From assembly GCF_000787835.1 (NCBI RefSeq), contig NZ_BBPP01000003.1, positions 281,890 through 345,889 on the forward strand: a DNA stretch of 64,000 bases, read 5' to 3'. A program made the position numbers and the translations under genes. Below are positions 1 to 64,000 of this stretch, one piece after another; positions within the stretch are counted from its first letter, which is position 1, and every line of letters begins with the position of its first letter. This stretch comes from Streptacidiphilus melanogenes. GTDB taxonomy: Bacteria > Actinomycetota > Actinomycetes > Streptomycetales > Streptomycetaceae. Below the pieces are notes generated by a model, which was not told the origin of the DNA, searched no databases, and was given only the letters and a program-made list of their open reading frames with translations.

Positions 1-486
1 GTCCAGGACGGTGACCGCGTAGCCGCACAGGAACAGCGCCAGCAGCAGGGCCGCGGTGGGATACCGCGCGGCGGAGGCCGAGGCCGTGCCCATCCCCGTC
101 CCGGCGCCTCCCGAGCCTGCGGCGCCGCCGGGAGCCGCGACGTACATGTAGAGCATCGCGCCGGACAGGACCAGGTGCGGCAGATGGCGCCGGAGCGACG
201 CCGCGCGCCCGCCCGGCTCCGAGCGGTGCCACACCAGGACCGTGCGCGCGGTGAACCACAGCGCCGTCGCGGCGAAGACACCCGTCCAGACGGCTCCGCC
301 CAGCGGGTCCAGGCCGGGGACCAGCATGCCGGCCATGGCCACGCCCGTGAGCACGTGCACGACGTCGATCTCGTGCTCCACACTCCGGCCCAGCCGACGG
401 GCGAGCAGCAGCCGTCCCACGCAGTAGGCCGCGGTGACCAGCATGACGGCGGCGAAGCCGTCCGCGAGCCAGAAGGGGATGGTCAC
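1..486 (-). CDS. DUF5134 membrane protein (3' part outside window)
   Basis: A GTG start at 484-486 shares four bases (GTGA) with the stop of the upstream membrane-protein gene, so it is translationally coupled as the last visible gene of the CO dehydrogenase operon. The visible 162 codons begin VTIPFWLADGFAAV, give several hydrophobic segments and contain the Met-rich stretch MLYMYVAAP seen in DUF5134 proteins. The function of DUF5134 is unknown; a polytopic inner-membrane protein is expected. The C-terminus lies beyond the left window edge, so total length cannot be judged. Family assignment is from recalled motif resemblance. Confidence 0.7.
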   Translation of the reverse strand, partial: MTIPFWLADGFAAVMLVTAAYCVGRLLLARRLGRSVEHEIDVVHVLTGVAMAGMLVPGLDPLGGAVWTGVFAATALWFTARTVLVWHRSEPGGRAASLRRHLPHLVLSGAMLYMYVAAPGGAAGSGGAGTGMGTASASAARYPTAALLLALFLCGYAVTVLD

Positions 487-1457
487 GACGCCGCCCTCCC
501 TCGGCCTACGGGCACCCGAACCGGCGCTGGAGCGGCCGAGGCGCCGGGCCAGTACGCCAGGGCGATCAGGGCCAGCAGCGGACCCGAGTCGGGATCGGTG
601 GCTTGGCCGCCGATCATGCCGCCCAGGCCCTCGCCGACGACCCAGACCAGGGCGGCGACCACCACGGCCACGACGATCAGGACGCGATGCGCGCTCGCCG
701 GGAGCAGCACCGCGACGGCGACCGCGACCAGCAGCGCCGCCAGCACGAGGGAGGCGGCCAGGCCCCGGTGGGCCGTCAGCGCGGCGGCGTGGTCCATGAC
801 CGAGCCGAGCCAGCCCGGCCGGTCCGGAGCCCTGTCCGCGATGACGTCGTGCAGGTACTGCGGCGCGGTGTCGGCGGGCTGCAGGGTGAGGAACGCCAAG
901 CCGCCCCAGAGCAGCAGCCACAGCACCCGCGCGGCCGTGACGCCCACCGCCCGCGCCGCCTGGAAGGGACCGTCCCGGTCCGTGGGCCACACCAGCACCG
1001 CGAGCAGCGCGTACAGGACCACCGCCCCCGGCGCGCCGGACAGCACGCCGGCCCGGCCGGTCAGCACGCTGCCGAGCCCCTCGCCGAGCCACCACACGGT
1101 CAGCGACCACGCCACCGACGCCGCCAGCGCCACCCGGACGGTGGGCCGCCACGCGATGCCCAGGCCCAGCAGCAGTTGGCCGACCGCGAACGCCGCGTTC
1201 AGCGCGGCCGGATGGTGGCCGACCAGCGCCGCCGCCCACAGGACCGGCACCGCGACCGGCCCCGGATTGCCGTGTGCGGCGGGCGCCAGGACCTGCGTCG
1301 CGAACGCCCGGCTGAACATGAAGGGCTGGAGCTGCAGCAGCCCGTCCAGCAGCCACAGCGTCGCGAGCGCGAGCTGGAGCGCGCGGCGCGCGTCGGCGGG
1401 CCGCCGACCGGTCCTCGGGCGGGCGGCGGCGTCCGGGATCCGCACCGGGCCGGTCAT
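483..1457 (-). CDS. polytopic membrane protein, function unknown
   Basis: 324 residues from the ATG at 1455-1457, which overlaps the stop of the VWA gene as ATGA; a longer reading from 1508 would run into that gene. At least seven hydrophobic segments are visible, separated by short Arg-rich loops. An early segment carries LLDGLLQLQPFMF, and Trp/Gly-rich helices follow. No catalytic motif is recognisable. Its position between coxE and the DUF5134 gene, with overlaps on both sides, suggests it is co-expressed with CO dehydrogenase, perhaps in membrane or respiratory-chain coupling, but that role is inference from context only. Confidence 0.75.
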   Translation of the reverse strand: MTGPVRIPDAAARPRTGRRPADARRALQLALATLWLLDGLLQLQPFMFSRAFATQVLAPAAHGNPGPVAVPVLWAAALVGHHPAALNAAFAVGQLLLGLGIAWRPTVRVALAASVAWSLTVWWLGEGLGSVLTGRAGVLSGAPGAVVLYALLAVLVWPTDRDGPFQAARAVGVTAARVLWLLLWGGLAFLTLQPADTAPQYLHDVIADRAPDRPGWLGSVMDHAAALTAHRGLAASLVLAALLVAVAVAVLLPASAHRVLIVVAVVVAALVWVVGEGLGGMIGGQATDPDSGPLLALIALAYWPGASAAPAPVRVPVGRGRAAS

Positions 1458-2743
1458 GGCCGTCGCCCCGCCCCCTGCGGGACCGAGGCTGCGCGTCCCT
1501 GCGGCCAAGGGCTCCCCGGATCGGCGATCGCCGCCATGACCTCCCCCAGCGCAGCGATCGTGTGCCCGCTCACGAAGGCGTCGCAGTACGGCAGCGCGGC
1601 AGCCATGCCGCCGGTGAGCGGGGCGTAGCCCGGGGCCGCCTTACGGGGGTTGACCCAGACGATGCGGTGCGCCAGGCGGCGCAGCCGAGCCATCTGCTGC
1701 CCGACGCCCGCCGGGTCCGCCGCCTCCCAGCCGTCGGAGAAGATCACCACGACCGCGCCTCTGGCCATGCCGCGGGGACCGAACCCGTCGATGAACGCGG
1801 CCAGGCAACGGGCGATCAGCGTGCCGCCGGACCAGTCCGAGGCGGTTCGGCCGGCGGCCCGCAGCGCCGCGTCTGGGGTGGTGTGCCGCAGGACGGGTGT
1901 CAGCCGGGTGAGCCGGGTGGCGAAGACGAACGACTCGACGGCGATCCGGCCCCCGGCCCGGGCGGTGGAGCCGAGCTTCGCGAAGAACAGCAGATAGGCG
2001 CGGGTGTACGGCTCCATGGAGCCGGAGATGTCGCACAACAGGACCAGCGGACGCCGCCGCATCCGCCCGTGCGAGCGGGCCAGGGTGAGCGTCTCCCCGC
2101 CCGTGCCGAGGCTGCGGCGCAGACTGCGCCGCAGATCCACGCTGCGCCCGTGCGGGTCGCGCTGCCGGCGCCGGGTGCGCCGCAGCGGCAGCCGGAACGC
2201 GAGGGAGTCCAGGAGCCGGTCCAGATCGGCGACGTCGTCCGCGCCGAACGTGCCGAGGTCCCTGTGGGCGAGGAGCTCCTCGCGACTCCCGAGCAGCCGG
2301 AGCGCCGCCCCGGTTTCCGTGCGCTCACGGGCCGCGGCACGCTCCTCGGACCGGTCCGCGCGCGGCACGCCGTGCGGCAAGGCGGAGGTGGCCAGGCCGG
2401 GTGGGGGAGCCGTGGGGGCGCGGTCGGCCGAGGCGGGCGGTCCCGGCTCCTGCCCGGGCAGCAGGACGTCGCCGACGCGCGCGGCGGCGTCTCCGGGCCC
2501 GCCGAAGAGCCGCGCGAAGACCCGGTCGAACGGCTCGATCTGCTCGCGGCCGGTGACGAACGCCAGTCGTGCGCTCCAGTACAGCGCCGTGCGGTCGACG
2601 GGGGGAAGCAGACGCGACGCCTCCTGGAACCGGGCGGCACGCTCCGGGTCGGCCGGCAGGCCCGCCCGGCGCAGCTCCGCTCCGAGCCGGGCGGCGAACT
2701 CCGCCCGGTCGAAGGCCGGTGGGGCGACGTGGGACTCAGTCAT
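1454..2743 (-). CDS. coxE: VWA-domain protein, CoxE-like
   Basis: 429 residues. The N-terminal half is Arg/Pro-rich; the C-terminal half is a von Willebrand factor A domain with the MIDAS motif DISGS at about residues 238-242, after the strand PLVLLC. CoxE proteins work with the CoxD AAA+ ATPase in maturing the Cu-S-Mo centre of aerobic CO dehydrogenase, an established role in Oligotropha. The gene overlaps the MoxR/CoxD gene by 8 bp at its start and the membrane-protein gene by 4 bp at its end, so it is within the cox operon. The MoxR + VWA pairing and the adjacent form I coxL make the CoxE assignment firm. Confidence 0.9.
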   Translation of the reverse strand: MTESHVAPPAFDRAEFAARLGAELRRAGLPADPERAARFQEASRLLPPVDRTALYWSARLAFVTGREQIEPFDRVFARLFGGPGDAAARVGDVLLPGQEPGPPASADRAPTAPPPGLATSALPHGVPRADRSEERAAARERTETGAALRLLGSREELLAHRDLGTFGADDVADLDRLLDSLAFRLPLRRTRRRQRDPHGRSVDLRRSLRRSLGTGGETLTLARSHGRMRRRPLVLLCDISGSMEPYTRAYLLFFAKLGSTARAGGRIAVESFVFATRLTRLTPVLRHTTPDAALRAAGRTASDWSGGTLIARCLAAFIDGFGPRGMARGAVVVIFSDGWEAADPAGVGQQMARLRRLAHRIVWVNPRKAAPGYAPLTGGMAAALPYCDAFVSGHTIAALGEVMAAIADPGSPWPQGRAASVPQGAGRRP

Positions 2744-3671
2744 CGCCGGTGCCGACCAGCCAGTCCAGGCCCCGGGCCCGCACGAGGTCCTGGTCCTCGC
2801 GGTACTTCACGAGGAGTCCCAGCGTGCGGTCCGCGGCGGCTGCGTCGACCTGTTCCACGCCCAGCAGGGTCAGGGCGCGGATCCAGTCGATGCCTTCGGC
2901 GATGCCGGGCGCCTTCTGGAGCTCGGGCAGGCGCAGCCGGCGCACCGCCGTCGCGACGCCGGACGCGAGCGTGAGCGGGCTGTCCGGGACGCGGCGGCGC
3001 AGGATCTCGGCCACCCGCTCCACGTCGGGGTAGTCGATCCAGTGGTAGATGCACCGGCGCTTGAGGGCGTCGTGCAGGTCGCGGGTGCGGTTCGAGGTCA
3101 GCACGATGACCGGGGTGACGGTCGCCCGGACGGTGCCGCGTTCGGGGATGGTGACGGCGGCCTCGGCGAGCACCTCCAGCAGGAAGGCCTCGAAGTCGTC
3201 GTCGGCCCGGTCGATCTCGTCGATCAGCAGGACGGCCGGCACCGGGCCGGGATGGGTGAGGGCGGCGAGGATCGGGCGGCGCAGCAGGAAGGCGTCGGAG
3301 AACAGGTCGGCCTCGGCCAGGGGCGTCCCCCGGCTCTCGGCGAGGCGGATGTTGAGCAGTTGCCGGGGGTAGTTCCACTCGTACAGCGCCTCGGCGACGT
3401 CCAGCCCGTCGTAGCACTGAAGGCGGATCAGCGGGGTGTCCAGAGCGGCCGCGAGAGCCTTGGCGGCCTCGGTCTTGCCGACGCCGGGCTCGCCTTCCAG
3501 CAGCAGCGGCTGGGGCAGCCGCAGGGCCAGGTAGAGGGCCGTGCACAGCCCCGTGTCGGTGAGGTAGCCGACGGAGTCGAGCGAGGCCCGCAGGGTCTCC
3601 ACGTCCGGTGCGGCGCGGGCGACGGCCACCCGGGCGTCCAGGCCCGGGGCCGACCGGACGTCGTCGGTCAT
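2736..3671 (-). CDS. coxD: MoxR-type AAA+ ATPase, CoxD-like
   Basis: 311 residues, the usual size for MoxR ATPases. Walker A is GEPGVGKT at about residues 60-67, Walker B is LLIDEID at about 148-154, and a sensor-1 region (VIVLTSN) follows. CoxD is the chaperone-like ATPase needed for sulphuration and copper insertion at the molybdenum site of CO dehydrogenase. The start overlaps the end of the XdhC/CoxF gene as ATGA, and the 3' end overlaps the VWA gene by 8 bp. Its cytoplasmic action with CoxE and CoxF follows from family knowledge; substrate specificity is inferred from the operon. Confidence 0.9.
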   Translation of the reverse strand: MTDDVRSAPGLDARVAVARAAPDVETLRASLDSVGYLTDTGLCTALYLALRLPQPLLLEGEPGVGKTEAAKALAAALDTPLIRLQCYDGLDVAEALYEWNYPRQLLNIRLAESRGTPLAEADLFSDAFLLRRPILAALTHPGPVPAVLLIDEIDRADDDFEAFLLEVLAEAAVTIPERGTVRATVTPVIVLTSNRTRDLHDALKRRCIYHWIDYPDVERVAEILRRRVPDSPLTLASGVATAVRRLRLPELQKAPGIAEGIDWIRALTLLGVEQVDAAAADRTLGLLVKYREDQDLVRARGLDWLVGTGDD

Positions 3672-4672
3672 GGCGAGCCCGGGTACCCGGCCGGGTCGGC
3701 GGCGAAGCGGTCACGGCACCCGGTGGAGCAGAACCAGCGCGTCGCGCCCGCCGCGTCCGAGGCGGGGGTGTCCGCGAGGACGGCCACGGTCATCCCGCAG
3801 ACCGGGTCGACCGCGGTCCGCGGGCCCGGCCGCCCGGTGTCGCCCGTCCCTGCGCTGTCATCAGTGGCGTCGGCGCTCTCGCCCGACGTCACGGGCACCG
3901 CGTGCCGCGACGCGACCAGTTCGGCGAGGATCGAGATGGCGATCTCGCCCGGCGTTCGCGCGCCCAGCCACAGGCCGGCCGGTGTGTGGATGCGCGACCG
4001 CTGCCCGTCGGTCAGGTCCAGCCCGGCGAGCACCGCGGCGCCGCGCCTGTGGCTGGCGACCAGCGCGACGTAGGGCACCTCGGCGCGGGCCGCGAGCGTC
4101 AGCAGCTGCTCCTCGTCGCGGCCGTGGGAGGCGACCACGACCGCCTCGACGTCCTCCAGCCGCTCGGGCGCGACCTCCTCGGGCGTGAGACCGCGCAGGT
4201 CGTAGTCCAGCCCCGGACCGAGCGCCAGCAGCGCCTGCGCGATGGGCGTCCGGCCGAGGACGAGGACGGTGGGCGCGGGGCGCAGCGGTTCCAGGAAGAT
4301 CTCCAACTCGCCGCCGGACAGGCAGGGGTTGGTCACCACCAGAGCGCCGTCGTCGGAACCGCGGACTTCCTCGGAGTCCGCGCCCACCGGGGTCGGCGTC
4401 GGCGGAGGCGGCGCCTCGGGGGCGTCCGGGGAGATCCGCAGCAGCAGCGACTCGCCGCTGGTGAGCAACCGCAGCGCCTGGAGGCGCACCGTCGCCTCGG
4501 TGCACACACCGCCGACGAAGCCCTCGATCCGGCCGTCGCCCAGCACCAGGGCGGTGTCCCCGGGCCGTGCGCTGGCCGGCCGCCGGGTGCGCACCACGGT
4601 CGCCTTCACGAACGGCACGTGATGGGCGATCAGATCCGCCATCCGCGCGTCCAGGGCCGCTCCGGGTCTCAC
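3668..4672 (-). CDS. coxF: XdhC/CoxF-family maturation factor with C-terminal YHS domain
   Basis: 334 residues from GTG at 4670-4672, which forms a GTGA overlap with the stop of coxL. An N-terminal XdhC-CoxI region (about 1-130, including FVGGVCTEA and VVTNPCLSGGELE) is followed by a Rossmann-like XdhC C-terminal region (about 134-260, TVLVLGRTPIAQALLALG). A low-complexity linker and a YHS-type metal-binding module close the protein: DPVCGM at about 289-294 and CSTGC at 315-319. XdhC proteins bind and deliver the sulphurated molybdenum cofactor. The added cysteine-rich YHS module is notable because CO dehydrogenase needs copper, but copper binding is my inference. Confidence 0.85.
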   Translation of the reverse strand: MRPGAALDARMADLIAHHVPFVKATVVRTRRPASARPGDTALVLGDGRIEGFVGGVCTEATVRLQALRLLTSGESLLLRISPDAPEAPPPPTPTPVGADSEEVRGSDDGALVVTNPCLSGGELEIFLEPLRPAPTVLVLGRTPIAQALLALGPGLDYDLRGLTPEEVAPERLEDVEAVVVASHGRDEEQLLTLAARAEVPYVALVASHRRGAAVLAGLDLTDGQRSRIHTPAGLWLGARTPGEIAISILAELVASRHAVPVTSGESADATDDSAGTGDTGRPGPRTAVDPVCGMTVAVLADTPASDAAGATRWFCSTGCRDRFAADPAGYPGSP

Positions 4673-7059
4673 TGCGGCGCTCCCACTCCGCCGTGCATGG
4701 CCTGCCAGACGCGGCCCGGGGTGAGCGGCATGTCGGCGTGGCGCACGCCGATGGCGTCCATGACCGCGTTGACGACCGCAGGCGGCGAGCCGACGGTGGC
4801 GGACTCGCCGATGCCCTTCGCGCCGATGGGGTGGTGCGGGGAGGGGGTGACGGTGTGGTCCAGCTCCCAGGCGGGCACCTCCAGGGCGGTGGGCAGCAGG
4901 TAGTCCATGAAGGACCCGGAGAGGCAGTTGCCGTCCTCGTCGAAGGCGATGATCTCCATCAGGGCCATGCCGACGCCGTCGGCGAGGCCGCCGTGCACCT
5001 GGCCCTCGATGATGGTCGGGTTGATCCGGGTGCCGCAGTCGTCCACCGCGACGAACCGGCGGACCTTCACGACTCCCGTGCCCGGGTCCACGTCGACGAC
5101 GCAGATGTAGGCGCCGTAGGGGTAGGTGAGGTTGGGCGGGTTGTAGACCGTGGTGGCCTCCAGATGCCCCTCCACGCCCTCGGGCAGTTCCAGGGCGCCG
5201 TGCGCGGCGAGTGCGATCTCCGGGATCGTCTTCGCGTTGCCCGGGTCGCCCTTGACGAACCACCGGCCCTTCTCCCACTCCAGGTCCTCGGGGGAGATCT
5301 CCAGCATCGCCCCGGCGATGATCCGGGACTTGTCGCGGACCTTGCGCGCCACGACCGCCGCCGCGGCCCCGGACACCGGCGTCGAGCGGCTGCCGTAGGT
5401 GCCGAGCCCGAACGGGGTCTGGTCGGTGTCGCCGTGCACGACCTCGATGTCCTCCGGCGGGATGCCCAGCTCCTCGGCGACGATCTGCGCGAACGTCGTC
5501 TCGTGGCCCTGGCCCTGGCTCTGCACGCTGATCCGCAGCACCGCCTTGCCGGTGGGGTGGATGCGCAGCTCGCAGCCGTCGGCCATGCCGAGCCCCAGGA
5601 TGTCCATATGGGCGCGCGGTCCGGCGCCCACGGTCTCGGTGAAGAACGAGACGCCGACGCCCATCAGCTCGCCGCGCGCTCGCCGCTCCGCCTGCTCGCG
5701 GCGCAGCTCCGCGTACCCGGCGACATCCAGGGCCTTGCGCAGGGTGGCCGGGTAGTCCCCCGAGTCGTACTCCCAGCCCGTCTTGTTGTGGTACGGGAAC
5801 TGCTCGGGCCGCAGCAGGTTCTTCATCCGCAGCTCGGCCGGGTCCTCGCCCAGCTCGTCCGCCAGGCAGTCCACCATCCGCTCGACCAGGTACACCGCCT
5901 CGGTGACGCGGAACGAGCAGGCGTACGCGACGCCGCCGGGCGCCTTGTTGGTGTAGACGCCGGTGACCTTGCAGTGCGCGGCCTCGATGTCGTAGGAGCC
6001 GGTGAAGATGTGGAAGAAGCCGGCCGGGTACTTGGTCGGCTGCGCGGTGCCGTTGAAGGCGCCGTGGTCGGCGAGCACGTTGACCCGCACGGCCAGGATG
6101 CGGCCGTCGCGGCTGGCCGCGATCTCGCCGTGCATGTGGTAGTCGCGGGCGAAGGAGGTGCTCATGAGGTTCTCGGAGCGGTCCTCCACCCACTTGACGG
6201 GCTTGCCCGTCAGGATCGAGCCCACGACCGCGCAGACGTAGCCCGGGTAGATGCCGACCTTGTTGCCGAAGCCGCCCCCGATGTCGGGGGAGACCACCCG
6301 GATCTTGTGCTCCGGCAGACCCGCGACCATCGCGTACAGGGTGCGGTGGGCGTGCGGCGCCTGCGTGGTCTCCCACAGCGTCAGTTTGCCCTCGACCGGG
6401 TCCATGTCGGCGACGCAGCCGCAGGTCTCCAGCGGCGCGGGGTGCACCCGGGGGTAGAGCATGTCCTGGGCGACGACGACGTCCGCGCGGGCGAAGACCG
6501 CGTCGGTGGCCTCCCTGTCCCCGGCCTCCCAGTCGAAGATGTGGTTGTCGGTGCGCCCCTCCTGGTCGTCCCGGATCACCGGCGCACCGGGGTCCAGGGC
6601 GTGCCGGGCGTCGATCACCGGGTCCAGCGGCTCGTACTCGACGTCGATCAGCTCGACGGCGTCCCGCGCCGCGTAGTGGTCCTCGGCGACGACGAACGCG
6701 ACCTCCTGGCCCTGGAAGCGCACCTTGTCGGTGGCCAGCACGGCCTGGGTGTCCATCGACAGCGTCGGCATCCAGGCCAGTCCCAGACCCTCCAGCGCCG
6801 CGCCGGTGATGACGGCCTTGACCTTGGGGTGCGACTCGGCCGCCGAGGTGTCGATCGACACGATCCTGGCGTGCGCCAGCGGACTTCGCAGCACCGCGCC
6901 GTGCAGCATGCCGGGCAGCTGGATGTCGTCGACGTAGTGGCCCTTGCCCCGCACGAACCGCGGGTCCTCCTTGCGCTTGAGCCGGCCGTAGCCGATCGGG
7001 CGCTCCTCGGGCGCGGACGCCGGCTCGGGTGCGGGCGCGCTCTCCTCGACGGTGGTCAT
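4669..7059 (-). CDS. coxL: aerobic CO dehydrogenase large subunit, form I
   Basis: 796 residues from ATG at 7057-7059, overlapping the coxS stop as ATGA; a longer in-frame extension to 8037 only runs through coxS. This is the molybdopterin-cytosine-dinucleotide subunit that oxidises CO to CO2 at a Cu-S-Mo centre. The form I active-site loop AYACSFR lies at about 378-384, placing the copper-ligand cysteine at about 381. GGGFGNK at about 261-267 and IGAKGIGES near the C-terminus are molybdenum-hydroxylase motifs, the latter with the catalytic Glu. Form II enzymes have AYRGAGR instead. Function as a CO oxidiser, perhaps at atmospheric levels, follows from the motif and the complete accessory set. 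Confidence 0.95.
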   Translation of the reverse strand: MTTVEESAPAPEPASAPEERPIGYGRLKRKEDPRFVRGKGHYVDDIQLPGMLHGAVLRSPLAHARIVSIDTSAAESHPKVKAVITGAALEGLGLAWMPTLSMDTQAVLATDKVRFQGQEVAFVVAEDHYAARDAVELIDVEYEPLDPVIDARHALDPGAPVIRDDQEGRTDNHIFDWEAGDREATDAVFARADVVVAQDMLYPRVHPAPLETCGCVADMDPVEGKLTLWETTQAPHAHRTLYAMVAGLPEHKIRVVSPDIGGGFGNKVGIYPGYVCAVVGSILTGKPVKWVEDRSENLMSTSFARDYHMHGEIAASRDGRILAVRVNVLADHGAFNGTAQPTKYPAGFFHIFTGSYDIEAAHCKVTGVYTNKAPGGVAYACSFRVTEAVYLVERMVDCLADELGEDPAELRMKNLLRPEQFPYHNKTGWEYDSGDYPATLRKALDVAGYAELRREQAERRARGELMGVGVSFFTETVGAGPRAHMDILGLGMADGCELRIHPTGKAVLRISVQSQGQGHETTFAQIVAEELGIPPEDIEVVHGDTDQTPFGLGTYGSRSTPVSGAAAAVVARKVRDKSRIIAGAMLEISPEDLEWEKGRWFVKGDPGNAKTIPEIALAAHGALELPEGVEGHLEATTVYNPPNLTYPYGAYICVVDVDPGTGVVKVRRFVAVDDCGTRINPTIIEGQVHGGLADGVGMALMEIIAFDEDGNCLSGSFMDYLLPTALEVPAWELDHTVTPSPHHPIGAKGIGESATVGSPPAVVNAVMDAIGVRHADMPLTPGRVWQAMHGGVGAPQ

Positions 7060-7559
7060 GCCGCCCTCCCCGCGTTCTGGGCAGGCGCCTCGGCGGGTGC
7101 TGCCGGATGCTGGGCGGCCCACTGGACCGCGCGGACGATGTTCAGGTAGCCGGTGCACCGGCACAGCTGCCCGGAGATGGCCTCGCGGATCTCGTCCTCG
7201 GACGGGTCGGGGTTGCGGTCGAGCAGCGCCCGCGCGGTCATCATCATGCCGGGGGTGCAGAAGCCGCACTGCAGCCCGTGCTTCTCGACGAAACCCTGCT
7301 GGACCGGGTCCAGACCGTCGGGCCCCTCCAGGCCCTCCACGGTCCGCACCTTGTGGCCCGCGGCCATGGCGGCCAGGACGGTGCAGCTCTTGACGGGCTC
7401 TCCGTCCATCAGCACCACGCAGGTGCCGCAGTTGCTGGTGTCGCAGCCCCAGTGGGTGCCGGTCAGGCCGAGGTCGTCGCGCAGGAAGCGCACCAGCAGG
7501 TGTCGCGCCTCCACGTCGGCGCTGTGGTCCTCGCCGTTGACGTTGATGGTCACCTGCAT
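7056..7559 (-). CDS. coxS: CO dehydrogenase small subunit, two [2Fe-2S] clusters
   Basis: 167 residues. The plant-type [2Fe-2S] cluster uses Cys at about 39, 44, 47 and 59 (GCDTSNCGTC then KSC). The second, helical-domain cluster uses Cys98, Cys101, Cys133 and Cys135 (QCGFCTPG and LCRC). The subunit passes electrons from the Mo site in CoxL to FAD in CoxM. The ATG at 7557-7559 follows the coxM stop by two bases and the stop overlaps the coxL start. The C-terminus is a short Ala/Pro-rich tail. All eight cysteines are present, so the subunit looks functional. Confidence 0.95.
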   Translation of the reverse strand: MQVTINVNGEDHSADVEARHLLVRFLRDDLGLTGTHWGCDTSNCGTCVVLMDGEPVKSCTVLAAMAAGHKVRTVEGLEGPDGLDPVQQGFVEKHGLQCGFCTPGMMMTARALLDRNPDPSEDEIREAISGQLCRCTGYLNIVRAVQWAAQHPAAPAEAPAQNAGRAA

Positions 7560-7561
7560 GG

Positions 7562-8464
7562 TCAGCCGTCCTCTCCGGCCGCTCCCGCTGCGAGCGCGGC
7601 CACGGCGGCGCGGTCCGCCGCCCGGCGCAGCGCCCGCCTGGTGAGTTCGTCGGCCAGGTGGCGTTTGTATTCGGCGCTGCCCCGCCCGTCGGTGACCGGG
7701 TCGCAGTCCTGTGCGGCGGCCCGCCCGGCTGCGGCGAAGGCCTGCTCGGTGGGTTCCTGCCCGAGCAGCGCCTGCTCCGCGCGGACCGAGTTGACCGTCG
7801 CGGCCCCCAGCGCCGCCAGCGCGATCCCGGCCTGCCCGATCCGGCCGCCGTGCAGCGACAGGGCGGCGCCCGCCGCGGCCACCGCCCAGTCCCCGGCCTT
7901 GCGTTCGACCTTCTCGTAGGCGCTGCCGGAATGCGGCACCAGGGGCAGCCGGATCTCCACCAGCATCTCGGCGGGGCCGACCGCGGTCTCGTAGGGGCCG
8001 CGGTAGAACGCGGCCATGGGGATGGCGCGCGTCCCACCCCGGCCCCGGACCACCAGCGTGGCCCGCAGGGCGGCGCACACCGCCGAGAGGTCCTCGGACG
8101 GATCGGCCTGGCACAGCGAGCCGCCGATGGTGCCGCGGTTGCGGACCGGCGGGTCGGCGATGACCCGCTCGGCGTCGTGGAAGATCGGGAAGTGGCTGCC
8201 GACCAGCTCCGACTCCAGCAGGCTGCGGTGGCGCGTCAGCGCGCCCACGCGCAGCTCCCCGCCCTCGACCCGCAGGTAGTCCAGGTCGCTCAGGTCGTTG
8301 ATGTCGATCAGGTACTCCGGCCGGGCCAGCCTGAGCTTCATCATCGGCAACAGGCTGTGGCCGCCCGCGACGACCCGTGCCTCCTCGCCGAGCGTCTCCA
8401 ACAGGGCGAGCGCGTCCTCGACGCTCGACGCGCGCCGGTACTCGAATGCCGCGGGAACCTGCAC
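7562..8464 (-). CDS. coxM: CO dehydrogenase medium subunit, FAD-binding
   Basis: 300 residues from GTG at 8462-8464, chosen because a GAGGAGG ribosome-binding site lies six bases upstream; the longer reading to 9634 crosses the divergent LysR gene. FAD-binding motifs AGGHS (about 33-37) and TIGGS (about 112-116) are typical of the molybdenum-hydroxylase flavoprotein subunit. CoxM takes electrons from the CoxS clusters and hands them to the quinone pool. It is the first gene of the operon, preceded by a divergent promoter region shared with the LysR gene. Confidence 0.94.
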   Translation of the reverse strand: MQVPAAFEYRRASSVEDALALLETLGEEARVVAGGHSLLPMMKLRLARPEYLIDINDLSDLDYLRVEGGELRVGALTRHRSLLESELVGSHFPIFHDAERVIADPPVRNRGTIGGSLCQADPSEDLSAVCAALRATLVVRGRGGTRAIPMAAFYRGPYETAVGPAEMLVEIRLPLVPHSGSAYEKVERKAGDWAVAAAGAALSLHGGRIGQAGIALAALGAATVNSVRAEQALLGQEPTEQAFAAAGRAAAQDCDPVTDGRGSAEYKRHLADELTRRALRRAADRAAVAALAAGAAGEDG

Positions 8465-8531
8465 GGCCGCCTCCTCGTCCTCGGCCCGTGACCGGGCCGA
8501 TCGGTGCCTGGCGTTGCTGCCGCTTGGTCGC

Positions 8532-8560
8532 ACTGTGACCCCGGTGAACCCGCCGGTCAA
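8532..8560 (-). promoter_or_regulatory. candidate cox operon promoter
   Basis: On the minus strand a -35 TTGACC (8555-8560) and a -10-like CACAGT (8532-8537) are separated by 17 bases, about 70 bases upstream of the coxM GTG. The intergenic stretch 8465-8647 also serves the divergent LysR gene, and a CTTAAG palindrome at 8579-8584 sits upstream of the -35. LysR control of the cox operon is plausible from this geometry but unproven. Confidence 0.45.
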
Positions 8561-8647
8561 CGGTGACTGAAGTGAATGCTTAAGAGGCTCGGCGCAGACT
8601 GGAAGAAGCGGCGCCCCGGAGGCGGTGGCGGTGCTGCGGGAGGCGGC

Positions 8648-9652
8648 GTGACTCTCACCCAACTGCGCGCGTTCGTCGCGGTGGCCCGACTGGGCTCGGT
8701 CAAGGCCGCTGCGGTGTCCCTGCGCGTCAGCGAGCCCGCCGTCTCGGGCGCTGTCGCCGCGCTGCGGCGCGAGCTCGGCGACCCGCTCTTCGTCCGCGCC
8801 GCGGGCGGGATCGCGCTGACGCCCGGCGGCCGACGTCTCGCCGCCGGAGCGGCCGAGATCGTGGGGCTGGCCGAGGACACCCGCCGACGCGTCCGCGAAG
8901 CCGGGACCGGCAGCTCCTACCTGCGGGTGGCGACCACCGAGTCCAGCGCCGAGCAGATCGTGCCGCCGCTGCTGGAGGCCTTCGTCCGGCGCCAGCCCGA
9001 CGTGGACACCACCACCATCGCCATGCCCGCCGCCCTGCTCGACCAGGTCCTGCGCGACCGTGGCGCGGACGTCGTGATCGGCGCCGCGAGCGAGGCCCTG
9101 CCGACCGACGAGGCCGTCGAGCGCGTCCCCTTCCTCCGTTTCCAGCTCGTCGTCATCGCCTGCCCGGCCCATCGGGGGGAGCGTCCGCCCGGGCCGGGCA
9201 CGTCCCGGGCGGGCGGCGGGCGGCCGCGCCTGCTCGACAGCGGGTTGCCCAGGGAGCACTGGCTGCTCGGGCCGGGCGGCCTCGACCCTGGCACCCCGGC
9301 CGGGGCGTTCCTGGCCCGGCACGGCGTCGGCGAGGCGTGCGCGTCGATCTTCCCCAGCGCCACCGCCGCCTGGAACGCCGTCGCCGCGGGGGACGGCGTG
9401 TCGATCGCCCCCGTGCACCTGGTCCGCGACCAGTTGCGACACGGAGCCCTCACCGTCGTCGACGTCCCGGGAACGCCGGTCGACGGCCTGCACTACGCCG
9501 CCGCGCTCGGCGGGGACCGCCGCTCCCAGGCGGCCTCCGCGCTCTGTCGCTTCGTCACCACCCCGGCCGCGCTGGAGAGCCTGCTCACCCGGGCCACCGG
9601 CGTCCCCGTGGGCCACTACCGGCCGACCGTCCACGTGACGTTGTGGAGCTGA
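8648..9652 (+). CDS. LysR-family regulator, divergent to cox operon
   Basis: 334 residues from GTG at 8648, preceded by GGGAGG; the longer frame from 8576 adds a Gly/Lys-rich leader with no better start. The N-terminus is a LysR helix-turn-helix (LTQLRAFVAVARLGSVKAAA, then SEPAVSGAVAALRREL). The effector domain begins near residue 90, and a Gly/Pro/Arg-rich insertion sits around residues 180-200. Transcribed away from coxM across 183 bp, it is the natural candidate regulator of CO dehydrogenase, with coxG just downstream in the same direction. Inducer unknown. Confidence 0.85.
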   Translation: MTLTQLRAFVAVARLGSVKAAAVSLRVSEPAVSGAVAALRRELGDPLFVRAAGGIALTPGGRRLAAGAAEIVGLAEDTRRRVREAGTGSSYLRVATTESSAEQIVPPLLEAFVRRQPDVDTTTIAMPAALLDQVLRDRGADVVIGAASEALPTDEAVERVPFLRFQLVVIACPAHRGERPPGPGTSRAGGGRPRLLDSGLPREHWLLGPGGLDPGTPAGAFLARHGVGEACASIFPSATAAWNAVAAGDGVSIAPVHLVRDQLRHGALTVVDVPGTPVDGLHYAAALGGDRRSQAASALCRFVTTPAALESLLTRATGVPVGHYRPTVHVTLWS

Positions 9653-9723
9653 GCCCGGGAGTGGCCGCAGACATCAGCACACCGTGAGGACACACACCGT
9701 GAGGACAGGAGGCGCCTTCCGCC

Positions 9724-10419
9724 ATGGAGTTCAGCAACGAGTTCCGCGTGAGCCTGCCCGTCGAACCTGCCTGGGACCTGTTCACCGACGTCGAACGGCT
9801 CGTCCCGTGCATGCCCGGCGCGCAGCTCACGGAGACCGACGGGGACGTCTTCCACGGCACGGTCAAGGTGAGGGTGGGACCGGTGACCGTGCAGTACAAG
9901 GGCGTCGCCTCGTTCGAGGAGGTGAACGCCGAGGACCGCACCGTGCGGATCAAGGCGTCCGGACGCGACACCCACGGCCAGGGGAACGCCGACGCCCACG
10001 TCACCGTGAAGCTGCGCCCCGACGGCGACGGCACCGGTGTCACCGTGAACACCCGGCTCAGCGTCACCGGGAAGGCCGCGCAGTTCGGCAAGTCGGTGAT
10101 GGAGGACATCAGCAGGAAACTGATCGCGCAGTTCGTCGACTGCCTCGAGAGCAGGCTGGCGCAGCCGCAGGAGGCGCCCTCGCCTCCGGCCGAGGAGCAG
10201 CCGGCCGAGAGCGGGCCGGTGGTCGAGCCCGGGACCGCGGAGCGCGCACCTGCGGCCGGGCCGGAGGCGACGGGCGGGTCCGAGGCGATCGACCTGCTCG
10301 GTCTCGCCCGGGGGCCGGTGCTGAAGCGCTTCGCCCCGGTCGCCCTCGGCGGGCTCTGCCTCCTCGGCTTGCTTCTGTGGCTGAGGCGGCGCCGAAACTG
10401 CCGGAAAAACAGGCACTGA
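9724..10419 (+). CDS. coxG: CoxG-family SRPBCC protein with C-terminal membrane anchor
   Basis: 231 residues. The first ~145 form an SRPBCC/CoxG domain (NEFRVSLPVEPAWDLF, CMPGA, VGPVTVQYKG). A Pro/Glu/Ala-rich linker follows, then a single hydrophobic helix (VALGGLCLLGLLLWL, about 205-220) ending in RRRR. CoxG anchors CO dehydrogenase to the membrane, and recent work links it to menaquinone handling, so the C-terminal anchor fits. The start is ATG at 9724, after AGGAGG. It lies 71 bp downstream of the LysR gene; the gap holds a duplicated ACACCGTGAGGACA. It is divergent from the rest of cox rather than at the operon end. Confidence 0.9.
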   Translation: MEFSNEFRVSLPVEPAWDLFTDVERLVPCMPGAQLTETDGDVFHGTVKVRVGPVTVQYKGVASFEEVNAEDRTVRIKASGRDTHGQGNADAHVTVKLRPDGDGTGVTVNTRLSVTGKAAQFGKSVMEDISRKLIAQFVDCLESRLAQPQEAPSPPAEEQPAESGPVVEPGTAERAPAAGPEATGGSEAIDLLGLARGPVLKRFAPVALGGLCLLGLLLWLRRRRNCRKNRH

Positions 10420-10537
10420 CCTGGGCTTTCTTGGGACGGCAGCCCGGCGCGGCGTCGTCTGCGGGTCTCACCGTGTGCGATCGACCCCTTGCTCCCCGGC
10501 GCATCATGTCTTGCCATGTGGGACAAACGGGAGGGAC

Positions 10538-10551
10538 GTGGCGTACGCCAC
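10538..10551. promoter_or_regulatory. 14-bp palindrome GTGGCGTACGCCAC
   Basis: A perfect palindrome in the 280-bp gap between coxG and the next secreted-protein gene, followed by an AT-richer stretch (CATAAGCCCCATACCTTATTCG). It could be an operator for the downstream gene or part of the coxG terminator. No T-tract follows, so an operator is slightly favoured. Nothing else is recognisable in 10420-10699. Confidence 0.3.
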
Positions 10552-10699
10552 ATAAGCCCCATACCTTATTCGAACGGGCACGACCGACCCCGGAAGTCGG
10601 CCACCAGAGGGTCCCAGCGCGCGCATGGCGCGGCACCGCATTCAAGGCGGTGCGCCACACGAAAAGCCCGCCGTACGCGCACTCAGAGGAGTACGGACC

Positions 10700-11152
10700 A
10701 TGCTCTCCACCAAGATCGTCGGACTGGCGCTGTTCAGCGCCGCAGCCGCTGTCACCGCCGTCGCGGCCCCCGCGCTCGCGGCACAGCCCCACCAGGCCCC
10801 GGCCACGACCGCCGTCGTCCTCGACTGCGCGGGCCAGGCGCAGACCCAGCCCGGCACGTTCCTGGTCGCCTGCGGCGACGGCAACAACTACCTCTCCGGT
10901 CTGCACTGGACCGACTGGGGCAGCGCCACCGCCACTGCGACGGGCACCGACAACGCCAACGACTGCACGCCGAACTGCGCCGCAGGAGCCTTCCACCAGT
11001 TCCCGGCGACCGTGACGCTCACCAAGCCCGAACCGTGGGCCGGACACCCCGGAAGCACCCGCTACACGGAGCTGGACGTGCACTACACCGGCGCACGTCC
11101 GACCGGCCTCCCGGCGGACCTCGCCGTCCACCTGATCGCGCCGCCCGCCTGA
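10700..11152 (+). CDS. secreted protein of unknown function
   Basis: 150 residues from ATG at 10700, after AGAGGAG. A Sec signal peptide is clear: a short basic start (MLSTKIVG), a hydrophobic run, and ALA-AQP as the probable cleavage site near residue 27. The mature part has four cysteines (DCAG, ACGDG, DCTPNC) likely to form disulfides, and conserved-looking GLHWTDWGSATATATG and CTPNCAAG stretches. It resembles a family of small secreted streptomycete proteins with no known role. The gene stops four bases before the convergent SDR gene. Confidence 0.75.
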   Translation: MLSTKIVGLALFSAAAAVTAVAAPALAAQPHQAPATTAVVLDCAGQAQTQPGTFLVACGDGNNYLSGLHWTDWGSATATATGTDNANDCTPNCAAGAFHQFPATVTLTKPEPWAGHPGSTRYTELDVHYTGARPTGLPADLAVHLIAPPA

Positions 11153-11156
11153 GCCG

Positions 11157-11882
11157 TCACAGCTCGGTGTCCGTCTCCTCGGCCAACGCCCGGACGAGGC
11201 GTTCCTGGAACGCCTCGTCATGGACGGCGTGGTGCGGCTCCTGCCGCTGCCGGTGGTACCAGTACCCGCCGGAGGTCCGTGCCTCGGGCTCGTCGCTGAC
11301 GGCCAGCCACTCCTGCGTCCGGTGGCCGAGTTCGAGGTCGTCCGGGGCGTTCGGCCCGCCCATCCGGGTCGGCACCCAGCCGGGATCGACGGCATTGCTC
11401 AGCACCCCGGGGCGCAGGCGCGCCACCGCGGCCGCCAGGGCCGTGACGAACAGCTTGCTGTCCGCGTACGAGCCCGTGCTCCGGCCCCGCCAGTCGACCC
11501 CGGCGACCGAGGGACGCCCGCCGAAATGCGAGCCGCTGCTCAGGTACACCAGCCGGCGCGGCCCGGGAAGCAGGGCGGTCAGCAGGTAGGGCGCGACGAT
11601 GTTGACGGGCATGACCGCCCGTCCGCTCCACACGCCGGCGTTGTGGATCACCGCGTCGAACGGCCGCCCGTCGCCGAGCTCCGCGGCGCAGCGTCGCACG
11701 GCCTCCCGGTCGGCGAAGTCGCCCACGACGATGCCTGCCCCGCGTCCGACCAGAGCGTCCAGGCTCGCCGCGCGCTCCTGACTGCGGGCGTGCACCACCA
11801 CGTCGTGACCCGCAGCCAGCAGCGCCTCCGCCGCAGCACGGCCCAGCCCCTCCGTGGAACCGGTCACCAGGACCCGACTCAT
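11157..11882 (-). CDS. short-chain dehydrogenase/reductase
   Basis: 241 residues from ATG at 11880-11882. The NAD(P) motif TGSTEGLG lies at about 7-14, HNAG at 80-83, catalytic Ser at about 115-116 and YADSK at 139-143, so the Ser-Tyr-Lys set is intact. The substrate is unknown. The protein ends VRALAEETDTEL. It is convergent with the secreted-protein gene across four bases and no terminator is evident. An in-frame extension to 12116 is discounted because it overlaps the next plus-strand gene and lacks a better start. Confidence 0.85.
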   Translation of the reverse strand: MSRVLVTGSTEGLGRAAAEALLAAGHDVVVHARSQERAASLDALVGRGAGIVVGDFADREAVRRCAAELGDGRPFDAVIHNAGVWSGRAVMPVNIVAPYLLTALLPGPRRLVYLSSGSHFGGRPSVAGVDWRGRSTGSYADSKLFVTALAAAVARLRPGVLSNAVDPGWVPTRMGGPNAPDDLELGHRTQEWLAVSDEPEARTSGGYWYHRQRQEPHHAVHDEAFQERLVRALAEETDTEL

Positions 11883-12091
11883 GCTCGCTCCACTTCTCGT
11901 TCGTGCGCGGCCCCGCCAGGAGCGCCGCCCAGTCGAAGCGTAGGCCCCGCGCCGGCTGCGCACCCCCGCGCCGACCCGTCGGCCGCGCCGGCGCAAGCGA
12001 TGCGCCAACGATGCCGAGGGAGGCGTCGAGGGGGGCCCGTCACGCTGGACGCATCGAGGAACCACATCGGGAGCACGCCCGGGAGGAAGCC

Positions 12092-12352
12092 ATGACCGGT
12101 CACGTCGTCCCCGCATCCCAGGCCCCGCGGCAGGTCCGGCCTCCGGGCCGCCCGGAGGAACTGGCCCGCCCGGAGGAACTGGCCCGCCCGGAGGAGACGC
12201 CCGAGTGCGAGTCCTCCACCTGCGGGGGGATCTCCGTCCACGACCCGGTCCACCAGCACGACGTGTGGTGGAACTGGGTGGGACTGTTCGGCCTGGCGGT
12301 CCTGGTGCTGGGCACCGTCGGATTCATGATCGGACGGATCATCGCCTGGTGA
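12092..12352 (+). CDS. 86-aa single-pass membrane protein with PEELAR repeats
   Basis: Start ATG at 12092, with GGGAGGAAG eight bases upstream. The N-terminal half is hydrophilic and holds a tandem repeat, PEELARPEELARPEE. A short region with two cysteines and several histidines follows (ECESSTC, HDPVHQHD). One transmembrane helix (about 62-82, LFGLAVLVLGTVGFMIG) ends the protein with RIIAW. It looks like a tail-anchored small protein; the Cys/His-rich juxtamembrane stretch could bind metal. Function unknown. Confidence 0.65.
   Translation: MTGHVVPASQAPRQVRPPGRPEELARPEELARPEETPECESSTCGGISVHDPVHQHDVWWNWVGLFGLAVLVLGTVGFMIGRIIAW
12151..12196. repeat. 18-bp tandem repeat, 2.5 copies
   Basis: CCCGGAGGAACTGGCCCG occurs at 12151-12168 and 12169-12186, with a partial third copy at 12187-12196. 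It encodes the PEELAR repeat of the small membrane protein, so copy number can change without breaking frame. Perfect identity suggests recent expansion. Confidence 0.85.
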
Positions 12353-12365
12353 ATGTCACGGGAAC

Positions 12366-12680
12366 TCAGCCCTGTTCCAGGAACACCTCGTCGACGTAGC
12401 ACCACCCCCACGTCCGACCGGCCTTCAAGGTGCGGGCCAACGGGTGTCCCGTGCCCGCGAAGTGCTCGTACGCGTGCCGGCCCGGCGAGCTGTCACAGCA
12501 ACCCACCGCACCGCACTGCAGGCACGCCAGCAGGTTCACCCAGGAGCCGCCCGAAGTGAGGCACCGGGAGCATCCGGCGACCTCGACCGGCCGGGCGAGC
12601 CCGACGTGACGGCACGTTCGCTCACGCGCCGCACCAGGAGGCTGTGTCACCCGCCATGTCGCGGATCCTTCGCTCACCAT
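12366..12680 (-). CDS. UBP-type zinc-finger protein
   Basis: 104 residues from ATG at 12678-12680, with GGAG upstream. The Cys/His pattern is that of a UBP (ZnF-UBP) finger: CRHVG, CSRC, LACLQCGAVGCCDSS, then HAYEHFAGTGHPLAR. Eukaryotic versions bind the free C-terminus of ubiquitin. Short bacterial stand-alone versions are common in actinobacteria and have no settled role. Its neighbours give no functional hint. Its upstream region faces the plus-strand membrane gene at 12718, a 37-bp divergent gap. Confidence 0.85.
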   Translation of the reverse strand: MVSEGSATWRVTQPPGAARERTCRHVGLARPVEVAGCSRCLTSGGSWVNLLACLQCGAVGCCDSSPGRHAYEHFAGTGHPLARTLKAGRTWGWCYVDEVFLEQG

Positions 12681-12717
12681 CACTCCATCATGCCGCCCTC
12701 GCCGTACGGAGGACGCG

Positions 12718-13194
12718 ATGCAGCAGCTGAACGGCAGACCCGGAGCGCGACGCCTTGCGCTGCCCCGCGCACGGCCCCGTCGAAGGCCCCGACCCCAGGG
12801 CGCGCTGCTCCTGCTGTGGCGCGTCGCCGCCGTCTTCTTCCTGGCGTTCTCCTCGGTGTCCGCCGCCTTCCAGGCCGCGTCGTCGGTCGAAGGCGGCCTG
12901 GGCGGCCCGGGAGCTGCCCTCGGCACGGACGCCGTCGTCCTGGGAGCGGCCGCGGTCGTCGTCGCGGTGACCGCTCGACGAGAGGCGCGTCTGGGGGTGG
13001 CCGTGGTGGCGGCCGTCCAGCTCGCCGCCGTCGCGACGGCGCGGGAGGCGGGCGGCCTCTCTCTTGTCGGGCCCGGCGACAACGGGGAGCAGGTCATCCG
13101 GCTCCTGTGCGGCGGAGCCGCCGCGGTGGTGAGCCTGGCGCTGCTCGCGTGGCTCGACGGGCGCGAGAAGGGTGCGTCCGGCCAGGGCGCCTGA
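12718..13194 (+). CDS. small membrane protein, 158 aa
   Basis: Start ATG at 12718 after ACGGAGG. A strongly basic N-terminus (Arg-rich, about 1-27) precedes four predicted hydrophobic helices: LLLLWRVAAVFFLAF, DAVVLGAAAVVVAV, LGVAVVAAVQLAAVA and a C-terminal AAAVVSLALLAWL. It looks like a conserved small integral membrane protein of unknown role. The extreme Arg content of the first 27 residues may be a positively charged topogenic tail. Confidence 0.7.
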   Translation: MQQLNGRPGARRLALPRARPRRRPRPQGALLLLWRVAAVFFLAFSSVSAAFQAASSVEGGLGGPGAALGTDAVVLGAAAVVVAVTARREARLGVAVVAAVQLAAVATAREAGGLSLVGPGDNGEQVIRLLCGGAAAVVSLALLAWLDGREKGASGQGA

Positions 13195-13231
13195 ATCCTC
13201 TTCGCGGGGGCGCTCCCCGGCCGCCGCCCGG

Positions 13232-13486
13232 TCAGGGATCGGGCTCGCGCGGGCTGCCCTCCGCCCAGACCTGTTCCAGCGCCTCCATGTGGGTCCAGCA
13301 CTCCCCGCACCGGCGCGGCGGCGTGATCGCGTGGGCGTCGGTGATCGGCCGAGTGACGGTGGTCAAGGGGAAGACGCGGCCGCACAGTGCGGAAGCCGAG
13401 CCCTGCCGGACGACGTGCCAGCTGACGGCCTCCGGTCCGGCCGGATCGGCGGGCCGCTGCCGGGCCCGCAGTTCGTAGCCGCTCAT
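13232..13486 (-). CDS. small hypothetical protein with CxxC motif
   Basis: 84 residues, MSGYELRAR to EPDP. Cys at about 35 (ALCGRVF) and a CGEC pair at about 60-63 with nearby His suggest a single zinc-binding site. Part resembles the streptomycete pattern in which VSWHVVR is followed by CGR and, later, CxxCW. There is no signal peptide or membrane segment. It is followed by a second short minus-strand gene and probably shares its transcript. No function can be assigned. Confidence 0.6.
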   Translation of the reverse strand: MSGYELRARQRPADPAGPEAVSWHVVRQGSASALCGRVFPLTTVTRPITDAHAITPPRRCGECWTHMEALEQVWAEGSPREPDP

Positions 13487-13526
13487 GCCGGCCTCCTGTC
13501 TGTCGCCCGGCTGCCGTCCGCCCGGA

Positions 13527-13763
13527 TCAGTGCCACACCTCGGGGCCGCCGCCCTGCCACTCCACCAGCCGGGGGTCGTCGAGGTCGCCCTCCTCGAGCC
13601 CGGCGCGGCGGATCAGGTCCAGGACGTCCTCCAAGCGGTGCGCGACGCCGACATGCGCGGTGACGATGTCCACGCGCCGGAACGGCTGCTCGTCCGCGTC
13701 GGTGACGGGGTGGACGACGACGTGCGCGGCATGGCCGCGCGTCTCGGGCCGTGGCTCGCTCAT
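13527..13763 (-). CDS. small hypothetical protein, 78 aa
   Basis: MSEPRPETR to PEVWH. Soluble and acidic, with no motif recognised. Codon third positions are GC-rich as in neighbouring genes, and the reading frame is closed by an in-frame stop 40 bp before the next minus-strand gene (13232-13486), with which it probably forms an operon. The region 13764-13811 separates it from the membrane protein upstream. Confidence 0.55.
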   Translation of the reverse strand: MSEPRPETRGHAAHVVVHPVTDADEQPFRRVDIVTAHVGVAHRLEDVLDLIRRAGLEEGDLDDPRLVEWQGGGPEVWH

Positions 13764-13811
13764 ACGTCCAGCCTGCGGCCACCGGCACGCCCGTGCATCC
13801 GCGGCGGCGGC

Positions 13812-14378
13812 TCAGCGGGCCGGTCCTGCGGCGAGCCGCTGCCGCCCGTGGTCGGCCGTCACCTTGGCCAGCTCGTGCCAGAAGGGGACGGCGGTCAGGT
13901 AGGCGCCGAGACCGGACAGGATGCCCAGCGAGAGGTCCACGCTGACGCGTCCCTCCTTGGCCCAGTAGACGTCCTGGAGGTCCAGCAGCAGGGCGAACTC
14001 GTCGGCGATCAGTGCCGTGCCCACGCCGTAGGCCGCGCCGACCCCCGGGTGGCCGGTGAACTTCGCGTCCCCGCGGACGGCGACCAGCCCGACCCCCGCG
14101 AGCGTGGCGATGCCGATGTTGTAGTGGTGCAGATGCCTGCCCCCGGCGGAGATGTTCCCCCATGGCAGCCAGCCCCCGCGGATCCCGTGCGTGATCAGGC
14201 GGACGGCCCCGAACGTCACACCGAACGACAGCCACGTCGCCAGCAGCGACCGCTGGACGGGGGAGGTGTGCCGGTCCAAGGTCCCCCGCCAGCGAGCCGG
14301 CAGGCTCGAACCGGCAGAGTGCTCCTGCGCCCCGGGCGCACCCGATCGCCGCCGGTCGTCCCCGGCCCCGTCCGCCAT
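13812..14378 (-). CDS. membrane protein, 188 aa
   Basis: Start ATG at 14376-14378, after GGGAGG. A hydrophilic N-terminus (~45 residues) is followed by hydrophobic segments LLATWLSFGVTFGAV, IGIATLAGVGLVAV, and two later ones around YGVGTALIADEFALLL and LGILSGLGAYL. The HHYNIGI stretch between the first two helices is distinctive and recurs in an uncharacterised actinobacterial membrane family. Polar and charged residues within the helices (D, E, H) suggest more than a passive protein, but no function is known. Confidence 0.7.
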   Translation of the reverse strand: MADGAGDDRRRSGAPGAQEHSAGSSLPARWRGTLDRHTSPVQRSLLATWLSFGVTFGAVRLITHGIRGGWLPWGNISAGGRHLHHYNIGIATLAGVGLVAVRGDAKFTGHPGVGAAYGVGTALIADEFALLLDLQDVYWAKEGRVSVDLSLGILSGLGAYLTAVPFWHELAKVTADHGRQRLAAGPAR

Positions 14379-14751
14379 GACGCCTCCCTGTACGCGCGGG
14401 CATGCCCTGCTCCGATCGTCCCCCCACCCGCACGGATCCGCCCACGTACCCGGGCCCTCCTGCCACCTGCGCCTCCGCCTCGGCGTCGCGCGGCGTCGAG
14501 ACCCGCGAAGGGGTGCCGTGGGTACAGGGTGAGGCCGGGAATCACCTCGCCGTGTACCGCCACCTGGCTGACGCTGCGTCAAAGACGAGTGTCGTCGGAC
14601 CGACGGCGCGCCGGAGGCCGCGCATGATGGCGGGACGAGAGGCGGCCGTCCTCCGATGAGGGTGCCGTCTCCCGTTCGGCGCCGACCGGTCGGCGTCCCG
14701 GCCGCGGCCTCCGCCCAGGAACAAGGCTTCCGCCCAGGAACAAGGGGTGTC
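14379..14751. other. gene-free divergent promoter region with 19-bp direct repeat
   Basis: 373 bases between the minus-strand membrane gene and the M23 gene. CCGCCCAGGAACAAGG occurs at 14711-14726 and again at 14730-14745, a 19-bp period. The second copy (AACAAGGGGTGTC) lies directly before the M23 start and supplies its ribosome-binding purines. No convincing ORF, promoter pair or RNA gene is seen in the rest. Confidence 0.6.
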
Positions 14752-15987
14752 ATGCATCGCCTGATCAGTCGCATGCTCAGCGTGACTCTGACAGCCCTGA
14801 CGGTGGCGGCGACGGCGGTGGCGCCCGCCCACGGCGGCGTGCCGCGCGCCCTGCCGCCGGGCACCGCGTTCACCCCGCTCACCGCCTCGCTGATCACCAC
14901 GCCCGCACCGGTGAAGGCGGTGGACGGAAGGATCCACCTCTCCTACGAGCTGTTCGTCACCGACGCCGTGCCGGCGCCGGTCCGGCTCGACCGGGTCACG
15001 ATCCGCGACGCCCGCACCCACCGCGTGCTCGCGTCGCTGAGCGGCGGCACGCTCGCCTCGTCCGCCAACCCCGTCGGGAACCTGCCGCCCGGCGAGGGCA
15101 CGGACCTGGCGCGGACCATGCCCCACCCGCCCGTCGTCCGCAGCTCCACGCAACTGGTCGTGTGGATCGACGTGGCGCTCGCCGCGTCGACGCGCCTGTC
15201 AGGACAGGTCGAGCACGAGCTCGACGGAGCGCTCCTGCTCCCGTCCGGGGGGTCGCCGTTCCGGGAGACCGTGGCCCGTACCCCGCTCGCAGCGCGGGCG
15301 CCGCTCGACCTGCTGGCGCCGGTCCGCCCCGGCACCTGGTACGTGAGCGAGGGCTGCTGCGGCAACACCCACCACCGGCGCGGCCTCGCGCCGGTCAACG
15401 GGGTCCTGGACGTTCCCCAGCGGTTCGCCGTCGACTGGTTCAGGGTGGGGCGCGGGAACCGGACCTGGGAGGGCGACCCTGGCAGGCTGACCAGCTATCT
15501 GAGCTTCCGCCAGCCCGTGGCGGCCGCGGCGGGAGGGCGGGTCGTCGAGGTGCAGGACGGGATCGCGGACAATCCGCCGCCGGTGCCGCCCACCGTCCCG
15601 CCGATCCAGGACACCGTCGGCAACCACGTGACCCTGCAGGTGGCCCCGGGCCTCTACCTCCTGTACGCGCACCTGGAACGTGGGTCCGTCAAGGTCCGGT
15701 ACGGGCAGCGGGTGGCGCCGGGGCAGACACTCGGCCTGATCGGCAACAGCGGCAACTCGACCACTCCGCACCTGCACTTCCAGGTGATGACGACGCGTGA
15801 GTTCTTCCCGACCGACAGTCCGCCGTTCACCTTCCGCAGCTTCGTCCTGCTCGGTCAGGTGAGGCCGCGGATCTGGGACGACAACCTGGGCCTGCAACCG
15901 ACCGGTGTGCTGCCGGTCGCTCCGTCGCCCTTCCAGGGTCGCCACCGCGACGAGATGCCCCTGGACCGCGAGGTCATCCGGTTCTGA
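14752..15987 (+). CDS. secreted M23-like metallopeptidase
   Basis: 411 residues from ATG at 14752; the in-frame extension to 14656 would cover the direct repeat and lacks a signal-like start. A signal peptide (MHRLISRMLSV, hydrophobic run, PAHGG) exports the protein. An N-terminal β-sandwich-like region (about 30-190) precedes an M23/LasA fold. The second zinc motif HLHFQV and the partner YAHLERGS are present, and RFAVD holds the Asp of the first zinc site, but the canonical His is Arg. Related QRFAxDW proteins share this, so it may be a distinct subfamily or a non-catalytic wall-binding protein. Confidence 0.8.
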   Translation: MHRLISRMLSVTLTALTVAATAVAPAHGGVPRALPPGTAFTPLTASLITTPAPVKAVDGRIHLSYELFVTDAVPAPVRLDRVTIRDARTHRVLASLSGGTLASSANPVGNLPPGEGTDLARTMPHPPVVRSSTQLVVWIDVALAASTRLSGQVEHELDGALLLPSGGSPFRETVARTPLAARAPLDLLAPVRPGTWYVSEGCCGNTHHRRGLAPVNGVLDVPQRFAVDWFRVGRGNRTWEGDPGRLTSYLSFRQPVAAAAGGRVVEVQDGIADNPPPVPPTVPPIQDTVGNHVTLQVAPGLYLLYAHLERGSVKVRYGQRVAPGQTLGLIGNSGNSTTPHLHFQVMTTREFFPTDSPPFTFRSFVLLGQVRPRIWDDNLGLQPTGVLPVAPSPFQGRHRDEMPLDREVIRF

Positions 15988-15999
15988 GCTCCGCCGCGG

Positions 16000-17280
16000 T
16001 CAGCCCATGCGCTCGTCGAGGAGGCGGACGAGCTTGCCGGTGCGCGGGTTGACCGTCAGGTCCGCGGCGGTGACCCACTCCACCGCGAGGGGGTGGATGA
16101 GGCCGCGGCGGACGTGGTCGTCGAACATCGGGCGGGTCGTGGTGAGGCGGTGGGCGATGTCGTGCGCCAGTGCCTGGCGGTCCCCTTCGCCCGGGGTGGT
16201 GTCGGCGAGACGAAGGACGAGTTCGTCGAGTTCGTCGCGGTGGCGCAGCACGATCTGGAGGTCCGCGACCCGGTGGTGCGGGTCGGCCGCGGCGACGACG
16301 GCGCGCAGGTCCTCCAGGTAGATGGTGACCGGGCCGACGCGGGCGCCCTCCTCCGAACGGCCGAGCAGGCGGAACCGGCGCCGGGGGAAGTCCGTCCACT
16401 CCGCCAGGTCGCCGACCGGGTAGCGGATGACCGGCATCAGCCGACGGGCGAGGTCCGTGGCGACCACGCGGCCGGGGCGGCCGGGTTCCACGATCGGTTC
16501 GCCGGTGACCGGGTCCAGCAGCTCGACGATCTTGTCCGTGGTGAAGACCTGGTGGATCCGCGCGTCGGACTCGCCCGACACCGGTCCGGCCAGGACGCCC
16601 GCGTCGACGCTGGCGTAGCCGATGGAGCGGACCTGGGCGGCGGGGAAGGCCCGTGCCAGCAGGGCGAGTTGGTCGCCGTAGAAGGCCTCGCCGCTGAAGA
16701 GGACCAGCCGCACGTCCGGCAGCGTGCCCGGCCCGGCGACGACCTCGCGGGCCAGTCGGCACAGCGAGGTGGGCGGGGCGGCGAGCACGGTGGCGGAGAA
16801 GTCGCGCAGGGTGGAGATGGTGGTGTCCAGCGGCGCGGCGCCGCCGATCGGCAGCTGGACGGTGGGGATCGGCGCTTCCTGGAGCAGGTTGAGCGTGAAG
16901 ACGAAGCTGGAGTACAGCTCACCGGCGTAGAAGAGGTTGGCCACGCGGTCGCCCGGGAGCAGCCCGGCGGCGGGCAGGCCCTCGCCGAAGCGGTGGCACA
17001 TCGCACGCCACTCCTCGCGGGTGTAGCGGGAGACGCGCGGCGCGCCGGTGGTGCCGCCGGTCTTGAAGACGATCCCGTCGTCGTGGGGCCCGGTCAGGAC
17101 CTGGCTGTCGGTGGTGCCGTGGGCCTGCCAGAAGGCCGTGTGGTCGACCAGGGGAAGGGCCGTCAGATCGGCGGTCGCGGCGGGCAGACCGGCGTAGAGG
17201 TCGCGGTAGAAGGGCGAGTGCTGCCGCACGAAGGCGATCAGGTCCGCCGTCGTCCGGTCATGGTTCTGCTGAGGGTTCAT
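16000..17280 (-). CDS. PaaK-like AMP-forming acyl-CoA ligase
   Basis: 426 residues, similar in length to phenylacetate-CoA ligases. The ATP/AMP phosphate-binding loop is TGGTTGAPR at about 74-82; IRYPVGDLAEW later holds the conserved Asp-containing A-domain motif, and TGKLVRLL near the C-terminus holds the probable catalytic Lys. It should activate a carboxylic acid as acyl-AMP and pass it to CoA or a carrier. It is last in the operon behind the LuxC/LuxE-like fusion gene, separated from it by 84 bp. The substrate cannot be read from sequence. Confidence 0.82.
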   Translation of the reverse strand: MNPQQNHDRTTADLIAFVRQHSPFYRDLYAGLPAATADLTALPLVDHTAFWQAHGTTDSQVLTGPHDDGIVFKTGGTTGAPRVSRYTREEWRAMCHRFGEGLPAAGLLPGDRVANLFYAGELYSSFVFTLNLLQEAPIPTVQLPIGGAAPLDTTISTLRDFSATVLAAPPTSLCRLAREVVAGPGTLPDVRLVLFSGEAFYGDQLALLARAFPAAQVRSIGYASVDAGVLAGPVSGESDARIHQVFTTDKIVELLDPVTGEPIVEPGRPGRVVATDLARRLMPVIRYPVGDLAEWTDFPRRRFRLLGRSEEGARVGPVTIYLEDLRAVVAAADPHHRVADLQIVLRHRDELDELVLRLADTTPGEGDRQALAHDIAHRLTTTRPMFDDHVRRGLIHPLAVEWVTAADLTVNPRTGKLVRLLDERMG

Positions 17281-17364
17281 CGGTCCGGGTCTCGTCCGTG
17301 TCGTCTCTGGGATGGGTCGGCGCCCGGGTCGGACGGCACAGGGCCGGTCCGACCCGGGCGGCGG

Positions 17365-19893
17365 TCAGCGGTTGCGGATCCGGCGCTCGACCACGGCCGG
17401 GAGCTTGCCGCTCGCGGCGGTGCGCTCGAAGGCGTCCGAGGCGAGGCGCTCCACGAACAGGTCCACCAGCTGGTCCCGCACCACCGCGGCGGCGAGCTCG
17501 GGGTAGCCGTCCAGGAAGGCCTGACGTTCGGCGTCCGCAGACAGGTGCTCCCCGGCCCCGGCCTCGGCCTCCAGCCGCACGGTCAGCGACTCGCTGGTGG
17601 CGTCCTCGTCCAGCACGATCTGCAGGGCGCCCCGGTGGCCCAGGGACTCCTCGGCCACGGCCACGAACCGGCGGACGTTGAGGAAGTGGCTGCCGCTGCG
17701 GAAGATGTCCCCGAACCGGCCCAGCAGCTCGAAGCGGGGCGTGCGACGGCCGCACGGGCAGTCGCCGGGCGTCCAGCGGCCCAGGTCGCCGATCTCGTAG
17801 CGGTCCAGGCGCTGCCCGCGCCGGGTGTGCGCGGTGAAGACCAGGCGGCCGGTCTCGCCGACGGCGGCGGGACGGTCCTCGTCCAGGGCGAGGATCTCCA
17901 GCGTCTGCAGGCCGCTGAACAGGTGGTGCACCCGGTCCGGCGCGTCCGGGCACTGGTAGCCCAGTGGCCCGGCGTCGACGCTGCCGTAGGCGGCCGAGCG
18001 GATCACCTCGACGCCGAACTCGGTGCGCAGCCAGTCCCGCTGCGCCTGCGGGAAGTGCTCGCCGCCGTAGAACACCTTCCGCACGCCGCGGTAGGCGCGC
18101 AGCTCGGCTTCACCGGCCGCGAAGACGCGCAGCAGGTAGTTGGGCATGCCGAACAGGGTGTTCACCCCGTGCTCGACGATCGAGCGGGCGACCAGCGCAT
18201 GGTCCTCCTGCGCGGCCATCGGGTACTGCACGGCCTGCAGGGTCTCCAGCACCGAGAAGAAGCTGGAGAAGCCGCCGTAGAGCAGACCGCCGAAGAAGAG
18301 GTTCATCGCGCGGTCGGTGCGGACGTCGAAGCCCGCCGCGAGCAGCCCCTCGGCGCCGGAGCGCATGTGCTCGTGGTAGTCGTCCCAGGTGAACGCGGAC
18401 AGCTTCGGCGCGCCGGAGCTGCCGCCGCTGCGGAAGAACACCTCCGCGCGGCTGAGGTCGTCCTGGAGCAGCTCGAAGTCGCTCTTGGAGACCACCTCGA
18501 CCTTCGGCGGCGCGAGTTCGCGGGCCGCGACCAGGTCGTCCAGGCACGCGTCGCCGGTGAACCTGTCGTCCAGCTGGACGTCGACGCGGCGGCTGTAGCG
18601 CTGGAGCGCGTAGACGCCGTCGTGCGGCTCGCCGTCGTAGCTGTCCAGCATCCGGCCCGGCACGGTGACGCGCTGCGCGCCCGCGGCGAGCACCGCCTGG
18701 GCCAGTTGCGCGGTGTCGGTGCGCGAGGCGCCGAGGCCGACCGTCTGCAGGTAGCGGCGCATCGGCCGCAGCACGTCCACGATCCGCGTGCGCGGCAGCG
18801 GTTTCACCCACACCGTGCGGTGCAGCGGGGAGGCGCGCAGCGCGCTGCGGGTGTCGGCCAGCACCCGCCAGGTGCCGTCGGCGCCCTCGTGCACCCGGGT
18901 CAGCCCCAGATGCTCCTCCAGCCGGGCGACCAGCACGGTGTTGCTGATCTCGGCGCGCTCCAGCAGCTCCGGGCGGGCCGGGTCGAGCGTGGCCACGACC
19001 TCGCCGAGGACGGCGGCGAACCGCTCGGCGAACGCGAAGACCTGCTCGTCGTCCTCGGTGTCGAGGTAGACGACCTGGGGGCTGGAGCAGGCCTGCTGGT
19101 CCAGGCGGCAGATGTCCTCGGCGATGCCGCGCAGCGTCTCCGGCGAGGACCAGGCGTCCTTTGTCAGATAGCCGAAGGACAGCTTGGGACCCCAGTCGAC
19201 CAGTCGGCAGCCCGGCGGCACCATGGCCGCCACCCCGGCGATGGCCTCCTCGCCGCCCCAGGCGGCGACCGCGTCGGCCTGCTCGCACATGCGGCGCAGC
19301 CAGTCGGTGCGGCTGGAGGGGAAGCCCAGCACGATGGTGCGCGCGGCGATCAGACCGCTCGGATCCAGCTCCGCGAGCTCGGCCAGCAGCAGCTGGGTGA
19401 ACCGCGAACCACCGCTGGTCTTGGCCGCGTTGACGTTGCCCGCCAGCAGGCCCTCGACCACGCTGAGCGCGCCCGCGGCCGGGGCGTTGCCCGGAGCGAC
19501 GTGGACCAGCAGGCCCACGGGAAGCCAGCCCTCGAAGATCTCGCGGCGGAAGTCGAAACGGGCCAGCCGGCCCGGGTCGATCCCGCCCAGTTCACGCATG
19601 AGCTTGGTCTCCAGCGGCTCCCGGCCCAGCGCCTCGGCCACGTCGTGCAGAGTGCGCGCGGCCTCGTGCGCGGGCACGCCCGACGCCTCCAACTCGGCCG
19701 CCAGACACTGCGACTGGGGGCTGGCGGAGTCGGCCAGGGCGGTGGAGAGGCGGTCACAGGCCGCCAGCACGACCAGCGGGCTGAGCTGCTGCCCGAGGGC
19801 GGTGCGCACGTCCTCGCCGAGCCGGTCCAGTCGCTTGTCGGCCTCGGCGTCGTCCACCCAGGCGCCCTGCCAGTAGTGCTGATCGATCGTCAT
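17365..19893 (-). CDS. fusion of LuxC-like acyl reductase and LuxE/PaaK-like AMP-binding domain
   Basis: 842 residues from ATG at 19891-19893, which overlaps the LuxE-like stop as ATGA. Residues ~1-440 are an acyl-CoA/acyl-protein reductase (LuxC) domain: the nucleotide-fold stretch APGNAPAAGALS (about 133-144) and the catalytic cysteine in DQQACSSPQ (Cys269). Residues ~450-842 form an AMP-dependent ligase of the LuxE/PaaK type with SGGSSGAPK at about 489-497. LuxC reduces a protein- or CoA-bound acyl group to the aldehyde with NADPH. Fusion to its own ligase suggests direct acid-to-aldehyde reduction; the product is unknown. No luxAB lies nearby. Confidence 0.85.
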   Translation of the reverse strand: MTIDQHYWQGAWVDDAEADKRLDRLGEDVRTALGQQLSPLVVLAACDRLSTALADSASPQSQCLAAELEASGVPAHEAARTLHDVAEALGREPLETKLMRELGGIDPGRLARFDFRREIFEGWLPVGLLVHVAPGNAPAAGALSVVEGLLAGNVNAAKTSGGSRFTQLLLAELAELDPSGLIAARTIVLGFPSSRTDWLRRMCEQADAVAAWGGEEAIAGVAAMVPPGCRLVDWGPKLSFGYLTKDAWSSPETLRGIAEDICRLDQQACSSPQVVYLDTEDDEQVFAFAERFAAVLGEVVATLDPARPELLERAEISNTVLVARLEEHLGLTRVHEGADGTWRVLADTRSALRASPLHRTVWVKPLPRTRIVDVLRPMRRYLQTVGLGASRTDTAQLAQAVLAAGAQRVTVPGRMLDSYDGEPHDGVYALQRYSRRVDVQLDDRFTGDACLDDLVAARELAPPKVEVVSKSDFELLQDDLSRAEVFFRSGGSSGAPKLSAFTWDDYHEHMRSGAEGLLAAGFDVRTDRAMNLFFGGLLYGGFSSFFSVLETLQAVQYPMAAQEDHALVARSIVEHGVNTLFGMPNYLLRVFAAGEAELRAYRGVRKVFYGGEHFPQAQRDWLRTEFGVEVIRSAAYGSVDAGPLGYQCPDAPDRVHHLFSGLQTLEILALDEDRPAAVGETGRLVFTAHTRRGQRLDRYEIGDLGRWTPGDCPCGRRTPRFELLGRFGDIFRSGSHFLNVRRFVAVAEESLGHRGALQIVLDEDATSESLTVRLEAEAGAGEHLSADAERQAFLDGYPELAAAVVRDQLVDLFVERLASDAFERTAASGKLPAVVERRIRNR

Positions 19894-21062
19894 GACGTTC
19901 CCTTGAGCAGTTCGGCGGCGGCGACGGCACAGCTGCGGTTGCGGCTGACCCCGGCCCGGCCGTGGACGGCGAACCAGGGGGTGGGCAGCCCACAGCCGCA
20001 CTCCTCGGGGGAGTGCTGCGAGACCAGGTCGCCCATGAGCACCGACTGAGCCGGCACCGAGGTGATGTAGGGGGAGACGAACTGGGCGTAGCCGCGCTCC
20101 CCGTAGGGCAGCGGCTCCAGCGTGCCCACGTCGCGGACCAGCATCCGCGACCAGGTCGGCACGTGCAGACGGTGGTTGGCGCACTCCATGTACAGCACCG
20201 AGTGCTCGACCGCGCCGTAGCCGTCACGGATCCGCTCGTCGGGGATGCCCAGCTGGTCGTGGATGCGCCGGTAGAGCTCCGGCTTGGCGACCTGCTTGTC
20301 GGCGTGCCCCTTCCAGCCGCCGCCGAAGACGACCAGCGAGCGGGGGTCCAACTGCACCGGGGGCAGGCCCAGGTCGCGCATCCGGTCCAGGGTGAACGAC
20401 AAGAACGCGGGGAAGCCCAGGATGCGCACCGGGGCGCCCTCCTCGGCGAAGCGCAGCAGCGCCCGCGCGCAGCCGAACGGGTCGAACTCGTGGCTCGACC
20501 CGGTGTGCTTGAGCGCGTACTCCACGGAGCGCACCGGGGCGAAGTGGCACAGGTACTCGTCCGTGAACGAGGTGCCGAGGTTCAGGCCGGGCCGGGGCTG
20601 GTAGTTGGAGAGCAGGTAGTTGACCGGCTCGTCCTCGCCCAGCCAGCCGTAGGAGTCGAAGACCCGCGCGACCATCCGCTGCCCGTTGCGCAGTGTCCAC
20701 TGGTCGAAGAACATCTGCGACTTCTGCCCGGTGGTCCCGGACGAGGTGACGTGCAGGGCGACGTCCTGCTCCGGGACGGAGACGACCTCGTGCGCCTTGA
20801 AGAAGTTGGCGTGCACGTACGGCAGCCGGTGCAGCTCGTCGATGCCGCCGAGCGGCGCTCCGCCGGTGGGCCCGGCTTCGAGAAGGCGGGCGAAGAACGG
20901 CGACCTGGCCGCATGCCAGGCGTTCGACTCGTTCATGGCCCGGACGAACAGCTCGTCCAGCTCGGGGCCGACCGCGTACGGCTCGGCGATGTCGCACAGC
21001 TGCTGGACGTGCGCGAGCGCGGCCGGGTCCGGGACCTCGACCGGTTCAAGATACTGGCTCAC
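19890..21062 (-). CDS. LuxE-like acyl-protein synthetase
   Basis: 390 residues from GTG at 21060-21062, chosen because it overlaps the GNAT stop as GTGA; the longer reading to 21101 lies inside that gene. The AMP-binding loop is SSGTTGQKS at about 107-115. A single Cys 13 residues from the end (RNRSCAVAAAEL) matches the place of the acylated cysteine in LuxE of luminous bacteria (inference by position). LuxE activates a fatty acid as acyl-AMP, moves the acyl group to its own Cys and hands it to LuxC. The next gene encodes the LuxC-like fusion, supporting that pairing. Confidence 0.85.
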   Translation of the reverse strand: MSQYLEPVEVPDPAALAHVQQLCDIAEPYAVGPELDELFVRAMNESNAWHAARSPFFARLLEAGPTGGAPLGGIDELHRLPYVHANFFKAHEVVSVPEQDVALHVTSSGTTGQKSQMFFDQWTLRNGQRMVARVFDSYGWLGEDEPVNYLLSNYQPRPGLNLGTSFTDEYLCHFAPVRSVEYALKHTGSSHEFDPFGCARALLRFAEEGAPVRILGFPAFLSFTLDRMRDLGLPPVQLDPRSLVVFGGGWKGHADKQVAKPELYRRIHDQLGIPDERIRDGYGAVEHSVLYMECANHRLHVPTWSRMLVRDVGTLEPLPYGERGYAQFVSPYITSVPAQSVLMGDLVSQHSPEECGCGLPTPWFAVHGRAGVSRNRSCAVAAAELLKGTS

Positions 21063-22204
21063 TGGAAAATCCCGTGGGTGTTGAGGTACTGCTGCTTCCA
21101 CAGCTCGATGTACTGCTCGGTGAAGGGGCGGAAGGCGGCGTCGATGGCGAGGCCGCGGAAGTCGAGGGGCTTCATGGTGCGCGCCATCACCACGTAGTCG
21201 CGGTAGCCCTCGCCCTCCCGGCGCATCGCCGGGTAGGCGGCGGCCGGCAGGAACCCGTTGCCGAGGAGCAGGGTCAGGTCGGCGTAGGCGTCCAGCGGCA
21301 GCAGCATCTCGATGTGCAGCGCGCCGTGGTCGGACAGGGTGCTGATCACCGCGTCGAGGTCGCGGCCGCGCTCCGACAGCCCGGGAGCCGTGGCGACCAG
21401 GGCGCAGTAGCCGTCACCCCGGTTGAGCTGGGCGTAGACCTCGAAACCGCCGTCCTCGGCCGTCAGCAGCACGTTGGGTGTGTGGAACGGGTAGAACCGC
21501 GCCTCGGGGTCGGGCACCGCCTCGGCGAACCGGCGCTTGACGAACGCGGGCGCGTCCACGAGCTCGAAGCCCGATGCGGCGGCGGGCCCGACGGGGTCGG
21601 GCGAGGTCCGCTCGTCCACCAGGGGCCGTGGCGCGTCGGGCAGGCCGACGGTCTCGTGCACCGCCTCGACCAGGCCGCCCAGCCCGGCCGGCACCCGGGG
21701 CACCGGCAGGCGCTGCTCGAGCACGCCGGGGCGGTGACGGGCCAACAGCACCATCGTCTCGTGGCGGTCGGACTTGCGCAGGTTCGGGAAGACGCCGAGC
21801 GCCCGGAACCCGCTCTGCAGGCAGATCCGCTGCGGTGCCGTCGAGTTGGTGCGCGCCGTGGCGTAGACGGAGTCCACCGTCTCCTCGTCGAGCAGCCGGT
21901 CGCTGAGCTCGCGCACCGCTTCCCGGGCGATCCCGCCGCCGCGGGCGTCGGGGTGGACGGCCAGCCCCTGGAGCTTGCCGAGCCGCTCCTGCGGCGAGAC
22001 GGTGCCGAGAATCGAGGCGACCAGCTGCTGCTGCGGGCCGGTCCGGGCCACCAGCCAGGTGGTCGTGGGGGAGTCGATCTCCCGCGCCATCACCTCCCGG
22101 TCGGTGCCGAGAGGCAGGGTGTACGAACTGCCGTAGACCGCCCGATAGAGCGTCAGCAGTTCGTCGATGTCGTCCGTGCAGGCAGCACGGAATTGCGCAG
22201 CCAA
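21059..22204 (-). CDS. GNAT acyltransferase, two-domain
   Basis: 381 residues from a TTG at 22202-22204; a perfect GGGGAGGT lies four to five bases upstream, and no ATG/GTG fits as well. The N-terminal ~140 residues form a GNAT domain with the acetyl-CoA loop (GLAVHPDARGGGIA, about 92-105). The C-terminal half has a possible second GNAT-like fold without the loop. It starts the operon and its stop overlaps the LuxE-like start. It may acylate a substrate or carrier used by the following enzymes, for example an amine made from the aldehyde. That role is speculation from context. Confidence 0.75.
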   Translation of the reverse strand: MAAQFRAACTDDIDELLTLYRAVYGSSYTLPLGTDREVMAREIDSPTTTWLVARTGPQQQLVASILGTVSPQERLGKLQGLAVHPDARGGGIAREAVRELSDRLLDEETVDSVYATARTNSTAPQRICLQSGFRALGVFPNLRKSDRHETMVLLARHRPGVLEQRLPVPRVPAGLGGLVEAVHETVGLPDAPRPLVDERTSPDPVGPAAASGFELVDAPAFVKRRFAEAVPDPEARFYPFHTPNVLLTAEDGGFEVYAQLNRGDGYCALVATAPGLSERGRDLDAVISTLSDHGALHIEMLLPLDAYADLTLLLGNGFLPAAAYPAMRREGEGYRDYVVMARTMKPLDFRGLAIDAAFRPFTEQYIELWKQQYLNTHGIFQ

Positions 22205-22586
22205 TGTACCTCCCCAAAGTCCCCCCGGGTCACCGGGGTTCGCCCGGGACCGGATTTCACACCCTCCCCATCGGAACGGTCCCTGGATGAGGTGTCCGTA
22301 GGTGGTGGATCCTGCACGAAGCAGGCCGTGCCGCACCCCGAATGGCGTCTTGGCCAGCGGGGCGGCGGACCGAAAGGAGGGGTCGGATCCGCGCTGCGAG
22401 CGGACCGACAAGATCCACTGTAACCCGTCACAAGGGGCGGTAACGACACGTCAAGTGTCTTTTCCTGTACGGACGACATGAATGGGACGAGGATCACATA
22501 GACGGCGAACGGTCGGGGAGTGGCAGGCGACGGGCAGTCGAATCAGCGATGTACACCGCACACGATGTGGACGGCGGCAGCAGTCC
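22205..22586. other. 382-bp gap upstream of the LuxE/LuxC-like operon
   Basis: Contains the leader of the minus-strand GNAT operon and the 3' side of the FAD/NAD(P) gene. A hairpin GACAC-GTCAA-GTGTC at 22445-22459 is followed on the plus strand by TTTT; read on the minus strand, the same bases give a TTGACG -35-like hexamer at the operon-facing side. No matching -10 at 16-18 bases was found, so the promoter remains undefined. No gene seen. Confidence 0.4.
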
Positions 22587-24104
22587 TCAGGATCTGTGGG
22601 TGCCCCCTTGCTCAGCGTGCCCGCGGGCAGCCGCGACGCCGCTCGGGCTGAGCAGGGTGCGGGCGATGCTGTCGGCCTGACGGCGGATCTCGGGGATCGC
22701 GGTGGATTCGAGGAGGTCGCCGCGGCGCAGACTGCCCAGGGTCCACAGCGGGGCCCGCGTCCGACCGGGGGCCGGGAGGAGCGCGCCGGAGGAGCCGGTG
22801 CGGAAGCCGCCGAGCGGGGCGGCCTGGGCGAAGCCGGAGCGGAGCAGGGAGGTGACGAGGGGGTCGTCGACGCGGGTGAGGTCGGTGCGCGAGCCGGTGC
22901 AGTTCACCACCGCCGTCACGGACAGCGTGCGGGCGTCGTCGAGGACGACGCGGATGCCGTCGGAGGTGGCCGTGGCCTGCGTGACGGTGCCCCGGCCGAG
23001 GCTGACCCGGCCGGCGTCGACGGCGGCCTGGAGTGCTTCCGCGCTGCTCGGCGGGATCCGGTGGCGGTGGGTCTCCCAGTGCCGGAGGTCCTCGCGCATG
23101 AACCGGGCCTGGTCGTCGGGGGAGAGCCGCTGCCACAGCGCGGTGGTGTCCGCCCGCAGGCTGTCCATGCCCGGACGCCAGTCGCCGTGCGTCCGGCGGC
23201 ACCGCGACAGGTGACTCAGCACCGCCCGGCGCAGTTCGGCGAGGCCGGTCGGGCCCTCCAGGTCGGGGCGGTCCGCCGGTGGCACGAGCGGGTCGCTGTG
23301 GCGCTGGGGGAGGAGCCCGTGCCGGGAAACCGCGTGGACGACCCGGCCCGGCCGTTGGAGGGTGTGGGCGATGTCGACCATCGTCAGGCCGGTGCCGACC
23401 AGCAGCACGTCGCCGGTGTCGCCGACAGCGGCGCTCAGCCCCGCGACCCACGGATCCGGGAAGAACCCGACCGCGTCGCGGAGCGCGGGCGGCGCCCAGC
23501 TGTCGTCGGGCGGGAAGTTGCCCAGCGCGAGCACGACGGCGTGGACGCTGAGAACCTGCCCGGTGCCGAAGGTCAGTTCCACCGGGGCCGCGCGGTCGTC
23601 GTCGCGGTCACCGTCGACATGACCGACGGAGACGACACGCTCGTGCAGGCGCAGCAGCTGGGGTGCGCCGGGCAGTGCTGCCGCCTCGTCCAGGCTGTCG
23701 GCGAGGTAGCGGCCGTAGCGGCCGCGGGGGACGAAGCCGTCGCCGTGTCCGTGCCGGGAGAGCCACTGCACGAAGTGACCGGGCTCGTCGACATGGGCGC
23801 TCATGTTGGTGGCCGGGACGTTCAGCAAGTGGTGCGGTTCGTTGGTGGAGAAGGCCAGGCCGAGCCCGGTCGGGGCCGGGTCGATCAGCCAGACGCGGCA
23901 CGCGGGCGCCCGGTGCTCGGCGGCGTTGCGCAGCAGGCGCATCGCCGTCAGCGTGCCTGCCGCCCCCGCGCCGACGACGGCGATGTCGCGCACGGTCGCG
24001 GAGCGGCCCGAACGGGCGGAGCGGGTGGGATCCGTGGAGTGCGGGGAGCGCGTGGAGTGCGGTGCCGAGACGCGTCGCGCCTCGGTTGTGAGGGTCTCGG
24101 CCAT
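22587..24104 (-). CDS. FAD/NAD(P)-binding oxidoreductase (pyridine nucleotide-disulphide-like)
   Basis: 505 residues from ATG at 24102-24104, after AGGAAG. After a ~38-residue Thr/Ser/Arg-rich leader comes the dinucleotide motif DIAVVGAGAAGTLTA (about 39-53). GLAFSTNEPHHLLNVPA and a second nucleotide motif DVLLVGTGLTMVDIA follow, typical of the FAD_NAD_binding_9 family (HcpQ/MdpC-like). Such proteins are flavoenzymes of mostly unknown substrate. It lies 34 bp downstream of a cysteine-dioxygenase gene in the same direction, so a linked sulphur-related role is possible but unproven. Confidence 0.8.
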   Translation of the reverse strand: MAETLTTEARRVSAPHSTRSPHSTDPTRSARSGRSATVRDIAVVGAGAAGTLTAMRLLRNAAEHRAPACRVWLIDPAPTGLGLAFSTNEPHHLLNVPATNMSAHVDEPGHFVQWLSRHGHGDGFVPRGRYGRYLADSLDEAAALPGAPQLLRLHERVVSVGHVDGDRDDDRAAPVELTFGTGQVLSVHAVVLALGNFPPDDSWAPPALRDAVGFFPDPWVAGLSAAVGDTGDVLLVGTGLTMVDIAHTLQRPGRVVHAVSRHGLLPQRHSDPLVPPADRPDLEGPTGLAELRRAVLSHLSRCRRTHGDWRPGMDSLRADTTALWQRLSPDDQARFMREDLRHWETHRHRIPPSSAEALQAAVDAGRVSLGRGTVTQATATSDGIRVVLDDARTLSVTAVVNCTGSRTDLTRVDDPLVTSLLRSGFAQAAPLGGFRTGSSGALLPAPGRTRAPLWTLGSLRRGDLLESTAIPEIRRQADSIARTLLSPSGVAAARGHAEQGGTHRS

Positions 24105-24138
24105 GCCGTTCGTCTTCCTGGTGCGGGGTGGTCCGCCG

Positions 24139-24738
24139 TCACGTCTCGTCGTGCGGCGCGGGGTAGGTCCTGCGGACGCTGGTGCCCAGCCGGGATATGT
24201 CCGCGCCGTAGATGTGCAGCGAGATCGCCTTGGAGGAGCCGGTGTTGCACACCTGGTGGATGTCGCCGGGCGGTGCGATCGCCGAGAGCGCGCCGGTGGG
24301 GTTGACCAGGCTGCGGTCGCGGACCAGTTCCGTCGCTCCGCCGTCACCGGTGAGCCGGTAGCGGTGCTCGGTCTCCTGGCCCTGGTGGACTCCCGCGACG
24401 CACCAGCAGACGTGGTCGTGGATCGGGGTTCGCTGGCCGGGCAGCCAGACCAGCGCAACGACCGAGAAGCTGCCGTCGGGCTCCCCGTGCAGCAGGTGCT
24501 GCCGGTAGGTCTGCGGATCCCCCTCCTGCTGCGCGGCGGTCAGCAGGTCGGGCCGGCCGAGCGAAGGTCTGAGCACCTCGGCCACCTGGCGCGCCGTCAT
24601 GAGGGGCGTCAGGTCGCGTCGGAGGACCTCCCGGATCCCGGAGGCGAGGTCGACGATCCACGGCGTCGTCGTGACGCCGGTCGCTTCGTATGCGGCGGAA
24701 GAAGGCACGGGCCCACTGTGCGCGCCGTGACGGGACAC
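24139..24738 (-). CDS. cysteine dioxygenase-family protein
   Basis: 199 residues from GTG at 24736-24738; the start is uncertain because no clear ribosome-binding site precedes it. The cupin iron ligands are visible: HDH in PIHDHVCWCVAG (about 98-110) and a later His in GDIHQV. The family oxidises cysteine or related thiols (for example 3-mercaptopropionate) to sulphinates with O2. A LysR gene precedes it by 47 bp and the FAD protein follows it, so the three likely form one transcript. The true thiol substrate is not evident. Confidence 0.82.
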   Translation of the reverse strand: MSRHGAHSGPVPSSAAYEATGVTTTPWIVDLASGIREVLRRDLTPLMTARQVAEVLRPSLGRPDLLTAAQQEGDPQTYRQHLLHGEPDGSFSVVALVWLPGQRTPIHDHVCWCVAGVHQGQETEHRYRLTGDGGATELVRDRSLVNPTGALSAIAPPGDIHQVCNTGSSKAISLHIYGADISRLGTSVRRTYPAPHDET

Positions 24739-24743
24739 GTCCA

Positions 24744-24778
24744 ACAAGCGTTGCTTGTGCCCTGCCAAGCGCTGCTTA
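24744..24778. promoter_or_regulatory. paired inverted repeats between LysR and cysteine dioxygenase genes
   Basis: Two similar 13-bp elements, CAAGCGTTGCTTG (24745-24757, six-base arms if flanks 24744 and 24758 are added) and CAAGCGCTGCTTA (24766-24778). They are spaced 21 bp apart, two helical turns on the same DNA face. They fill the 47-bp gap upstream of the dioxygenase start and look like a tandem operator, possibly for the LysR encoded upstream. Confidence 0.5.
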
Positions 24779-24785
24779 TGCGGCG

Positions 24786-25694
24786 TCAGGCGCTCGCGTG
24801 GGAACGGGCGACGTCGCGGAGCACGTCCAGGACCAGCGCGATCGACGGGATATGGGTGTGCTCGCGCAGCGCGTAGGCCGCGATCCTGCGGCGCGTGAGC
24901 GGCTCCACCGGGCGCGCGGCGACCTTGTCGTGGCGCAGGAAGCCCAGCACGAGACCGGGCATCAGGGCCACGCCCGCACCCACGGAGACCAGGTTCTGCA
25001 CGGCCAGGTTGTCGTCCGTCGCGAAGACGACGTCCGGAGCGAACCCCTGCTCCGCGCAGGCGTACAGCAGGTTCGCCTGACATCGCGGACAGCCCGCGAT
25101 CCAGCGTTCGGAGGCCAGGTCGCCCAACCGGACCGCGCTGTGCCGGGCGGCCGGATGGCCCGCCGGGAGCAGCGCCGTCACGGGGTCCTCCATGAGCGGG
25201 TACTCGACCAGGTCGGCGGCGTCGCCGACCTGGAACCCGGGATAGCTGAAGGCCAGCGCGATGTCGCAGTCCCCCTGCGGGACCCGGCGCAGCGAACCGG
25301 GAGGCTCGTCCTCCTGCAACTCGATCCGGATCCCGGGGTGTTCCGCCAGCAGGCGGGCGATCACAGCCGGCACCAGGGTGGCGTTGGCGCTCGGGAACGC
25401 GCAGATCCGCACCCGTCCCAGCTGCAGCCTGGCAAGCGCCCCCAGTTGCTGCTCCGCCGCCGACAGCTGATCGAGGATCAGCCCGGTGTGCCGGGCCAGC
25501 GCCTGGCCCGCCTCCGTCAGTCTCAGCCTGCGTCCCGCCCGGACGAACAGCGGCATGCCGACACTGCGCTCCAACGCCTGCATCTGCTGGGTGATCGCGG
25601 GCTGGGTGCAGCCCAGGGACCGTGCGGCGGCGGAGAATGTGCCGGCGTTCACCACTTCGTGAAATGTGGCGAGATGGCGTGAGTCAAGCACCAT
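24786..25694 (-). CDS. LysR-family regulator
   Basis: 302 residues, normal for the family, from ATG at 25692-25694. The HTH spans LATFHEVVNAGTFSAAARSL then TQPAITQQMQALE. The effector domain includes a CPRC pair around residue 200 (GCPRCQANLLYACAEQ), giving three closely spaced cysteines. That is unusual and could act as a thiol or metal sensor. Its position directly upstream of a cysteine dioxygenase gene makes thiol sensing attractive (inference). An alternative start farther upstream (25754) lacks a ribosome-binding site. Confidence 0.85.
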   Translation of the reverse strand: MVLDSRHLATFHEVVNAGTFSAAARSLGCTQPAITQQMQALERSVGMPLFVRAGRRLRLTEAGQALARHTGLILDQLSAAEQQLGALARLQLGRVRICAFPSANATLVPAVIARLLAEHPGIRIELQEDEPPGSLRRVPQGDCDIALAFSYPGFQVGDAADLVEYPLMEDPVTALLPAGHPAARHSAVRLGDLASERWIAGCPRCQANLLYACAEQGFAPDVVFATDDNLAVQNLVSVGAGVALMPGLVLGFLRHDKVAARPVEPLTRRRIAAYALREHTHIPSIALVLDVLRDVARSHASA

Positions 25695-25925
25695 CGGATC
25701 ATAAGCGGAAGTTGGGGGCTGGAAACCCGCGACGGGCGCTCTCTGCGCGAACACGCGGACCCTGCGCCCGGATCGGCGACGGTCCGACGCCAGGCCGGCG
25801 TACGCAGGAGTCCCGGCGCGCGCCCGGCACCCACCGTCATCACTGAATCCGCCGCCACCGGGTAGAAGCGCTGCGGGTGCGGTCGACGCCGCCCCGTTTC
25901 AGGTACTTGCCCAGGGGAGGGTGGC

Positions 25926-26567
25926 GTGGACGTGAACAACCGGCGCCGGGTGCCGTGGTACCTCAGCATCCCGATCACCTTCGCCGTGATCGTCGCCCTT
26001 TTCCTGGCCGCAGGCCGCTTCCACTGGCTGCCGGGCCTGCCCAACCCCTTCGGCGAACAGGCGGTGGACCGCAGCGGCCCGGCGGTCCTCCAGTCCGTCC
26101 AGAACATGAGCCGCTTCGACGGCGCAGCGGGCAACTTCCAGATCGTGGTCGACCTCGACAAGGAGGCCACCTTCCTGCCCTCCGCGCTCCTCGGCAGCCG
26201 GACCCTCTACGTCGCCGCCGGAAGCGTCGACTCCTACGTCGACATGTCGCGGGCCAAGGTGAGCGTGACCTCCGACCGCCTCTCCGCCACCATCGTCCTG
26301 CCGCACGCCCAACTGGCCGGCGCCGCGCTGGACGCCAAGCGCTCCTACGTCTTCGCCCAGCAGCGCGGCCTGTTCGACCGCATCGGCCAGTTCTTCTCCG
26401 GCAACCCGGGCGACCAACAGGCCCTCAACGTCCTGGCGGTCAACCACATCCAGTCCGCCGCAGCGGCAAGCGGCCTGACGACGCGAGCCCAGCAGAACAC
26501 CACCCTGATGCTCCAGGGACTGCTGAAATCCCTCGGCTTCACCAAGGTCACCGTCACGTACCAGTGA
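25926..26567 (+). CDS. DUF4230 membrane-anchored protein
   Basis: 213 residues from GTG at 25926, preceded by GGGAGG. An N-terminal membrane anchor (about 12-30, YLSIPITFAVIVALFLAAG) is followed by an extracytoplasmic domain with the DUF4230 signatures DRSGPAVLQS, NFQIVVDLDK and LLKSLGFTKVTV. The family is widespread and uncharacterised. Its 3' end overlaps the convergent DUF3515 lipoprotein gene by 14 bp. No neighbour suggests a role. Confidence 0.82.
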   Translation: MDVNNRRRVPWYLSIPITFAVIVALFLAAGRFHWLPGLPNPFGEQAVDRSGPAVLQSVQNMSRFDGAAGNFQIVVDLDKEATFLPSALLGSRTLYVAAGSVDSYVDMSRAKVSVTSDRLSATIVLPHAQLAGAALDAKRSYVFAQQRGLFDRIGQFFSGNPGDQQALNVLAVNHIQSAAAASGLTTRAQQNTTLMLQGLLKSLGFTKVTVTYQ

Positions 26568-27147
26568 AGGGCTGGTCGTCGTCCGCGGACGAGCAGGCGA
26601 AGCGCCGGGTGGGGTCGGCAGGGTCGGTCCGGGTCACGAGGGAGGCGAGGCGGGGGAGCGGCGACTCGGCTCCGTCGTACAGCTGGGGCACGTGCAGTTG
26701 GAGCGTGATGCGCTGTTGGACGGTGGCGAAGGTGTAGGGGTGCGGGTGGGCGTCCGCGAGCCGTTCGACCTCGTCGACCAGCCAGCACACGCCGCCCGCG
26801 TCGAACGCGGTGCTCCTCTTTCCGGCCGGATCGTAGGACGGGGACGTGGGATCCAGCTGCGGCGGCAGCGCGGTTGCGCACCACAGGGTGACGGCCGGGT
26901 CGCCCCACGCCGTGACCAGGTCGCTCGCGGGTGAGGTGGCGCGGCGGTGCAGTCCGAGCAAGGTCTGCGGGAGCAGCCGTTGCAGCGCGGCGCAGCTGCG
27001 GTGGAGCCCCACGGGAACCGTGCCCGGCCGGACCACCAGGGCCCCCGAGGATCCACTGCAGGCGCCCAGCAAGCAGGCGGCGGCCAGCGGCAGCAGGACG
27101 CGGCGGACCCGGGGGATCCGGCGAGTCCGAAGGCGACGACTGTTCAT
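26554..27147 (-). CDS. DUF3515 lipoprotein
   Basis: 197 residues from ATG at 27145-27147 (MNSRRLRTRR); a slightly longer start at 27165 is possible. A signal peptide with lipobox LLGAC (Cys around residue 29) makes it a lipoprotein. The DUF3515 pattern is clear: CAALQRLLPQTLLG, then TAWGDPAVTLWC, and a C-terminal segment beginning YTFATVQQRITLQL. Function unknown; members are usually encoded near thiL or D-Ala ligase genes, which are absent here. It overlaps the DUF4230 gene tail-to-tail by 14 bp. Confidence 0.8.
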   Translation of the reverse strand: MNSRRLRTRRIPRVRRVLLPLAAACLLGACSGSSGALVVRPGTVPVGLHRSCAALQRLLPQTLLGLHRRATSPASDLVTAWGDPAVTLWCATALPPQLDPTSPSYDPAGKRSTAFDAGGVCWLVDEVERLADAHPHPYTFATVQQRITLQLHVPQLYDGAESPLPRLASLVTRTDPADPTRRFACSSADDDQPFTGT

Positions 27148-27214
27148 GATCGCGGATTCTCGCACCCGGTCAACTCGCTCCGCCGACCGGTTCCTCCGAA
27201 CGCGCCCCGGTGCG

Positions 27215-27316
27215 TCAGACGGCTCGGGGGTCGCTGCGGAGGGCCCTGCGGGCCCGGCGCGCGGCGGTGGCGCTGACCACGCCCGCGACGAAGGCGGAGG
27301 TGAGACTCAAGGTCAT
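27215..27316 (-). CDS. possible small membrane peptide or gene remnant
   Basis: From ATG at 27314-27316 the frame reads MTLSLTSAFVAGVVSAT followed by an Arg-rich tail, a single hydrophobic helix of 33 residues. The same frame stays open upstream (NLISHNPGTVAGNVV) without a clear start, so it may be the 3' end of a degraded membrane-protein gene. It sits beside a DUF1963 fragment, in a patch that looks decayed. Confidence 0.3.
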   Translation of the reverse strand: MTLSLTSAFVAGVVSATAARRARRALRSDPRAV

Positions 27317-27414
27317 GACCACGTTACCGGCGACCGTGCCGGGGTTGTGGGAGATCAGGTTGAGTGTGAGCTTCCCGGCCGCAGCCCTGACGCGGGCAGA
27401 CGAGACAGGCGGAA

Positions 27415-27714
27415 CCGCGTCCGACCGGAGCCGACGACGACTACGTCCGCAACCCGTGCGTCCTGCACCCGGAACGCGTCACCGACTACCCGAGCTGGGA
27501 CCTGCCCGACGACCTGACCTGTGGGCTCCGAGCGAGGTGTGACCCGGTGGCGGAGCGGACCGGGTGGCCGTACTGGTACCACCTGTCCGTGTCGGACGGC
27601 ATCAAGGTCGGCGGCTACCCGACCTGGACGCAGGAGCCGGACCGGCTCGCGTGTCCTGCGTGCAGTGCCCCCATGACACACCTGCTGGCGATCATCAGTG
27701 CGAACCGACAGCCA
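27415..27714 (+). pseudogene. DUF1963 fragment, truncated at both ends
   Basis: In one plus-strand frame the sequence reads DDDYVRNPCVLHPERVTDYP, then SWDLPDDL, and later VAERTGWPYWYHLSVSDGIK, VGGYPTWTQEPDR and CPACSAPMTHLLAI. This is the middle of a DUF1963 (YwqG-like) protein. An in-frame TGA at 27388-27390 removes the N-terminal part and the conserved C-terminal strands are missing. The frame runs on without a stop into lexA, so a GTG at 27547 could in principle start a read-through product. More likely it is a deletion remnant. Confidence 0.7.
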
Positions 27715-27804
27715 GACGGCGAAGCCACCGGACACGCCTCGCCAGCGGCGGAGCAGCAGGGTAGCCTCACGGCCACGATGAACCAGACCAGGGAGGACCC
27801 GCTG

Positions 27805-28509
27805 ATGGAGGCACAGCCCTCGCGTGGCCGGCCCGCCGGAACGGCTCGTAGTGCCCGTGGACTGACCGCGCGCCAGGAGGCGGTCCTCGAGGCCATCGAC
27901 ACCTGGGCGGCCGAGCACGGCTACCCGCCCTCGCTGCGCGAGATCGGCAAGGTCGTGGGACTCGCCTCCACCTCCTCGGTCTCCCACCAGGTCCGCTCCC
28001 TCGAACACCTCGGCTACCTGCGCAAGGACCCGCACCGGCCGCGCTGCTACGCACTGACCGGCCTGGCCCGTGACGAGGAGCCGCTGCTCGGCGGGCACGC
28101 GCACGAGGCACCGGAGGGCGCGGACGTCGCGCCGGTGCTGGTGCCGCTGGTCGGGCAGATCGCCGCCGGTGTGCCGATCACCGCCGATCAGCACGTCGAG
28201 GAGCTGCTGCCGCTGCCGCCCGCCATGCTGCCCGCCGGAGGGGAGTTCTTCGCGCTCCGCGTCGTCGGTGACTCCATGACCGGCGCGCGGATCCTCGACG
28301 GCGACACCGTCGTCGTCCGGGCTGCCCAGGCCGCCGACCACGGCGACATCGTCGCCGCCCTCATCGACGACGAAGCCACCGTCAAGCGCCTGCACCACGG
28401 CGGCCGCACCGGAAGCTGGCTCGTGCCCGCCAACGACGCCTACACCCCGATCAGCGCCGCGGACGCCCGGATCCTCGGCAAGGTCGTCGCAGTGCTGCGC
28501 AAGGTGTAG
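27805..28509 (+). CDS. lexA: LexA-family SOS repressor
   Basis: 234 residues from ATG at 27805, with GGGAGG eight bases upstream; the longer frame to 27547 is the DUF1963 remnant. The winged-helix N-terminus reads LTARQEAVLEAIDTWAAEHG, then LREIGKVVGLASTSSVSHQV. The autocleavage site is Ala121-Gly122 (QIAAGVP), nucleophile Ser157 (GDSM) and general base Lys194 (TVKRL), so it is self-cleaving. It is not beside nrdR/nrdJ, where streptomycete lexA usually lies, so it may be a second LexA paralogue. No convincing SOS box is seen upstream. Confidence 0.88.
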   Translation: MEAQPSRGRPAGTARSARGLTARQEAVLEAIDTWAAEHGYPPSLREIGKVVGLASTSSVSHQVRSLEHLGYLRKDPHRPRCYALTGLARDEEPLLGGHAHEAPEGADVAPVLVPLVGQIAAGVPITADQHVEELLPLPPAMLPAGGEFFALRVVGDSMTGARILDGDTVVVRAAQAADHGDIVAALIDDEATVKRLHHGGRTGSWLVPANDAYTPISAADARILGKVVAVLRKV

Positions 28510-28650
28510 AGAGTCGCGGGCAGGGCCGGATCACTGGCCGCCAGTAGATCTCGATGCTGTCCTCGCTCGGGCCTGACCGTGCGTTGTTGAGTACCTCGCT
28601 GAGTACGCGAGCTCAGGCGCGGCCTCGCTGCCGCAGGCGATGATCGCCGC

Positions 28651-29328
28651 ATGCTCAGTGACTTCGCCCGCCGTGTGGTGCCCGTGCTGGGGCGGTTTCG
28701 TGTCGGTCCCGGATCACTGCCCGAGGGCCCGTGCATCGTGGCGGCCAATCACAGTTCGCTGATCGACCCGGGGGTGGTGCTGGCGGCGCTGCGGCGGCTG
28801 GGGGAGCCGCGACCGGTGGTGCTGGCGGCGGCCGGGCTCTGGCGTGTTCCGCTCCTGGGACGCATGCTCCGGGCGGAGGGTCACATTCCCGTGCACCGCG
28901 GCACGGAGCGCGCCGCAGCCGCCCTGGAGGCGGCGGAGCGCGAACTGCGACAGGGGAGGGTCGTGGTGATCTACCCGGAAGGCCGCCTGCCCCGCCGCTC
29001 CGATTCGCGCGATGGCGCACCGCAGGAGTTCCGCAGCGGCCTGGCCCGCCTCGCACTGGCCACCGGCGCGCCCGTGGTGCCCCTGGGCCAGGCCGGCGCC
29101 CGGCGGATCACATCGGGGAGCGTCCTCAAGCAACTGGCCGGCGTGACCACCGCGCCGTTGCGCCGCCCCCGGATCCACGTCGCCCTCGGCGCCCCGGTCC
29201 GTCTCGACGGCTCGGTGGCGGAGGCGACGGCCCAGGCCCACACCGCGGTGACCGAAGCATGGCAGCTGGCGGTGCACGGACTCGGCACCGGCCGGCGGAC
29301 CGACGAGACGTACCGGCCCGCGGCATAA
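28651..29328 (+). CDS. 1-acylglycerol-phosphate acyltransferase-like (PlsC family)
   Basis: 225 residues. The HX4D catalytic motif is in NHSSLID (His34, Asp39), and the glycerol-phosphate-binding PEGR motif is at about 109-112. It should transfer an acyl chain to a lysophospholipid or related acceptor at the inner membrane. The C-terminal ~30 residues are polar. It is monocistronic by position, 141 bp after lexA. Substrate specificity cannot be read from sequence. Confidence 0.85.
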   Translation: MLSDFARRVVPVLGRFRVGPGSLPEGPCIVAANHSSLIDPGVVLAALRRLGEPRPVVLAAAGLWRVPLLGRMLRAEGHIPVHRGTERAAAALEAAERELRQGRVVVIYPEGRLPRRSDSRDGAPQEFRSGLARLALATGAPVVPLGQAGARRITSGSVLKQLAGVTTAPLRRPRIHVALGAPVRLDGSVAEATAQAHTAVTEAWQLAVHGLGTGRRTDETYRPAA

Positions 29329-29417
29329 GCTGCCTTGTTGCCACCCGGGCGCAGGCCAGGACCGGCTCGACCGGTCCACGGCAACGCTGCCGTCAGGGAT
29401 CGACAACGGGACGGCGG

Positions 29418-29840
29418 TCAGTGCGTGGAGTTCCAGGCCTTGTGTACGAACTCGAGGCGGTTGCCGTCGAAGTCGGCGACGTTGGCAGCGTAGTAGCCGG
29501 GGGCGAAATACGTCCGGTCCGCCGGACGGCCTTCGTCGATGCCGCCGGCGTTGATCGCGGCAGCGTGGGCGGCATCGACGGCCTCGTTGGTGTCGCACAC
29601 GATCCCGAGATACAGCCCCGTCTCCCCGGGCTTGCGCTGTCGCAGCCAGATGCTCGATCCGACTCCGCTGCCGGAAAGGTAGGTGTCGTCGCCCAGGCCG
29701 AAGAGGTCAGGAACGCCGTCAGGACCGGACGTGGAGTCGTAGCGTCCACATGAGTCCCAGCCAAGGGGCGTCAGCGCCTCACGGTAGAAGGCCAGCGATT
29801 TCTCGATGTCCGTGACCGAGATGTAGACATGATCGATCAT
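29418..29840 (-). CDS. VOC/glyoxalase-family protein
   Basis: 140 residues from ATG at 29838-29840. Two βαβββ halves are visible: MIDHVYISVTDIEKSLAFYR at the start and GYYAANVADFDGNRLEFVHK at the end. His4 and the Glu of LEFVH are the usual metal ligands of the vicinal-oxygen-chelate fold. The family includes lactoylglutathione lyases, ring-cleaving dioxygenases and antibiotic-binding proteins, so no substrate is assigned. It is followed by a 91-bp convergent gap with no strong hairpin. Confidence 0.85.
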   Translation of the reverse strand: MIDHVYISVTDIEKSLAFYREALTPLGWDSCGRYDSTSGPDGVPDLFGLGDDTYLSGSGVGSSIWLRQRKPGETGLYLGIVCDTNEAVDAAHAAAINAGGIDEGRPADRTYFAPGYYAANVADFDGNRLEFVHKAWNSTH

Positions 29841-30015
29841 TTCGGGGAGTCCCTCCGCTCAGCGCTGCTCCTACGGCCGACCCTACGGGGTGCGGCTCAC
29901 ACCAGCTGACTTCGCAGCGACGTCCGGACGCCGTGTCGGTCGGCTCCCGATCGCTGTCCGCGAAGCGGAGCTTCGACGGAGTCGGGGTGAGAGGTTTCTG
30001 CGTACGCTCACAGGT

Positions 30016-30744
30016 ATGTCCACCCCTGCGCTGTCCTTCGGTTCCGCTGCTCGGCTCTACGACTCGATCCGGCCCACCTACCCGATGCGGGCGGTCGCTT
30101 GGGCCATCGGCACCACGCCGCTACGCGTCCTGGACCTGGGGGCGGGCACCGGGCTGCTAGCCGGTGTACTGCGCGCCGTCGGCCACGACGTGATCGCGGT
30201 CGAGCCCGACGAGCAGATGCGCGCCGTGGCCGCCGAACGCCACCCCGGCACGCAGCTGCTCGCCGGCAGCGCCGAGGACATCCCGTTGCCGGATGAGTCC
30301 GTCGACGCCGTCGTGGTCGGGCAGGCATACCACTGGTTCACTCCGCAGGACGCCCTGCCGCAGATTCACCGCGTGCTGTGCAAGGAAGGCGTCTTCGCCC
30401 CTATGTGGAACATCCGTGACGACCGGACCCCATGGGTGGCCGCGCTTTCCGGCATCGTCGGCAAAGAGGGATACGGCCTGGAAAGTGCCTGGCAGTACGG
30501 GCCGGTGACGCCATGGTTCACCGAACCCGAACCTGCCTTGATCGAGCACACCGTGACCGTCCCGACGGATCGGCTGATCGATCTGGTGCGGTCCCGCTCC
30601 TCCTACCTGACCGCCAATGCCGCCGAGCAAGCACGCCTGGACCGGGAGGTCGGCGCGTTGGCCGCCACCGACCCGGCCCTGGCCGGCCGCGACAGTGTCG
30701 AGATGCCGCACACGACCTGCGTCTACCGGATGCGGCGGCTCTGA
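30016..30744 (+). CDS. class I SAM-dependent methyltransferase
   Basis: 242 residues from ATG at 30016; the extension to 29890 lacks a plausible start. Motif I is LDLGAGTGLLAGVL (about 36-49), followed by VEPDEQMRAVA (motif II) and a DAVVVGQAYHWF segment, matching the Methyltransf_11/UbiE-like group. Substrate unknown; small-molecule methylation is usual. It stands alone between a VOC gene and a degraded surface-protein gene. Confidence 0.85.
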   Translation: MSTPALSFGSAARLYDSIRPTYPMRAVAWAIGTTPLRVLDLGAGTGLLAGVLRAVGHDVIAVEPDEQMRAVAAERHPGTQLLAGSAEDIPLPDESVDAVVVGQAYHWFTPQDALPQIHRVLCKEGVFAPMWNIRDDRTPWVAALSGIVGKEGYGLESAWQYGPVTPWFTEPEPALIEHTVTVPTDRLIDLVRSRSSYLTANAAEQARLDREVGALAATDPALAGRDSVEMPHTTCVYRMRRL

Positions 30745-30831
30745 TTCCTGGCCAGAAGTTCCGGCGAAGCGCAGCGACGTGGTGCCCGCGAGGTCGCGCT
30801 CGCTGCTCGTGGGGCGCCCCCGCACACCGCT

Positions 30832-30862
30832 GTGCCGCCGGGCCTCTGGGGTCCGGCGGCAC
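30832..30862. terminator. hairpin between convergent genes
   Basis: GTGCCGCCGG (30832-30841) pairs perfectly with CCGGCGGCAC (30853-30862), and the inner bases add three more pairs including one G-T. It lies between the convergent methyltransferase gene and the LAXTG pseudogene. A long GC hairpin without a T-tract is typical of streptomycete terminators, so a bidirectional role is likely. Confidence 0.6.
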
Positions 30863-30874
30863 TGGGCGTTGCGA

Positions 30875-32547
30875 TCAGATGTGCTGCGCCCGTGCGCGAC
30901 GCCGGGTGATCATGACCACGGCCGAGCCCAGACCCACCGCGGCAGCGCCGCCAAGGCTCAGGGGCACGGCGAGCGCTCCGCCACCGGTGTGGGCCAGCCC
31001 TCCACCCGAGCCACCGGTGCCGCTCGCGCCGCCCGTGCCGCCCGTCCCGCCGGATCCGGTCGACGGGGAAGCCGTGGCCGAAGGCGTCGCGCTCGGGGAA
31101 GTCTGCTGGGCCGGGCCGTTGAAGACGATCGGCGCCACGTAGCCCGCCGTGCTGTTGTCCCACGGGAAGGTGGCCGGCTTCCCGGTCATGTCGGCGGCCA
31201 TGTTGGTGAGCGCCGCGGTGCCACGCGCATCGGTCAGCTTCGTGTCCAGGTGCACCCGGAAGGTGTAGAGCACCTGGTAGCCCGGCATCTGGGCGTAGCT
31301 GGCGTTGCACTCGTAGGGGCCGTGGCCCGCGACCCCGTGGCGACGGGTGTCCACCTCGCAGCCGTTGGGGACGGTGGTCACCGTGGTGCCGGCCGGGAAG
31401 TCGACCCGCAGGGAGTCCGTCGCCTCGCCGCCGCTCCGGTCGAAGATCGCGGCCGGGCCGTTGTTGCGCATCCCGACGGTGACGGGGACCGTCTTCCCCT
31501 GCGCGCCGTTCGCGCTGCCGCCGACCGCGGAGTAGTGCGCGGTGTTGTCGGCGTGGATGTCCAGCTCCGTGTAGGCGTCGTTCGGGTTGATGTCCACGAC
31601 CTTGGCGTGGGTGCCGGTCGTCGCGGTGGTGGCGTCGACCGCCGTCAGCTCGGGCCCGGTGCCCGGCGTGGCGTCGCTCAGGTGCGCGAGGGCGGCGTTG
31701 GCCTGCGCGCCGGGCGGCATGACGTCGACCGACATGAGCGCGTACCAGGCCTGGCGGGTCACGCTGAGCTTGATGTCCTGCGCCAGCCGCAGGGCATGGC
31801 CCGGCGCCAGCGGGGTGTTGATCGTGCACACCGCCGTGACGTTGTTCAGGGAACCGGTGGGCTTGCCGTACTTGCAGTTGCTGAAGTGCTGCTGGAAGTC
31901 GAGTCCGGCCATGGTGCTCAGCGTGATCACCGTCGACGGCGCGGTCTCGTTGCCCGTGTTGCTCCAGTGGATCGGAGCGGTCACCGTGGAGCCGACCTTC
32001 ACGTGGTTCAGCTCGGGAAGCTGCTGGACCGTCAGGTCCGGCCCGGAGCCGACAGAGATGGTCTGCGGCACCTCGTACGAGCTCAGCCCCGGTGCCGTGG
32101 CCTTGAGGTCCACGGTTCCCGAGGCGCCGTCCTTGGCGCTCGGGGCGGCCTTCAGTCCGAGCCCCAGGTAGACCGGCTGACCGGGGTCGCCGAGCGTCCA
32201 GACATGGGTGATCGTGCAGGTTCCCACAGTGCCGGTGTGCGTGCAGGCGCTGGGCCAGACCACGTCCGCGACCCCGGTCAGACCGCTGACGTCGATGGTC
32301 AGCGTGGCGCTCGGCACGTGCCCTGGAGGTCGTGGGCGACGTTGATGTGCAGAGTCTTGAGGACGGCGTTGCCGTTGACGGCCTTCGGCAGCGTCAGGTT
32401 GTCCTCCTGCACGTTGATGTGCAGCGAATCGGCGGCGAAAGCGGGGCCTGCCTCGCCGAAATCCGCACCTCCGTAGGCGATATGACCGAGCGAGCGCAGG
32501 GTCTCGTACCAGAACTGGACATCGCCGGGAAACATCAGCTCCTCCAT
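30875..32547 (-). pseudogene. chimeric, frameshifted LAXTG cell-wall-anchored protein gene
   Basis: The C-terminal ~480 codons encode a secreted protein with Ig/DUF11-like repeats, a Thr/Ser/Gly-rich spacer, sorting signal LAHTG, a hydrophobic helix and RRRARAQ, a sortase E-type substrate. The 5' end is damaged twice. The ATG at 32545-32547 begins MEELMFPGDVQFWYETLRSL, the N-terminus of an unrelated α/β-hydrolase family, and joins mid signal peptide at AGPAFAADSLHI (near 32450). Farther on, at about 32310-32325, the frame changes by one base (…HDLQG / HVPSATLT…). The product as it stands would be short and unexported. A sequencing error could explain the frameshift but not the chimera. Confidence 0.75.
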
Positions 32548-33153
32548 CGAACCTCTCCGTAACGTCGCGAGGAATGCTGAAGCCAGACTGCTTTTTGGCA
32601 CCGTCCACCTTCCAGACCAGTCAGGAGGCCGTGGCTGTCCATGACGGTCCGACACCGTCCACTTCCACCGCCGCCGGCGGGCCCGAACATGTGGCCGTCA
32701 GTACGAAGCAGTCCTGTTCGCCGTCAGGCGGGGTGTCGTAGGGGCCTGTCCGGCCTCGGCGGGCGGACCATGTCGGTATGGGAAGACGTCGCCGCCGTGC
32801 CGCCCGAAGCCTCGAGAAGCGTCGGGAGGCTCTGTTCCACGCGCTGGCAGGGACGGGCAGGCCGGCAGCAGCACGGGCCGCGGTCCCGGTGGCGCAGGCG
32901 GCCGTGGTCCCGCAGGCGTCGAGGCCCACCGAGCCGTCCTGCTGTCCGGTCGAGCGCCATCGGGAACGGGTGGGGCAGACGGTCTTCGTGATCGCGACGC
33001 ACAGGGTCGACTGCCCAGCGTGGTCGACGCGCTGAGAGGCGGTCGGCGCGGGGTCGGGGTTCGGCGCGCCCGCTCCGACCGGCATGAAGTGGTGCCGGAA
33101 CGCGAAGACGGGCCGTCACCGTGGTGTGGTGGCGGCCCGTCTCCGGGGCGACG
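32548..33153. other. 606-bp region without a convincing gene
   Basis: Several overlapping open frames exist on both strands, such as 32778-33035 plus and 32621-33085 minus. They lack ribosome-binding sites, show no conserved motif and are Arg/Ala/Pro-rich in the way chance frames in GC-rich DNA are. The stretch lies upstream of the chimeric pseudogene and may hold further debris. No RNA gene is seen. Confidence 0.5.
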
Positions 33154-33309
33154 TCATGCGTGCAGGCGGGTCAGAGCCTGCCGGGCACGCCGTTCGGCGC
33201 GCTCGGCGCGGTTGGTGAGCTGGGCGGCGCGGGCGAGGCGGAGCTGCTTCGCCTCACGCAGGCGCTGGTCGATCGTCGCCTGTGTCGCGGCTTCGAGCTG
33301 GTAGGTCAT
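33154..33309 (-). CDS. 51-aa basic helical protein
   Basis: From ATG at 33307-33309 with GAGGGGGAA upstream: MTYQLEAATQATIDQRLREA, then KQLRLARAAQ and an ERAERRARQ stretch. It is almost wholly charged/Ala helix, rich in Arg, probably a coiled coil. Similar ~50-residue proteins occur in streptomycetes with no known function. A longer reading to 33402 adds a poor leader. The AT-rich stretch after 33380 may carry its promoter. Confidence 0.6.
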   Translation of the reverse strand: MTYQLEAATQATIDQRLREAKQLRLARAAQLTNRAERAERRARQALTRLHA

Positions 33310-33546
33310 GACAGTTCCCCCTCGGTGGCCGGGCGATCCGTCGGCATCCTTGTGATGCCAAGCCCGGAGGCCCTTATGGCTACGATTGTAGCACCAAGGC
33401 ATGGACGCTGTCTTTTATTTAGTGGTCACATTGGCACGTCTGCCTGGTGATCCAAGCCTGACGCTTGGCTGTGGCGTCCTTTCGCGGGGTGCGGCCCGAT
33501 GCTCGCCCCCACGGATCGTGCCTGGCTGCCCCGGGGGAACGCCTGG

Positions 33547-34128
33547 TCACCCGGCCGGGGAGGCTCCGGTCGTGGGCGGTGCCACGGGCGAGGGTGCCGA
33601 CGGGTCGCTCGGGAAGGTGCCGATGTTCCCCAACCGCCAGGAGTGGGTCGACCCGGGGTTCGCCAGGTGGATCTCCAGCGCATCGCGCGCGCCGTCGGCA
33701 TAACGGATTGTCACCTCCGCGTCGGCGCTGTCCGAGGGGTTGGCCGCCAGCGTGACGGTGGCGACTCCGTCGGCCGCATCGGCGCTGTGGGTGAAGTCGA
33801 CGGCGGAGAACCCGGCGGGCCCGGCGTTGTCCGCAGCCGGAACCACCGCACGGAGCTCGCTGTCGCTGTGGTCGGCGAGCGCACGCAGGTAACAACGGAT
33901 CAGTCCGGCCTGGTCCGCGTCCGCGTGCTCGATCCGGGCGGGCCAGGAACAGGACGGTGCGGACGCGTCCGGTCCGGCGAAGGCGTTTGCGACCTGCCGC
34001 CATCCCGCAGGAAGGGCCCATGTCCCGAACAGCGCCAATGCCACCGACGCCGCTAGCGTGGCGAGCCTGCGCGCTCGGCGTCGTGACGCCCCCGCGCCGG
34101 CTGTGCCCCCGTCACTGCCCCTCACCAT
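33547..34128 (-). CDS. membrane-anchored or secreted protein, 193 aa
   Basis: A basic N-terminus (ASRRRARRL) precedes one hydrophobic segment (ATLAASVALALFGTWALPA, about 23-41). The extracytoplasmic part has two cysteines (SCSW, IRCYL) about 20 residues apart and ends in a Pro/Ser/Ala-rich tail (DPSAPSPVAPPTTGASPAG). The YLRALADHSDSELRAVV stretch resembles the NTF2-like folds used in many actinobacterial anchored proteins, but I cannot assign a family. Function unknown. Confidence 0.65.
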   Translation of the reverse strand: MVRGSDGGTAGAGASRRRARRLATLAASVALALFGTWALPAGWRQVANAFAGPDASAPSCSWPARIEHADADQAGLIRCYLRALADHSDSELRAVVPAADNAGPAGFSAVDFTHSADAADGVATVTLAANPSDSADAEVTIRYADGARDALEIHLANPGSTHSWRLGNIGTFPSDPSAPSPVAPPTTGASPAG

Positions 34129-34207
34129 GTCGTCCCCCGTTTCCGTCCTGCACCGTCGAACGGCGCGTGTCGACGATCACTGCCCTGACAGCGGGCCGGC
34201 CATGACC

Positions 34208-34402
34208 TCAGCAACTGCCGGAGTTGTGCAGGGTGTGGCTGTGCGTGATCCCGCTGCTGTGAGAAGAGTGGCTGCTGTGGTGGTGATGGCTCCGGCTCGG
34301 TGCCAGCGTCGTGGCCGCGCAGGCCGGGCTGTTGTTGCAGGCCGCGACGCCGACCGAGGTGGTGAGGGTGAGCGCGACGGCCAGGGCGATGCGACGGATC
34401 AA
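34208..34402 (-). CDS. 64-aa putative lipoprotein with His/Ser-rich tail
   Basis: A TTG start (34400-34402) is supported by GAGAGGAAG six bases upstream. The signal peptide (MIRRIALAVALTLTTSVGVA) ends at a lipobox-like VAAC (Cys22). The 42-residue mature part has a second Cys pair (ACA, GSC end) and a dense run RSHHHHSSHSSHSSG with two more His pairs near the end. That composition suggests surface metal binding (Zn, Ni or Cu). Too short for family assignment; function is inference. Confidence 0.6.
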   Translation of the reverse strand: MIRRIALAVALTLTTSVGVAACNNSPACAATTLAPSRSHHHHSSHSSHSSGITHSHTLHNSGSC

Positions 34403-34726
34403 GATTGCTTCCTCTCAAGCGGGCGGGTGAATCCTCTCAGCTGGACGACATCCCGAGGACCGCAGTTCCCTCGCGCCGAGCCCGTCCGTGCCTCGGCCTC
34501 GGTCGCGCCGGCGGTCGTACCCGTTCGCGTCGGAGCAGAGGACGGCGTGGCCGCGCCCGTCGAACGGCCAATGGTGGGGCCAATCGAGCCCACTTCGGCG
34601 GTATGCAGGAGGCGGCCGTACCTGGTGCTGTGCGCTTGCTGTTCAGAAGCTGTGGATTGCGCTAGCTTGAGCTCTGATCGGTACATGACAACTCCGTCGA
34701 TCGTCCCTACGGCGAGAGGAAGTTCC
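34403..34726. other. divergent promoter region, 324 bp
   Basis: Lies between the His-rich lipoprotein gene (minus) and the DUF4360 gene (plus). Open frames crossing it lack starts. An AT-richer part around 34650-34695 (TTGCGCTAGCTTGAGCTCTG then ATCGGTACATGACAAC) probably holds the DUF4360 promoter, but no consensus -35/-10 pair is certain. Both flanking genes have near-identical purine-rich ribosome-binding sites (GAGAGGAAG). Confidence 0.4.
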
Positions 34727-35383
34727 ATGATCCGCTCCATCGCGAAGGCTGCCGTCGCCACCGCACTGCTCGCCGGCTCCATGGTGTCCGGCACCGCGGC
34801 CCACGCCTCAGGCCGACAAGCGCCCCCGCCCGGCGGCTTCACCATCGGACTGGTGAGCGCCAACGGCTCCGGCTGCCCGGCCGGGACCGCGGCGACCACG
34901 GTCTCGCCCGACGAGACGGCCTTCACCGTCACCTACAGCAACTACCTCGCCCAGGCCGGTGGCAACTCCGTGCCCACCGACTTCCGGAAGAACTGTCAGC
35001 TCACCGTCCAGATCAACGCTCCGCAGGGCTTCACCTACGCCATCGCCGAAGCGGACTACCGCGGCTACGCCTACCTCGCGCCGGGGGCGAGCGGCATCGA
35101 GACGGCGAACTACTACTTCCAGGGCCAGGCGCAGACAGGCAGCCTCAGTCACACGTTCAACGGGGCCATGTCGGACGACTGGCAGGCCACCGACACGGCC
35201 TCGGTGGCCTCACTGGTCTGGGCCCCCTGCGGCGAGATCCGTGACCTGAACATCAACACGCAGCTGCTGGTGCGGCCCGGTTCCCAGTCGCCGGGCCAGA
35301 CCAGCTTCATGACGATGGACTCGACCGACGGCAGCCTGACCACGATCTACCACCTCGCGTGGGAGCAGTGCCCCACGGGCTGA
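34727..35383 (+). CDS. DUF4360 secreted protein
   Basis: 218 residues from ATG at 34727 after GAGAGGAAG. A signal peptide (MIRSIAKAAVATALLAGSMV to AHA) is followed by the DUF4360 domain: FTIGLVSANGSGCPAGTA, NYLAQAGG, KNCQLTVQINAPQGFTYAI and a final CPTG. Four cysteines likely form disulfides. The family is common in streptomycetes and fungi and uncharacterised. A long GC hairpin ends the transcript. A larger in-frame start at 34058 would bury the signal peptide and is rejected. Confidence 0.87.
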   Translation: MIRSIAKAAVATALLAGSMVSGTAAHASGRQAPPPGGFTIGLVSANGSGCPAGTAATTVSPDETAFTVTYSNYLAQAGGNSVPTDFRKNCQLTVQINAPQGFTYAIAEADYRGYAYLAPGASGIETANYYFQGQAQTGSLSHTFNGAMSDDWQATDTASVASLVWAPCGEIRDLNINTQLLVRPGSQSPGQTSFMTMDSTDGSLTTIYHLAWEQCPTG

Positions 35384-35440
35384 CCCCCCGACTCGGCCGA
35401 CACCGCGCGAGGCACCCCCCGCCTCACCCGTGCCGGCCGA

Positions 35441-35475
35441 CGCGGCCGGCCCCATCCCCCCTGGGGCCGGCCGCG
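35441..35475. terminator. 14-bp-stem bidirectional terminator hairpin
   Basis: CGCGGCCGGCCCCA (35441-35454) pairs perfectly with TGGGGCCGGCCGCG (35462-35475) around a 7-base loop (TCCCCCC). It lies between the convergent DUF4360 and PH-like genes, and it is the strongest hairpin I noticed in the window. Confidence 0.8.
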
Positions 35476-35503
35476 ATCCCCGAGGGCTCGTGCGGTCGAC
35501 CGG

Positions 35504-36205
35504 TCACACCAGGTAGGAGAGGTTGACCATGACCGCGATGTACGCGATCCCCGCAATCGTCACCACCACTGCGAACAGCACCTCATGAAGGTGCCGCCAC
35601 GCCACCTTGACCCCGGGGAACCGCTGCAGCAGTCCCTTCCAGCCCAGCGAGCCCTGTTCGGTGAACGGCACGCCGAGGGCGCCCCACAGCTCCTTGAGCG
35701 ATGCCGCGTCCCACAGACGCGGATCGATGAGCAGCGGCTTCCCGGCCGTGGACGTGACCACGACCCGGTGGCGGCTCGGTCCCTGGTACGGCAGGGCGAC
35801 GGTGTGGAGCCCGGTCAGGGCGCTCAGCTGGGAGCGCAGGACGCAGCGTCCCCACACGTTGCGGACCGTCAGCTCCCCGTCCTCCAGACGGATGCCGGCG
35901 TTCGCCCAGCGCATGCCGATGTAGAGGACGACCCACAACAGCGGCAGTGCGACCAGGACGAGCCCGGCCACCAGGCCGAACAGGCCCTCCCCTGGCGAGG
36001 TGCCACGTCCCCGGGCCAGGAGCAGGCCCATCCGCAGCGTGCCGATGGCGATCACCGGCGCGCTCCGGAGCAGCGGGGCCACCAGGGCCCTGCTGTCCGG
36101 GCGCACCAGCACCCAGTCCGGGAACGCGGCCCCGTCGGCGTCCCCGTCCGGTCCCCCGTCCTCGCCGGCCTGCAGGAACCCGGCATCTCCCCGTGATCGT
36201 TCCAT
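35504..36205 (-). CDS. membrane protein with PH-like domain
   Basis: 233 residues. After a polar start come two hydrophobic segments (about 44-60 and 72-95, GLFGLVAGLVLVALPLLWVV). A soluble bacterial PH-like stretch follows (IRLEDGELTVRNVWGR, then HRVVVTSTAGKPLLIDPRLW), and a C-terminal helix (VLFAVVVTIAGIAYIAVMV). The architecture is that of streptomycete PH-domain membrane proteins of unknown role. It ends 29 bp past the hairpin shared with DUF4360. Confidence 0.7.
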   Translation of the reverse strand: MERSRGDAGFLQAGEDGGPDGDADGAAFPDWVLVRPDSRALVAPLLRSAPVIAIGTLRMGLLLARGRGTSPGEGLFGLVAGLVLVALPLLWVVLYIGMRWANAGIRLEDGELTVRNVWGRCVLRSQLSALTGLHTVALPYQGPSRHRVVVTSTAGKPLLIDPRLWDAASLKELWGALGVPFTEQGSLGWKGLLQRFPGVKVAWRHLHEVLFAVVVTIAGIAYIAVMVNLSYLV

Positions 36206-36386
36206 CCGGTCGTCCCCCTCGTGCTGTCACCGGTGGTACGCAGCCCGTCATGCGCCGACCGGGCGGTGGGCGGGTGCTGCCGGTGATCCTCCCGGACGGC
36301 CGGGGCACCCGCATCGGGGGAAACACGCAGATGCACACGTAGCCGGGACGTGTGCCGGACCGCCCGGCCGCCCTTCACCCCCGGGT

Positions 36387-37559
36387 TCAACCCGGCGCCG
36401 CGCGCTTGGCGGCCTTGGCTCTGCGCAGCTTGACCAGTTCGGTCAGCCCCAGCACCAGGCCGGCGGCGACGGCCACCGCCGCCCAGGCCGGCCAGGCCAG
36501 CGCGGCGGGGAGAAGAGCGCCGAGGACGAGCGGGAGGCACGGCAGGTACCAGCCCAGCACGGTCCGCGCCTGGTCGCCGTAGCGCAGTGAGATCGCGGCG
36601 TTGGCGCTGTAGAAGGCGAGCACTCCTCCGCACAGCGCCCAGCAGGCGCCGGTCGGGAGCACGTGTCCGGGGGCGGCGACGGCCGTGCCGAGCGCGGCGG
36701 CGAGTGCGGTGATGCCGGTGACCAGAAGGAACGGCAGGTACATCACGCTGTCGCGGATCGCCTCCAGTGCGCCCCCGAGCTGGGCCCGGGACAGGCCGCG
36801 GACCGCCGAGGAAGTGCCCCAGACGAAGAACACCGCGCCGAGCTGGGCGACCACCAGGAAGCCCAGCAGCGCGGCCAGGGCCGAGCCTTCGGTGAAGTGC
36901 GCGGCCAGGGTCACCACGATGGTGAAAACGCTCTCGCCGAGCACGATCACCACGAATCCGCCGATCCGTTCGACCATGTGCTCGACCGATAGCAGCCCGT
37001 GCACCAGCGCGCGCTCCGCCTCGCCGCGGACCACCAGCAGCACCACCTCCAGGCCGATCGCCACACCCCACAGCACGAACCGCTCGGGGTTGGGCAGTGC
37101 GGCCGAAGCGGCCCACAGTCCCGCTGTGACCAGCCCGTAGAGCACCGGCCGCCACAATGGGACGGGCACCGCGCGGCTGCGCACGCGGCCCCACCAGAGC
37201 AGGAAGTACACCAGCCGCACCCACGCCGCTCCGAGCGCGTACGCCCAGGCCCGGCTGCCGAGCCCGGCCGGCCCGGCGGCCGCCATCAACCCGAGGCCGG
37301 GCATCGCGGCGACCAGCATCGTCTGGATGCGGGGGCCGGCCGATCCGAACATGTTCACGGTCAGCATCAGGTTGACCCACGCCCACCAGGCCGGGAAGAA
37401 GAGCACCAGGAACGTGCCGAAGGCCGCCGGGCCGGGGTCGCCGTGCAGCCCGGTGGACAGCACGCTCACGATCACGACGAAGACCAGGTCGAAGAAGAGC
37501 TCGAACCAGTCGGCCCGCTGCGCCTCCTCTGCCACGTCGGACCCGAGCGAGCTACTCAT
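36387..37559 (-). CDS. low temperature requirement protein A (LtrA) family membrane protein
   Basis: 390 residues from ATG at 37557-37559; the frame stays open upstream to 37877, but that part is not membrane-like. About eleven hydrophobic segments, with the LtrA signatures WFELFFDLVFVVIVS (about 18-32), VEHMVERIGGFVVIVLGESV (mid-protein) and LRYGDQARTVLGWYLP. LtrA was named for cold growth of Listeria; its biochemical role is unknown. It stands alone. Just upstream of the start is a 16-bp palindrome (37565-37580). Confidence 0.88.
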   Translation of the reverse strand: MSSSLGSDVAEEAQRADWFELFFDLVFVVIVSVLSTGLHGDPGPAAFGTFLVLFFPAWWAWVNLMLTVNMFGSAGPRIQTMLVAAMPGLGLMAAAGPAGLGSRAWAYALGAAWVRLVYFLLWWGRVRSRAVPVPLWRPVLYGLVTAGLWAASAALPNPERFVLWGVAIGLEVVLLVVRGEAERALVHGLLSVEHMVERIGGFVVIVLGESVFTIVVTLAAHFTEGSALAALLGFLVVAQLGAVFFVWGTSSAVRGLSRAQLGGALEAIRDSVMYLPFLLVTGITALAAALGTAVAAPGHVLPTGACWALCGGVLAFYSANAAISLRYGDQARTVLGWYLPCLPLVLGALLPAALAWPAWAAVAVAAGLVLGLTELVKLRRAKAAKRAAPG

Positions 37560-37917
37560 CCGTACCGGACGGCCGTCCGGCGGCTGCGGGCAGCGGTGCG
37601 ACTGTCTTCCATGACGGGTCTCCGCTCGTACGGGTTTCGGCAGGGGGCTGCTTCGTGTCCACTGTGGAGCACGCGGTCCAGGGCGCTCGGACGCTTCGGA
37701 ACTGACACGCTGTCGGTTCACACAGGCGGTCGCCGAGCTCGGGCCGGGCACGACCGTCACGCGCGGCTCCGCCCATCTGCTGAGTGTGGACATGACATTT
37801 TTCACAGTCGGGGGAAGAGATCGCCGTCTGCCCAGCTCAGAGCGGTACTCGGGGGTCGGCATGGCCTGATTCGCCACTAAGTCGTCATTGCTGCCAACGA
37901 GACCGTCGATACACGCT
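37560..37917. other. divergent intergenic region with 16-bp palindrome
   Basis: CCGGACGGCCGTCCGG at 37565-37580 is a perfect palindrome five bases before the LtrA start, where a repressor or a translation-blocking hairpin could act. The rest, up to the GlxA-like regulator start, has no clear gene. An AT-rich patch TGGACATGACATTTTTCACAG near 37788-37808 is the best candidate for a promoter of the regulator. Confidence 0.45.
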
Positions 37918-38943
37918 GTGACGGTGCCTCAGCGACGTGTTGTAGTGGTCATCTATTCGGGGGTCCAGGCTCTCGACATCGCAGGGCCGGTCGAGGTGTT
38001 CGACACGGTCAACCGCCTGCTGGCCGACGGTCTGGACCTCGGCTACCGGATCGGGTTCGTGTCACCTGACGCCCCGCGGGTGCGGACCTGTGCGGGCATG
38101 GTGGTCGAGGCGGACCCTCCGGAGGCGGGGGAGGGGCCGATCGACACCCTGCTCGTGCCCGGTGGGTGGAGTCTCAAGGAGGCCCTCGGTCGAGGGGAGT
38201 TGGTGTCCTGGATCGGCCGGGCCGCAGGGAGGGCCCGGCGGGTCGTCTCGGTGTGCGGCGGGGCGTTCCTGTTGGCCGAGGCAGGGCTGCTGCAGGGACG
38301 GCGCGCCACCACGCACTGGGCGTTCTGCGCGGAGCTGGCCCGACGGTACCCGGAGGTGGCGGTGGAGTCCGAACCGATCTTCGTCTGGGACGGGCGGTTC
38401 GTGACCTCCGCAGGGGTGGCGGCCGGGATCGACATGGCCCTCGCCCTGGTGGAGGCGGACCACGGTGCCGCGTTCGCGCTCGAGCTGGCGCGCTTCCTGG
38501 TGCTGTTCTTCAAGCGCAACGGCGGGCAGTCGCAGTTCAGTTCGATCCTGGAGACGCAGTTGGCCGACCGGCCGCCGATCCGCACGGCGCAGGAGTGGAT
38601 CTCGCAGAACCTCGAGAGGCCGCTGCCGCTGCCCCAGCTGGCCGAGCGCGCCAACATGAGCCTGCGGAACTTCGCCCGGGTGTTCCGGCGCGAGGTCGGC
38701 GTGCCGCCCGGTCAGTACATCGAGCAGCTGCGGATCGCCCGGGCCCGCACGCTGCTGGAGAGCACCGACCTGCCGGTCACGCAGATCGCCCACCGTTGCG
38801 GCTTCGGCGCACCGGAGACGTTCTTCCGCTCGTTCGGCCGTGCCCTGGAGCTGACCCCGGGCGAATACCGCCACCGTTTCCAGGCCCTGTCTCCCGCCGG
38901 GCTGATGGTGCCGTCCGGAGCGGCCGAGGGGAGGGTGGGATGA
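37918..38943 (+). CDS. GlxA-type regulator (DJ-1/PfpI domain + AraC HTH)
   Basis: 341 residues from GTG at 37918; the start is uncertain because no ribosome-binding site is clear (TTG at 37888 and GTG at 37924 are alternatives). The N-terminal DJ-1/PfpI-like domain (VVVVIYSGVQALDIAGPVEV) has its nucleophile-elbow Cys in VCGGAFLLAEAG. The C-terminus has two AraC HTH motifs (LPQLAERANMSLRNFARVFR and a second near IAHRCGFGAPETFFRSF). Its stop overlaps the ThDP gene start as ATGA, so it is co-translated with the enzymes it probably controls. Confidence 0.87.
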   Translation: MTVPQRRVVVVIYSGVQALDIAGPVEVFDTVNRLLADGLDLGYRIGFVSPDAPRVRTCAGMVVEADPPEAGEGPIDTLLVPGGWSLKEALGRGELVSWIGRAAGRARRVVSVCGGAFLLAEAGLLQGRRATTHWAFCAELARRYPEVAVESEPIFVWDGRFVTSAGVAAGIDMALALVEADHGAAFALELARFLVLFFKRNGGQSQFSSILETQLADRPPIRTAQEWISQNLERPLPLPQLAERANMSLRNFARVFRREVGVPPGQYIEQLRIARARTLLESTDLPVTQIAHRCGFGAPETFFRSFGRALELTPGEYRHRFQALSPAGLMVPSGAAEGRVG

Positions 38944-40673
38944 CCGTCAGGATGCGGCTGGTCGACTACCTCGCCGGAGAACTGGCCCGGCTCGGGGTGA
39001 GCCATGTGTTCGGGGTCGGCGGCGCGAACATCGAGGACTTCTACGCGGCCCTGCACACCGTCGGCGGACGTGTCCGGGCCGTGGTGTGCAAGCACGAGTT
39101 CTCGGCGGCCACCATGGCCGACGGTTACGCCCGGACCACCGGGCGGCTCGGGGTGGTCACGGCCACCTCGGGTGGCGGTGCGGTCAACCTGGTGCCGGGG
39201 CTGGCGGAAGCGTACGCCTCGCGTGTGCCGCTGCTCGCGCTTGTCGGGCAGCCGCCCACCACCGCCGAGGGGCGGGGGGCGTTCCAGGACACCAGCGGCA
39301 AGGCCGGATCCTTCGCCGCGAAGGAGCTGTTCGCGCCGGTGAGCCGTTTCTGCGCGCGGGTCGAGTCCCCGGAGGCGATCCCGGAGCTGCTGGCGGAGTC
39401 AGTAGCTGCGGCCTGCGGTCCGGTACGGGGACCCGCGGTCCTGCTGCTGCCGAAGGACGTCCAGCGTGCCCCGGTCGCGCCCCGCCGGGTGTCGCCGCTT
39501 GCCAAGGACGCTCCCGGCGCAGCCGTTGCGGACCGGCTGCCGGAACCGTCCCGGCTGGAGCAGGCTGCGGATCTGCTGCGCCGTGCCCGGCGTGTGCTGG
39601 TGATCGCGGGTGAGGGCGTCGCCGCTGCCGACGCCCGGGCGGAGCTGGCCGAAGTGGCAACGCGGTTGGGGGCCTGGGTCGCGGTCAGCCCCGACGCCAA
39701 GGACGTCTTCCGCAACGACGACCATCGGTTCGCGGGCGTCGCCGGCGTCATGGGCCACCGCAACGTGCAGCAGTGCCTCCGGCAGGCGGACGCCTGTCTG
39801 CTGGTGGGTACGCGGTTACCGGACCTCGCCCGGGCGGGGCTGGACGAGGCGCTGGCCGCCGTCCCGGTGGTCTGCGTCGATCCCGAGCCCGCGTACGTCC
39901 CCGCGCTCGCGGTGCTCGGCCCGGTCCGTGAAGCGCTGCGCGCGCTGGCCGGTCGGCTCGGCCCGCCGCGGTCGGCCCCGCAGCACGCCGGGCCGGTGCC
40001 GACACCCACCCCGCCACCCCGTTCCGCGGCGCGCTCGGGCGTCCTCGGCCACGCGGCGGCTGTCGCCGCCGTCGAGGCCGCGCTGCCGTCCGACGCTCAT
40101 GTCTTCGTGGACGCCGGCAACGCCGGTGCCAGCGTGATCCACCGACTGCCGGCGCCGACGCACGGCCGGTTCGTGGTCGCCGTCGGCATGGGGGGCATGG
40201 GGTACACGTTCGGCGCCGGGATCGGCGCGGCGCTGGGCACCGGAAAACGCACCTACGTGCTGGCCGGTGACGGCTCGTTCTTCATGCACGGGATGGAGAT
40301 CCACACCGCGCTGGAGCAGCGGGCTCCGGTGACGTTCGTGATCTTCAACAACAACGCGCACGCCATGTGCGCCACACGCGAGCGGCTCTTCCTCGGCGGC
40401 CCGCACCCGAGCAACCTCTTCCACCCCGCCGACCTCGCCGCCGGCATGGCGGCCATGTTCCCCACCCTGCGCGTCACCCGGGCCACCGACCCGGACCGGC
40501 TGCACCAGGCCCTGCTGCGCGCCAACAGCGGCGCAGGACCGGCCTTCGTCGCCGTCGACCTCGACCCCGCCGAGCTGCCTCCGTTCCTGCCCTTCCTCCA
40601 CACCCTCGACCACACCCTCGACCCCCAGCACCAGGAGAGCCCCCATGGCCACGCACACGCCCACGCTGGCTGA
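38940..40673 (+). CDS. ThDP-dependent enzyme of the acetolactate synthase/benzoylformate decarboxylase superfamily
   Basis: 577 residues, full length. The activating glutamate is Glu53 (KHEFSAATMADGYART). The ThDP/Mg motif is GDGSFFMHGMEIHTA through FNNNAH in the C-terminal third. A Pro/Thr-rich stretch (about 355-365) links the middle and C-terminal domains, and the protein ends in a His-rich HGHAHAHAG. It should decarboxylate or ligate 2-oxo acids; it lacks an obvious regulatory-subunit partner, so it is not ordinary acetolactate synthase. It overlaps the regulator (4 bp) and the SRPBCC gene (29 bp). Confidence 0.83.
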   Translation: MTVRMRLVDYLAGELARLGVSHVFGVGGANIEDFYAALHTVGGRVRAVVCKHEFSAATMADGYARTTGRLGVVTATSGGGAVNLVPGLAEAYASRVPLLALVGQPPTTAEGRGAFQDTSGKAGSFAAKELFAPVSRFCARVESPEAIPELLAESVAAACGPVRGPAVLLLPKDVQRAPVAPRRVSPLAKDAPGAAVADRLPEPSRLEQAADLLRRARRVLVIAGEGVAAADARAELAEVATRLGAWVAVSPDAKDVFRNDDHRFAGVAGVMGHRNVQQCLRQADACLLVGTRLPDLARAGLDEALAAVPVVCVDPEPAYVPALAVLGPVREALRALAGRLGPPRSAPQHAGPVPTPTPPPRSAARSGVLGHAAAVAAVEAALPSDAHVFVDAGNAGASVIHRLPAPTHGRFVVAVGMGGMGYTFGAGIGAALGTGKRTYVLAGDGSFFMHGMEIHTALEQRAPVTFVIFNNNAHAMCATRERLFLGGPHPSNLFHPADLAAGMAAMFPTLRVTRATDPDRLHQALLRANSGAGPAFVAVDLDPAELPPFLPFLHTLDHTLDPQHQESPHGHAHAHAG

Positions 40674-41298
40674 GATCCCCGGCCTGATCCGGGTGGAGCA
40701 CACCGACCAGGAGCAACTGCTCTCACTCTGCTCCGAGCTGACCAAGCCCTCCTACACGCACCAGGAGGTCCACGGGCAGTACTGCACCATCCAGACCCAC
40801 GTCGACTGCCCTCCCGACGACGTGTACGACTACCTGCGCCAAGGCCACCACCTGGAGGAATGGACGTTCAGCCTGCGCGGCTTCCGGCCGACGGGCTCTC
40901 CCGGCCTGTGGGTCGGCAGCGACCTGCTGGAGCAGGACACCCCGATCTACTGCCGGGTCGAGGCCGCCCCCCAGGCCCGGACGGTGGACTACCACTGCGC
41001 CTGGGACCAGGGCGAAGAACTGTGGATGGTCTACCTCATGCGCGTCATCCCGGCCCAGGTGGTGCTGAACCGGCCGGGGTCGGTGATCACCTGGACCAAC
41101 TGCCGCCACCCGTACTACGACCGCAACCCGCACCCCGAACTCGCGCCCCGCCCCGACCGACCGTGGGTCGGCGACTACTGGCCCCTCTTCTACGCCGGCC
41201 ACACCGTGGAACTGGCCAATCTCAAAGCCATCCTGGAACACCGGCACCGCACCGGGCAGCCGGTCTCCTCCGCGCCGCGCGCCGCGGAGGCCCAGTGA
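40645..41298 (+). CDS. SRPBCC-fold protein
   Basis: 217 residues from ATG at 40645, inside the last 29 bases of the ThDP gene. The START/Bet v1-like profile begins YCTIQTHVDCPPDDVYDYLR, followed by HHLEEWTFSLRGF and a VDYHCAWDQGEE strand. The family includes polyketide cyclases/aromatases, START lipid-binding proteins and AHSA1-like chaperones, all with a deep hydrophobic cavity. Its tight coupling to a ThDP enzyme and a KAS III-like protein favours small-molecule binding or cyclisation (inference). Its stop overlaps the next gene as GTGA. Confidence 0.75.
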   Translation: MATHTPTLAEIPGLIRVEHTDQEQLLSLCSELTKPSYTHQEVHGQYCTIQTHVDCPPDDVYDYLRQGHHLEEWTFSLRGFRPTGSPGLWVGSDLLEQDTPIYCRVEAAPQARTVDYHCAWDQGEELWMVYLMRVIPAQVVLNRPGSVITWTNCRHPYYDRNPHPELAPRPDRPWVGDYWPLFYAGHTVELANLKAILEHRHRTGQPVSSAPRAAEAQ

Positions 41299-42299
41299 CC
41301 ACGGTCAGCCTGACGGACGTCGCCGGGTACCTTCCGGGCGCCGGGGTACCGGCCGAGTACTACACCCGGTACCCCGGCGCGGAGGACAAGCTGCGCCACA
41401 GCCCGATGTTCCGGGTCCCGGCCATGCGCCACCACGTGGCCCCGGGCCAGACCAACGTCGACCTGGTGGAGTCCGCGGTACAGCCGCTGATCGAACGCCA
41501 CGGGCGAAGGGAGATCCGGTCGGTCGACGTCCTGCTCGTGCACAGCCAACTGCCCGACACCCCGTTCGTCGGCGCGGGCACCGAGGTCGCCAGGCGCCTC
41601 GGCCTCCGGCCGCGCTGGCTGATCGACGTGGCCAATGCGGGCTGTGCCTCGTTCGTCCAGATGCTGGAGCTGGCCCGCACCCTCCTCACCAGCACGGACG
41701 CCCGCACGGCACTGATCTGCAACGCGCAGAGCGCCGCCGGGCAACTGTTCACCCAGTCCGAGGTGCGGGGCCTGGCCCAGGCGGCCATCCCCGGGGACGG
41801 CTGCGGAGTCGGCTACCTGACCACCTCGGCCGAGCGGCCGGTGCTGGGCGTCGTGACGCGCCATCTCCCGGAGTACGGAGGCGACATGGTCGCCGAACTG
41901 GAGGACGGACGCAGGTACTGGGAGCCGGGAACCTCCCAGCTCCGGATCGGCTTCACCGAGAAGGGCGTCACCCAGGTCATGGAGCGCGGCAACCGGCTGG
42001 TGCCCCAGGTGATCGGCGAGCTGTGCGGCCGACTCGGCGTCCCCACGGACGGGATCGACGCGCTGATCACCAACCAGCCGAACCGGGCCTTCCTGCAGAA
42101 CTGGCGTGAGGCCGTTGGCGTGCCCGCGCACCGCCACCCCGACACGTTCGACACCTGCGGCAACCTCTTCGGGGCGGCGATCCCGGTCACGCTCGACCAG
42201 TCCCTTCGCTCAGGACGGATCAGCCCCGGCGACCTGGTCGTCCTGGCCGGCTTCGCCCACGCCGGAGACTTCGCCGCGGCTGCGGCCGTGCGGTTCTGA
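41295..42299 (+). CDS. KAS III-like (FabH-type) protein lacking catalytic His
   Basis: 334 residues from GTG at 41295. The thiolase fold is clear: nucleophile Cys117 in NAGCASF and the Asn of GNLFGAAIP (Asn290). The usual PHQAN His is replaced: LITNQPNRAF places Asn260 there. Loss of that His is typical of KAS III-like acyltransferases rather than decarboxylating condensing enzymes, so ester/amide or acyl-transfer chemistry is possible. It is the last gene of the coupled set; no acyl carrier protein gene is seen nearby. Product unknown. Confidence 0.85.
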   Translation: MTTVSLTDVAGYLPGAGVPAEYYTRYPGAEDKLRHSPMFRVPAMRHHVAPGQTNVDLVESAVQPLIERHGRREIRSVDVLLVHSQLPDTPFVGAGTEVARRLGLRPRWLIDVANAGCASFVQMLELARTLLTSTDARTALICNAQSAAGQLFTQSEVRGLAQAAIPGDGCGVGYLTTSAERPVLGVVTRHLPEYGGDMVAELEDGRRYWEPGTSQLRIGFTEKGVTQVMERGNRLVPQVIGELCGRLGVPTDGIDALITNQPNRAFLQNWREAVGVPAHRHPDTFDTCGNLFGAAIPVTLDQSLRSGRISPGDLVVLAGFAHAGDFAAAAAVRF

Positions 42300-42317
42300 G
42301 GAGCCGCGGCCTGTCGG

Positions 42318-43100
42318 TCATTCCAGCAGCACGACGTCGAGGGTGCGGGGGCCGTGGACGCCCTCCACCCGGTCGAGTTCGATGTCGCTGGTCGCGGACG
42401 GCCCGGAGATCCAGGTGAGCGGGCGGGCCGGGTCGAGCCGGGGAAGGGCCTGAGGCAGGGACGCGACGACCTGGTCGGCGGTGCGGACGACGCAGATGTG
42501 GTGGTCGGGGACGAGGGTGAGAGCGCGGCGTCCCTGGCCCGGGCCGGCGTCGAGGACGAGGGTGCCGGTCTCGGCGACGGCCAGGCGGCAGGTGGTGACG
42601 ACACTGTCGATCCCGTCGAGTTCACGCGCCGTCAGCGGCGGCTCGTCCGGGTGTTGCCGCACCTCGCCCGTCTCGGCGAGCCAGCCGTGCGGCAGGCCCG
42701 GCGGCACGGCGACGCTACGGGAGCCGTGCTCGGCCAGCAGCCGGGCGAGGAGGGCCGGGAGCGCGGCCTCGGTGCAGCGGTGCACGTGGGCGCGGTAGTC
42801 GGCGAGGTTTTCGGCCAGCAGATCGATGACGGCGACGTGCTCGTCCGGGACATGCGCAGCAGGGACATGCCGGCCCGCCGGGACATGCCCGGTCGACGCG
42901 TCTGCGCCCGGGACGTGTCCGACTGGGACGTCTGCGCCCGGGACGTGTCCGACTGGGACGTCTGCGCCCGGGACGTGTCCGACCGGGACGTCTGCGCCCG
43001 GGACGTGGGCGGTGCGGTAGTCGCGCACGACCGGATCCGGCTCGGGCGCGTCGGCGAGCGCGGCACGGATACGGGCGAGGACGGCGTCGCGGCTGCTCAC
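42318..43100 (-). CDS. lutC: L-lactate utilisation protein LutC (LUD domain)
   Basis: 260 residues from GTG at 43098-43100, overlapping the lutB stop as GTGA. The LUD/YkgG domain occupies the C-terminal ~180 residues (VTTCRLAVAETGTLVLDAG, LTLVPDHHICVV, WISGPSATSDIEL). The N-terminal part carries a striking decapeptide repeat HVPGADVPVG, three nearly exact copies plus decayed ones, absent from ordinary LutC. LutABC oxidises L-lactate to pyruvate through Fe-S centres. It ends the rhamnose/lactate operon and is convergent with the KAS III-like gene across 18 bp. Confidence 0.9.
   Translation of the reverse strand: MSSRDAVLARIRAALADAPEPDPVVRDYRTAHVPGADVPVGHVPGADVPVGHVPGADVPVGHVPGADASTGHVPAGRHVPAAHVPDEHVAVIDLLAENLADYRAHVHRCTEAALPALLARLLAEHGSRSVAVPPGLPHGWLAETGEVRQHPDEPPLTARELDGIDSVVTTCRLAVAETGTLVLDAGPGQGRRALTLVPDHHICVVRTADQVVASLPQALPRLDPARPLTWISGPSATSDIELDRVEGVHGPRTLDVVLLE
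42901..43010. repeat. 30-bp minisatellite inside lutC
   Basis: Three contiguous 30-bp units (42901-42930, 42931-42960 and 42961-42990) plus a 20-base partial unit to 43010. Units 1 and 2 are identical and unit 3 differs at one base. Each begins TCTGCGCCCGGGACGTG. The period is a multiple of three, so it encodes a decapeptide repeat in LutC without frame change. A decayed unit may lie at about 42870-42900. Confidence 0.9.
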
Positions 43101-44539
43101 TCTGCGGGCTCCTGACGGGTCGTGCGGTGCTGCTTCCACCAGGCGCGAAAGGGCGCGGCAGGCAGCTCGGGCAGGTCGCGGCTGTCGGTCCAGGCCTTGG
43201 CCGGGCGAAGCGGCAGAGTGCGGGGGTGCACGGCGCGGGTGGCGGAGGCCGCGCGCTCGGCGGCGGCCAGCGCGGCGGGGTGGTCGAAGAGCCATGCTGC
43301 CGCCTTCATCGCGGCCCGCTCCGCGCCGTGGCCGGGCTGGGCTGCGACCTGTTCGCGCAGGTGGACGAGGACCTCGGGGATGTCGATGGCGACGGGGCAG
43401 ACGTCGTAGCAGGCCCCGCACAGCGACGAGGCGAACGGGAGCGAGGCGTCGACCTCGCTGGTGGTGCCGCGCAGTTGGGGCATGAGCACGGCGCCGATGG
43501 GCCCGGGGTAGGGGGACCCGTAGGCGTGGCCACCGGCCCGTTCGTAGACGGGGCAGACGTTGAGGCACGCGGAGCAGCGGATGCAGCGCAGCACCTGCCG
43601 TCCCACCTCGTCGGCGAGCGTGGCGGTGCGGCCGTTGTCGAGCAGCACGAGATGGAAGTCGCGGGGCCCGTCGCCCGCCGTGGTGCCCGTCCACATCGTG
43701 GTGTAGGGGTTCATCCGCTCGGCCGTCGAGGAGCGGGGGAGGAGCTGCAGGAACACCTCCAGGTCCTGCCAGCTGGGCAGGACCTTCTCGATGCCGACCA
43801 CGGAGATCAGGGTCTCGGGGAGGGTGAGGCACATCCGGCCGTTGCCCTCGGACTCGACCACCACCAGCGTTCCGGTCTCGGCGATCATGAAGTTGGCGCC
43901 GGAGACGCCCACTTTGGCGCGCAGGAACTTCTCCCGCAGGTGCAGCCGGGCCGCCTCCGCCAGATCGGCCGGGCGGTCGGTCAGCCCCTCCGGCGCCGGG
44001 CGGCCCCAGCGACCCATCTGCGCACGGAAGATGTCCCGGATCTCGCCGCGGTTGCGGTGGATCGCGGGGACCAGGATGTGGGAGGGCAGGTCGTCGCCGA
44101 GCTGGACGATGAGCTCGGCCAGGTCGGTCTCGTAGGCGTTGACGCCCTCCGCCGCGAGGGCCTCGTTGAGGCCGATCTCCTGCGTGGCCATCGACTTGAC
44201 CTTGACGACCTCGGTCTCGCCCGTGGCGTGCACCAGCGACGCGACGATCCGGTTGGCCTCGGCGGCGTCGGCGGCCCAGTGGACGGTGCCGCCGGCCGCG
44301 GTGACGCGGTCCTCCAACTGGAGCAGGTAGGTGTCCAGATGCCGCAGGGTGTGGTCCTTGATGCGCTTGCCCGCCTCCCGCAGGAGCGCCCAGTCGTCCA
44401 GCTCGCCCACCGCGCGGGCGCGTTTGTCGCGGATGGTGTGGGTGGCGTGGCGCAGGTTCGCGCGTAGCCGCTCGTCCTTGGTGGACGCCTTCGCCTCCAC
44501 GGGGAAGGCGGGCATGCCGAGGTAGGTGCGGCCGCTCAT
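43097..44539 (-). CDS. lutB: L-lactate utilisation iron-sulphur protein LutB
   Basis: 480 residues from ATG at 44537-44539. An N-terminal LUD-like domain (VVKVKSMATQEIGLNEAL, then ANFMIAETGTLVVVESEGN) is followed by two [4Fe-4S] motifs: CIRCSACLNVCP and CGACYDVCP. A C-terminal tail ends in FRAWWKQHR. LutB is the electron-transfer subunit of lactate oxidation. The start overlaps the lutA stop (ATGA) and the stop overlaps the lutC start (GTGA), so the three are translationally coupled. All eight Fe-S cysteines are present. Confidence 0.93.
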   Translation of the reverse strand: MSGRTYLGMPAFPVEAKASTKDERLRANLRHATHTIRDKRARAVGELDDWALLREAGKRIKDHTLRHLDTYLLQLEDRVTAAGGTVHWAADAAEANRIVASLVHATGETEVVKVKSMATQEIGLNEALAAEGVNAYETDLAELIVQLGDDLPSHILVPAIHRNRGEIRDIFRAQMGRWGRPAPEGLTDRPADLAEAARLHLREKFLRAKVGVSGANFMIAETGTLVVVESEGNGRMCLTLPETLISVVGIEKVLPSWQDLEVFLQLLPRSSTAERMNPYTTMWTGTTAGDGPRDFHLVLLDNGRTATLADEVGRQVLRCIRCSACLNVCPVYERAGGHAYGSPYPGPIGAVLMPQLRGTTSEVDASLPFASSLCGACYDVCPVAIDIPEVLVHLREQVAAQPGHGAERAAMKAAAWLFDHPAALAAAERAASATRAVHPRTLPLRPAKAWTDSRDLPELPAAPFRAWWKQHRTTRQEPAE

Positions 44540-45357
44540 GCCACGCTCCAGGGGTCGGCCTCGGTGGGGGCGAGGATCTCGGCGAGGTGCACGGTCCGCA
44601 AGGGCGCGTCCCCGCGGCCCCGGCTCTGCCGTCGCAGCATGCCGTCCAGGTGCAGCAGGCAGGAGTTGTCCGCGCCGCACAGCACCTCGGCGCCGGTGGA
44701 GCGGGCGTGGGCGATCTTGTCGGCGCCCATGGCGGTGGACACGTCGGGGTTCTTGACCGCGAAGGTGCCGCCGAAGCCGCAGCACTCCTCCGCGCCCGGC
44801 AGCTCGACCAGCTCCAGGCCCTCGACCGCCCGCAGCAGCGCCAGTGGGCGGGTGCCCAGCCCCAGCACGCGCAAGCCGTGGCAGGACGGGTGGTAGGTCA
44901 CCGTGTGCGGGAAGTACGCGCCCACGTCCGTCACGCCGAGCACATCGACGAGGAACTCCGTCAGTTCCAGCACCCGCGGCGTCAGGGAGGCCGCCGCGGC
45001 CGCCAACTCCTCACCGCGGCCCTCCGCGCGGGCCTTCGCGCCGATGCGTGGGTAGTTGTCGCGGACCATCGCCACGCAGGAGCCGGACGGTGTCACCACG
45101 TACTCGTAGCCGTCGAACGCCCGAGCCATGCGCCGCACCAGCGGTTCCGCCTGCCGCCGGTAACCGGTGTTGTACTGCGGCTGCCCACAGCAGCTCTGCT
45201 GTTCGGGGAAGTCCACCTCCACGCCCAGCCGTTGCAGCAGCCGCACGGTCGCGATCGCGGCGCGGGGCAGCACGGCGTCGTTGACGCACGTGGCGAACAA
45301 GGCGACTCGCACGGCGGCGGTCCTCCTGACGGTCTCTCGGTCGAGGGCGGCACTCAC
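44536..45357 (-). CDS. lutA: L-lactate utilisation protein LutA (CCG domain)
   Basis: 273 residues from GTG at 45355-45357, overlapping the rhaB stop as GTGA; a start at about 45314 (VRVALFATC) is the alternative, since homologues begin there. Two cysteine-rich CCG motifs are visible, QQSCCGQPQ and EECCGFGG, each with an upstream partner Cys. This is the Fe-S heterodisulphide-reductase-like subunit of LutABC. Coupling to the rhamnulokinase gene fits, because rhamnose breakdown via RhaEW yields L-lactate. Confidence 0.9.
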   Translation of the reverse strand: MSAALDRETVRRTAAVRVALFATCVNDAVLPRAAIATVRLLQRLGVEVDFPEQQSCCGQPQYNTGYRRQAEPLVRRMARAFDGYEYVVTPSGSCVAMVRDNYPRIGAKARAEGRGEELAAAAASLTPRVLELTEFLVDVLGVTDVGAYFPHTVTYHPSCHGLRVLGLGTRPLALLRAVEGLELVELPGAEECCGFGGTFAVKNPDVSTAMGADKIAHARSTGAEVLCGADNSCLLHLDGMLRRQSRGRGDAPLRTVHLAEILAPTEADPWSVA

Positions 45358-46895
45358 GTCAGCCCCAGCCGGGCGGCGGCAGCCTGCCAGGGTTTCGGTG
45401 ACCCGCTGGGATCGTAACGACGCAGCGGCTGCGTGTCCGCGACGAGCCGACGCAGATCCTGACGGGATTCGAGGACGCCGTGCGCGCGGGCCTGGACCAG
45501 GATGTTCCCGAGCGCCGTGGCCTCCACCGGCCCGGCCACCACCGGCAGGCCCAGCGCGTCGGCGGTCAGCCGGCACAGCAGCCCGTTGCGGGCGCCGCCG
45601 CCGACCAGGTGCACCGTGCGGAGCTCCCGGCCGGTCAGTTCCGCGGCCTCGGTGAGGGTGCGGGCGTGGGCCAGCGCCAGCGCCTCCAGGATGGTGCGGA
45701 CCACCGACCCGCGTGACCGCGGCGGCTGCTGACCGGTGCGGCGGCAGAAGGCGGCGATCCGGGCGGGCATGTCCCCGGGAGCGGCGAAGTCCGGGGCGTC
45801 CGGGTCGATCACGGCGGCGAACGCGGGCGCGGCCTCTGCCTGGGCGACCAGGTCCGTGTGGTCGGCGTGCGCCGCAGTCCCGTCCTCGCGGACCCAGGCA
45901 CGTCGGCACTCCTCCAGCAGCCACATGCCCATGATGTTGCGCAGGAAGCGGATCGTGCCGTCGACGCCCCGCTCGTTCGTGAAGTTCGCACGCCGAGCCG
46001 CTTCGGTCAGCACCGGCCGCTCCAGCTCCAGGCCGGCCAGCGACCAGGTGCCGCAGGAGATGTAGGCGACGGTCCCGTCCAGGGCGGGGACGGCGGCGAC
46101 GGCCGAGGCGGTGTCGTGCGAGGCGACCGCAGTCACCGGCAGCCGCCCGCCGGACAGCCCGATCTCCGTCAGGACGTGCGGCAGCAGCTCCCCGGCGGAC
46201 GAGCCCGGTGGGCGCAACGGCGGCAGCAGCGACGGGGCCAGGCCCAGCGCCCCGGTGAGGCGCCGCGACCAGTCGCCCGCGCGGGCGTCGAAGAGGCCGG
46301 TGGTCGACGCGTTGGTGGCCTCTGCACCGATGCTGCCGGTGAGCCAGTAGGTGAGCAGGTCCGGCAGGAGCAGCAGATGCCGGGCGCGGGCCAGGGCGGC
46401 GCTCTCCCGGGCGGCGGCGAGCTGGAAGACGGTGTTGAACGGAAGGTGCTGCAGCCCCGTGACCCGGTACAGCTCCGCCGCGTCGACGTGCCGCCACACC
46501 GCCTCGGCGGCGCCCTCGGTGCGGCGGTCGCGATAGTGGAACGGGGCGCCGACCAGCGTGCCGTCGGCGTCCAGAAGCCCGTAGTCGACGGCCCAGGAGT
46601 CGATGCCCACCGACGCCAGGGGTGTCCCGCGCGGCGTCAGCGTGGCCTGCCGCAGCGCCGCCTGCCGCAGCCCCGCCAGGACCTCCCGGTACAGGCCGAG
46701 CACGTCCCAGTGCAGCCCGTCGGGCAGCAGTACCGGGGTGTTCGGGAACCGGTGCACCACCTCGTGGGTGAGGCTTTCGCGGGTGACATGACCGACGACC
46801 ACGCGGCCGCTGGTGGCGCCCAGGTCCACGGCGGCGAACGCGCTCGGCGGCGTCGGGGTCCCGCCCGGGAGCGGGCCTGGGGCGGTGGAGGACAC
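45354..46895 (-). CDS. rhaB: L-rhamnulokinase
   Basis: 513 residues from GTG at 46893-46895, chosen because GAGGTGATC, a near-perfect anti-16S match, lies five bases upstream. FGGY-kinase features: DLGATSGRVVVG (ATP phosphate loop 1) near residue 26, SVGIDSWAVDYGLLD in the sugar site, YISCGTWSLAG and the C-terminal HLVGGGARN adenosine motif. It phosphorylates L-rhamnulose to rhamnulose-1-phosphate. It lies between rhaEW (41 bp gap) and lutA (overlap), which makes rhamnulokinase more likely than fuculo- or xylulokinase. Confidence 0.92.
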   Translation of the reverse strand: MSSTAPGPLPGGTPTPPSAFAAVDLGATSGRVVVGHVTRESLTHEVVHRFPNTPVLLPDGLHWDVLGLYREVLAGLRQAALRQATLTPRGTPLASVGIDSWAVDYGLLDADGTLVGAPFHYRDRRTEGAAEAVWRHVDAAELYRVTGLQHLPFNTVFQLAAARESAALARARHLLLLPDLLTYWLTGSIGAEATNASTTGLFDARAGDWSRRLTGALGLAPSLLPPLRPPGSSAGELLPHVLTEIGLSGGRLPVTAVASHDTASAVAAVPALDGTVAYISCGTWSLAGLELERPVLTEAARRANFTNERGVDGTIRFLRNIMGMWLLEECRRAWVREDGTAAHADHTDLVAQAEAAPAFAAVIDPDAPDFAAPGDMPARIAAFCRRTGQQPPRSRGSVVRTILEALALAHARTLTEAAELTGRELRTVHLVGGGARNGLLCRLTADALGLPVVAGPVEATALGNILVQARAHGVLESRQDLRRLVADTQPLRRYDPSGSPKPWQAAAARLGLT

Positions 46896-46936
46896 GGCGA
46901 TCACCTCGAAAGGAGCAGCGGCAGGATGAGGTGGGG

Positions 46937-48976
46937 TCAGCGCAGGAACGCCGCGGCGACGCCCGCGTCGACGGGGATGTGGAGGCCGGTGGTGTGGGTA
47001 AGGTCGCCGCCGGTCAGCGCGAACACGGCGTTCGCGACATGCTCGGGCAGCACCTCGCGGCCCAGCAGGGTGCGCCGGGCGTAGAACGCGCCGAGCTCGC
47101 TCTCGTCGATCCCGTACGTCGCCGCGCGCTGGGCGCCCCACCCGCCCGCGAAGATGCCCGAGCCGCGCACCACACCGTCCGGGTTGACGCCGTTGACGCG
47201 GATACCGTGCTCGCCCAACTCGGCCGCCAGCAAACGAACCTGGTGGGCCTGGTCGGCCTTGGCGGCCGAGTAGGCCACGTTGTTCGGCCCGGCGAAGACC
47301 GCGTTCTTGGAGGCGACGAAGACGATGTCCCCGCCGAGCCCCTGCTCGATCATGATCCGGGCGGCCTCGCGGGAGACGAGGAAGGAGCCGCGGGCCATGA
47401 CGGCGTGCTGCAGGTCCCAGTCGCGAGCCGTGGTCTCCAGCAAGGGCTTGGAGATGGAAAGCCCGGCGTTGTTGACGACCAGGTCCACCCCGCCGAAGGC
47501 CAGCAGGGCCTGCGCGAACGCGTCGGCGATCTGCGCCTCGTCGGTGACGTCGACGGTGACCGCCACCGCCTTGTCGGGGCCGCCGAGCTCCTCGGCGACC
47601 GCCGCCGCGCTGTCGGCGTTCACATCGGCGACGACCACGCAGGCGCCCTCGGCGACGAGCCGGTGAGCCACGGCCCTGCCGATCCCTGAGCCGGCCCCCG
47701 TCACCAGGGCCACGCGCGTGGCCAGCGGCGCAGGCCCCGGCATCCGCCGCAGCTTGGCCTCCTCCAGCGCCCAGTACTCGATGCGGAACTTCTCCGCCTC
47801 CTCGATCGGCGCATACGTGGACACCGCCTCGGCCCCCCGCATCACGCCCACGGCGTTGACGTAGAACTCGCCCGCCACCCGGGCGGTCTGCTTGTCCCGG
47901 CCGAAGGAGAACATGCCCACCCCGGGAACCAGCACGACGGCCGGGTCAGCGCCACGCATCGCGGGGGAGTCGGCCGTGGCGTGGCGGTGGTAGTAGGCGG
48001 CGTACTCCGCGCGGTAGTCGGCATGCAGCTCCCGCAGGCGGGCAGCGACCTCGTCGAGGGGAGCCGTCGGCGGCAGGTCGAGCACCATCGGACGGACCTT
48101 GGTGCGCAGGAAGTGGTCCGGGCAGGAAGTCCCGAGCGCCGCCAGGCGCGGATGCTCCACACGGGCCAGGAAGTCCAACACGGCCTCGGAGTCGGTGAAG
48201 TGGCCGACCACCGGCTGATCGGTGGACGCCAGCCGCCGCAGCAGCGGGGCGAGTGCGGCGGCCCGCTCCCTGCGTGCGGCCTCCGGCAGCGGCCCGTAGC
48301 CCGCCAGCAGCGGGCCGAACGGCTCCGGCCTGCCACGTTCGGCCAGGAACGCCTCGGCGGTGCGGATGATCTCCAGTGAGCGGGCCTCGGCCTCCTCGCT
48401 CGTCCCGCCCCAGGCGGTGATGCCGTGACCGCCGAGGACGCAGCCGATCGCCTGCGGGTTCTCCCGCGCGATCGCGGCGATGTCCAGGCCCAGCTGGAAC
48501 CCGGGGCGCCGCCACGGCACCCACACCACCCGCTCGCCGAAGCACTCGGCCGTCAGCTTCGGCCCGTCGGCGGCGGTGGCCAGGGCGATGCCGGAGTCCG
48601 GGTGCAGGTGGTCCACATGGGCGGCGTCGACCAGAGCGTGCATGGCGGTGTCGATGGACGGCGCGGCGCCGCCGCGCCCGTGCAGGCAGAAGTCGAACGC
48701 GGCCACCATCTCGTCCTCGCGGTCGACCCCCGGGTACACCCCGGCCAGCGCGCGCAGCCGGTCCAGGCGCAGCGCGGCCAGGCCGTCCGCGGCCAGCGTG
48801 CCGAGGTCGCCCCCGGATCCCTTGACCCAGACCAGCTCGACGACCTGACCCGTGGCCGGATCGCGGTCGGTGCCCTTCGCGGAGGTGTTGCCGCCCGCGT
48901 AGTTGGTGTTGCGCGGATCCGCACCCAGACGGTGGGAGCGCGCCAGCAGAGCCTCGACGGTGGGGTGGTGTGTCAT
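46937..48976 (-). CDS. rhaEW: bifunctional rhamnulose-1-phosphate aldolase / lactaldehyde dehydrogenase
   Basis: 679 residues, the usual length of RhaEW. The N-terminal ~420 residues form a class II-type aldolase domain (GGNTSAKGTD, metal site HLHPDSGIALA, GHGITAWGG). The C-terminal ~250 are an SDR (TGAGSGIGRAVAHRL, NNAGLS, YSAAK). The aldolase makes DHAP and L-lactaldehyde; the SDR oxidises lactaldehyde to L-lactate with NAD+. This two-in-one protein is established in Bacillus and Chloroflexus. The lut genes downstream then consume the lactate. GGAC is the only ribosome-binding purine tract near its ATG at 48976. Confidence 0.93.
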   Translation of the reverse strand: MTHHPTVEALLARSHRLGADPRNTNYAGGNTSAKGTDRDPATGQVVELVWVKGSGGDLGTLAADGLAALRLDRLRALAGVYPGVDREDEMVAAFDFCLHGRGGAAPSIDTAMHALVDAAHVDHLHPDSGIALATAADGPKLTAECFGERVVWVPWRRPGFQLGLDIAAIARENPQAIGCVLGGHGITAWGGTSEEAEARSLEIIRTAEAFLAERGRPEPFGPLLAGYGPLPEAARRERAAALAPLLRRLASTDQPVVGHFTDSEAVLDFLARVEHPRLAALGTSCPDHFLRTKVRPMVLDLPPTAPLDEVAARLRELHADYRAEYAAYYHRHATADSPAMRGADPAVVLVPGVGMFSFGRDKQTARVAGEFYVNAVGVMRGAEAVSTYAPIEEAEKFRIEYWALEEAKLRRMPGPAPLATRVALVTGAGSGIGRAVAHRLVAEGACVVVADVNADSAAAVAEELGGPDKAVAVTVDVTDEAQIADAFAQALLAFGGVDLVVNNAGLSISKPLLETTARDWDLQHAVMARGSFLVSREAARIMIEQGLGGDIVFVASKNAVFAGPNNVAYSAAKADQAHQVRLLAAELGEHGIRVNGVNPDGVVRGSGIFAGGWGAQRAATYGIDESELGAFYARRTLLGREVLPEHVANAVFALTGGDLTHTTGLHIPVDAGVAAAFLR

Positions 48977-49066
48977 CGTGTCCGTCCTCGGGGGAGAAGT
49001 CGGTCAGGCCGGGCCCTGGGGGCGTTCCTCGGCCGCAGGTTGGGGAGGGAATCCTCGAAGAGGGCC

Positions 49067-50233
49067 CTAAGCGCCCCAGCCGGCCTGGAGGCCGCCGACC
49101 CGTTCGGCGGTGATCCGCTCCTGCCGTCCGGAGCGCCGGTACGCGGCGACCGGATCCGGGGCGAGCCCCCGCTCCTCGCGGAGCTCGCGCAGCAGCGGGC
49201 GGACGTCCGTGTGGTAGGCGTCCATCAGCACCGCGTTGGCGGCCAGCACGTCGCCCTCGAGCTGGGCGGCGCGCAACGCGTCGAGGTCCACCAGCAGCGC
49301 CTTGGCGGTGGCCTCCTGCACGTTCATCACCGAGCGTATGACGGCGGGGATCTTGGCCTCGATGTTGTGGCACTGGTCGAGCATGAAGGCGACCTGTCGG
49401 TCGGGCCGGAAGCCGTCGTTCTTGGCCACCTCGTGCAGGATCCGGAACAGCTGGAACGGGTCGGCCGAGCCGGCCATCAGGTCGTCGTCGGCGTAGAAGC
49501 GGGAGTTGAAGTCGAACGCGCCGAGCCGGTCCTCGCGCAGCAGGAACGCCACGATGAACTCGATGTTGGTGCCGGGTGCGTGGTGGCCGGTGTCGACCAC
49601 GACTCTGGCCTTGGGACCGAGCCGCAGGCAGTGGGCGTAGGAGGTGCCCCAGTCCGGGACGTCGGTGGTGTAGAAGGCCGGCTCGAAGAGCTTGTACTCC
49701 AGCACCATCCGCTGGTCGTCGCCGAGCCGGGCGTACACCTCGGCCAGGGCCTCGCCGAGCCGGTCCTGGCGGGCGGTGATGTCGTCCTGGCCGGGGTAGT
49801 TGGTGCCGTCGGCGAACCAGAGCTTGAGATCGCGTGAGCCGGTGGCGTCCATGATGTCGACGCATGCGAGCAGGTGGGCCAGCGCCTTGCGGCGGACGGC
49901 CCGGTCGGGGTGGCAGACGCTGCCGATCCGGTAGTCGTCGTCCTGGAAGGTGTTGGAGTTGACCGCGCCGAGCTCCAGGCCGCGGTCCTCGGCGTACCTG
50001 CGCAGTGCGGCGTAGTCGTCCACCGCGTCCCAGGGGATGTGCACCGAGACCCTCGGCGCGACCCCGGTGAAGGCGTGCACCGCGGCGGCGTCGTCGAGCT
50101 TCTCGAACGCGTCGCGGGGGACCCCGGGCTGCGCGAAGACCTTGAAGCGCGTGCCCGAGTTGCCGTAGCCCCAGGACGGGGTCTCGATCACCTGGGTCCT
50201 GAGTACGGCCTTCACCGCGGACAGGTCGGTCAC
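49067..50233 (-). CDS. rhaI: L-rhamnose isomerase
   Basis: 388 residues from GTG at 50231-50233 with AAGGGGG upstream. TIM-barrel xylose-isomerase-like fold of the RhaI (Pseudomonas/Bacillus, not E. coli RhaA) type: VSVHIPWDAVDDY, LKLWFADGTNYPGQ, VLEYKLFEP (metal Glu), VVVDTGHHAPGTN and FDFNSRFYADDD. It converts L-rhamnose to L-rhamnulose with Mn2+. First gene of the minus-strand rha-lut operon, controlled by the operator at 50254-50267. Gap to rhaEW 90 bp. Confidence 0.93.
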   Translation of the reverse strand: MTDLSAVKAVLRTQVIETPSWGYGNSGTRFKVFAQPGVPRDAFEKLDDAAAVHAFTGVAPRVSVHIPWDAVDDYAALRRYAEDRGLELGAVNSNTFQDDDYRIGSVCHPDRAVRRKALAHLLACVDIMDATGSRDLKLWFADGTNYPGQDDITARQDRLGEALAEVYARLGDDQRMVLEYKLFEPAFYTTDVPDWGTSYAHCLRLGPKARVVVDTGHHAPGTNIEFIVAFLLREDRLGAFDFNSRFYADDDLMAGSADPFQLFRILHEVAKNDGFRPDRQVAFMLDQCHNIEAKIPAVIRSVMNVQEATAKALLVDLDALRAAQLEGDVLAANAVLMDAYHTDVRPLLRELREERGLAPDPVAAYRRSGRQERITAERVGGLQAGWGA

Positions 50234-50253
50234 GGCAGCCCCCTTCCGGTCGC

Positions 50254-50267
50254 TAAAAACGATTCAA
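50254..50267. promoter_or_regulatory. LacI-type operator 1 (rhaI side)
   Basis: TAAAAACGATTCAA; on the minus strand TTGAATCGTTTTTA. It matches the TTGAA-NCGN-TTCAA pattern of LacI-family sites around a central CG, with one decayed arm. It starts 14 bases past the -10 box of the rhaI promoter, a repressing position. Two close relatives lie at 50411 and 63526. Confidence 0.75.
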
Positions 50268-50280
50268 CCTGGCTGCGGTG

Positions 50281-50310
50281 ACGATAGGCAGGACGAGTCG
50301 GGCCGGTCAA
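50281..50310 (-). promoter_or_regulatory. rhaI operon promoter
   Basis: Minus strand: -35 TTGACC (50305-50310) and -10 TATCGT (50281-50286) with an 18-base spacer; the transcript would begin near 50274, just before operator 1. Both hexamers fit the housekeeping sigma factor (HrdB type). Confidence 0.7.
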
Positions 50311-50367
50311 GAGCCGAGCGGGAGGCTGTGGACAACTACCCCTGTCCACACTTCGGTGCGCGGTCTA

Positions 50368-50397
50368 TTGACGTTCCGAAGCCTCCCGGTCTAACGT
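50368..50397 (+). promoter_or_regulatory. rhamnose ABC-transporter operon promoter
   Basis: Plus strand: -35 TTGACG (50368-50373) and -10 TAACGT (50392-50397), spacer 18 bases, placing the start site near 50404 and operator 2 immediately downstream. It is back-to-back with the rhaI promoter. Confidence 0.7.
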
Positions 50398-50410
50398 CCC
50401 GGCAATCGGG

Positions 50411-50424
50411 TTGAAACAATTCAT
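50411..50424. promoter_or_regulatory. LacI-type operator 2 (transporter side)
   Basis: TTGAAACAATTCAT, 13 bases after the -10 box and 41 bases before the transporter ATG. It has the same arms as operators 1 and 3; the central CG is CA here. Occupancy by the LacI protein encoded at 55580-56611 would block the operon. Confidence 0.75.
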
Positions 50425-50465
50425 CCGGCCGGTGGCAGTGCCCGGCGAGCCTAGGAGCGACCTCG

Positions 50466-51986
50466 ATGACCCACTCAGAGCCGGACGGTGTGCCGGTGCT
50501 CGCCCTCGAGGGGGTGAGCAGATCCTTCGGCGCGGTCCGCGCCCTCCAGGACGTGTCAGTGCGGCTGTTCCCCGGTGAGGCGCACGCCCTCGCGGGGGAG
50601 AACGGCGCGGGCAAGTCGACGCTGATCAAGACCCTGGCCGGGGTGCACCGGCCCGACAAAGGCCGGGTGCTCCTGGACGGCCGGCCGGTGGTGTTCCACG
50701 GCCCCGCCGACGCGAGGGACGCCGGGGTGGCGGTCATCTACCAGGAGCCCACGCTCTTCCCCGACCTCTCCGTCGCGGAGAACCTCTTCATGGGCCGTCA
50801 GCCGCGCCGCTCGCTCGGCCGGGTGGACCACGCCGCGGTCCGCTCGGCGACGGCGCGCCTGTTCCAGCAGCTCGGCGTGGACCTCGACCCCGACCGGCCC
50901 GCCCGCGGCCTGTCCATCGCCGACCAGCAGCTGGTGGAGATCGCCAAGGCGCTCTCCTTCGACGCCCGTGTGCTGATCATGGACGAGCCGACCGCGGCCC
51001 TCACCGGCAGCGAGGTGGCCCGGCTGTTCCGGGTGGTGCGGACCTTGCTGGAACGCGGCGCCGCGGTGCTGTTCATCTCGCACCGCCTGGAGGAGGTCTT
51101 CGCCCTGTGCCAAAGGGTCACCACCCTGCGGGACGGGCGCCTGGTCTCGAGCGAACCCGTTGCCGGGCTCACCGAGGACGGCCTGGTGCGCCGCATGGTC
51201 GGCCGCGACCTCGACGAGCTCTACCCCAAACAGCCGGCCGAGCTCGGCGAGGTGGCCCTGAGCGTGCGGCGGCTGACCCGCGAGGGCGTCTTCACCGATG
51301 TCTCCTTCGACGTGCGCGCCGGGGAGATCGTGGGGCTGGCCGGCCTGGTCGGCGCCGGTCGCAGCGAGGTCGCCCGCGCGGTCTTCGGCGTCGACCGCTG
51401 GGACGCGGGCGAGGTCCTGGTCGACGGCGTCGCGCTGACCCGTGGGGCGCCCAGCAAGGCCATCGCCGCAGGCATGGCCCTGGTGCCCGAGGACCGTCGG
51501 GCCCAGGGCCTGGTCATGGAGATGTCCATCGCCCGCAACATCGGCCTCACCGGCCTGAGGGCGACCACGACCGCCGGACTGATGAACCGGGGCGCCGAAC
51601 GCGACCGCGCCCTGGACTGGGCGGTCAGGCTGCAGGTCAAGTTCGCCCGGCTCGCCGACACCGTCGGCACGCTGTCCGGCGGCAACCAGCAGAAGGTCGT
51701 GCTGGCCAAGTGGCTCGCCACCGGCCCGCGCGTGCTGATCGTCGACGAGCCCACCCGCGGCATCGACGTGGGCACCAAGGCGGAGGTGCACCGGCTGCTG
51801 TCCCACCTGGCCGGCCAGGGCGTCGCCGTCCTGATGATCTCCTCCGACCTGCCCGAGATCCTCGGCATGGCCGACCGGGTGCTGGTCATGCACGAGGGCC
51901 GGATCACCGCCGAGATCCCCCGCGCCGAGGCCACCGAGGAGACGGTCATGACCGCCGCCACCGGCCGGGAGAGGAGCGCGGCATGA
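50466..51986 (+). CDS. rhaT: sugar ABC transporter ATP-binding protein (rhamnose importer)
   Basis: 506 residues with two ABC domains, typical of the CUT2 family. First Walker A is GENGAGKS (about 44-51), with [14 protein letters not shown] in place of a classical signature and [10 protein letters not shown] as Walker B. The second half has GLVGAGRSE and [15 protein letters not shown]. It powers import through the two permeases that follow. Its stop overlaps the first permease start (ATGA). Rhamnose specificity is inferred from the divergent rha genes, the shared operator and the terminal LacI gene. Confidence 0.9.
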
Positions 51987-53068
51987 CCACCGCCCTCGGT
52001 GGCTCCGCCCAGCAGGACGCGCCCGCCGGTTCCGGCCGGGCCGGTCTGCTCGACCAGGTGCTGAAGATCCGCGAACTCGCCATCGGCGCCGTCCTGGTGC
52101 TGATGCTCGCCGCCACCGAGCTGGACAACGGCTCCTTCCTCTCCGTCCAGGGGATCAAGGACCTGCTGCTCAACGCGAGCATCCTGGTCCTGGTCGCGAC
52201 GGGACAGGCGCTCGTCGTCATCACCCGCAACGTCGACCTGTCCGTCGGCTCCGTCCTCGGCATCACCGCCTTCGCGGCCGGTGACATCCTGCAAGGCGGC
52301 GGGAACCCCGTCCTGGCGGTGCTCGCCGCGGTCGGTCTCGGCATCGCCTTCGGGCTGCTCAACGGCCTGCTGGTGAGCATCGGTCAGGTGCCCGCCCTGG
52401 TCGTCACCCTGGGCACGCTCTACATCGTCCGCGGCGTCGACTCCCTCTGGGTCGGCTCCCGCGAGATCACCGCCAACAACCTCCCTGCGTCCTACTCCGG
52501 GTTCGGCCACGACGGCCTGTGGGCGATTCCCTACCTCGGGTTGCTAGCGGCGGCCGTGCTCGTCGTGGCCGCCCTCTACCTGCGCCACTACCGCAGCGGC
52601 CGGGAGCTGTACGCGCTCGGCTCCAGCCCCGAGGCAGCCCGCCTGGCCGGCGTCCCGATCCGGCGACGCGTGCTCACCGCCTACCTCCTGTGCGGCGCCC
52701 TCGCGGGCCTGGCCGGAGCCCTCTACCTGGCACGGTTCGGCAACGTCGACTCCGGCACCGGCACCGGCTACGAGCTCACCGTGGTCAGCGCGGTGGTCGT
52801 CGGCGGCGTCGCCTTCACCGGCGGCTCCGGCAGCGTCCACGGCGCGGCGCTGGGAGCCCTGCTGCTCACCTCCATCAACAGCGTGCTGCCCGCCATCGGC
52901 GTCAGCTCCGTCTGGGTCCTCGCCATCGACGGCGTCCTGCTGCTCGCGGCGATCACCGTGGACCGGCTGACGGCGCTGCGGGTGGCCCGGCTCCTGCGCA
53001 ACCGCGCAGCAGCGACAAGGAGCCTGCGCGACCACCCCGCACAGACAAGGAGCCTGCGCCATGGCTGA
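51983..53068 (+). CDS. rhaP: ABC transporter permease 1 (CUT2, RhaP-like)
   Basis: 361 residues. About ten hydrophobic segments with the CUT2 permease signature around [15 protein letters not shown] and [19 protein letters not shown]. It forms half of the membrane channel with the next gene product. The 3' end holds a duplicated GACAAGGAGCCTGCGC (53014-53029 and 53044-53059). The second copy is the ribosome-binding site of the next gene and the first adds a repeat (TRSLRDH..TRSLRHG) to this protein's tail. It overlaps the next gene by 8 bp. Confidence 0.9.
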
Positions 53069-54140
53069 CCTGACGGGCGCCGACCTGACCGCAGCGAAGG
53101 CGCAGGACGACGTCGCGGCCCCGCCCTCCGCCACGCGGCGCGGCGGCGCGGCCGGCCTCGTGCGCTGGGACACCGTCGTCGGCGCGCTGCTCGCCATCCT
53201 GCTGCTGTGCTCCTTCGGCTTTGTCGGCGACTTCGGCCACACGCTCAACCTGTCGTTCCTCATCGGCAACACCCTGCCCATGGCCCTGATTGCGCTCCCG
53301 ATGACGATGCTGGTGGCCGCGGGGGAGATCGACCTGTCCGTCGGCTCCGTGGCCGGCCTGTCCGGCGCCGTGATGGGCTCCCTGTGGAACGCCGGGATGG
53401 CCATTGAGACGATCATCCCCCTGTGCCTGCTGCTCGGCCTGGTCTGCGGGCTGGTCAACGGCCTACTGGTGACGCGCCTCGGACTGCCGTCCCTGGCGGT
53501 CACCATCGGCACCATGGCCGCCTACCGCGGCATCGCGCAGATCGTGCTCGGCTCGAACTCCGTCACCGACTTCCTGCAGCCGTACCTCGACTTCGGGTCC
53601 GGCCGGATCCCGGGGACGTTCCTGCCCTACGCGGCCATACCCTGGGCCGTGCTGGCCGTCATCGCGGTGCTGGTCCTGCACGCCACCGGCGTCGGGCGTT
53701 CGCTGTTCGCCGTCGGCGCCTCCGCGGAGGCCGCCTGGTTCGCCGGTATCCGCGTCAAGCGCCTGCGGCTGTCCATGTTCGCCGCGACCGGTGTGGTCTC
53801 CGCCCTCACCGGCGTGTTCTGGGTGCTGCACTACGCCAGCGCCCGATACGACAACGCCACCGGGCTCGAACTGTCCGTCATCGCGGCCGTCCTTCTTGGC
53901 GGCGTCGACTTCGACGGCGGCAAGGGCACCCTCGGCGGTGCGATCGCCGGGGTGTTCCTGCTCGGCACCCTGCAGAACACGATGAGCCTGGTCGACGTCT
54001 CGGCGCAGTCCCAGACCGTGGTCACCGGAGTCCTGCTGGTGGTCTCCGTCCTCGGCCCCCGGGCGGGCCGCCAGCTCGCCCGGACGGTGGCCAGGCGTCG
54101 CAGCGCCGGCTCCGGGAACGCACCCGTGACCTCCGGCTGA
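53061..54140 (+). CDS. rhaQ: ABC transporter permease 2 (CUT2, RhaQ-like)
   Basis: 359 residues from ATG at 53061 with AAGGAG upstream. Ten-helix CUT2 permease with EIDLSVGSVAGLSGAV and LGGVDFDGGKGTLGGAIAG, homologous to the preceding permease; two different permeases are typical of rhamnose/autoinducer-2 type importers. A ~35-residue hydrophilic start precedes the first helix. It is followed by a 147-bp gap rather than an overlap before the binding-protein gene, so the latter may have extra expression control. Confidence 0.9.
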   Translation: MADLTGADLTAAKAQDDVAAPPSATRRGGAAGLVRWDTVVGALLAILLLCSFGFVGDFGHTLNLSFLIGNTLPMALIALPMTMLVAAGEIDLSVGSVAGLSGAVMGSLWNAGMAIETIIPLCLLLGLVCGLVNGLLVTRLGLPSLAVTIGTMAAYRGIAQIVLGSNSVTDFLQPYLDFGSGRIPGTFLPYAAIPWAVLAVIAVLVLHATGVGRSLFAVGASAEAAWFAGIRVKRLRLSMFAATGVVSALTGVFWVLHYASARYDNATGLELSVIAAVLLGGVDFDGGKGTLGGAIAGVFLLGTLQNTMSLVDVSAQSQTVVTGVLLVVSVLGPRAGRQLARTVARRRSAGSGNAPVTSG

Positions 54141-54287
54141 CCAACCGTCGGCCCGCGCCCCCACCTCGTCACCGGCGTCACCTCGCGTCCTCGCCCTCTT
54201 CGCGTCGCCTCCTCGCGTCCTCGTGTCCTCGTGTCCTCGCCTCCTCGCTCCTCGTCACCTTCGTCACCCTCGAGACAAGGAACCCTC
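54141..54287. repeat. C-rich CCTCG/CCTCGTGT imperfect repeat tract
   Basis: Between the permease and the binding-protein gene the plus strand is dominated by TCCTCG-type units (for example CGCGTCCTCGTGTCCTCG then TGTCCTCGCC) over roughly 54180-54262. It ends before CGAGACAAGGAACCCTC, the ribosome-binding region of the next gene. The tract is purine-free for long runs on one strand and looks like slippage-expanded DNA. Such a leader may tune the higher expression usually needed for binding proteins. Confidence 0.6.
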
Positions 54288-55397
54288 ATGTCCCGCCTGC
54301 CCTTCGCGCACCGGCCCGCCAGACACCCCCTCGGCCGCGTCGCCACGGCGCTCGCACTGACCGCCGCCGTCGCCGTGACCGCGTCCGCCTGCGGCGGCAC
54401 CACCAAGAGCTCGACCGACGCGGCCGGGGGCCAGACCGCCGCGACCGGCGCCGCGAACCCGAACGCCGCCACCAAGACCGGGCTCAAGGTCGCCTTCCTG
54501 CCCAAGCAGGTCAACAACCCCTACTTCACCATCGCCGACAACGGCGGCAAGAAAGCCCTGGACGCGCTCGGCGAGACCTACAAGGAGGTCGGCACCAGCA
54601 GCGGCACCGACACCGCAGGCCAGGTCTCCTACGTCAACACCCTGACCCAGCAGCAGATGAACGCCATCGCCGTCTCCGCCCAGGACCCGGGCGCCCTGTG
54701 CACCGCGCTCAAGCAGGCCATGAGCAGCGGCGTCAAAGTCGTCACCTACGACTCCGACACCGACCCCGGCTGCCGGCAGCTGTTCGTCTCCCAGGCCAGT
54801 TCGGAGGCCCTGGGCCGCAGCGAGGTCCAGCTCATCGCCAAGGAGATCGGCTACACCGGCGACATCGCGATCCTGTCCGCCGCCCAGACAGCCACCAACC
54901 AGAACACCTGGATCGGCTACATGAAGGACGAGCTGAAGAAGCCCGCCTACAAGAACATGAAGCTGGTCACCGTCGCCTACGGCAACGACGACGCGCAGAC
55001 CTCGTTCCAGCAGACCCAGGGGCTGCTCCAGCAGTACCCGGGCCTGAAGGGGATCATCTCCCCGACCACCGTCGGCATCAAGGCCGCCGCCCAGTACCTG
55101 TCCGGCTCCCAGTACAAGGGCAAGGTCCAGCTCACCGGCCTCGGCACCCCGAACGACATGCGCGCCTACGTCAAGGACGGCACCGTCAGCGCCTTCGAGC
55201 TGTGGGACCCGGCCAAGCTCGGCGAACTCGCCGCCTACGCCGCCACAGCGCTCGCCTCCGGCCAGATCACCGGAGCCCAGGGCCAGAGCTTCAAGGCCGG
55301 CGACCTCGGCAGCTTCACCATCGGCGCGAACGGCGTCGTCCTGCTCGGCGACCCCACCGTCTTCAACGCCTCCAACATCGACCAGTTCGACTTCTGA
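54288..55397 (+). CDS. rhaS: rhamnose ABC transporter substrate-binding lipoprotein
   Basis: 369 residues from ATG at 54288 after ACAAGGA. A signal peptide with lipobox TASAC (Cys35) anchors it outside the membrane. The mature protein is a periplasmic-binding-protein type I fold (LKVAFLPKQVNNPYFTIADN, AIAVSAQDPGALCTAL, KGIISPTTVGIKAAAQYL) matching RhaS-type sugar-binding proteins. It delivers rhamnose to the permease pair. Located after the permeases and before the LacI gene in the same direction. Confidence 0.92.
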   Translation: MSRLPFAHRPARHPLGRVATALALTAAVAVTASACGGTTKSSTDAAGGQTAATGAANPNAATKTGLKVAFLPKQVNNPYFTIADNGGKKALDALGETYKEVGTSSGTDTAGQVSYVNTLTQQQMNAIAVSAQDPGALCTALKQAMSSGVKVVTYDSDTDPGCRQLFVSQASSEALGRSEVQLIAKEIGYTGDIAILSAAQTATNQNTWIGYMKDELKKPAYKNMKLVTVAYGNDDAQTSFQQTQGLLQQYPGLKGIISPTTVGIKAAAQYLSGSQYKGKVQLTGLGTPNDMRAYVKDGTVSAFELWDPAKLGELAAYAATALASGQITGAQGQSFKAGDLGSFTIGANGVVLLGDPTVFNASNIDQFDF

Positions 55398-55579
55398 CCG
55401 CCCCGAGCACCGGTCCCCGGGTGCCCTCCCCGGCCGCCCGGGAACCGGCCCACCCGATCCGACGCGGGTGCGGGCCTGGCCGCGACCGAGGTGAACCTGC
55501 GCCGGCAGACGGGCATGGGAGACTTCTTCGAGCACCCCACCCGATCCGACCGGCCCGAACGAAAGGAACGCAGCCGAAC

Positions 55580-56611
55580 GTGGCACGCACGGTAGGCATC
55601 AAGGACGTCGCCCGCACGGCGGGAGTCTCGGTCGGAACGGTCTCCAACGTCATCAACCGCCCCGATCTGGTCTCCGCCGACACCAGGTTGCGCGTCGAGG
55701 CCGCCATCACCAACCTCGGCTACGTCCGCAGCGAGTCCGCCCGGCAATTGCGCGCCGGTCGCAGCCGGGTGCTGGCACTGCTCGTCCTCGACATGGGCAA
55801 CCCGTTCTTCGTCGACATCGCCCGTGGCGCGGAGAAGGTCGCCCGTGAGAACGGCCTGATGGTCATGGTCTGCAACAGCGGCCAGGACCAGGCGGAGGAG
55901 GACGAGTACCTGGCCCACTTCACCCAGCAGCAGGTCCTCGGCGTGCTGCTGTCCCCGGTGGACAGCGCGCGCACCGACACCGCGACCCTGCAGCGCGCAG
56001 GCATCCCCGTCGTCCTCGTCGACCGCGGGGCCGAGATCGAGGAGTCCTGCTCGGTCTCCGTCGACGACGTCCTCGGCGGCGCCCTGGCCGTGCGGCACCT
56101 GATCGAGTCCGGCAACGAACGCATCGTCTTCGTCGGCGGGCCGCCGTCGTTGCAGCAGGTCCGCAACCGGCTCACCGGCGCGCGCCAGGCCGTCGCCGAC
56201 GCGGGCCTGCCGCCCGAGGCGCTGACGGTCGTCGAGACCCAGCGCCTCGACATCGCCGCGGGCCGCGACGCGGGCCAGCGCCTGCTCGGCGTCGCGGCAC
56301 GCCCCACCGGCGTGTTCTGCGCCAACGACCTGCTGGCGCTGGGCGTCCTGCAGTCCCTGTTCGCGATGGGCGTGCGGGTGCCCGACGACATTGCGCTCGT
56401 CGGCTACGACGACATCGAATTCGCCGGCGCGGCCGCGGTGCCGATCACCTCCGTGCGGCAGCCGGCCTACCGGATCGGTCGAACCTCGGCGGAGCTGCTG
56501 ATCGCCGAGTCCCTCGCCGACCCGGCCGAGCACGAGCACCAACGCATCGTCTACCAGCCCGAACTGGTGGTCCGTGCCTCCTCGATGCGGCGTCACGCCT
56601 CCGCGCGGTGA
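55580..56611 (+). CDS. LacI-family repressor of the rhamnose regulon
   Basis: 343 residues from GTG at 55580 with AAAGGA upstream. The N-terminal LacI HTH and hinge read VGIKDVARTAGVSVGTVSNVI then SADTRLRVEAAI; a type I periplasmic-binding-like effector domain follows (VLALLVLDMGNPFFVDIARG). It lies 182 bp after the binding-protein gene and is the only LacI gene in the window, so it is the best candidate to bind the three TTGAA-NCGN-TTCAA operators, with rhamnose or a derivative as inducer (inference). It overlaps the convergent TetR gene by 19 bp. Confidence 0.9.
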   Translation: MARTVGIKDVARTAGVSVGTVSNVINRPDLVSADTRLRVEAAITNLGYVRSESARQLRAGRSRVLALLVLDMGNPFFVDIARGAEKVARENGLMVMVCNSGQDQAEEDEYLAHFTQQQVLGVLLSPVDSARTDTATLQRAGIPVVLVDRGAEIEESCSVSVDDVLGGALAVRHLIESGNERIVFVGGPPSLQQVRNRLTGARQAVADAGLPPEALTVVETQRLDIAAGRDAGQRLLGVAARPTGVFCANDLLALGVLQSLFAMGVRVPDDIALVGYDDIEFAGAAAVPITSVRQPAYRIGRTSAELLIAESLADPAEHEHQRIVYQPELVVRASSMRRHASAR

Positions 56612-57195
56612 GTGTCCGTCGGCTGCTGGCCGGCGGAGGGTGCTTCGGTGGCGGGCGTTCCGACGGCGGGTGCGCCGGTGGCCAGGCGGCGTAGCTGGAG
56701 GCCGATGACCATGGCGACCAGCGGCGCGGCCAGCCGTTCGGCGTCCTTGACGCCGAGGGCGCCCAGCAGGGAGGCGGCCAACTGGTCGTAGGCGCCGAAG
56801 CACTCGTCCGCGGCGGCACGCAGCTCCGGGTCGCGGCCGGCCTGGAGGTAGAGCTCGTAGGGCGCGATGTCGGTGTTGCCGGCCGTGCTTGTGCTCGTGG
56901 TCGCGGCGACGTGGTCGAGGACCCCGGCCAGGTCGGTGAGGTCGGTCAGGTCGACCGGCGCGTCGCAGGGGGAGACGGCCAGCTCGGCGAAGCGTCGGGT
57001 TTCCTCCGCGACGAACAGCCGCAGGCTCTCGCGCAGCAGGTCGCGTTGGGTGGCGAAGTGGTAGGTGACCGAACCCAGGGAGACGCCGGCCTCTTCCGCG
57101 ATCCGCCGGTTGGTGATCTGGGCGATGCCCTCGTCGGCGATGATCTGCAAGGTGGCGCGGACGATGCGCTCACGGACGGAAGGAGGCTTTGGCAC
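56593..57195 (-). CDS. TetR-family regulator
   Basis: 200 residues. HTH in the first ~50 residues: RERIVRATLQIIADEGIAQI then RRIAEEAGVSLGSVTYHF. The C-terminal ligand domain is Ala/Leu-rich and ends in a disordered Thr/Ala/Pro tail (GAPAVGTPATEAPSAG). It follows the amidase gene by 7 bp on the same strand, so it is probably expressed from, and binds to, the 34-bp palindrome at 58683-58716. The product of the amidase or SDR reaction may be its ligand. Confidence 0.88.
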   Translation of the reverse strand: MPKPPSVRERIVRATLQIIADEGIAQITNRRIAEEAGVSLGSVTYHFATQRDLLRESLRLFVAEETRRFAELAVSPCDAPVDLTDLTDLAGVLDHVAATTSTSTAGNTDIAPYELYLQAGRDPELRAAADECFGAYDQLAASLLGALGVKDAERLAAPLVAMVIGLQLRRLATGAPAVGTPATEAPSAGQQPTDTHRAEA

Positions 57196-57202
57196 CCTGC
57201 CA

Positions 57203-58666
57203 TCATTCCATGCGCTCCCCGCGCGGATCGTCGCAGGTCGTCGCGGCCTGTGCGGTCAGTGTGGTCGGAGCGGGGCGGCGGTCGTGCCAGCGCAGCTCGG
57301 TCTCCAGCTGCGCGGCCAGCGAGACCAGCAGCGGCTCACTGCAGGCGGGGCCGAGCAGTTGGCAGCCGATGGGCAGTCCGGCGGCGGTGAAGCCGGCCGG
57401 GATGCTGACGGCGGGCCAGCCCAGCACGTTCCACGGCCAGGCGTAGGGGCAGCCGGTCAGCATGGCCCGGTCCAGCGCGGCCGATCCCATCGCGTCGGTC
57501 GCGCCGACGAGCGGCGGTGGGGTGGCGGTGGTCGGGGTCAGCACAACGTCGAACGCGTCGAAGACGCGCCCCACGCGCCGCTGCAACCACGGCTCGGCCG
57601 CCCGGGCGGCGCGCAGCACGGGGCCGCCGAGCAGGGCGCCGGTGCGGATGTTGGCGCGGGTGCGCGGATCCAGCAGCCGGGCGTCCGGCACCCGCCGCGA
57701 CCAGGCACGGATGCCCGCCATGGCGCGCGGAAGCTGGGTGAAGCCGATCGGACCGTAGGCGAGTCGGACGGTGTCGAGGCGGTGCCCGAGCGCGGCGAGG
57801 GTGTCGGCCAGGGCGACGGTGGCCCGCTCGACCTGCGGGTCGAGGGCGCGCGGGTAGATCGCGAACGCGGTGTCCAGCGCCAGGCCGATGCGCAGCCGGC
57901 CCGGCTCGCGGCCCACCGCCGTGCCGAGCGGCTCGAACAGCGGCCGGTGGCGGTCGACGCTGTGGCTGCCCGCTGCCGCGTCGAGCAGCAGGGCGGCGTC
58001 GGCGACCGTCCGGGCCAGCGGCCCGGAGACGGTCAGGCCGTGGAAGGACTCCGGCTCCGGGTGGGCCGAGATGCGGCCGCGCTGCGGCTTGATGCCGACC
58101 AGGTTGGTCCACGAAGCCGGGATGCGGACGGACCCGGCGCCGTCCGAGCCGAGTGCCGCCGGAACCAGCCCGGCGGCGACGGCGGCTGCCGCGCCGCCGG
58201 AGGAGCCACCGGGAGTGTGGCCCAGGTTCCACGGGTTGCGGGTGGCTCCGAAGGCTCGGCCCTCGGTGAAGCCCCACTGGCCGATCTCCGGCGTGTTGGT
58301 CTTGCCGACGATCACCGCCCCGGCGGCGCGCAGCCGACGGACGGATTCGCTGTCGGTCCGCGCGGCGGGGAAGTCGCCGGCACAGCCGAAGGCGGTGGGC
58401 TCGCCTGCGACGTCGGTGTCGTCCTTGACGGCGATCGGCACGCCCAGCAGCGGCAGCCGCTCGCCTGCGGCCAGTCGGCGGTCCGCCTCGTCCGCCTCGG
58501 CGAGTGCGGCCTCGGCGCGGACCCTCCGGAACGCGTTCAGCGTGCCCTGCGTCGCGGCGATGCGGGCCAGGGCCGCCTCGACCAGGGCGCGTGAGGTGCA
58601 CTCGCCCCCGGCCAGCGCGGACGCGGACTCGACGAGTCCCCTCTCGGACGGTGCGCCGGACGTCAT
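57203..58666 (-). CDS. amidase (amidase-signature family)
   Basis: 487 residues from ATG at 58664-58666, after GAGGAG. The Ser-cisSer-Lys triad is visible: Lys81 (AVKDDTD), Ser155/156 (PGGSSGGAA) and Ser179 (GSDGAGSVRIP). Amidase-signature enzymes hydrolyse amides, nitrilase products or act in GatA; the lack of gatB/gatC nearby argues against GatA. It shares a divergent promoter with an SDR gene under a TetR-type palindrome. Substrate unknown. Confidence 0.88.
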   Translation of the reverse strand: MTSGAPSERGLVESASALAGGECTSRALVEAALARIAATQGTLNAFRRVRAEAALAEADEADRRLAAGERLPLLGVPIAVKDDTDVAGEPTAFGCAGDFPAARTDSESVRRLRAAGAVIVGKTNTPEIGQWGFTEGRAFGATRNPWNLGHTPGGSSGGAAAAVAAGLVPAALGSDGAGSVRIPASWTNLVGIKPQRGRISAHPEPESFHGLTVSGPLARTVADAALLLDAAAGSHSVDRHRPLFEPLGTAVGREPGRLRIGLALDTAFAIYPRALDPQVERATVALADTLAALGHRLDTVRLAYGPIGFTQLPRAMAGIRAWSRRVPDARLLDPRTRANIRTGALLGGPVLRAARAAEPWLQRRVGRVFDAFDVVLTPTTATPPPLVGATDAMGSAALDRAMLTGCPYAWPWNVLGWPAVSIPAGFTAAGLPIGCQLLGPACSEPLLVSLAAQLETELRWHDRRPAPTTLTAQAATTCDDPRGERME

Positions 58667-58682
58667 GGCGTGGTGGCTCCTC

Positions 58683-58716
58683 TCCGCTACTGTTCGTTCG
58701 AACGAACAGTAGCGGA
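58683..58716. promoter_or_regulatory. perfect 34-bp palindrome, probable TetR operator
   Basis: Left half TCCGCTACTGTTCGTTC (58683-58699) is followed by its exact reverse complement (58700-58716). The core GTTCGTTCGAACGAAC resembles TetR/AcrR operators. It sits between the amidase start (58666) and the SDR start (58731), so one site can control both directions. The length and perfection are unusual; a dimer pair is likely to bind. Confidence 0.85.
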
Positions 58717-58730
58717 AAGGCGGTACCCCC

Positions 58731-59534
58731 GTGCAGATCCACGGAGCTCGTGTCCTGCTCACCGGAGCCAGCGGCGGCATAGGCCACACCCTCGCCCACA
58801 CACTGGCCCGCCACGGTGCCAAGCTCGTCCTCACCGGCCGGCGCACGGACGCGCTGCAGGCGCTTGCGGACGCGCTCCCCTCGGCGTCGAGCCACCAGGT
58901 GCTGGCGGCCGACCTCGGCGAGCGCTCCGGCCTGGAGAAGCTGGTCGCGGAGGCCGGGGACGTGCAGATCCTCGTCGCCAACGCCGCCCTGCCCTCCAGC
59001 GGCGACGTCCTGGAGTACACGGCCGAGCAGATCGACCGCTCCCTCGACGTCAACCTGCGTGCACCGGTGCTGCTGGCCCGGCTGCTGGCACCCCGCATGG
59101 TCGAGGCCCGCCAGGGACACCTCGCGATGATCGGCTCGATCTCCGGCCGGGTGGCCTCCCCGGGCTCCTCGCTCTACAACGCCGCCAAGTTCGGCCTGCG
59201 CGGCTTCACCCTCGGCCTGCGCCAGGACCTGCACGGCTCCGGCGTCGGGGTCTCGCTCGTCCAGCCTGGCTTCGTCCGCGACGCGGGGATGTTCGCCGAC
59301 ACCGGCGCCACCCCTCCGCGCGGCACCGGAACGGTCACCCCGCAGCGCGTGGCCGACCAGACCGTCCGCGCGATCGAACGCAACCTGGCCGAGGTCAACG
59401 TCGCCCCGCTCGGCCTGCGCATCGGCAGCGCGGTGGGCGGCCTGTTCCCCACCCTCGCCGACACCGTCCAGCGCCGCGGGGCCGACCCGGCGACACTGCA
59501 TCAGATCGCCGACGCCCAGCGTCACAAGCGCTGA
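58731..59534 (+). CDS. short-chain dehydrogenase/reductase
   Basis: 267 residues from GTG at 58731. TGASGGIG at 11-18, NAA in place of the usual NNAG/NAG (LVANAALP, 81-88), Ser136/138 and Tyr149-Lys153 (YNAAK) give a complete classical SDR set. The C-terminal third is Gly/Pro-rich (TGATPPRGTGTVTP). It is divergent from the amidase and under the 34-bp palindrome, so it probably acts in the same pathway. Substrate unknown; many relatives act on 3-oxoacyl or hydroxy compounds. Confidence 0.87.
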   Translation: MQIHGARVLLTGASGGIGHTLAHTLARHGAKLVLTGRRTDALQALADALPSASSHQVLAADLGERSGLEKLVAEAGDVQILVANAALPSSGDVLEYTAEQIDRSLDVNLRAPVLLARLLAPRMVEARQGHLAMIGSISGRVASPGSSLYNAAKFGLRGFTLGLRQDLHGSGVGVSLVQPGFVRDAGMFADTGATPPRGTGTVTPQRVADQTVRAIERNLAEVNVAPLGLRIGSAVGGLFPTLADTVQRRGADPATLHQIADAQRHKR

Positions 59535-59595
59535 CGCCCGCAGGGCAGGGCGCGACCGGGCATGTCAGCGGCCCGGTCCCGCCTCGCTCCGCACC

Positions 59596-59642
59596 GCTCC
59601 GCCCTGCCGCGCACCGCGGCGCTCCGCCCTGCCGCGCACCGC
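59596..59642. repeat. 22-bp direct repeat downstream of the SDR gene
   Basis: GCTCCGCCCTGCCGCGCACC plus GC occurs at 59596-59617 and 59621-59642, spaced three bases. It fills the convergent gap (59535-59675) between the SDR and rhamnosidase genes, with further shorter CGCACCGC copies nearby. It may be a terminator relic; no hairpin is dominant. Confidence 0.65.
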
Positions 59643-59675
59643 CTCGTACTGCACCGCTCCGGAGCGACGGGCGGC

Positions 59676-62600
59676 TCAGACCGGGGCGGTGAAGGTGTAC
59701 GCCCCCGCGGCCAGGTAGTACGTCCCGGGCGCCGCCGGGACGGCCTGCGCGGGCGCGGACACCGAACCCGGCTGGGAGGTGGGCACGACCACCGTCGCGG
59801 TGACACCAGCCGGCACCGTAACAGCGAGCGTGACCTGTCCGCCCGCGACGGACCAACTGCTCCCGGCCATCCCGTACGGCGTCCGGTAGCTTGCGGCGGC
59901 GGAGGTCAGCCCGCCGCCCGGCTGAGGGGCGATCAGCAGCGCCTGGTAGCCGGGCGCTGCGGGTCGAAGGCCCGCGACGTGCCGGTACAGGAAGTCGCCC
60001 ACCGAGCCAAGGCCGTAGTGGTTGAACGAGTTCATGCCCGGATCCTCGAAGGTGCCGTCGGTGCGGATGCCGTCCCAGCGCTCCCAGATGGTGGTGGCTC
60101 CCCGGCCGACCATGTAGCCCCAGCCGGGGTAGTCGGTCTGCAACAGGATCTGGTAGGCCACGTCCGCATGGCCGTAGTCCGCCAGGACCGGCAGCAGGTT
60201 CTCCACACCGAGGAACCCGACCGTCAGGTGCCCGTTGCTCGCCGCGACCTTGGCGGCCAGCTTGTTCGCGGCGCGCTGCACCAGGGCCGCGGGGACCAGG
60301 CCGAAGGAGAGCGCGAGCACGTAGCCGGTCTGGGTGTTGCTGCCGACCGACCCGTCCGATCCGACGTACTGGCCGGCGAAGGCCGCCGCCACCTGGTCGG
60401 CGAGCTGACCGTACGAGGTGGCCTGCGCGGTGCGGCCGGTGGCGGCCGCCATCCGGGAGACCAGGCGCGCGGCCCAGGCGAAGTACGCGGTGCAGATGAG
60501 GTCGTGGGGCGTGTCGTCGCTGACGTTGAGCCAGTCGCCGAACGTCGTCTGGTTGCGGATCAGATTGCTGCCCGCAGTGCTGTGCAGGTAGTCGACCCAG
60601 GCCGCCAGGGCCGGGAAGTGCCGGTCGACGACCCGCAGGTCGCCGAAACGCTGCCACAGCGTGTAGGGGATGATCACGCCCGCGTCACCCCAGCCCGCGG
60701 TGCCGGAGCCGGAGATCACGGCCGGTGCCACGTCGGTGAACGCGCCGTTGGACTGCTGGTCGTCGACCAGGTCGTCGACGAACTTCGCCAGGAACCGGTG
60801 GGTGTCCAGATTGAACGTCGAGGTGGCGTTGAACGCGGCGATGTCGCCCGTCCAGCCCAGGCGCTCGTCGCGCTGCGGGCAGTCGGTCGGGATGGACAGC
60901 ATGTTGCTGCGCTGGCCCCAGGTGATGTTGTGCTGGATCTGGCCCACCAGCGTGTTCGCGGTCGTGAACGTGCCCAGCTGGGCTGCGGTGGTCCAGGCGG
61001 CGCGGCCGGTGACGGTGCCGCTGGACGGGGTGAACCCGGAGGGCAGGCCGGTGAGTTCGACATAGCGGTAGCCGTGCACCGTGAACCGCGGCTCGTAGGT
61101 CTCGGCGGAGCCCGTTCCCGCCAGCACGAAGCGGTCGGTTGCCTGGGCGGTGCGCAGGTTGGCGGTGTAGAGCGTGCCGTCGGGGTTGAGCACCTCGCCG
61201 TGCCGCATCGTGACGACGGTGCCGGCCGGTCCGGCCAGCGAGAGCCGGTTCCAGCCCGCGAAGTTCTGGCCCAGGTCGAGGATCCACACGCCCGGCTGCG
61301 GCTGCGTGATCGCCACCGGCGGGAACTCCGCCTGGACGGTCACGCCGCCGTCGACCTGGGAGACCAGCGTCGGCCGGGAGACCTGGGCGACCGTCACCGA
61401 GGCCCAGGCGCTGTCGTCGAACCCTGCTCCGTCCCAGCCGGGGACGTCGAGGCGTGCGTCGTAGGTCTCGCCGTTGTAGAGGTCGTCGGCCCGGATCGCC
61501 CCGGTGGCGGTCTTCCAGCTGCTGTCGGTGGCGACCGTGCTCGTCGTGCCGTCGGTGAAGGTGAGCTGCAACTGGGCGGAGTACCACGGCTGGGTGCCGT
61601 ACTTCTGGCTGCCGGCAAAGCCGATGCTGCCGCTGTACCAGCCGTTGCCGAGCCAGGCGGCCAGCGCGTTGGCGCCCTGCCGGATCTGCCCGGTCACGTC
61701 GAAGACCTTGTACTGCAGGCGCTTGCCGTAGTCCGTCCAGCCCGGTGCCAGGACGTCGGCGCCGACCTTGGCGCCGTTCAGTCGCGTCTCGTGCAGCCCG
61801 AGGGCGGTCGTCAGCAGCCGGGCCGAGGCCACCGGCTTGGAGACGGTGAACCCCTTGCGCAGCAGGGGAGCCGGAGTCACCACGTGGACCTGTACGCCCC
61901 ACGGCCCGGAACCGGCCACCGCCACGCTCATCGCGGCCGGCCAGCCGCTGTCGTCGAAGCCGACCGTGTTCCAGCCGGTCGGCCCGGACTGCGAGGCCTT
62001 CCACGCGGTGTCGCTGTTGACGACCTGGCCGCCGGGCAGCAGCAGCTTGGCCAGCAGCCCCGCGGGGGAGACGCTGGTGTTGGTGCACGCCACCGCGATG
62101 ACGTTGGCGCCCGCCGTCAGGTGCCCGGCGAGGTCCACCAGGGCGGCCGTCTGCCACGAGTTGGCGACCCTGGGCGAGGAGCTGACCAGCACGCCGTTCA
62201 CCCACACATCCGCGGTGTCGTCGCCGGTGACCGCAAGCACCGCCGTCGCCGGGGCCGTGGCCAGGGTGAGCGTGCGGCGGAACCAGCGGGTGGCGGCGGG
62301 CGCCGAGGAGGCCGGATTCCCCTCCGGATACCAGATCCAGCTCGCCCCGGCGAAGTTCGGGGGAGCGGCCTGGCCGACGAAGGCCCCCTGCCACTCGGTG
62401 GCCGGCGCGAGCAGCCCGGTCTCGAACCACTCCAGGTCGCTCCACGCGGCGGCCCGGCCCTGGGTGTCCCAGACACGGACCCGCCAGTAGTACCGGGTGA
62501 GGCTGCCGAGCGCCGGGCCGCCGAAGGCGAGGTCGACCTGCTGAGCCGAGGGGACCTGGCCGCTGTCCCACACGTCCCCGGCCCCGGCGCCGGTCGAGGA

Positions 62601-63425
62601 GACCTGGACCTGGTAGGCCGCCTGGTGCTGTTGCGGAGCCGAGGAGTCCAGGGTCCAGCCGAACCGCGGCTGTGCCGCGTCGACGCCCAGGGGAGAGGCC
62701 TGGTGTTCCACGGTCAGGCCGGTCACGGCGAGCGGGGAGGCGGCGGTGAGGTCCGGGGTGGCGACACCGGTGTACCAGGGGGAGACGCCGTAGGCGCCCA
62801 GGTCCGTGGCGGCCGACCAGCCGGAGTCGTCGAAGGACGGCTGTTCCCAGCCGGTGGGCACGGTCTGCGCGGAGCGCCAACTGCCGTCGGTGGGCAGATC
62901 GGTGGTGCCCCCGGCGGTGGTGACGTGCAGATGGCCGAGCAGCCCGGCGGGGCCGCCGGTGTTGCTGACGGCTATCGCCACGGTGTTGGTCCCCGCGGCC
63001 AGCGCAGGGCGCAGGTCCACGTAGAGGGCGTTCTTCCAGGAGTCCGCGACGCGTGCGGAGGCGGCGAGGTGCTGTCCGTTGAGCCAGACGTCGACCGTGT
63101 CGTCGCCGGTGACGACCAGCTGCGCGTCGCCGACGCCGCCCGCGGCGACGGCGAACGTCCTGCGGAAGTACCGGAACCCGGCCGGGGCCGAGACCCGCGG
63201 ACTGCCCTCGGGGAACCACACCCAGTGGGCGCCTGACAGGTCGACAGGCGCCGCTGTGGCCCGGTGCGGGGCCGCGACCGCGACGGCCGGACGCGAGACC
63301 AGCCCCGCAGCCAGGACGCCCGCGGCGACGCCCGAACCGGCACTCAGGAAGCGCCGCCTGCTGAGCGGAGACTGTTCCGCCTCGGGCGGCTCGCCGTCCC
63401 CGAGGTGTGTCGATTCACTGCTCAA
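59676..63425 (-). CDS. secreted α-L-rhamnosidase (GH78), TAT-exported
   Basis: 1249 residues from TTG at 63423-63425, chosen because AAGGAG lies about seven bases upstream. A twin-arginine signal (SRRRFLS, about 22-28) and Ala-rich h-region export a folded enzyme. Two homologous lectin-like modules follow, the first near residues 55-170 (HWVWFPEGSP, YFRRTF), the second near 340-460 (SWIWYPEGNP, WFRRTL). The (α/α)6 GH78 core has DCPQRDERLGWTGD near 847-860 with the probable catalytic acid. It releases L-rhamnose for the ABC importer. Promoter and operator 3 lie about 100-160 bp upstream. Confidence 0.92.
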   Translation of the reverse strand: MSSESTHLGDGEPPEAEQSPLSRRRFLSAGSGVAAGVLAAGLVSRPAVAVAAPHRATAAPVDLSGAHWVWFPEGSPRVSAPAGFRYFRRTFAVAAGGVGDAQLVVTGDDTVDVWLNGQHLAASARVADSWKNALYVDLRPALAAGTNTVAIAVSNTGGPAGLLGHLHVTTAGGTTDLPTDGSWRSAQTVPTGWEQPSFDDSGWSAATDLGAYGVSPWYTGVATPDLTAASPLAVTGLTVEHQASPLGVDAAQPRFGWTLDSSAPQQHQAAYQVQVSSTGAGAGDVWDSGQVPSAQQVDLAFGGPALGSLTRYYWRVRVWDTQGRAAAWSDLEWFETGLLAPATEWQGAFVGQAAPPNFAGASWIWYPEGNPASSAPAATRWFRRTLTLATAPATAVLAVTGDDTADVWVNGVLVSSSPRVANSWQTAALVDLAGHLTAGANVIAVACTNTSVSPAGLLAKLLLPGGQVVNSDTAWKASQSGPTGWNTVGFDDSGWPAAMSVAVAGSGPWGVQVHVVTPAPLLRKGFTVSKPVASARLLTTALGLHETRLNGAKVGADVLAPGWTDYGKRLQYKVFDVTGQIRQGANALAAWLGNGWYSGSIGFAGSQKYGTQPWYSAQLQLTFTDGTTSTVATDSSWKTATGAIRADDLYNGETYDARLDVPGWDGAGFDDSAWASVTVAQVSRPTLVSQVDGGVTVQAEFPPVAITQPQPGVWILDLGQNFAGWNRLSLAGPAGTVVTMRHGEVLNPDGTLYTANLRTAQATDRFVLAGTGSAETYEPRFTVHGYRYVELTGLPSGFTPSSGTVTGRAAWTTAAQLGTFTTANTLVGQIQHNITWGQRSNMLSIPTDCPQRDERLGWTGDIAAFNATSTFNLDTHRFLAKFVDDLVDDQQSNGAFTDVAPAVISGSGTAGWGDAGVIIPYTLWQRFGDLRVVDRHFPALAAWVDYLHSTAGSNLIRNQTTFGDWLNVSDDTPHDLICTAYFAWAARLVSRMAAATGRTAQATSYGQLADQVAAAFAGQYVGSDGSVGSNTQTGYVLALSFGLVPAALVQRAANKLAAKVAASNGHLTVGFLGVENLLPVLADYGHADVAYQILLQTDYPGWGYMVGRGATTIWERWDGIRTDGTFEDPGMNSFNHYGLGSVGDFLYRHVAGLRPAAPGYQALLIAPQPGGGLTSAAASYRTPYGMAGSSWSVAGGQVTLAVTVPAGVTATVVVPTSQPGSVSAPAQAVPAAPGTYYLAAGAYTFTAPV

Positions 63426-63525
63426 CGCCGTACTCCTTCTCTCGGGCCGACCAATGGCGGCGGCCGCGTGCGGATGAGCCGGATGGACGGGCCCGCCCGG
63501 TGAGGCGGTCCGATCGATTGCGAGC

Positions 63526-63539
63526 TTGAAACGATTCAG
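63526..63539. promoter_or_regulatory. LacI-type operator 3 (rhamnosidase side)
   Basis: TTGAAACGATTCAG; on the minus strand CTGAATCGTTTCAA. Near-perfect match to operators 1 and 2, downstream of the rhamnosidase -10 box and about 100 bases before its TTG. It places the rhamnosidase under the LacI repressor encoded 7 kb away. Confidence 0.75.
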
Positions 63540-63558
63540 TTCAGTGCTTGCGAGTGGG

Positions 63559-63587
63559 ACTGTAGGGGTGCGCCCGGGACACGTCAA
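63559..63587 (-). promoter_or_regulatory. rhamnosidase promoter
   Basis: Minus strand: -35 TTGACG (63582-63587) and -10 TACAGT (63559-63564), spacer 17 bases, close to the actinobacterial housekeeping consensus. The start site would be near 63552, with operator 3 beginning about a dozen bases downstream, as for the other two rha promoters. Confidence 0.75.
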
Positions 63588-63714
63588 TGGACTCCGCGCG
63601 ATGTTCCCCGTGATGCGACGGGGCCGCCAAAATTGAGACGGCGTCACGTGGGCGGTTCTCGGCGGCAGTCCATGCAGCGCCCAGTAGCATCGGGACCGAT
63701 CGGAGGTACGAGGC

Positions 63715-64000
63715 GTGCGAAAGATCGTCGTGTACGAGCTGCTGTCCCTCGACGGGGTCGCCGAGGAGCCGAGCAGCTTCTTCGCGGACTGGGACGGCGC
63801 GATGGAGGCCAATCTCGCCGCCGTGATCGCGACCCAGGACGCGGTCGTCCTCGGCCGGCGCAGCTACACCGAGTGGGCGCAGTACTGGCCCGACAGCCGG
63901 ATCCAGCCGTTCGCGGCGTTCATCAACGGGGTTGCCAAGCACGTCGCGACCTCGACGCCCCTTGACCTCGACTGGCCCCACGCGACCGCGATCGACGGCG
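63715..64000 (+). CDS. RibD C-terminal / dihydrofolate-reductase-like protein (3' end outside window)
   Basis: GTG at 63715 with GGAGG nine bases upstream. The visible ~95 residues begin MRKIVVYELLSLDGVAEEPS and contain DAVVLGRRSYTEWAQYW, the typical start and NADPH-loop region of the RibD C-terminal family of stand-alone reductases. Members reduce unknown pteridine- or pyrimidine-like substrates. The gene runs off the right edge, so length and C-terminal motifs cannot be checked. It is divergent from the rhamnosidase gene. Confidence 0.85.
   Translation, partial: MRKIVVYELLSLDGVAEEPSSFFADWDGAMEANLAAVIATQDAVVLGRRSYTEWAQYWPDSRIQPFAAFINGVAKHVATSTPLDLDWPHATAIDG

Follow-up and report, generated by a model that had tools for sequence, protein, structure and literature searches.

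A leupABCD-type cassette of Streptacidiphilus melanogenes as a candidate source of N-acyl peptide aldehydes

The protease inhibitor leupeptin is a small peptide that ends in an aldehyde; its occurrence in actinomycetes has been known since 1969. In Klebsiella michiganensis/oxytoca and Xenorhabdus, leupeptin (acetyl-Leu-Leu-argininal) is reported to be made by leupABCD (PMC8283571, PMC11480411 and PMC11212599, citing Li et al. 2020), and the Xenorhabdus pathway is described as using separate AMP-dependent ligases plus a reductase (PMC11212599). The peptide aldehydes antipain and flavopeptin are described as NRPS-made and released by a reductase domain, and the same 2023 paper lists Streptomyces leupeptin as NRPS-made (PMC10548850).

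The window analysed here, a 64,000-nt stretch of DNA from the soil actinobacterium Streptacidiphilus melanogenes, holds at positions 16000-22204 a block of four minus-strand genes: GNAT, LuxE, LuxC-ligase and PaaK-like ligase. Judged by its sequence, this block is a leupABCD-type cassette, the set known for leupeptin biosynthesis. Its features, in window positions, are:

21059..22204, minus strand: tandem GNAT N-acyltransferase, leupD-like (TTG start, 381 aa)
21059..21062, minus strand: GTGA shared by the stop of the GNAT gene and the start of LuxE, read from the sequence
19890..21062, minus strand: LuxE-like acyl-protein synthetase, leupA-like (GTG start, 390 aa)
19929..19931, minus strand: codon of LuxE Cys378, putative acyl acceptor (Cys in 97/97 LuxE rows)
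19890..19893, minus strand: ATGA shared by the stop of LuxE and the start of the LuxC-ligase gene
17365..19893, minus strand: leupB-like fusion of a LuxC reductase and a PaaK-type AMP-ligase (842 aa)
18589..19692, minus strand: LuxC domain, residues 68-435 (PF05893, 284 bits)
19087..19089, minus strand: codon of LuxC Cys269, putative acyl-thioester site (alignment to 7xc6_A; Cys in 100/100 fusion rows)
17368..18558, minus strand: fused PaaK-type ligase domain, residues 446-842
16000..17280, minus strand: separate PaaK-type AMP-ligase, leupC-like (426 aa)

As the initial annotation had it, the first three genes are joined by 4-bp overlaps; 84 bp lie between the LuxC-ligase gene and the downstream PaaK-like gene, and third-position GC is 0.92-0.95 across all four. 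The domain content that it had proposed was also recovered. The LuxE protein scores 90 bits to LuxE (Pfam) and keeps its C-terminal cysteine, Cys378, and the fusion carries both of its domains in one frame, with AMP-binding at residues 490-686 reaching 29.1 bits, just below the 29.9 cut-off. The fourth gene product has only 19 bits to AMP-binding (Pfam) but 62 bits to the solved PaaK 2y4o, and the GNAT protein (33 bits to GNAT, Pfam) is modelled with two tandem GNAT folds (pLDDT 86); among PDB matches of the model, a tandem GNAT from clavulanic acid biosynthesis ranks first (TM 0.39 across the two domains). In the alignment with luminous LuxC (7xc6_A), Cys269 of the window LuxC falls on the cysteine of DQQAC. 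The residue tables behind these counts comprise 97 LuxE rows (L071, L082 and L086, each with a split frame or a locus without LuxE, were excluded), 100 fusion rows, 100 PaaK rows, among which those of L091 and L115 are actually ligase domains of fusions, and 99 rows for the GNAT (L133, with a split frame, was excluded).

The comparison with leupABCD was anchored on one locus, L176, which we infer to be the Klebsiella leup locus: The leupA_f and leupB_r primer sites are both exact and are spaced 1,235 bp apart, the spacing that was published for this primer pair (PMC8283571). The Klebsiella and Xenorhabdus systems have the same four genes as the window, including both cysteines, and identities between the window and L176 are 51% for LuxE, 43% for the ligase domain, 40% for PaaK and 35% for LuxC. 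The window GNAT is only weakly tied to LeupD: their profile match (96.9%) is confined to the N-terminal domain and is of a kind that any two GNATs might give. Contrary to the initial annotation, then, this set of genes does belong to a characterised pathway, with 35-51% identity in three genes, and the fusion falls within the described leup biosynthetic family.

The two loci differ in several respects. In L176, the order is transporter, LuxE, LuxC-ligase, PaaK and GNAT, such that the GNAT (305 aa, compared with 381 aa in the window) comes last rather than first; and the window block is without the transporter that stands beside the Klebsiella genes, although a transporter is perhaps not a defining member. 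Neither the L176 transporter nor the MFS protein of L031 matches anything in the window at E 1e-3. In one sample of 392 genomes, none of the leup-type loci had the primer pair at its published spacing with up to 6 mismatches, and the Salmonella block matched E. coli genomes over only about 1% of the query.

The gene set, the leup homology, the cysteines and the conservation of the block as a unit together argue that the window cassette probably works independently of an NRPS and forms a leupeptin-like protease inhibitor, a short peptide aldehyde with an acylated N-terminus. We infer each chemical step, the assignment of ligases to bonds and the joined residues as follows. The GNAT would N-acylate the starting amino acid. 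Two amide bonds would follow, one made by the separate PaaK-type ligase and one by the ligase domain fused to LuxC, each through adenylation of a carboxylate. LuxE would then adenylate the C-terminal carboxylate and load it onto Cys378, and LuxC would accept the acyl group on Cys269 and, using NAD(P)H, reduce it to the aldehyde. This retains much of what had been proposed earlier, in that acid-to-aldehyde reduction by LuxE and LuxC is the likely chemistry and the activation and joining of several carboxylates is probable. The GNAT probably acylates an amine. The aldehyde, formerly regarded as an intermediate, most likely stays in the product as its end group. The expected product is of the same kind as the NRPS peptide aldehydes antipain and flavopeptin, while Pfam and NCBIfam scans found no condensation, carrier or thioester-reductase domains in the four window proteins.

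A search of GTDB contigs returned 288 relatives of the fused ligase domain, and we examined the best 80, some of which come from the same genomes as an earlier locus set. All four genes are present in 76 of these 80 loci, which fall mostly into two actinobacterial subfamilies. The block recurs in unrelated actinobacteria, an outcome that the initial annotation had named as support for a pathway. The window subfamily (18 of the best 80 loci) occurs in Streptacidiphilus, Kitasatospora, Streptantibioticus, Streptomyces and several Pseudonocardiaceae, with all four genes in 18/18 loci and PaaK inverted in 11. Every further neighbour family was limited to at most 3 of the 19 window-type loci, as judged with a rough gene caller that found LuxE in only 9/19, merged PaaK with the fusion and may miss neighbours. 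The FAD/NAD(P)-binding, cysteine-dioxygenase-like and LysR genes next to the block were set aside as possible partners, since among the loci compared they were matched only beside the copy closest to the window, L038 (which shares its contig with L057, S. neutrinimicus).

The sister cassette, of which that of Streptomyces roseus ATCC 31245 (L107) is an example, has the same four genes in the order PaaK-MFS-GNAT-LuxE-LuxC/ligase, with the MFS gene in 57/58 loci. Its identities to the window are 64-67% for LuxE, 55-62% for the LuxC domain, 52-57% for the ligase domain, 49-58% for PaaK and 37-42% for the GNAT, and it forms a clade separate from the window type in the LuxE and PaaK trees. Both subfamilies coexist in three strains.

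Within the leup-type reading, the window cassette could make leupeptin itself: Three of its genes are homologous to their leupABCD counterparts (the GNAT weakly so), and many residues are common to all groups of the alignments. We consider this rather unlikely. Two cassettes for one product would be redundant in the three strains that have both, and the window-type rows have Gln at LuxE155 (18/18) and Pro at LuxC236 (19/19), whereas gammaproteobacterial leup rows have Glu and His (16/16 each), as does the S. roseus cassette; in sister rows, Glu occurs at LuxE155 in 57/61 and His at LuxC236 in 61/61. LuxE155 is likely a pocket residue. LuxC236 lies close to the LuxC active site. Glu plus His was the criterion for a leupeptin producer set in this analysis, not a published one, and the window has neither residue. 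Because the second cassette of S. rubrisoli (L125), one of the three two-cassette strains, also has Gln at LuxE155, residue 155 alone does not separate the two cassettes. The two positions together suggest that the substrate may differ. The product of the window subfamily is probably a leupeptin congener, distinct from leupeptin but likewise an N-acyl peptide aldehyde. More tentatively, the subfamily could make a new family of N-acyl peptide aldehydes that arise independently of an NRPS and end in a residue other than arginine, alongside leupeptin or a leupeptin-like compound in the two-cassette strains.

An improbable alternative is a non-peptide pathway, in which a fatty or aromatic acid is reduced by LuxE and LuxC and turned into an amide by the ligases and the GNAT. 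Fatty-acid reduction is the known role of LuxE and LuxC, luminous LuxC also has Pro at LuxC236, and aryl acids are the substrates of solved PaaK relatives. The luminous proteins (PDB 7xc6) have homologous domains and likely share the chemistry, in which LuxE activates the acid and LuxC reduces it. However, the leup match is far better than the lux match: The window LuxE reaches 63 bits against the model of luminous LuxE, whose cut-off is 550, as compared with 51% identity to the leupA-position gene of L176. The window has ligases and a GNAT that the luminous fatty-acid reductase lacks, and its scores are far below the curated lux cut-offs; fatty-aldehyde formation was dropped. Luciferase genes (luxA/luxB), whose absence had been reported, were indeed not found among the five neighbours scanned at 13.8-25.8 kb and nine further window proteins. 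EhpF/EhpG of griseoluteic acid biosynthesis likewise pair a PaaK-like adenylating enzyme with a LuxC-like reductase, but differ from the window set in acting on a phenazine carboxylate and in having no known amide ligases. Also set aside were the flagellin glycan islands with LuxC/LuxE, which are described as holding acyl carrier proteins and glycosyltransferases as well (PMC4875605), and ester formation of the BagE/FevW type (PMC6692506).

That the block is a decayed or silent remnant without function is highly implausible: The window has no matching transporter, but all four frames are open, all four genes recur throughout the subfamily, and dN/dS (NG86) is 0.09-0.24 to the nearest relative (0.18-0.61 to two more distant relatives, the GNAT being highest).

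The leup-type reading also bears on the origin of actinomycete leupeptin. S. roseus ATCC 31245 is reported as a leupeptin producer (PMC10548850), the frames of its sister-subfamily cassette are open, and its draft genome contains no thioester-reductase domain over cut-off. Taken together, these observations suggest that the leupeptin of S. roseus may not be NRPS-made, contrary to recent papers, and the genes behind the original leupeptin are now directly testable through this cassette.

Going by the 288 relatives, the best 80 of which were examined, the cassette looks common; and because it needs no carrier protein, NRPS-based mining would not look for it. Among the best-ranked papers of the literature searches, we found no report of tests on the window subfamily, a candidate source of peptide aldehydes.

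The cassette occupies four genes of the window:

21059-22204, minus strand: tandem GNAT (Pfam GNAT, 33 bits)
19890-21062, minus strand: LuxE (Pfam LuxE, 90 bits)
17365-19893, minus strand: LuxC and a PaaK-type ligase fused in a single frame, 842 aa (Pfam LuxC, 284 bits)
16000-17280, minus strand: second PaaK-type ligase (PaaK-like)

The GNAT and LuxE genes overlap at GTGA and the LuxE and LuxC genes at ATGA, and a gap of 84 bp separates the fusion from the last gene, the second PaaK-type ligase (hereafter PaaK). Both ligases are PaaK-like, yet they fall under the Pfam and NCBIfam cut-offs. In alignment, Cys269 of LuxC falls on the cysteine of DQQAC in luminous LuxC; it is present in 100 of 100 aligned LuxC sequences, as is Cys378 in 97 of 97 aligned LuxE sequences. 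The predicted structure of the GNAT (pLDDT 86, pTM 0.86) contains two GNAT folds; because the TM-score to its top-ranked PDB match, a tandem GNAT from clavulanic acid biosynthesis, is 0.39 across both domains, the domains are differently placed. The LuxE model is less confident (pLDDT 77), and its structural matches are PaaK-type ligases.

Among 100 relatives searched, a full or nearly full-length fusion was found in 17 genomes, including the window's own, and these fusions form two groups (77-93% and 56-59% identity). All four genes were present in each of the 19 loci taken from the 16 other genomes. When GTDB contigs were scanned with the ligase domain, yielding 288 relatives of which the best 80 were kept, all four genes occurred in 76 of these 80 loci. 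Two of the others (L091 and L115) are without PaaK where the contig ends, and two from metagenome-assembled genomes (L082 and L086) are without an adjacent LuxE, another contig of each genome having a LuxE 56% identical to that of the window. The window's group accounts for 18 of the best 80 loci, in hosts that include Streptacidiphilus, Kitasatospora, Streptantibioticus, Streptomyces, Crossiella, Allokutzneria, Kutzneria, Amycolatopsis and others. Since PaaK lies on the same strand as the fusion in 7 of these 18 loci and on the opposite strand in 11, the gene set stays together despite rearrangement. An MFS gene is present in 57 of 58 loci of the second, sister actinobacterial group; in the window's group, one scoring above 150 bits is present in 1 of 18 loci (3 of 18 at a looser limit). 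Of the 19 window-type loci, no more than 3 were seen to share any further gene family, in a coarse test for which the gene caller detected LuxE itself in only 9. LuxE and LuxC occur without any ligase on one Streptomyces europaeiscabiei plasmid and one Chloroflexota plasmid, and therefore the ligases are not mere passengers of LuxC.

On the S. europaeiscabiei plasmid (L036:7886-16344, NZ_CP109155.1), LuxE and LuxC are 49% and 48% identical to those of the window, are without ligases, and adjoin YcaO, MBL-fold and DUF692 genes; this has the look of a RiPP cluster, and its peptide may undergo reduction to an aldehyde. The Chloroflexota pair (L037:10868-13269) has no adjoining ligases or GNAT. 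A 31.7-kb record filed as phage (MT835565.1, Bacteriophage sp., human faeces) contains a LuxC-like stretch at 12819-14105 that is 28% identical to the Salmonella fusion. Within the window, FAD/NAD(P)-binding (PF13454), cysteine-dioxygenase-like and LysR genes adjoin the cassette at 22587-25754 and, among the loci compared, had counterparts only next to the copy in S. neutrinimicus. The downstream open reading frame at 13812-14900 has no Pfam match, and relatives of it (76-80%) adjoin second-group cassettes in two loci (L054 and L055).

The same four-gene block lies on two conjugative Salmonella enterica plasmids, with leup-type genes at L034:10470-16633 (CP054717.1) and L035:10470-16629 (CP053580.1); the GNAT of CP053580.1 lacks an annotation, and its match is broken into two pieces that lie in different frames. 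The fusion turned up in 2 of 398 genomes of Pseudomonadota (centre included) and, within one family, in 15 of 392 genomes; the 13 loci examined from these 15 all show the order LuxE, fusion, PaaK, GNAT. These blocks gave a lead towards leupeptin (acetyl-Leu-Leu-argininal). Text in PMC8283571 locates leupABCD by its coordinates in K. oxytoca CAV1374 and lists primers that yield a product of 1,235 bp. One core primer from that source matched 4 of the 392 genomes and so served to trace the genus, of which 20 genomes were then searched for the fusion, which was present in two (L176 and L177). In L176, which we infer to be Klebsiella, the leupA_f and leupB_r sites are exact and lie exactly 1,235 bp apart, both core primers are exact, and the gene order is transporter, LuxE, LuxC-ligase, PaaK, GNAT. 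L177 has the same genes, with two mismatches to leupB_r and no leupA_f site within three mismatches. At the Salmonella plasmid loci, an upstream open reading frame of 121 aa is similar to a portion of the Klebsiella transporter, which is 419 aa long. Identity between the window and L176 is 51% for LuxE, 43% for the ligase domain, 40% for PaaK and 35% for LuxC; the GNATs match by profile only (N-terminal domain, 96.9%), which is not specific.

According to text in PMC11212599, citing Li et al. 2020, separate AMP-dependent ligases together with a reductase make leupeptin in Xenorhabdus, and a passage in PMC11480411 attributes leupeptin and a lysine analogue to the K. oxytoca leup operon. By analogy with the leup genes, and given the enzyme families, the GNAT would most likely acylate the first amino acid, each of the two PaaK-type units would form one amide bond, and LuxE would activate the C-terminal carboxylate and pass it to LuxC, which would reduce it to the aldehyde.

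Streptomyces roseus ATCC 31245, which served as a leupeptin producer according to a passage in PMC10548850, has a second-group cassette with open frames (L107). The same text classes leupeptin from Streptomyces as an NRPS product. In the S. roseus draft genome, no thioester-reductase match exceeded the curated cut-off (best 66.5 bits vs 213) in a search run without a peptide-aldehyde NRPS positive control, and none of the eight matches listed lay on its four contigs with condensation domains; the same search of the window's own genome gave two matches above 260 bits. A diverged reductase or an assembly gap is a possible explanation. Among the top-ranked open-access papers listed, none assigns Streptomyces leupeptin to a leup-type cassette; the point may be treated in Li et al. 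2020.

In trees built from 43 sequences, LuxE splits into a gammaproteobacterial clade, a clade of the window group (support 91/86) and one of the MFS group (99/97). The PaaK tree has these three as well, with the window group at 100/100 without the divergent L073 and 81/48 with it. A quick GNAT tree recovered the window group (90) and split off the gammaproteobacterial sequences, the MFS group not forming one clade. Both actinobacterial groups occur together in three strains: S. sp. RPT161 (L061, L075), S. ferralitis (L060, L077) and S. rubrisoli (L062, L125). LuxE residue 155, in a segment that we take to be the A4 substrate motif, is Gln in all 18 window-type sequences and Glu in 16 of 16 gammaproteobacterial and 57 of 61 second-group sequences. 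Residue 236 of LuxC lies in the GxK segment ahead of the catalytic Cys; it is Pro in all 19 window-type sequences and His in all 16 gammaproteobacterial and all 61 second-group sequences. S. roseus has Glu155 and His236, matching the leup genes. Counting against a simple reading of these residues, Gln155 occurs in four second-group sequences, one of them L125, from a strain with both cassettes, and Pro236 is shared with luminous LuxC and with the LuxC of S. europaeiscabiei. We therefore do not class the window as a leupeptin producer and file it as a leup-type cassette.
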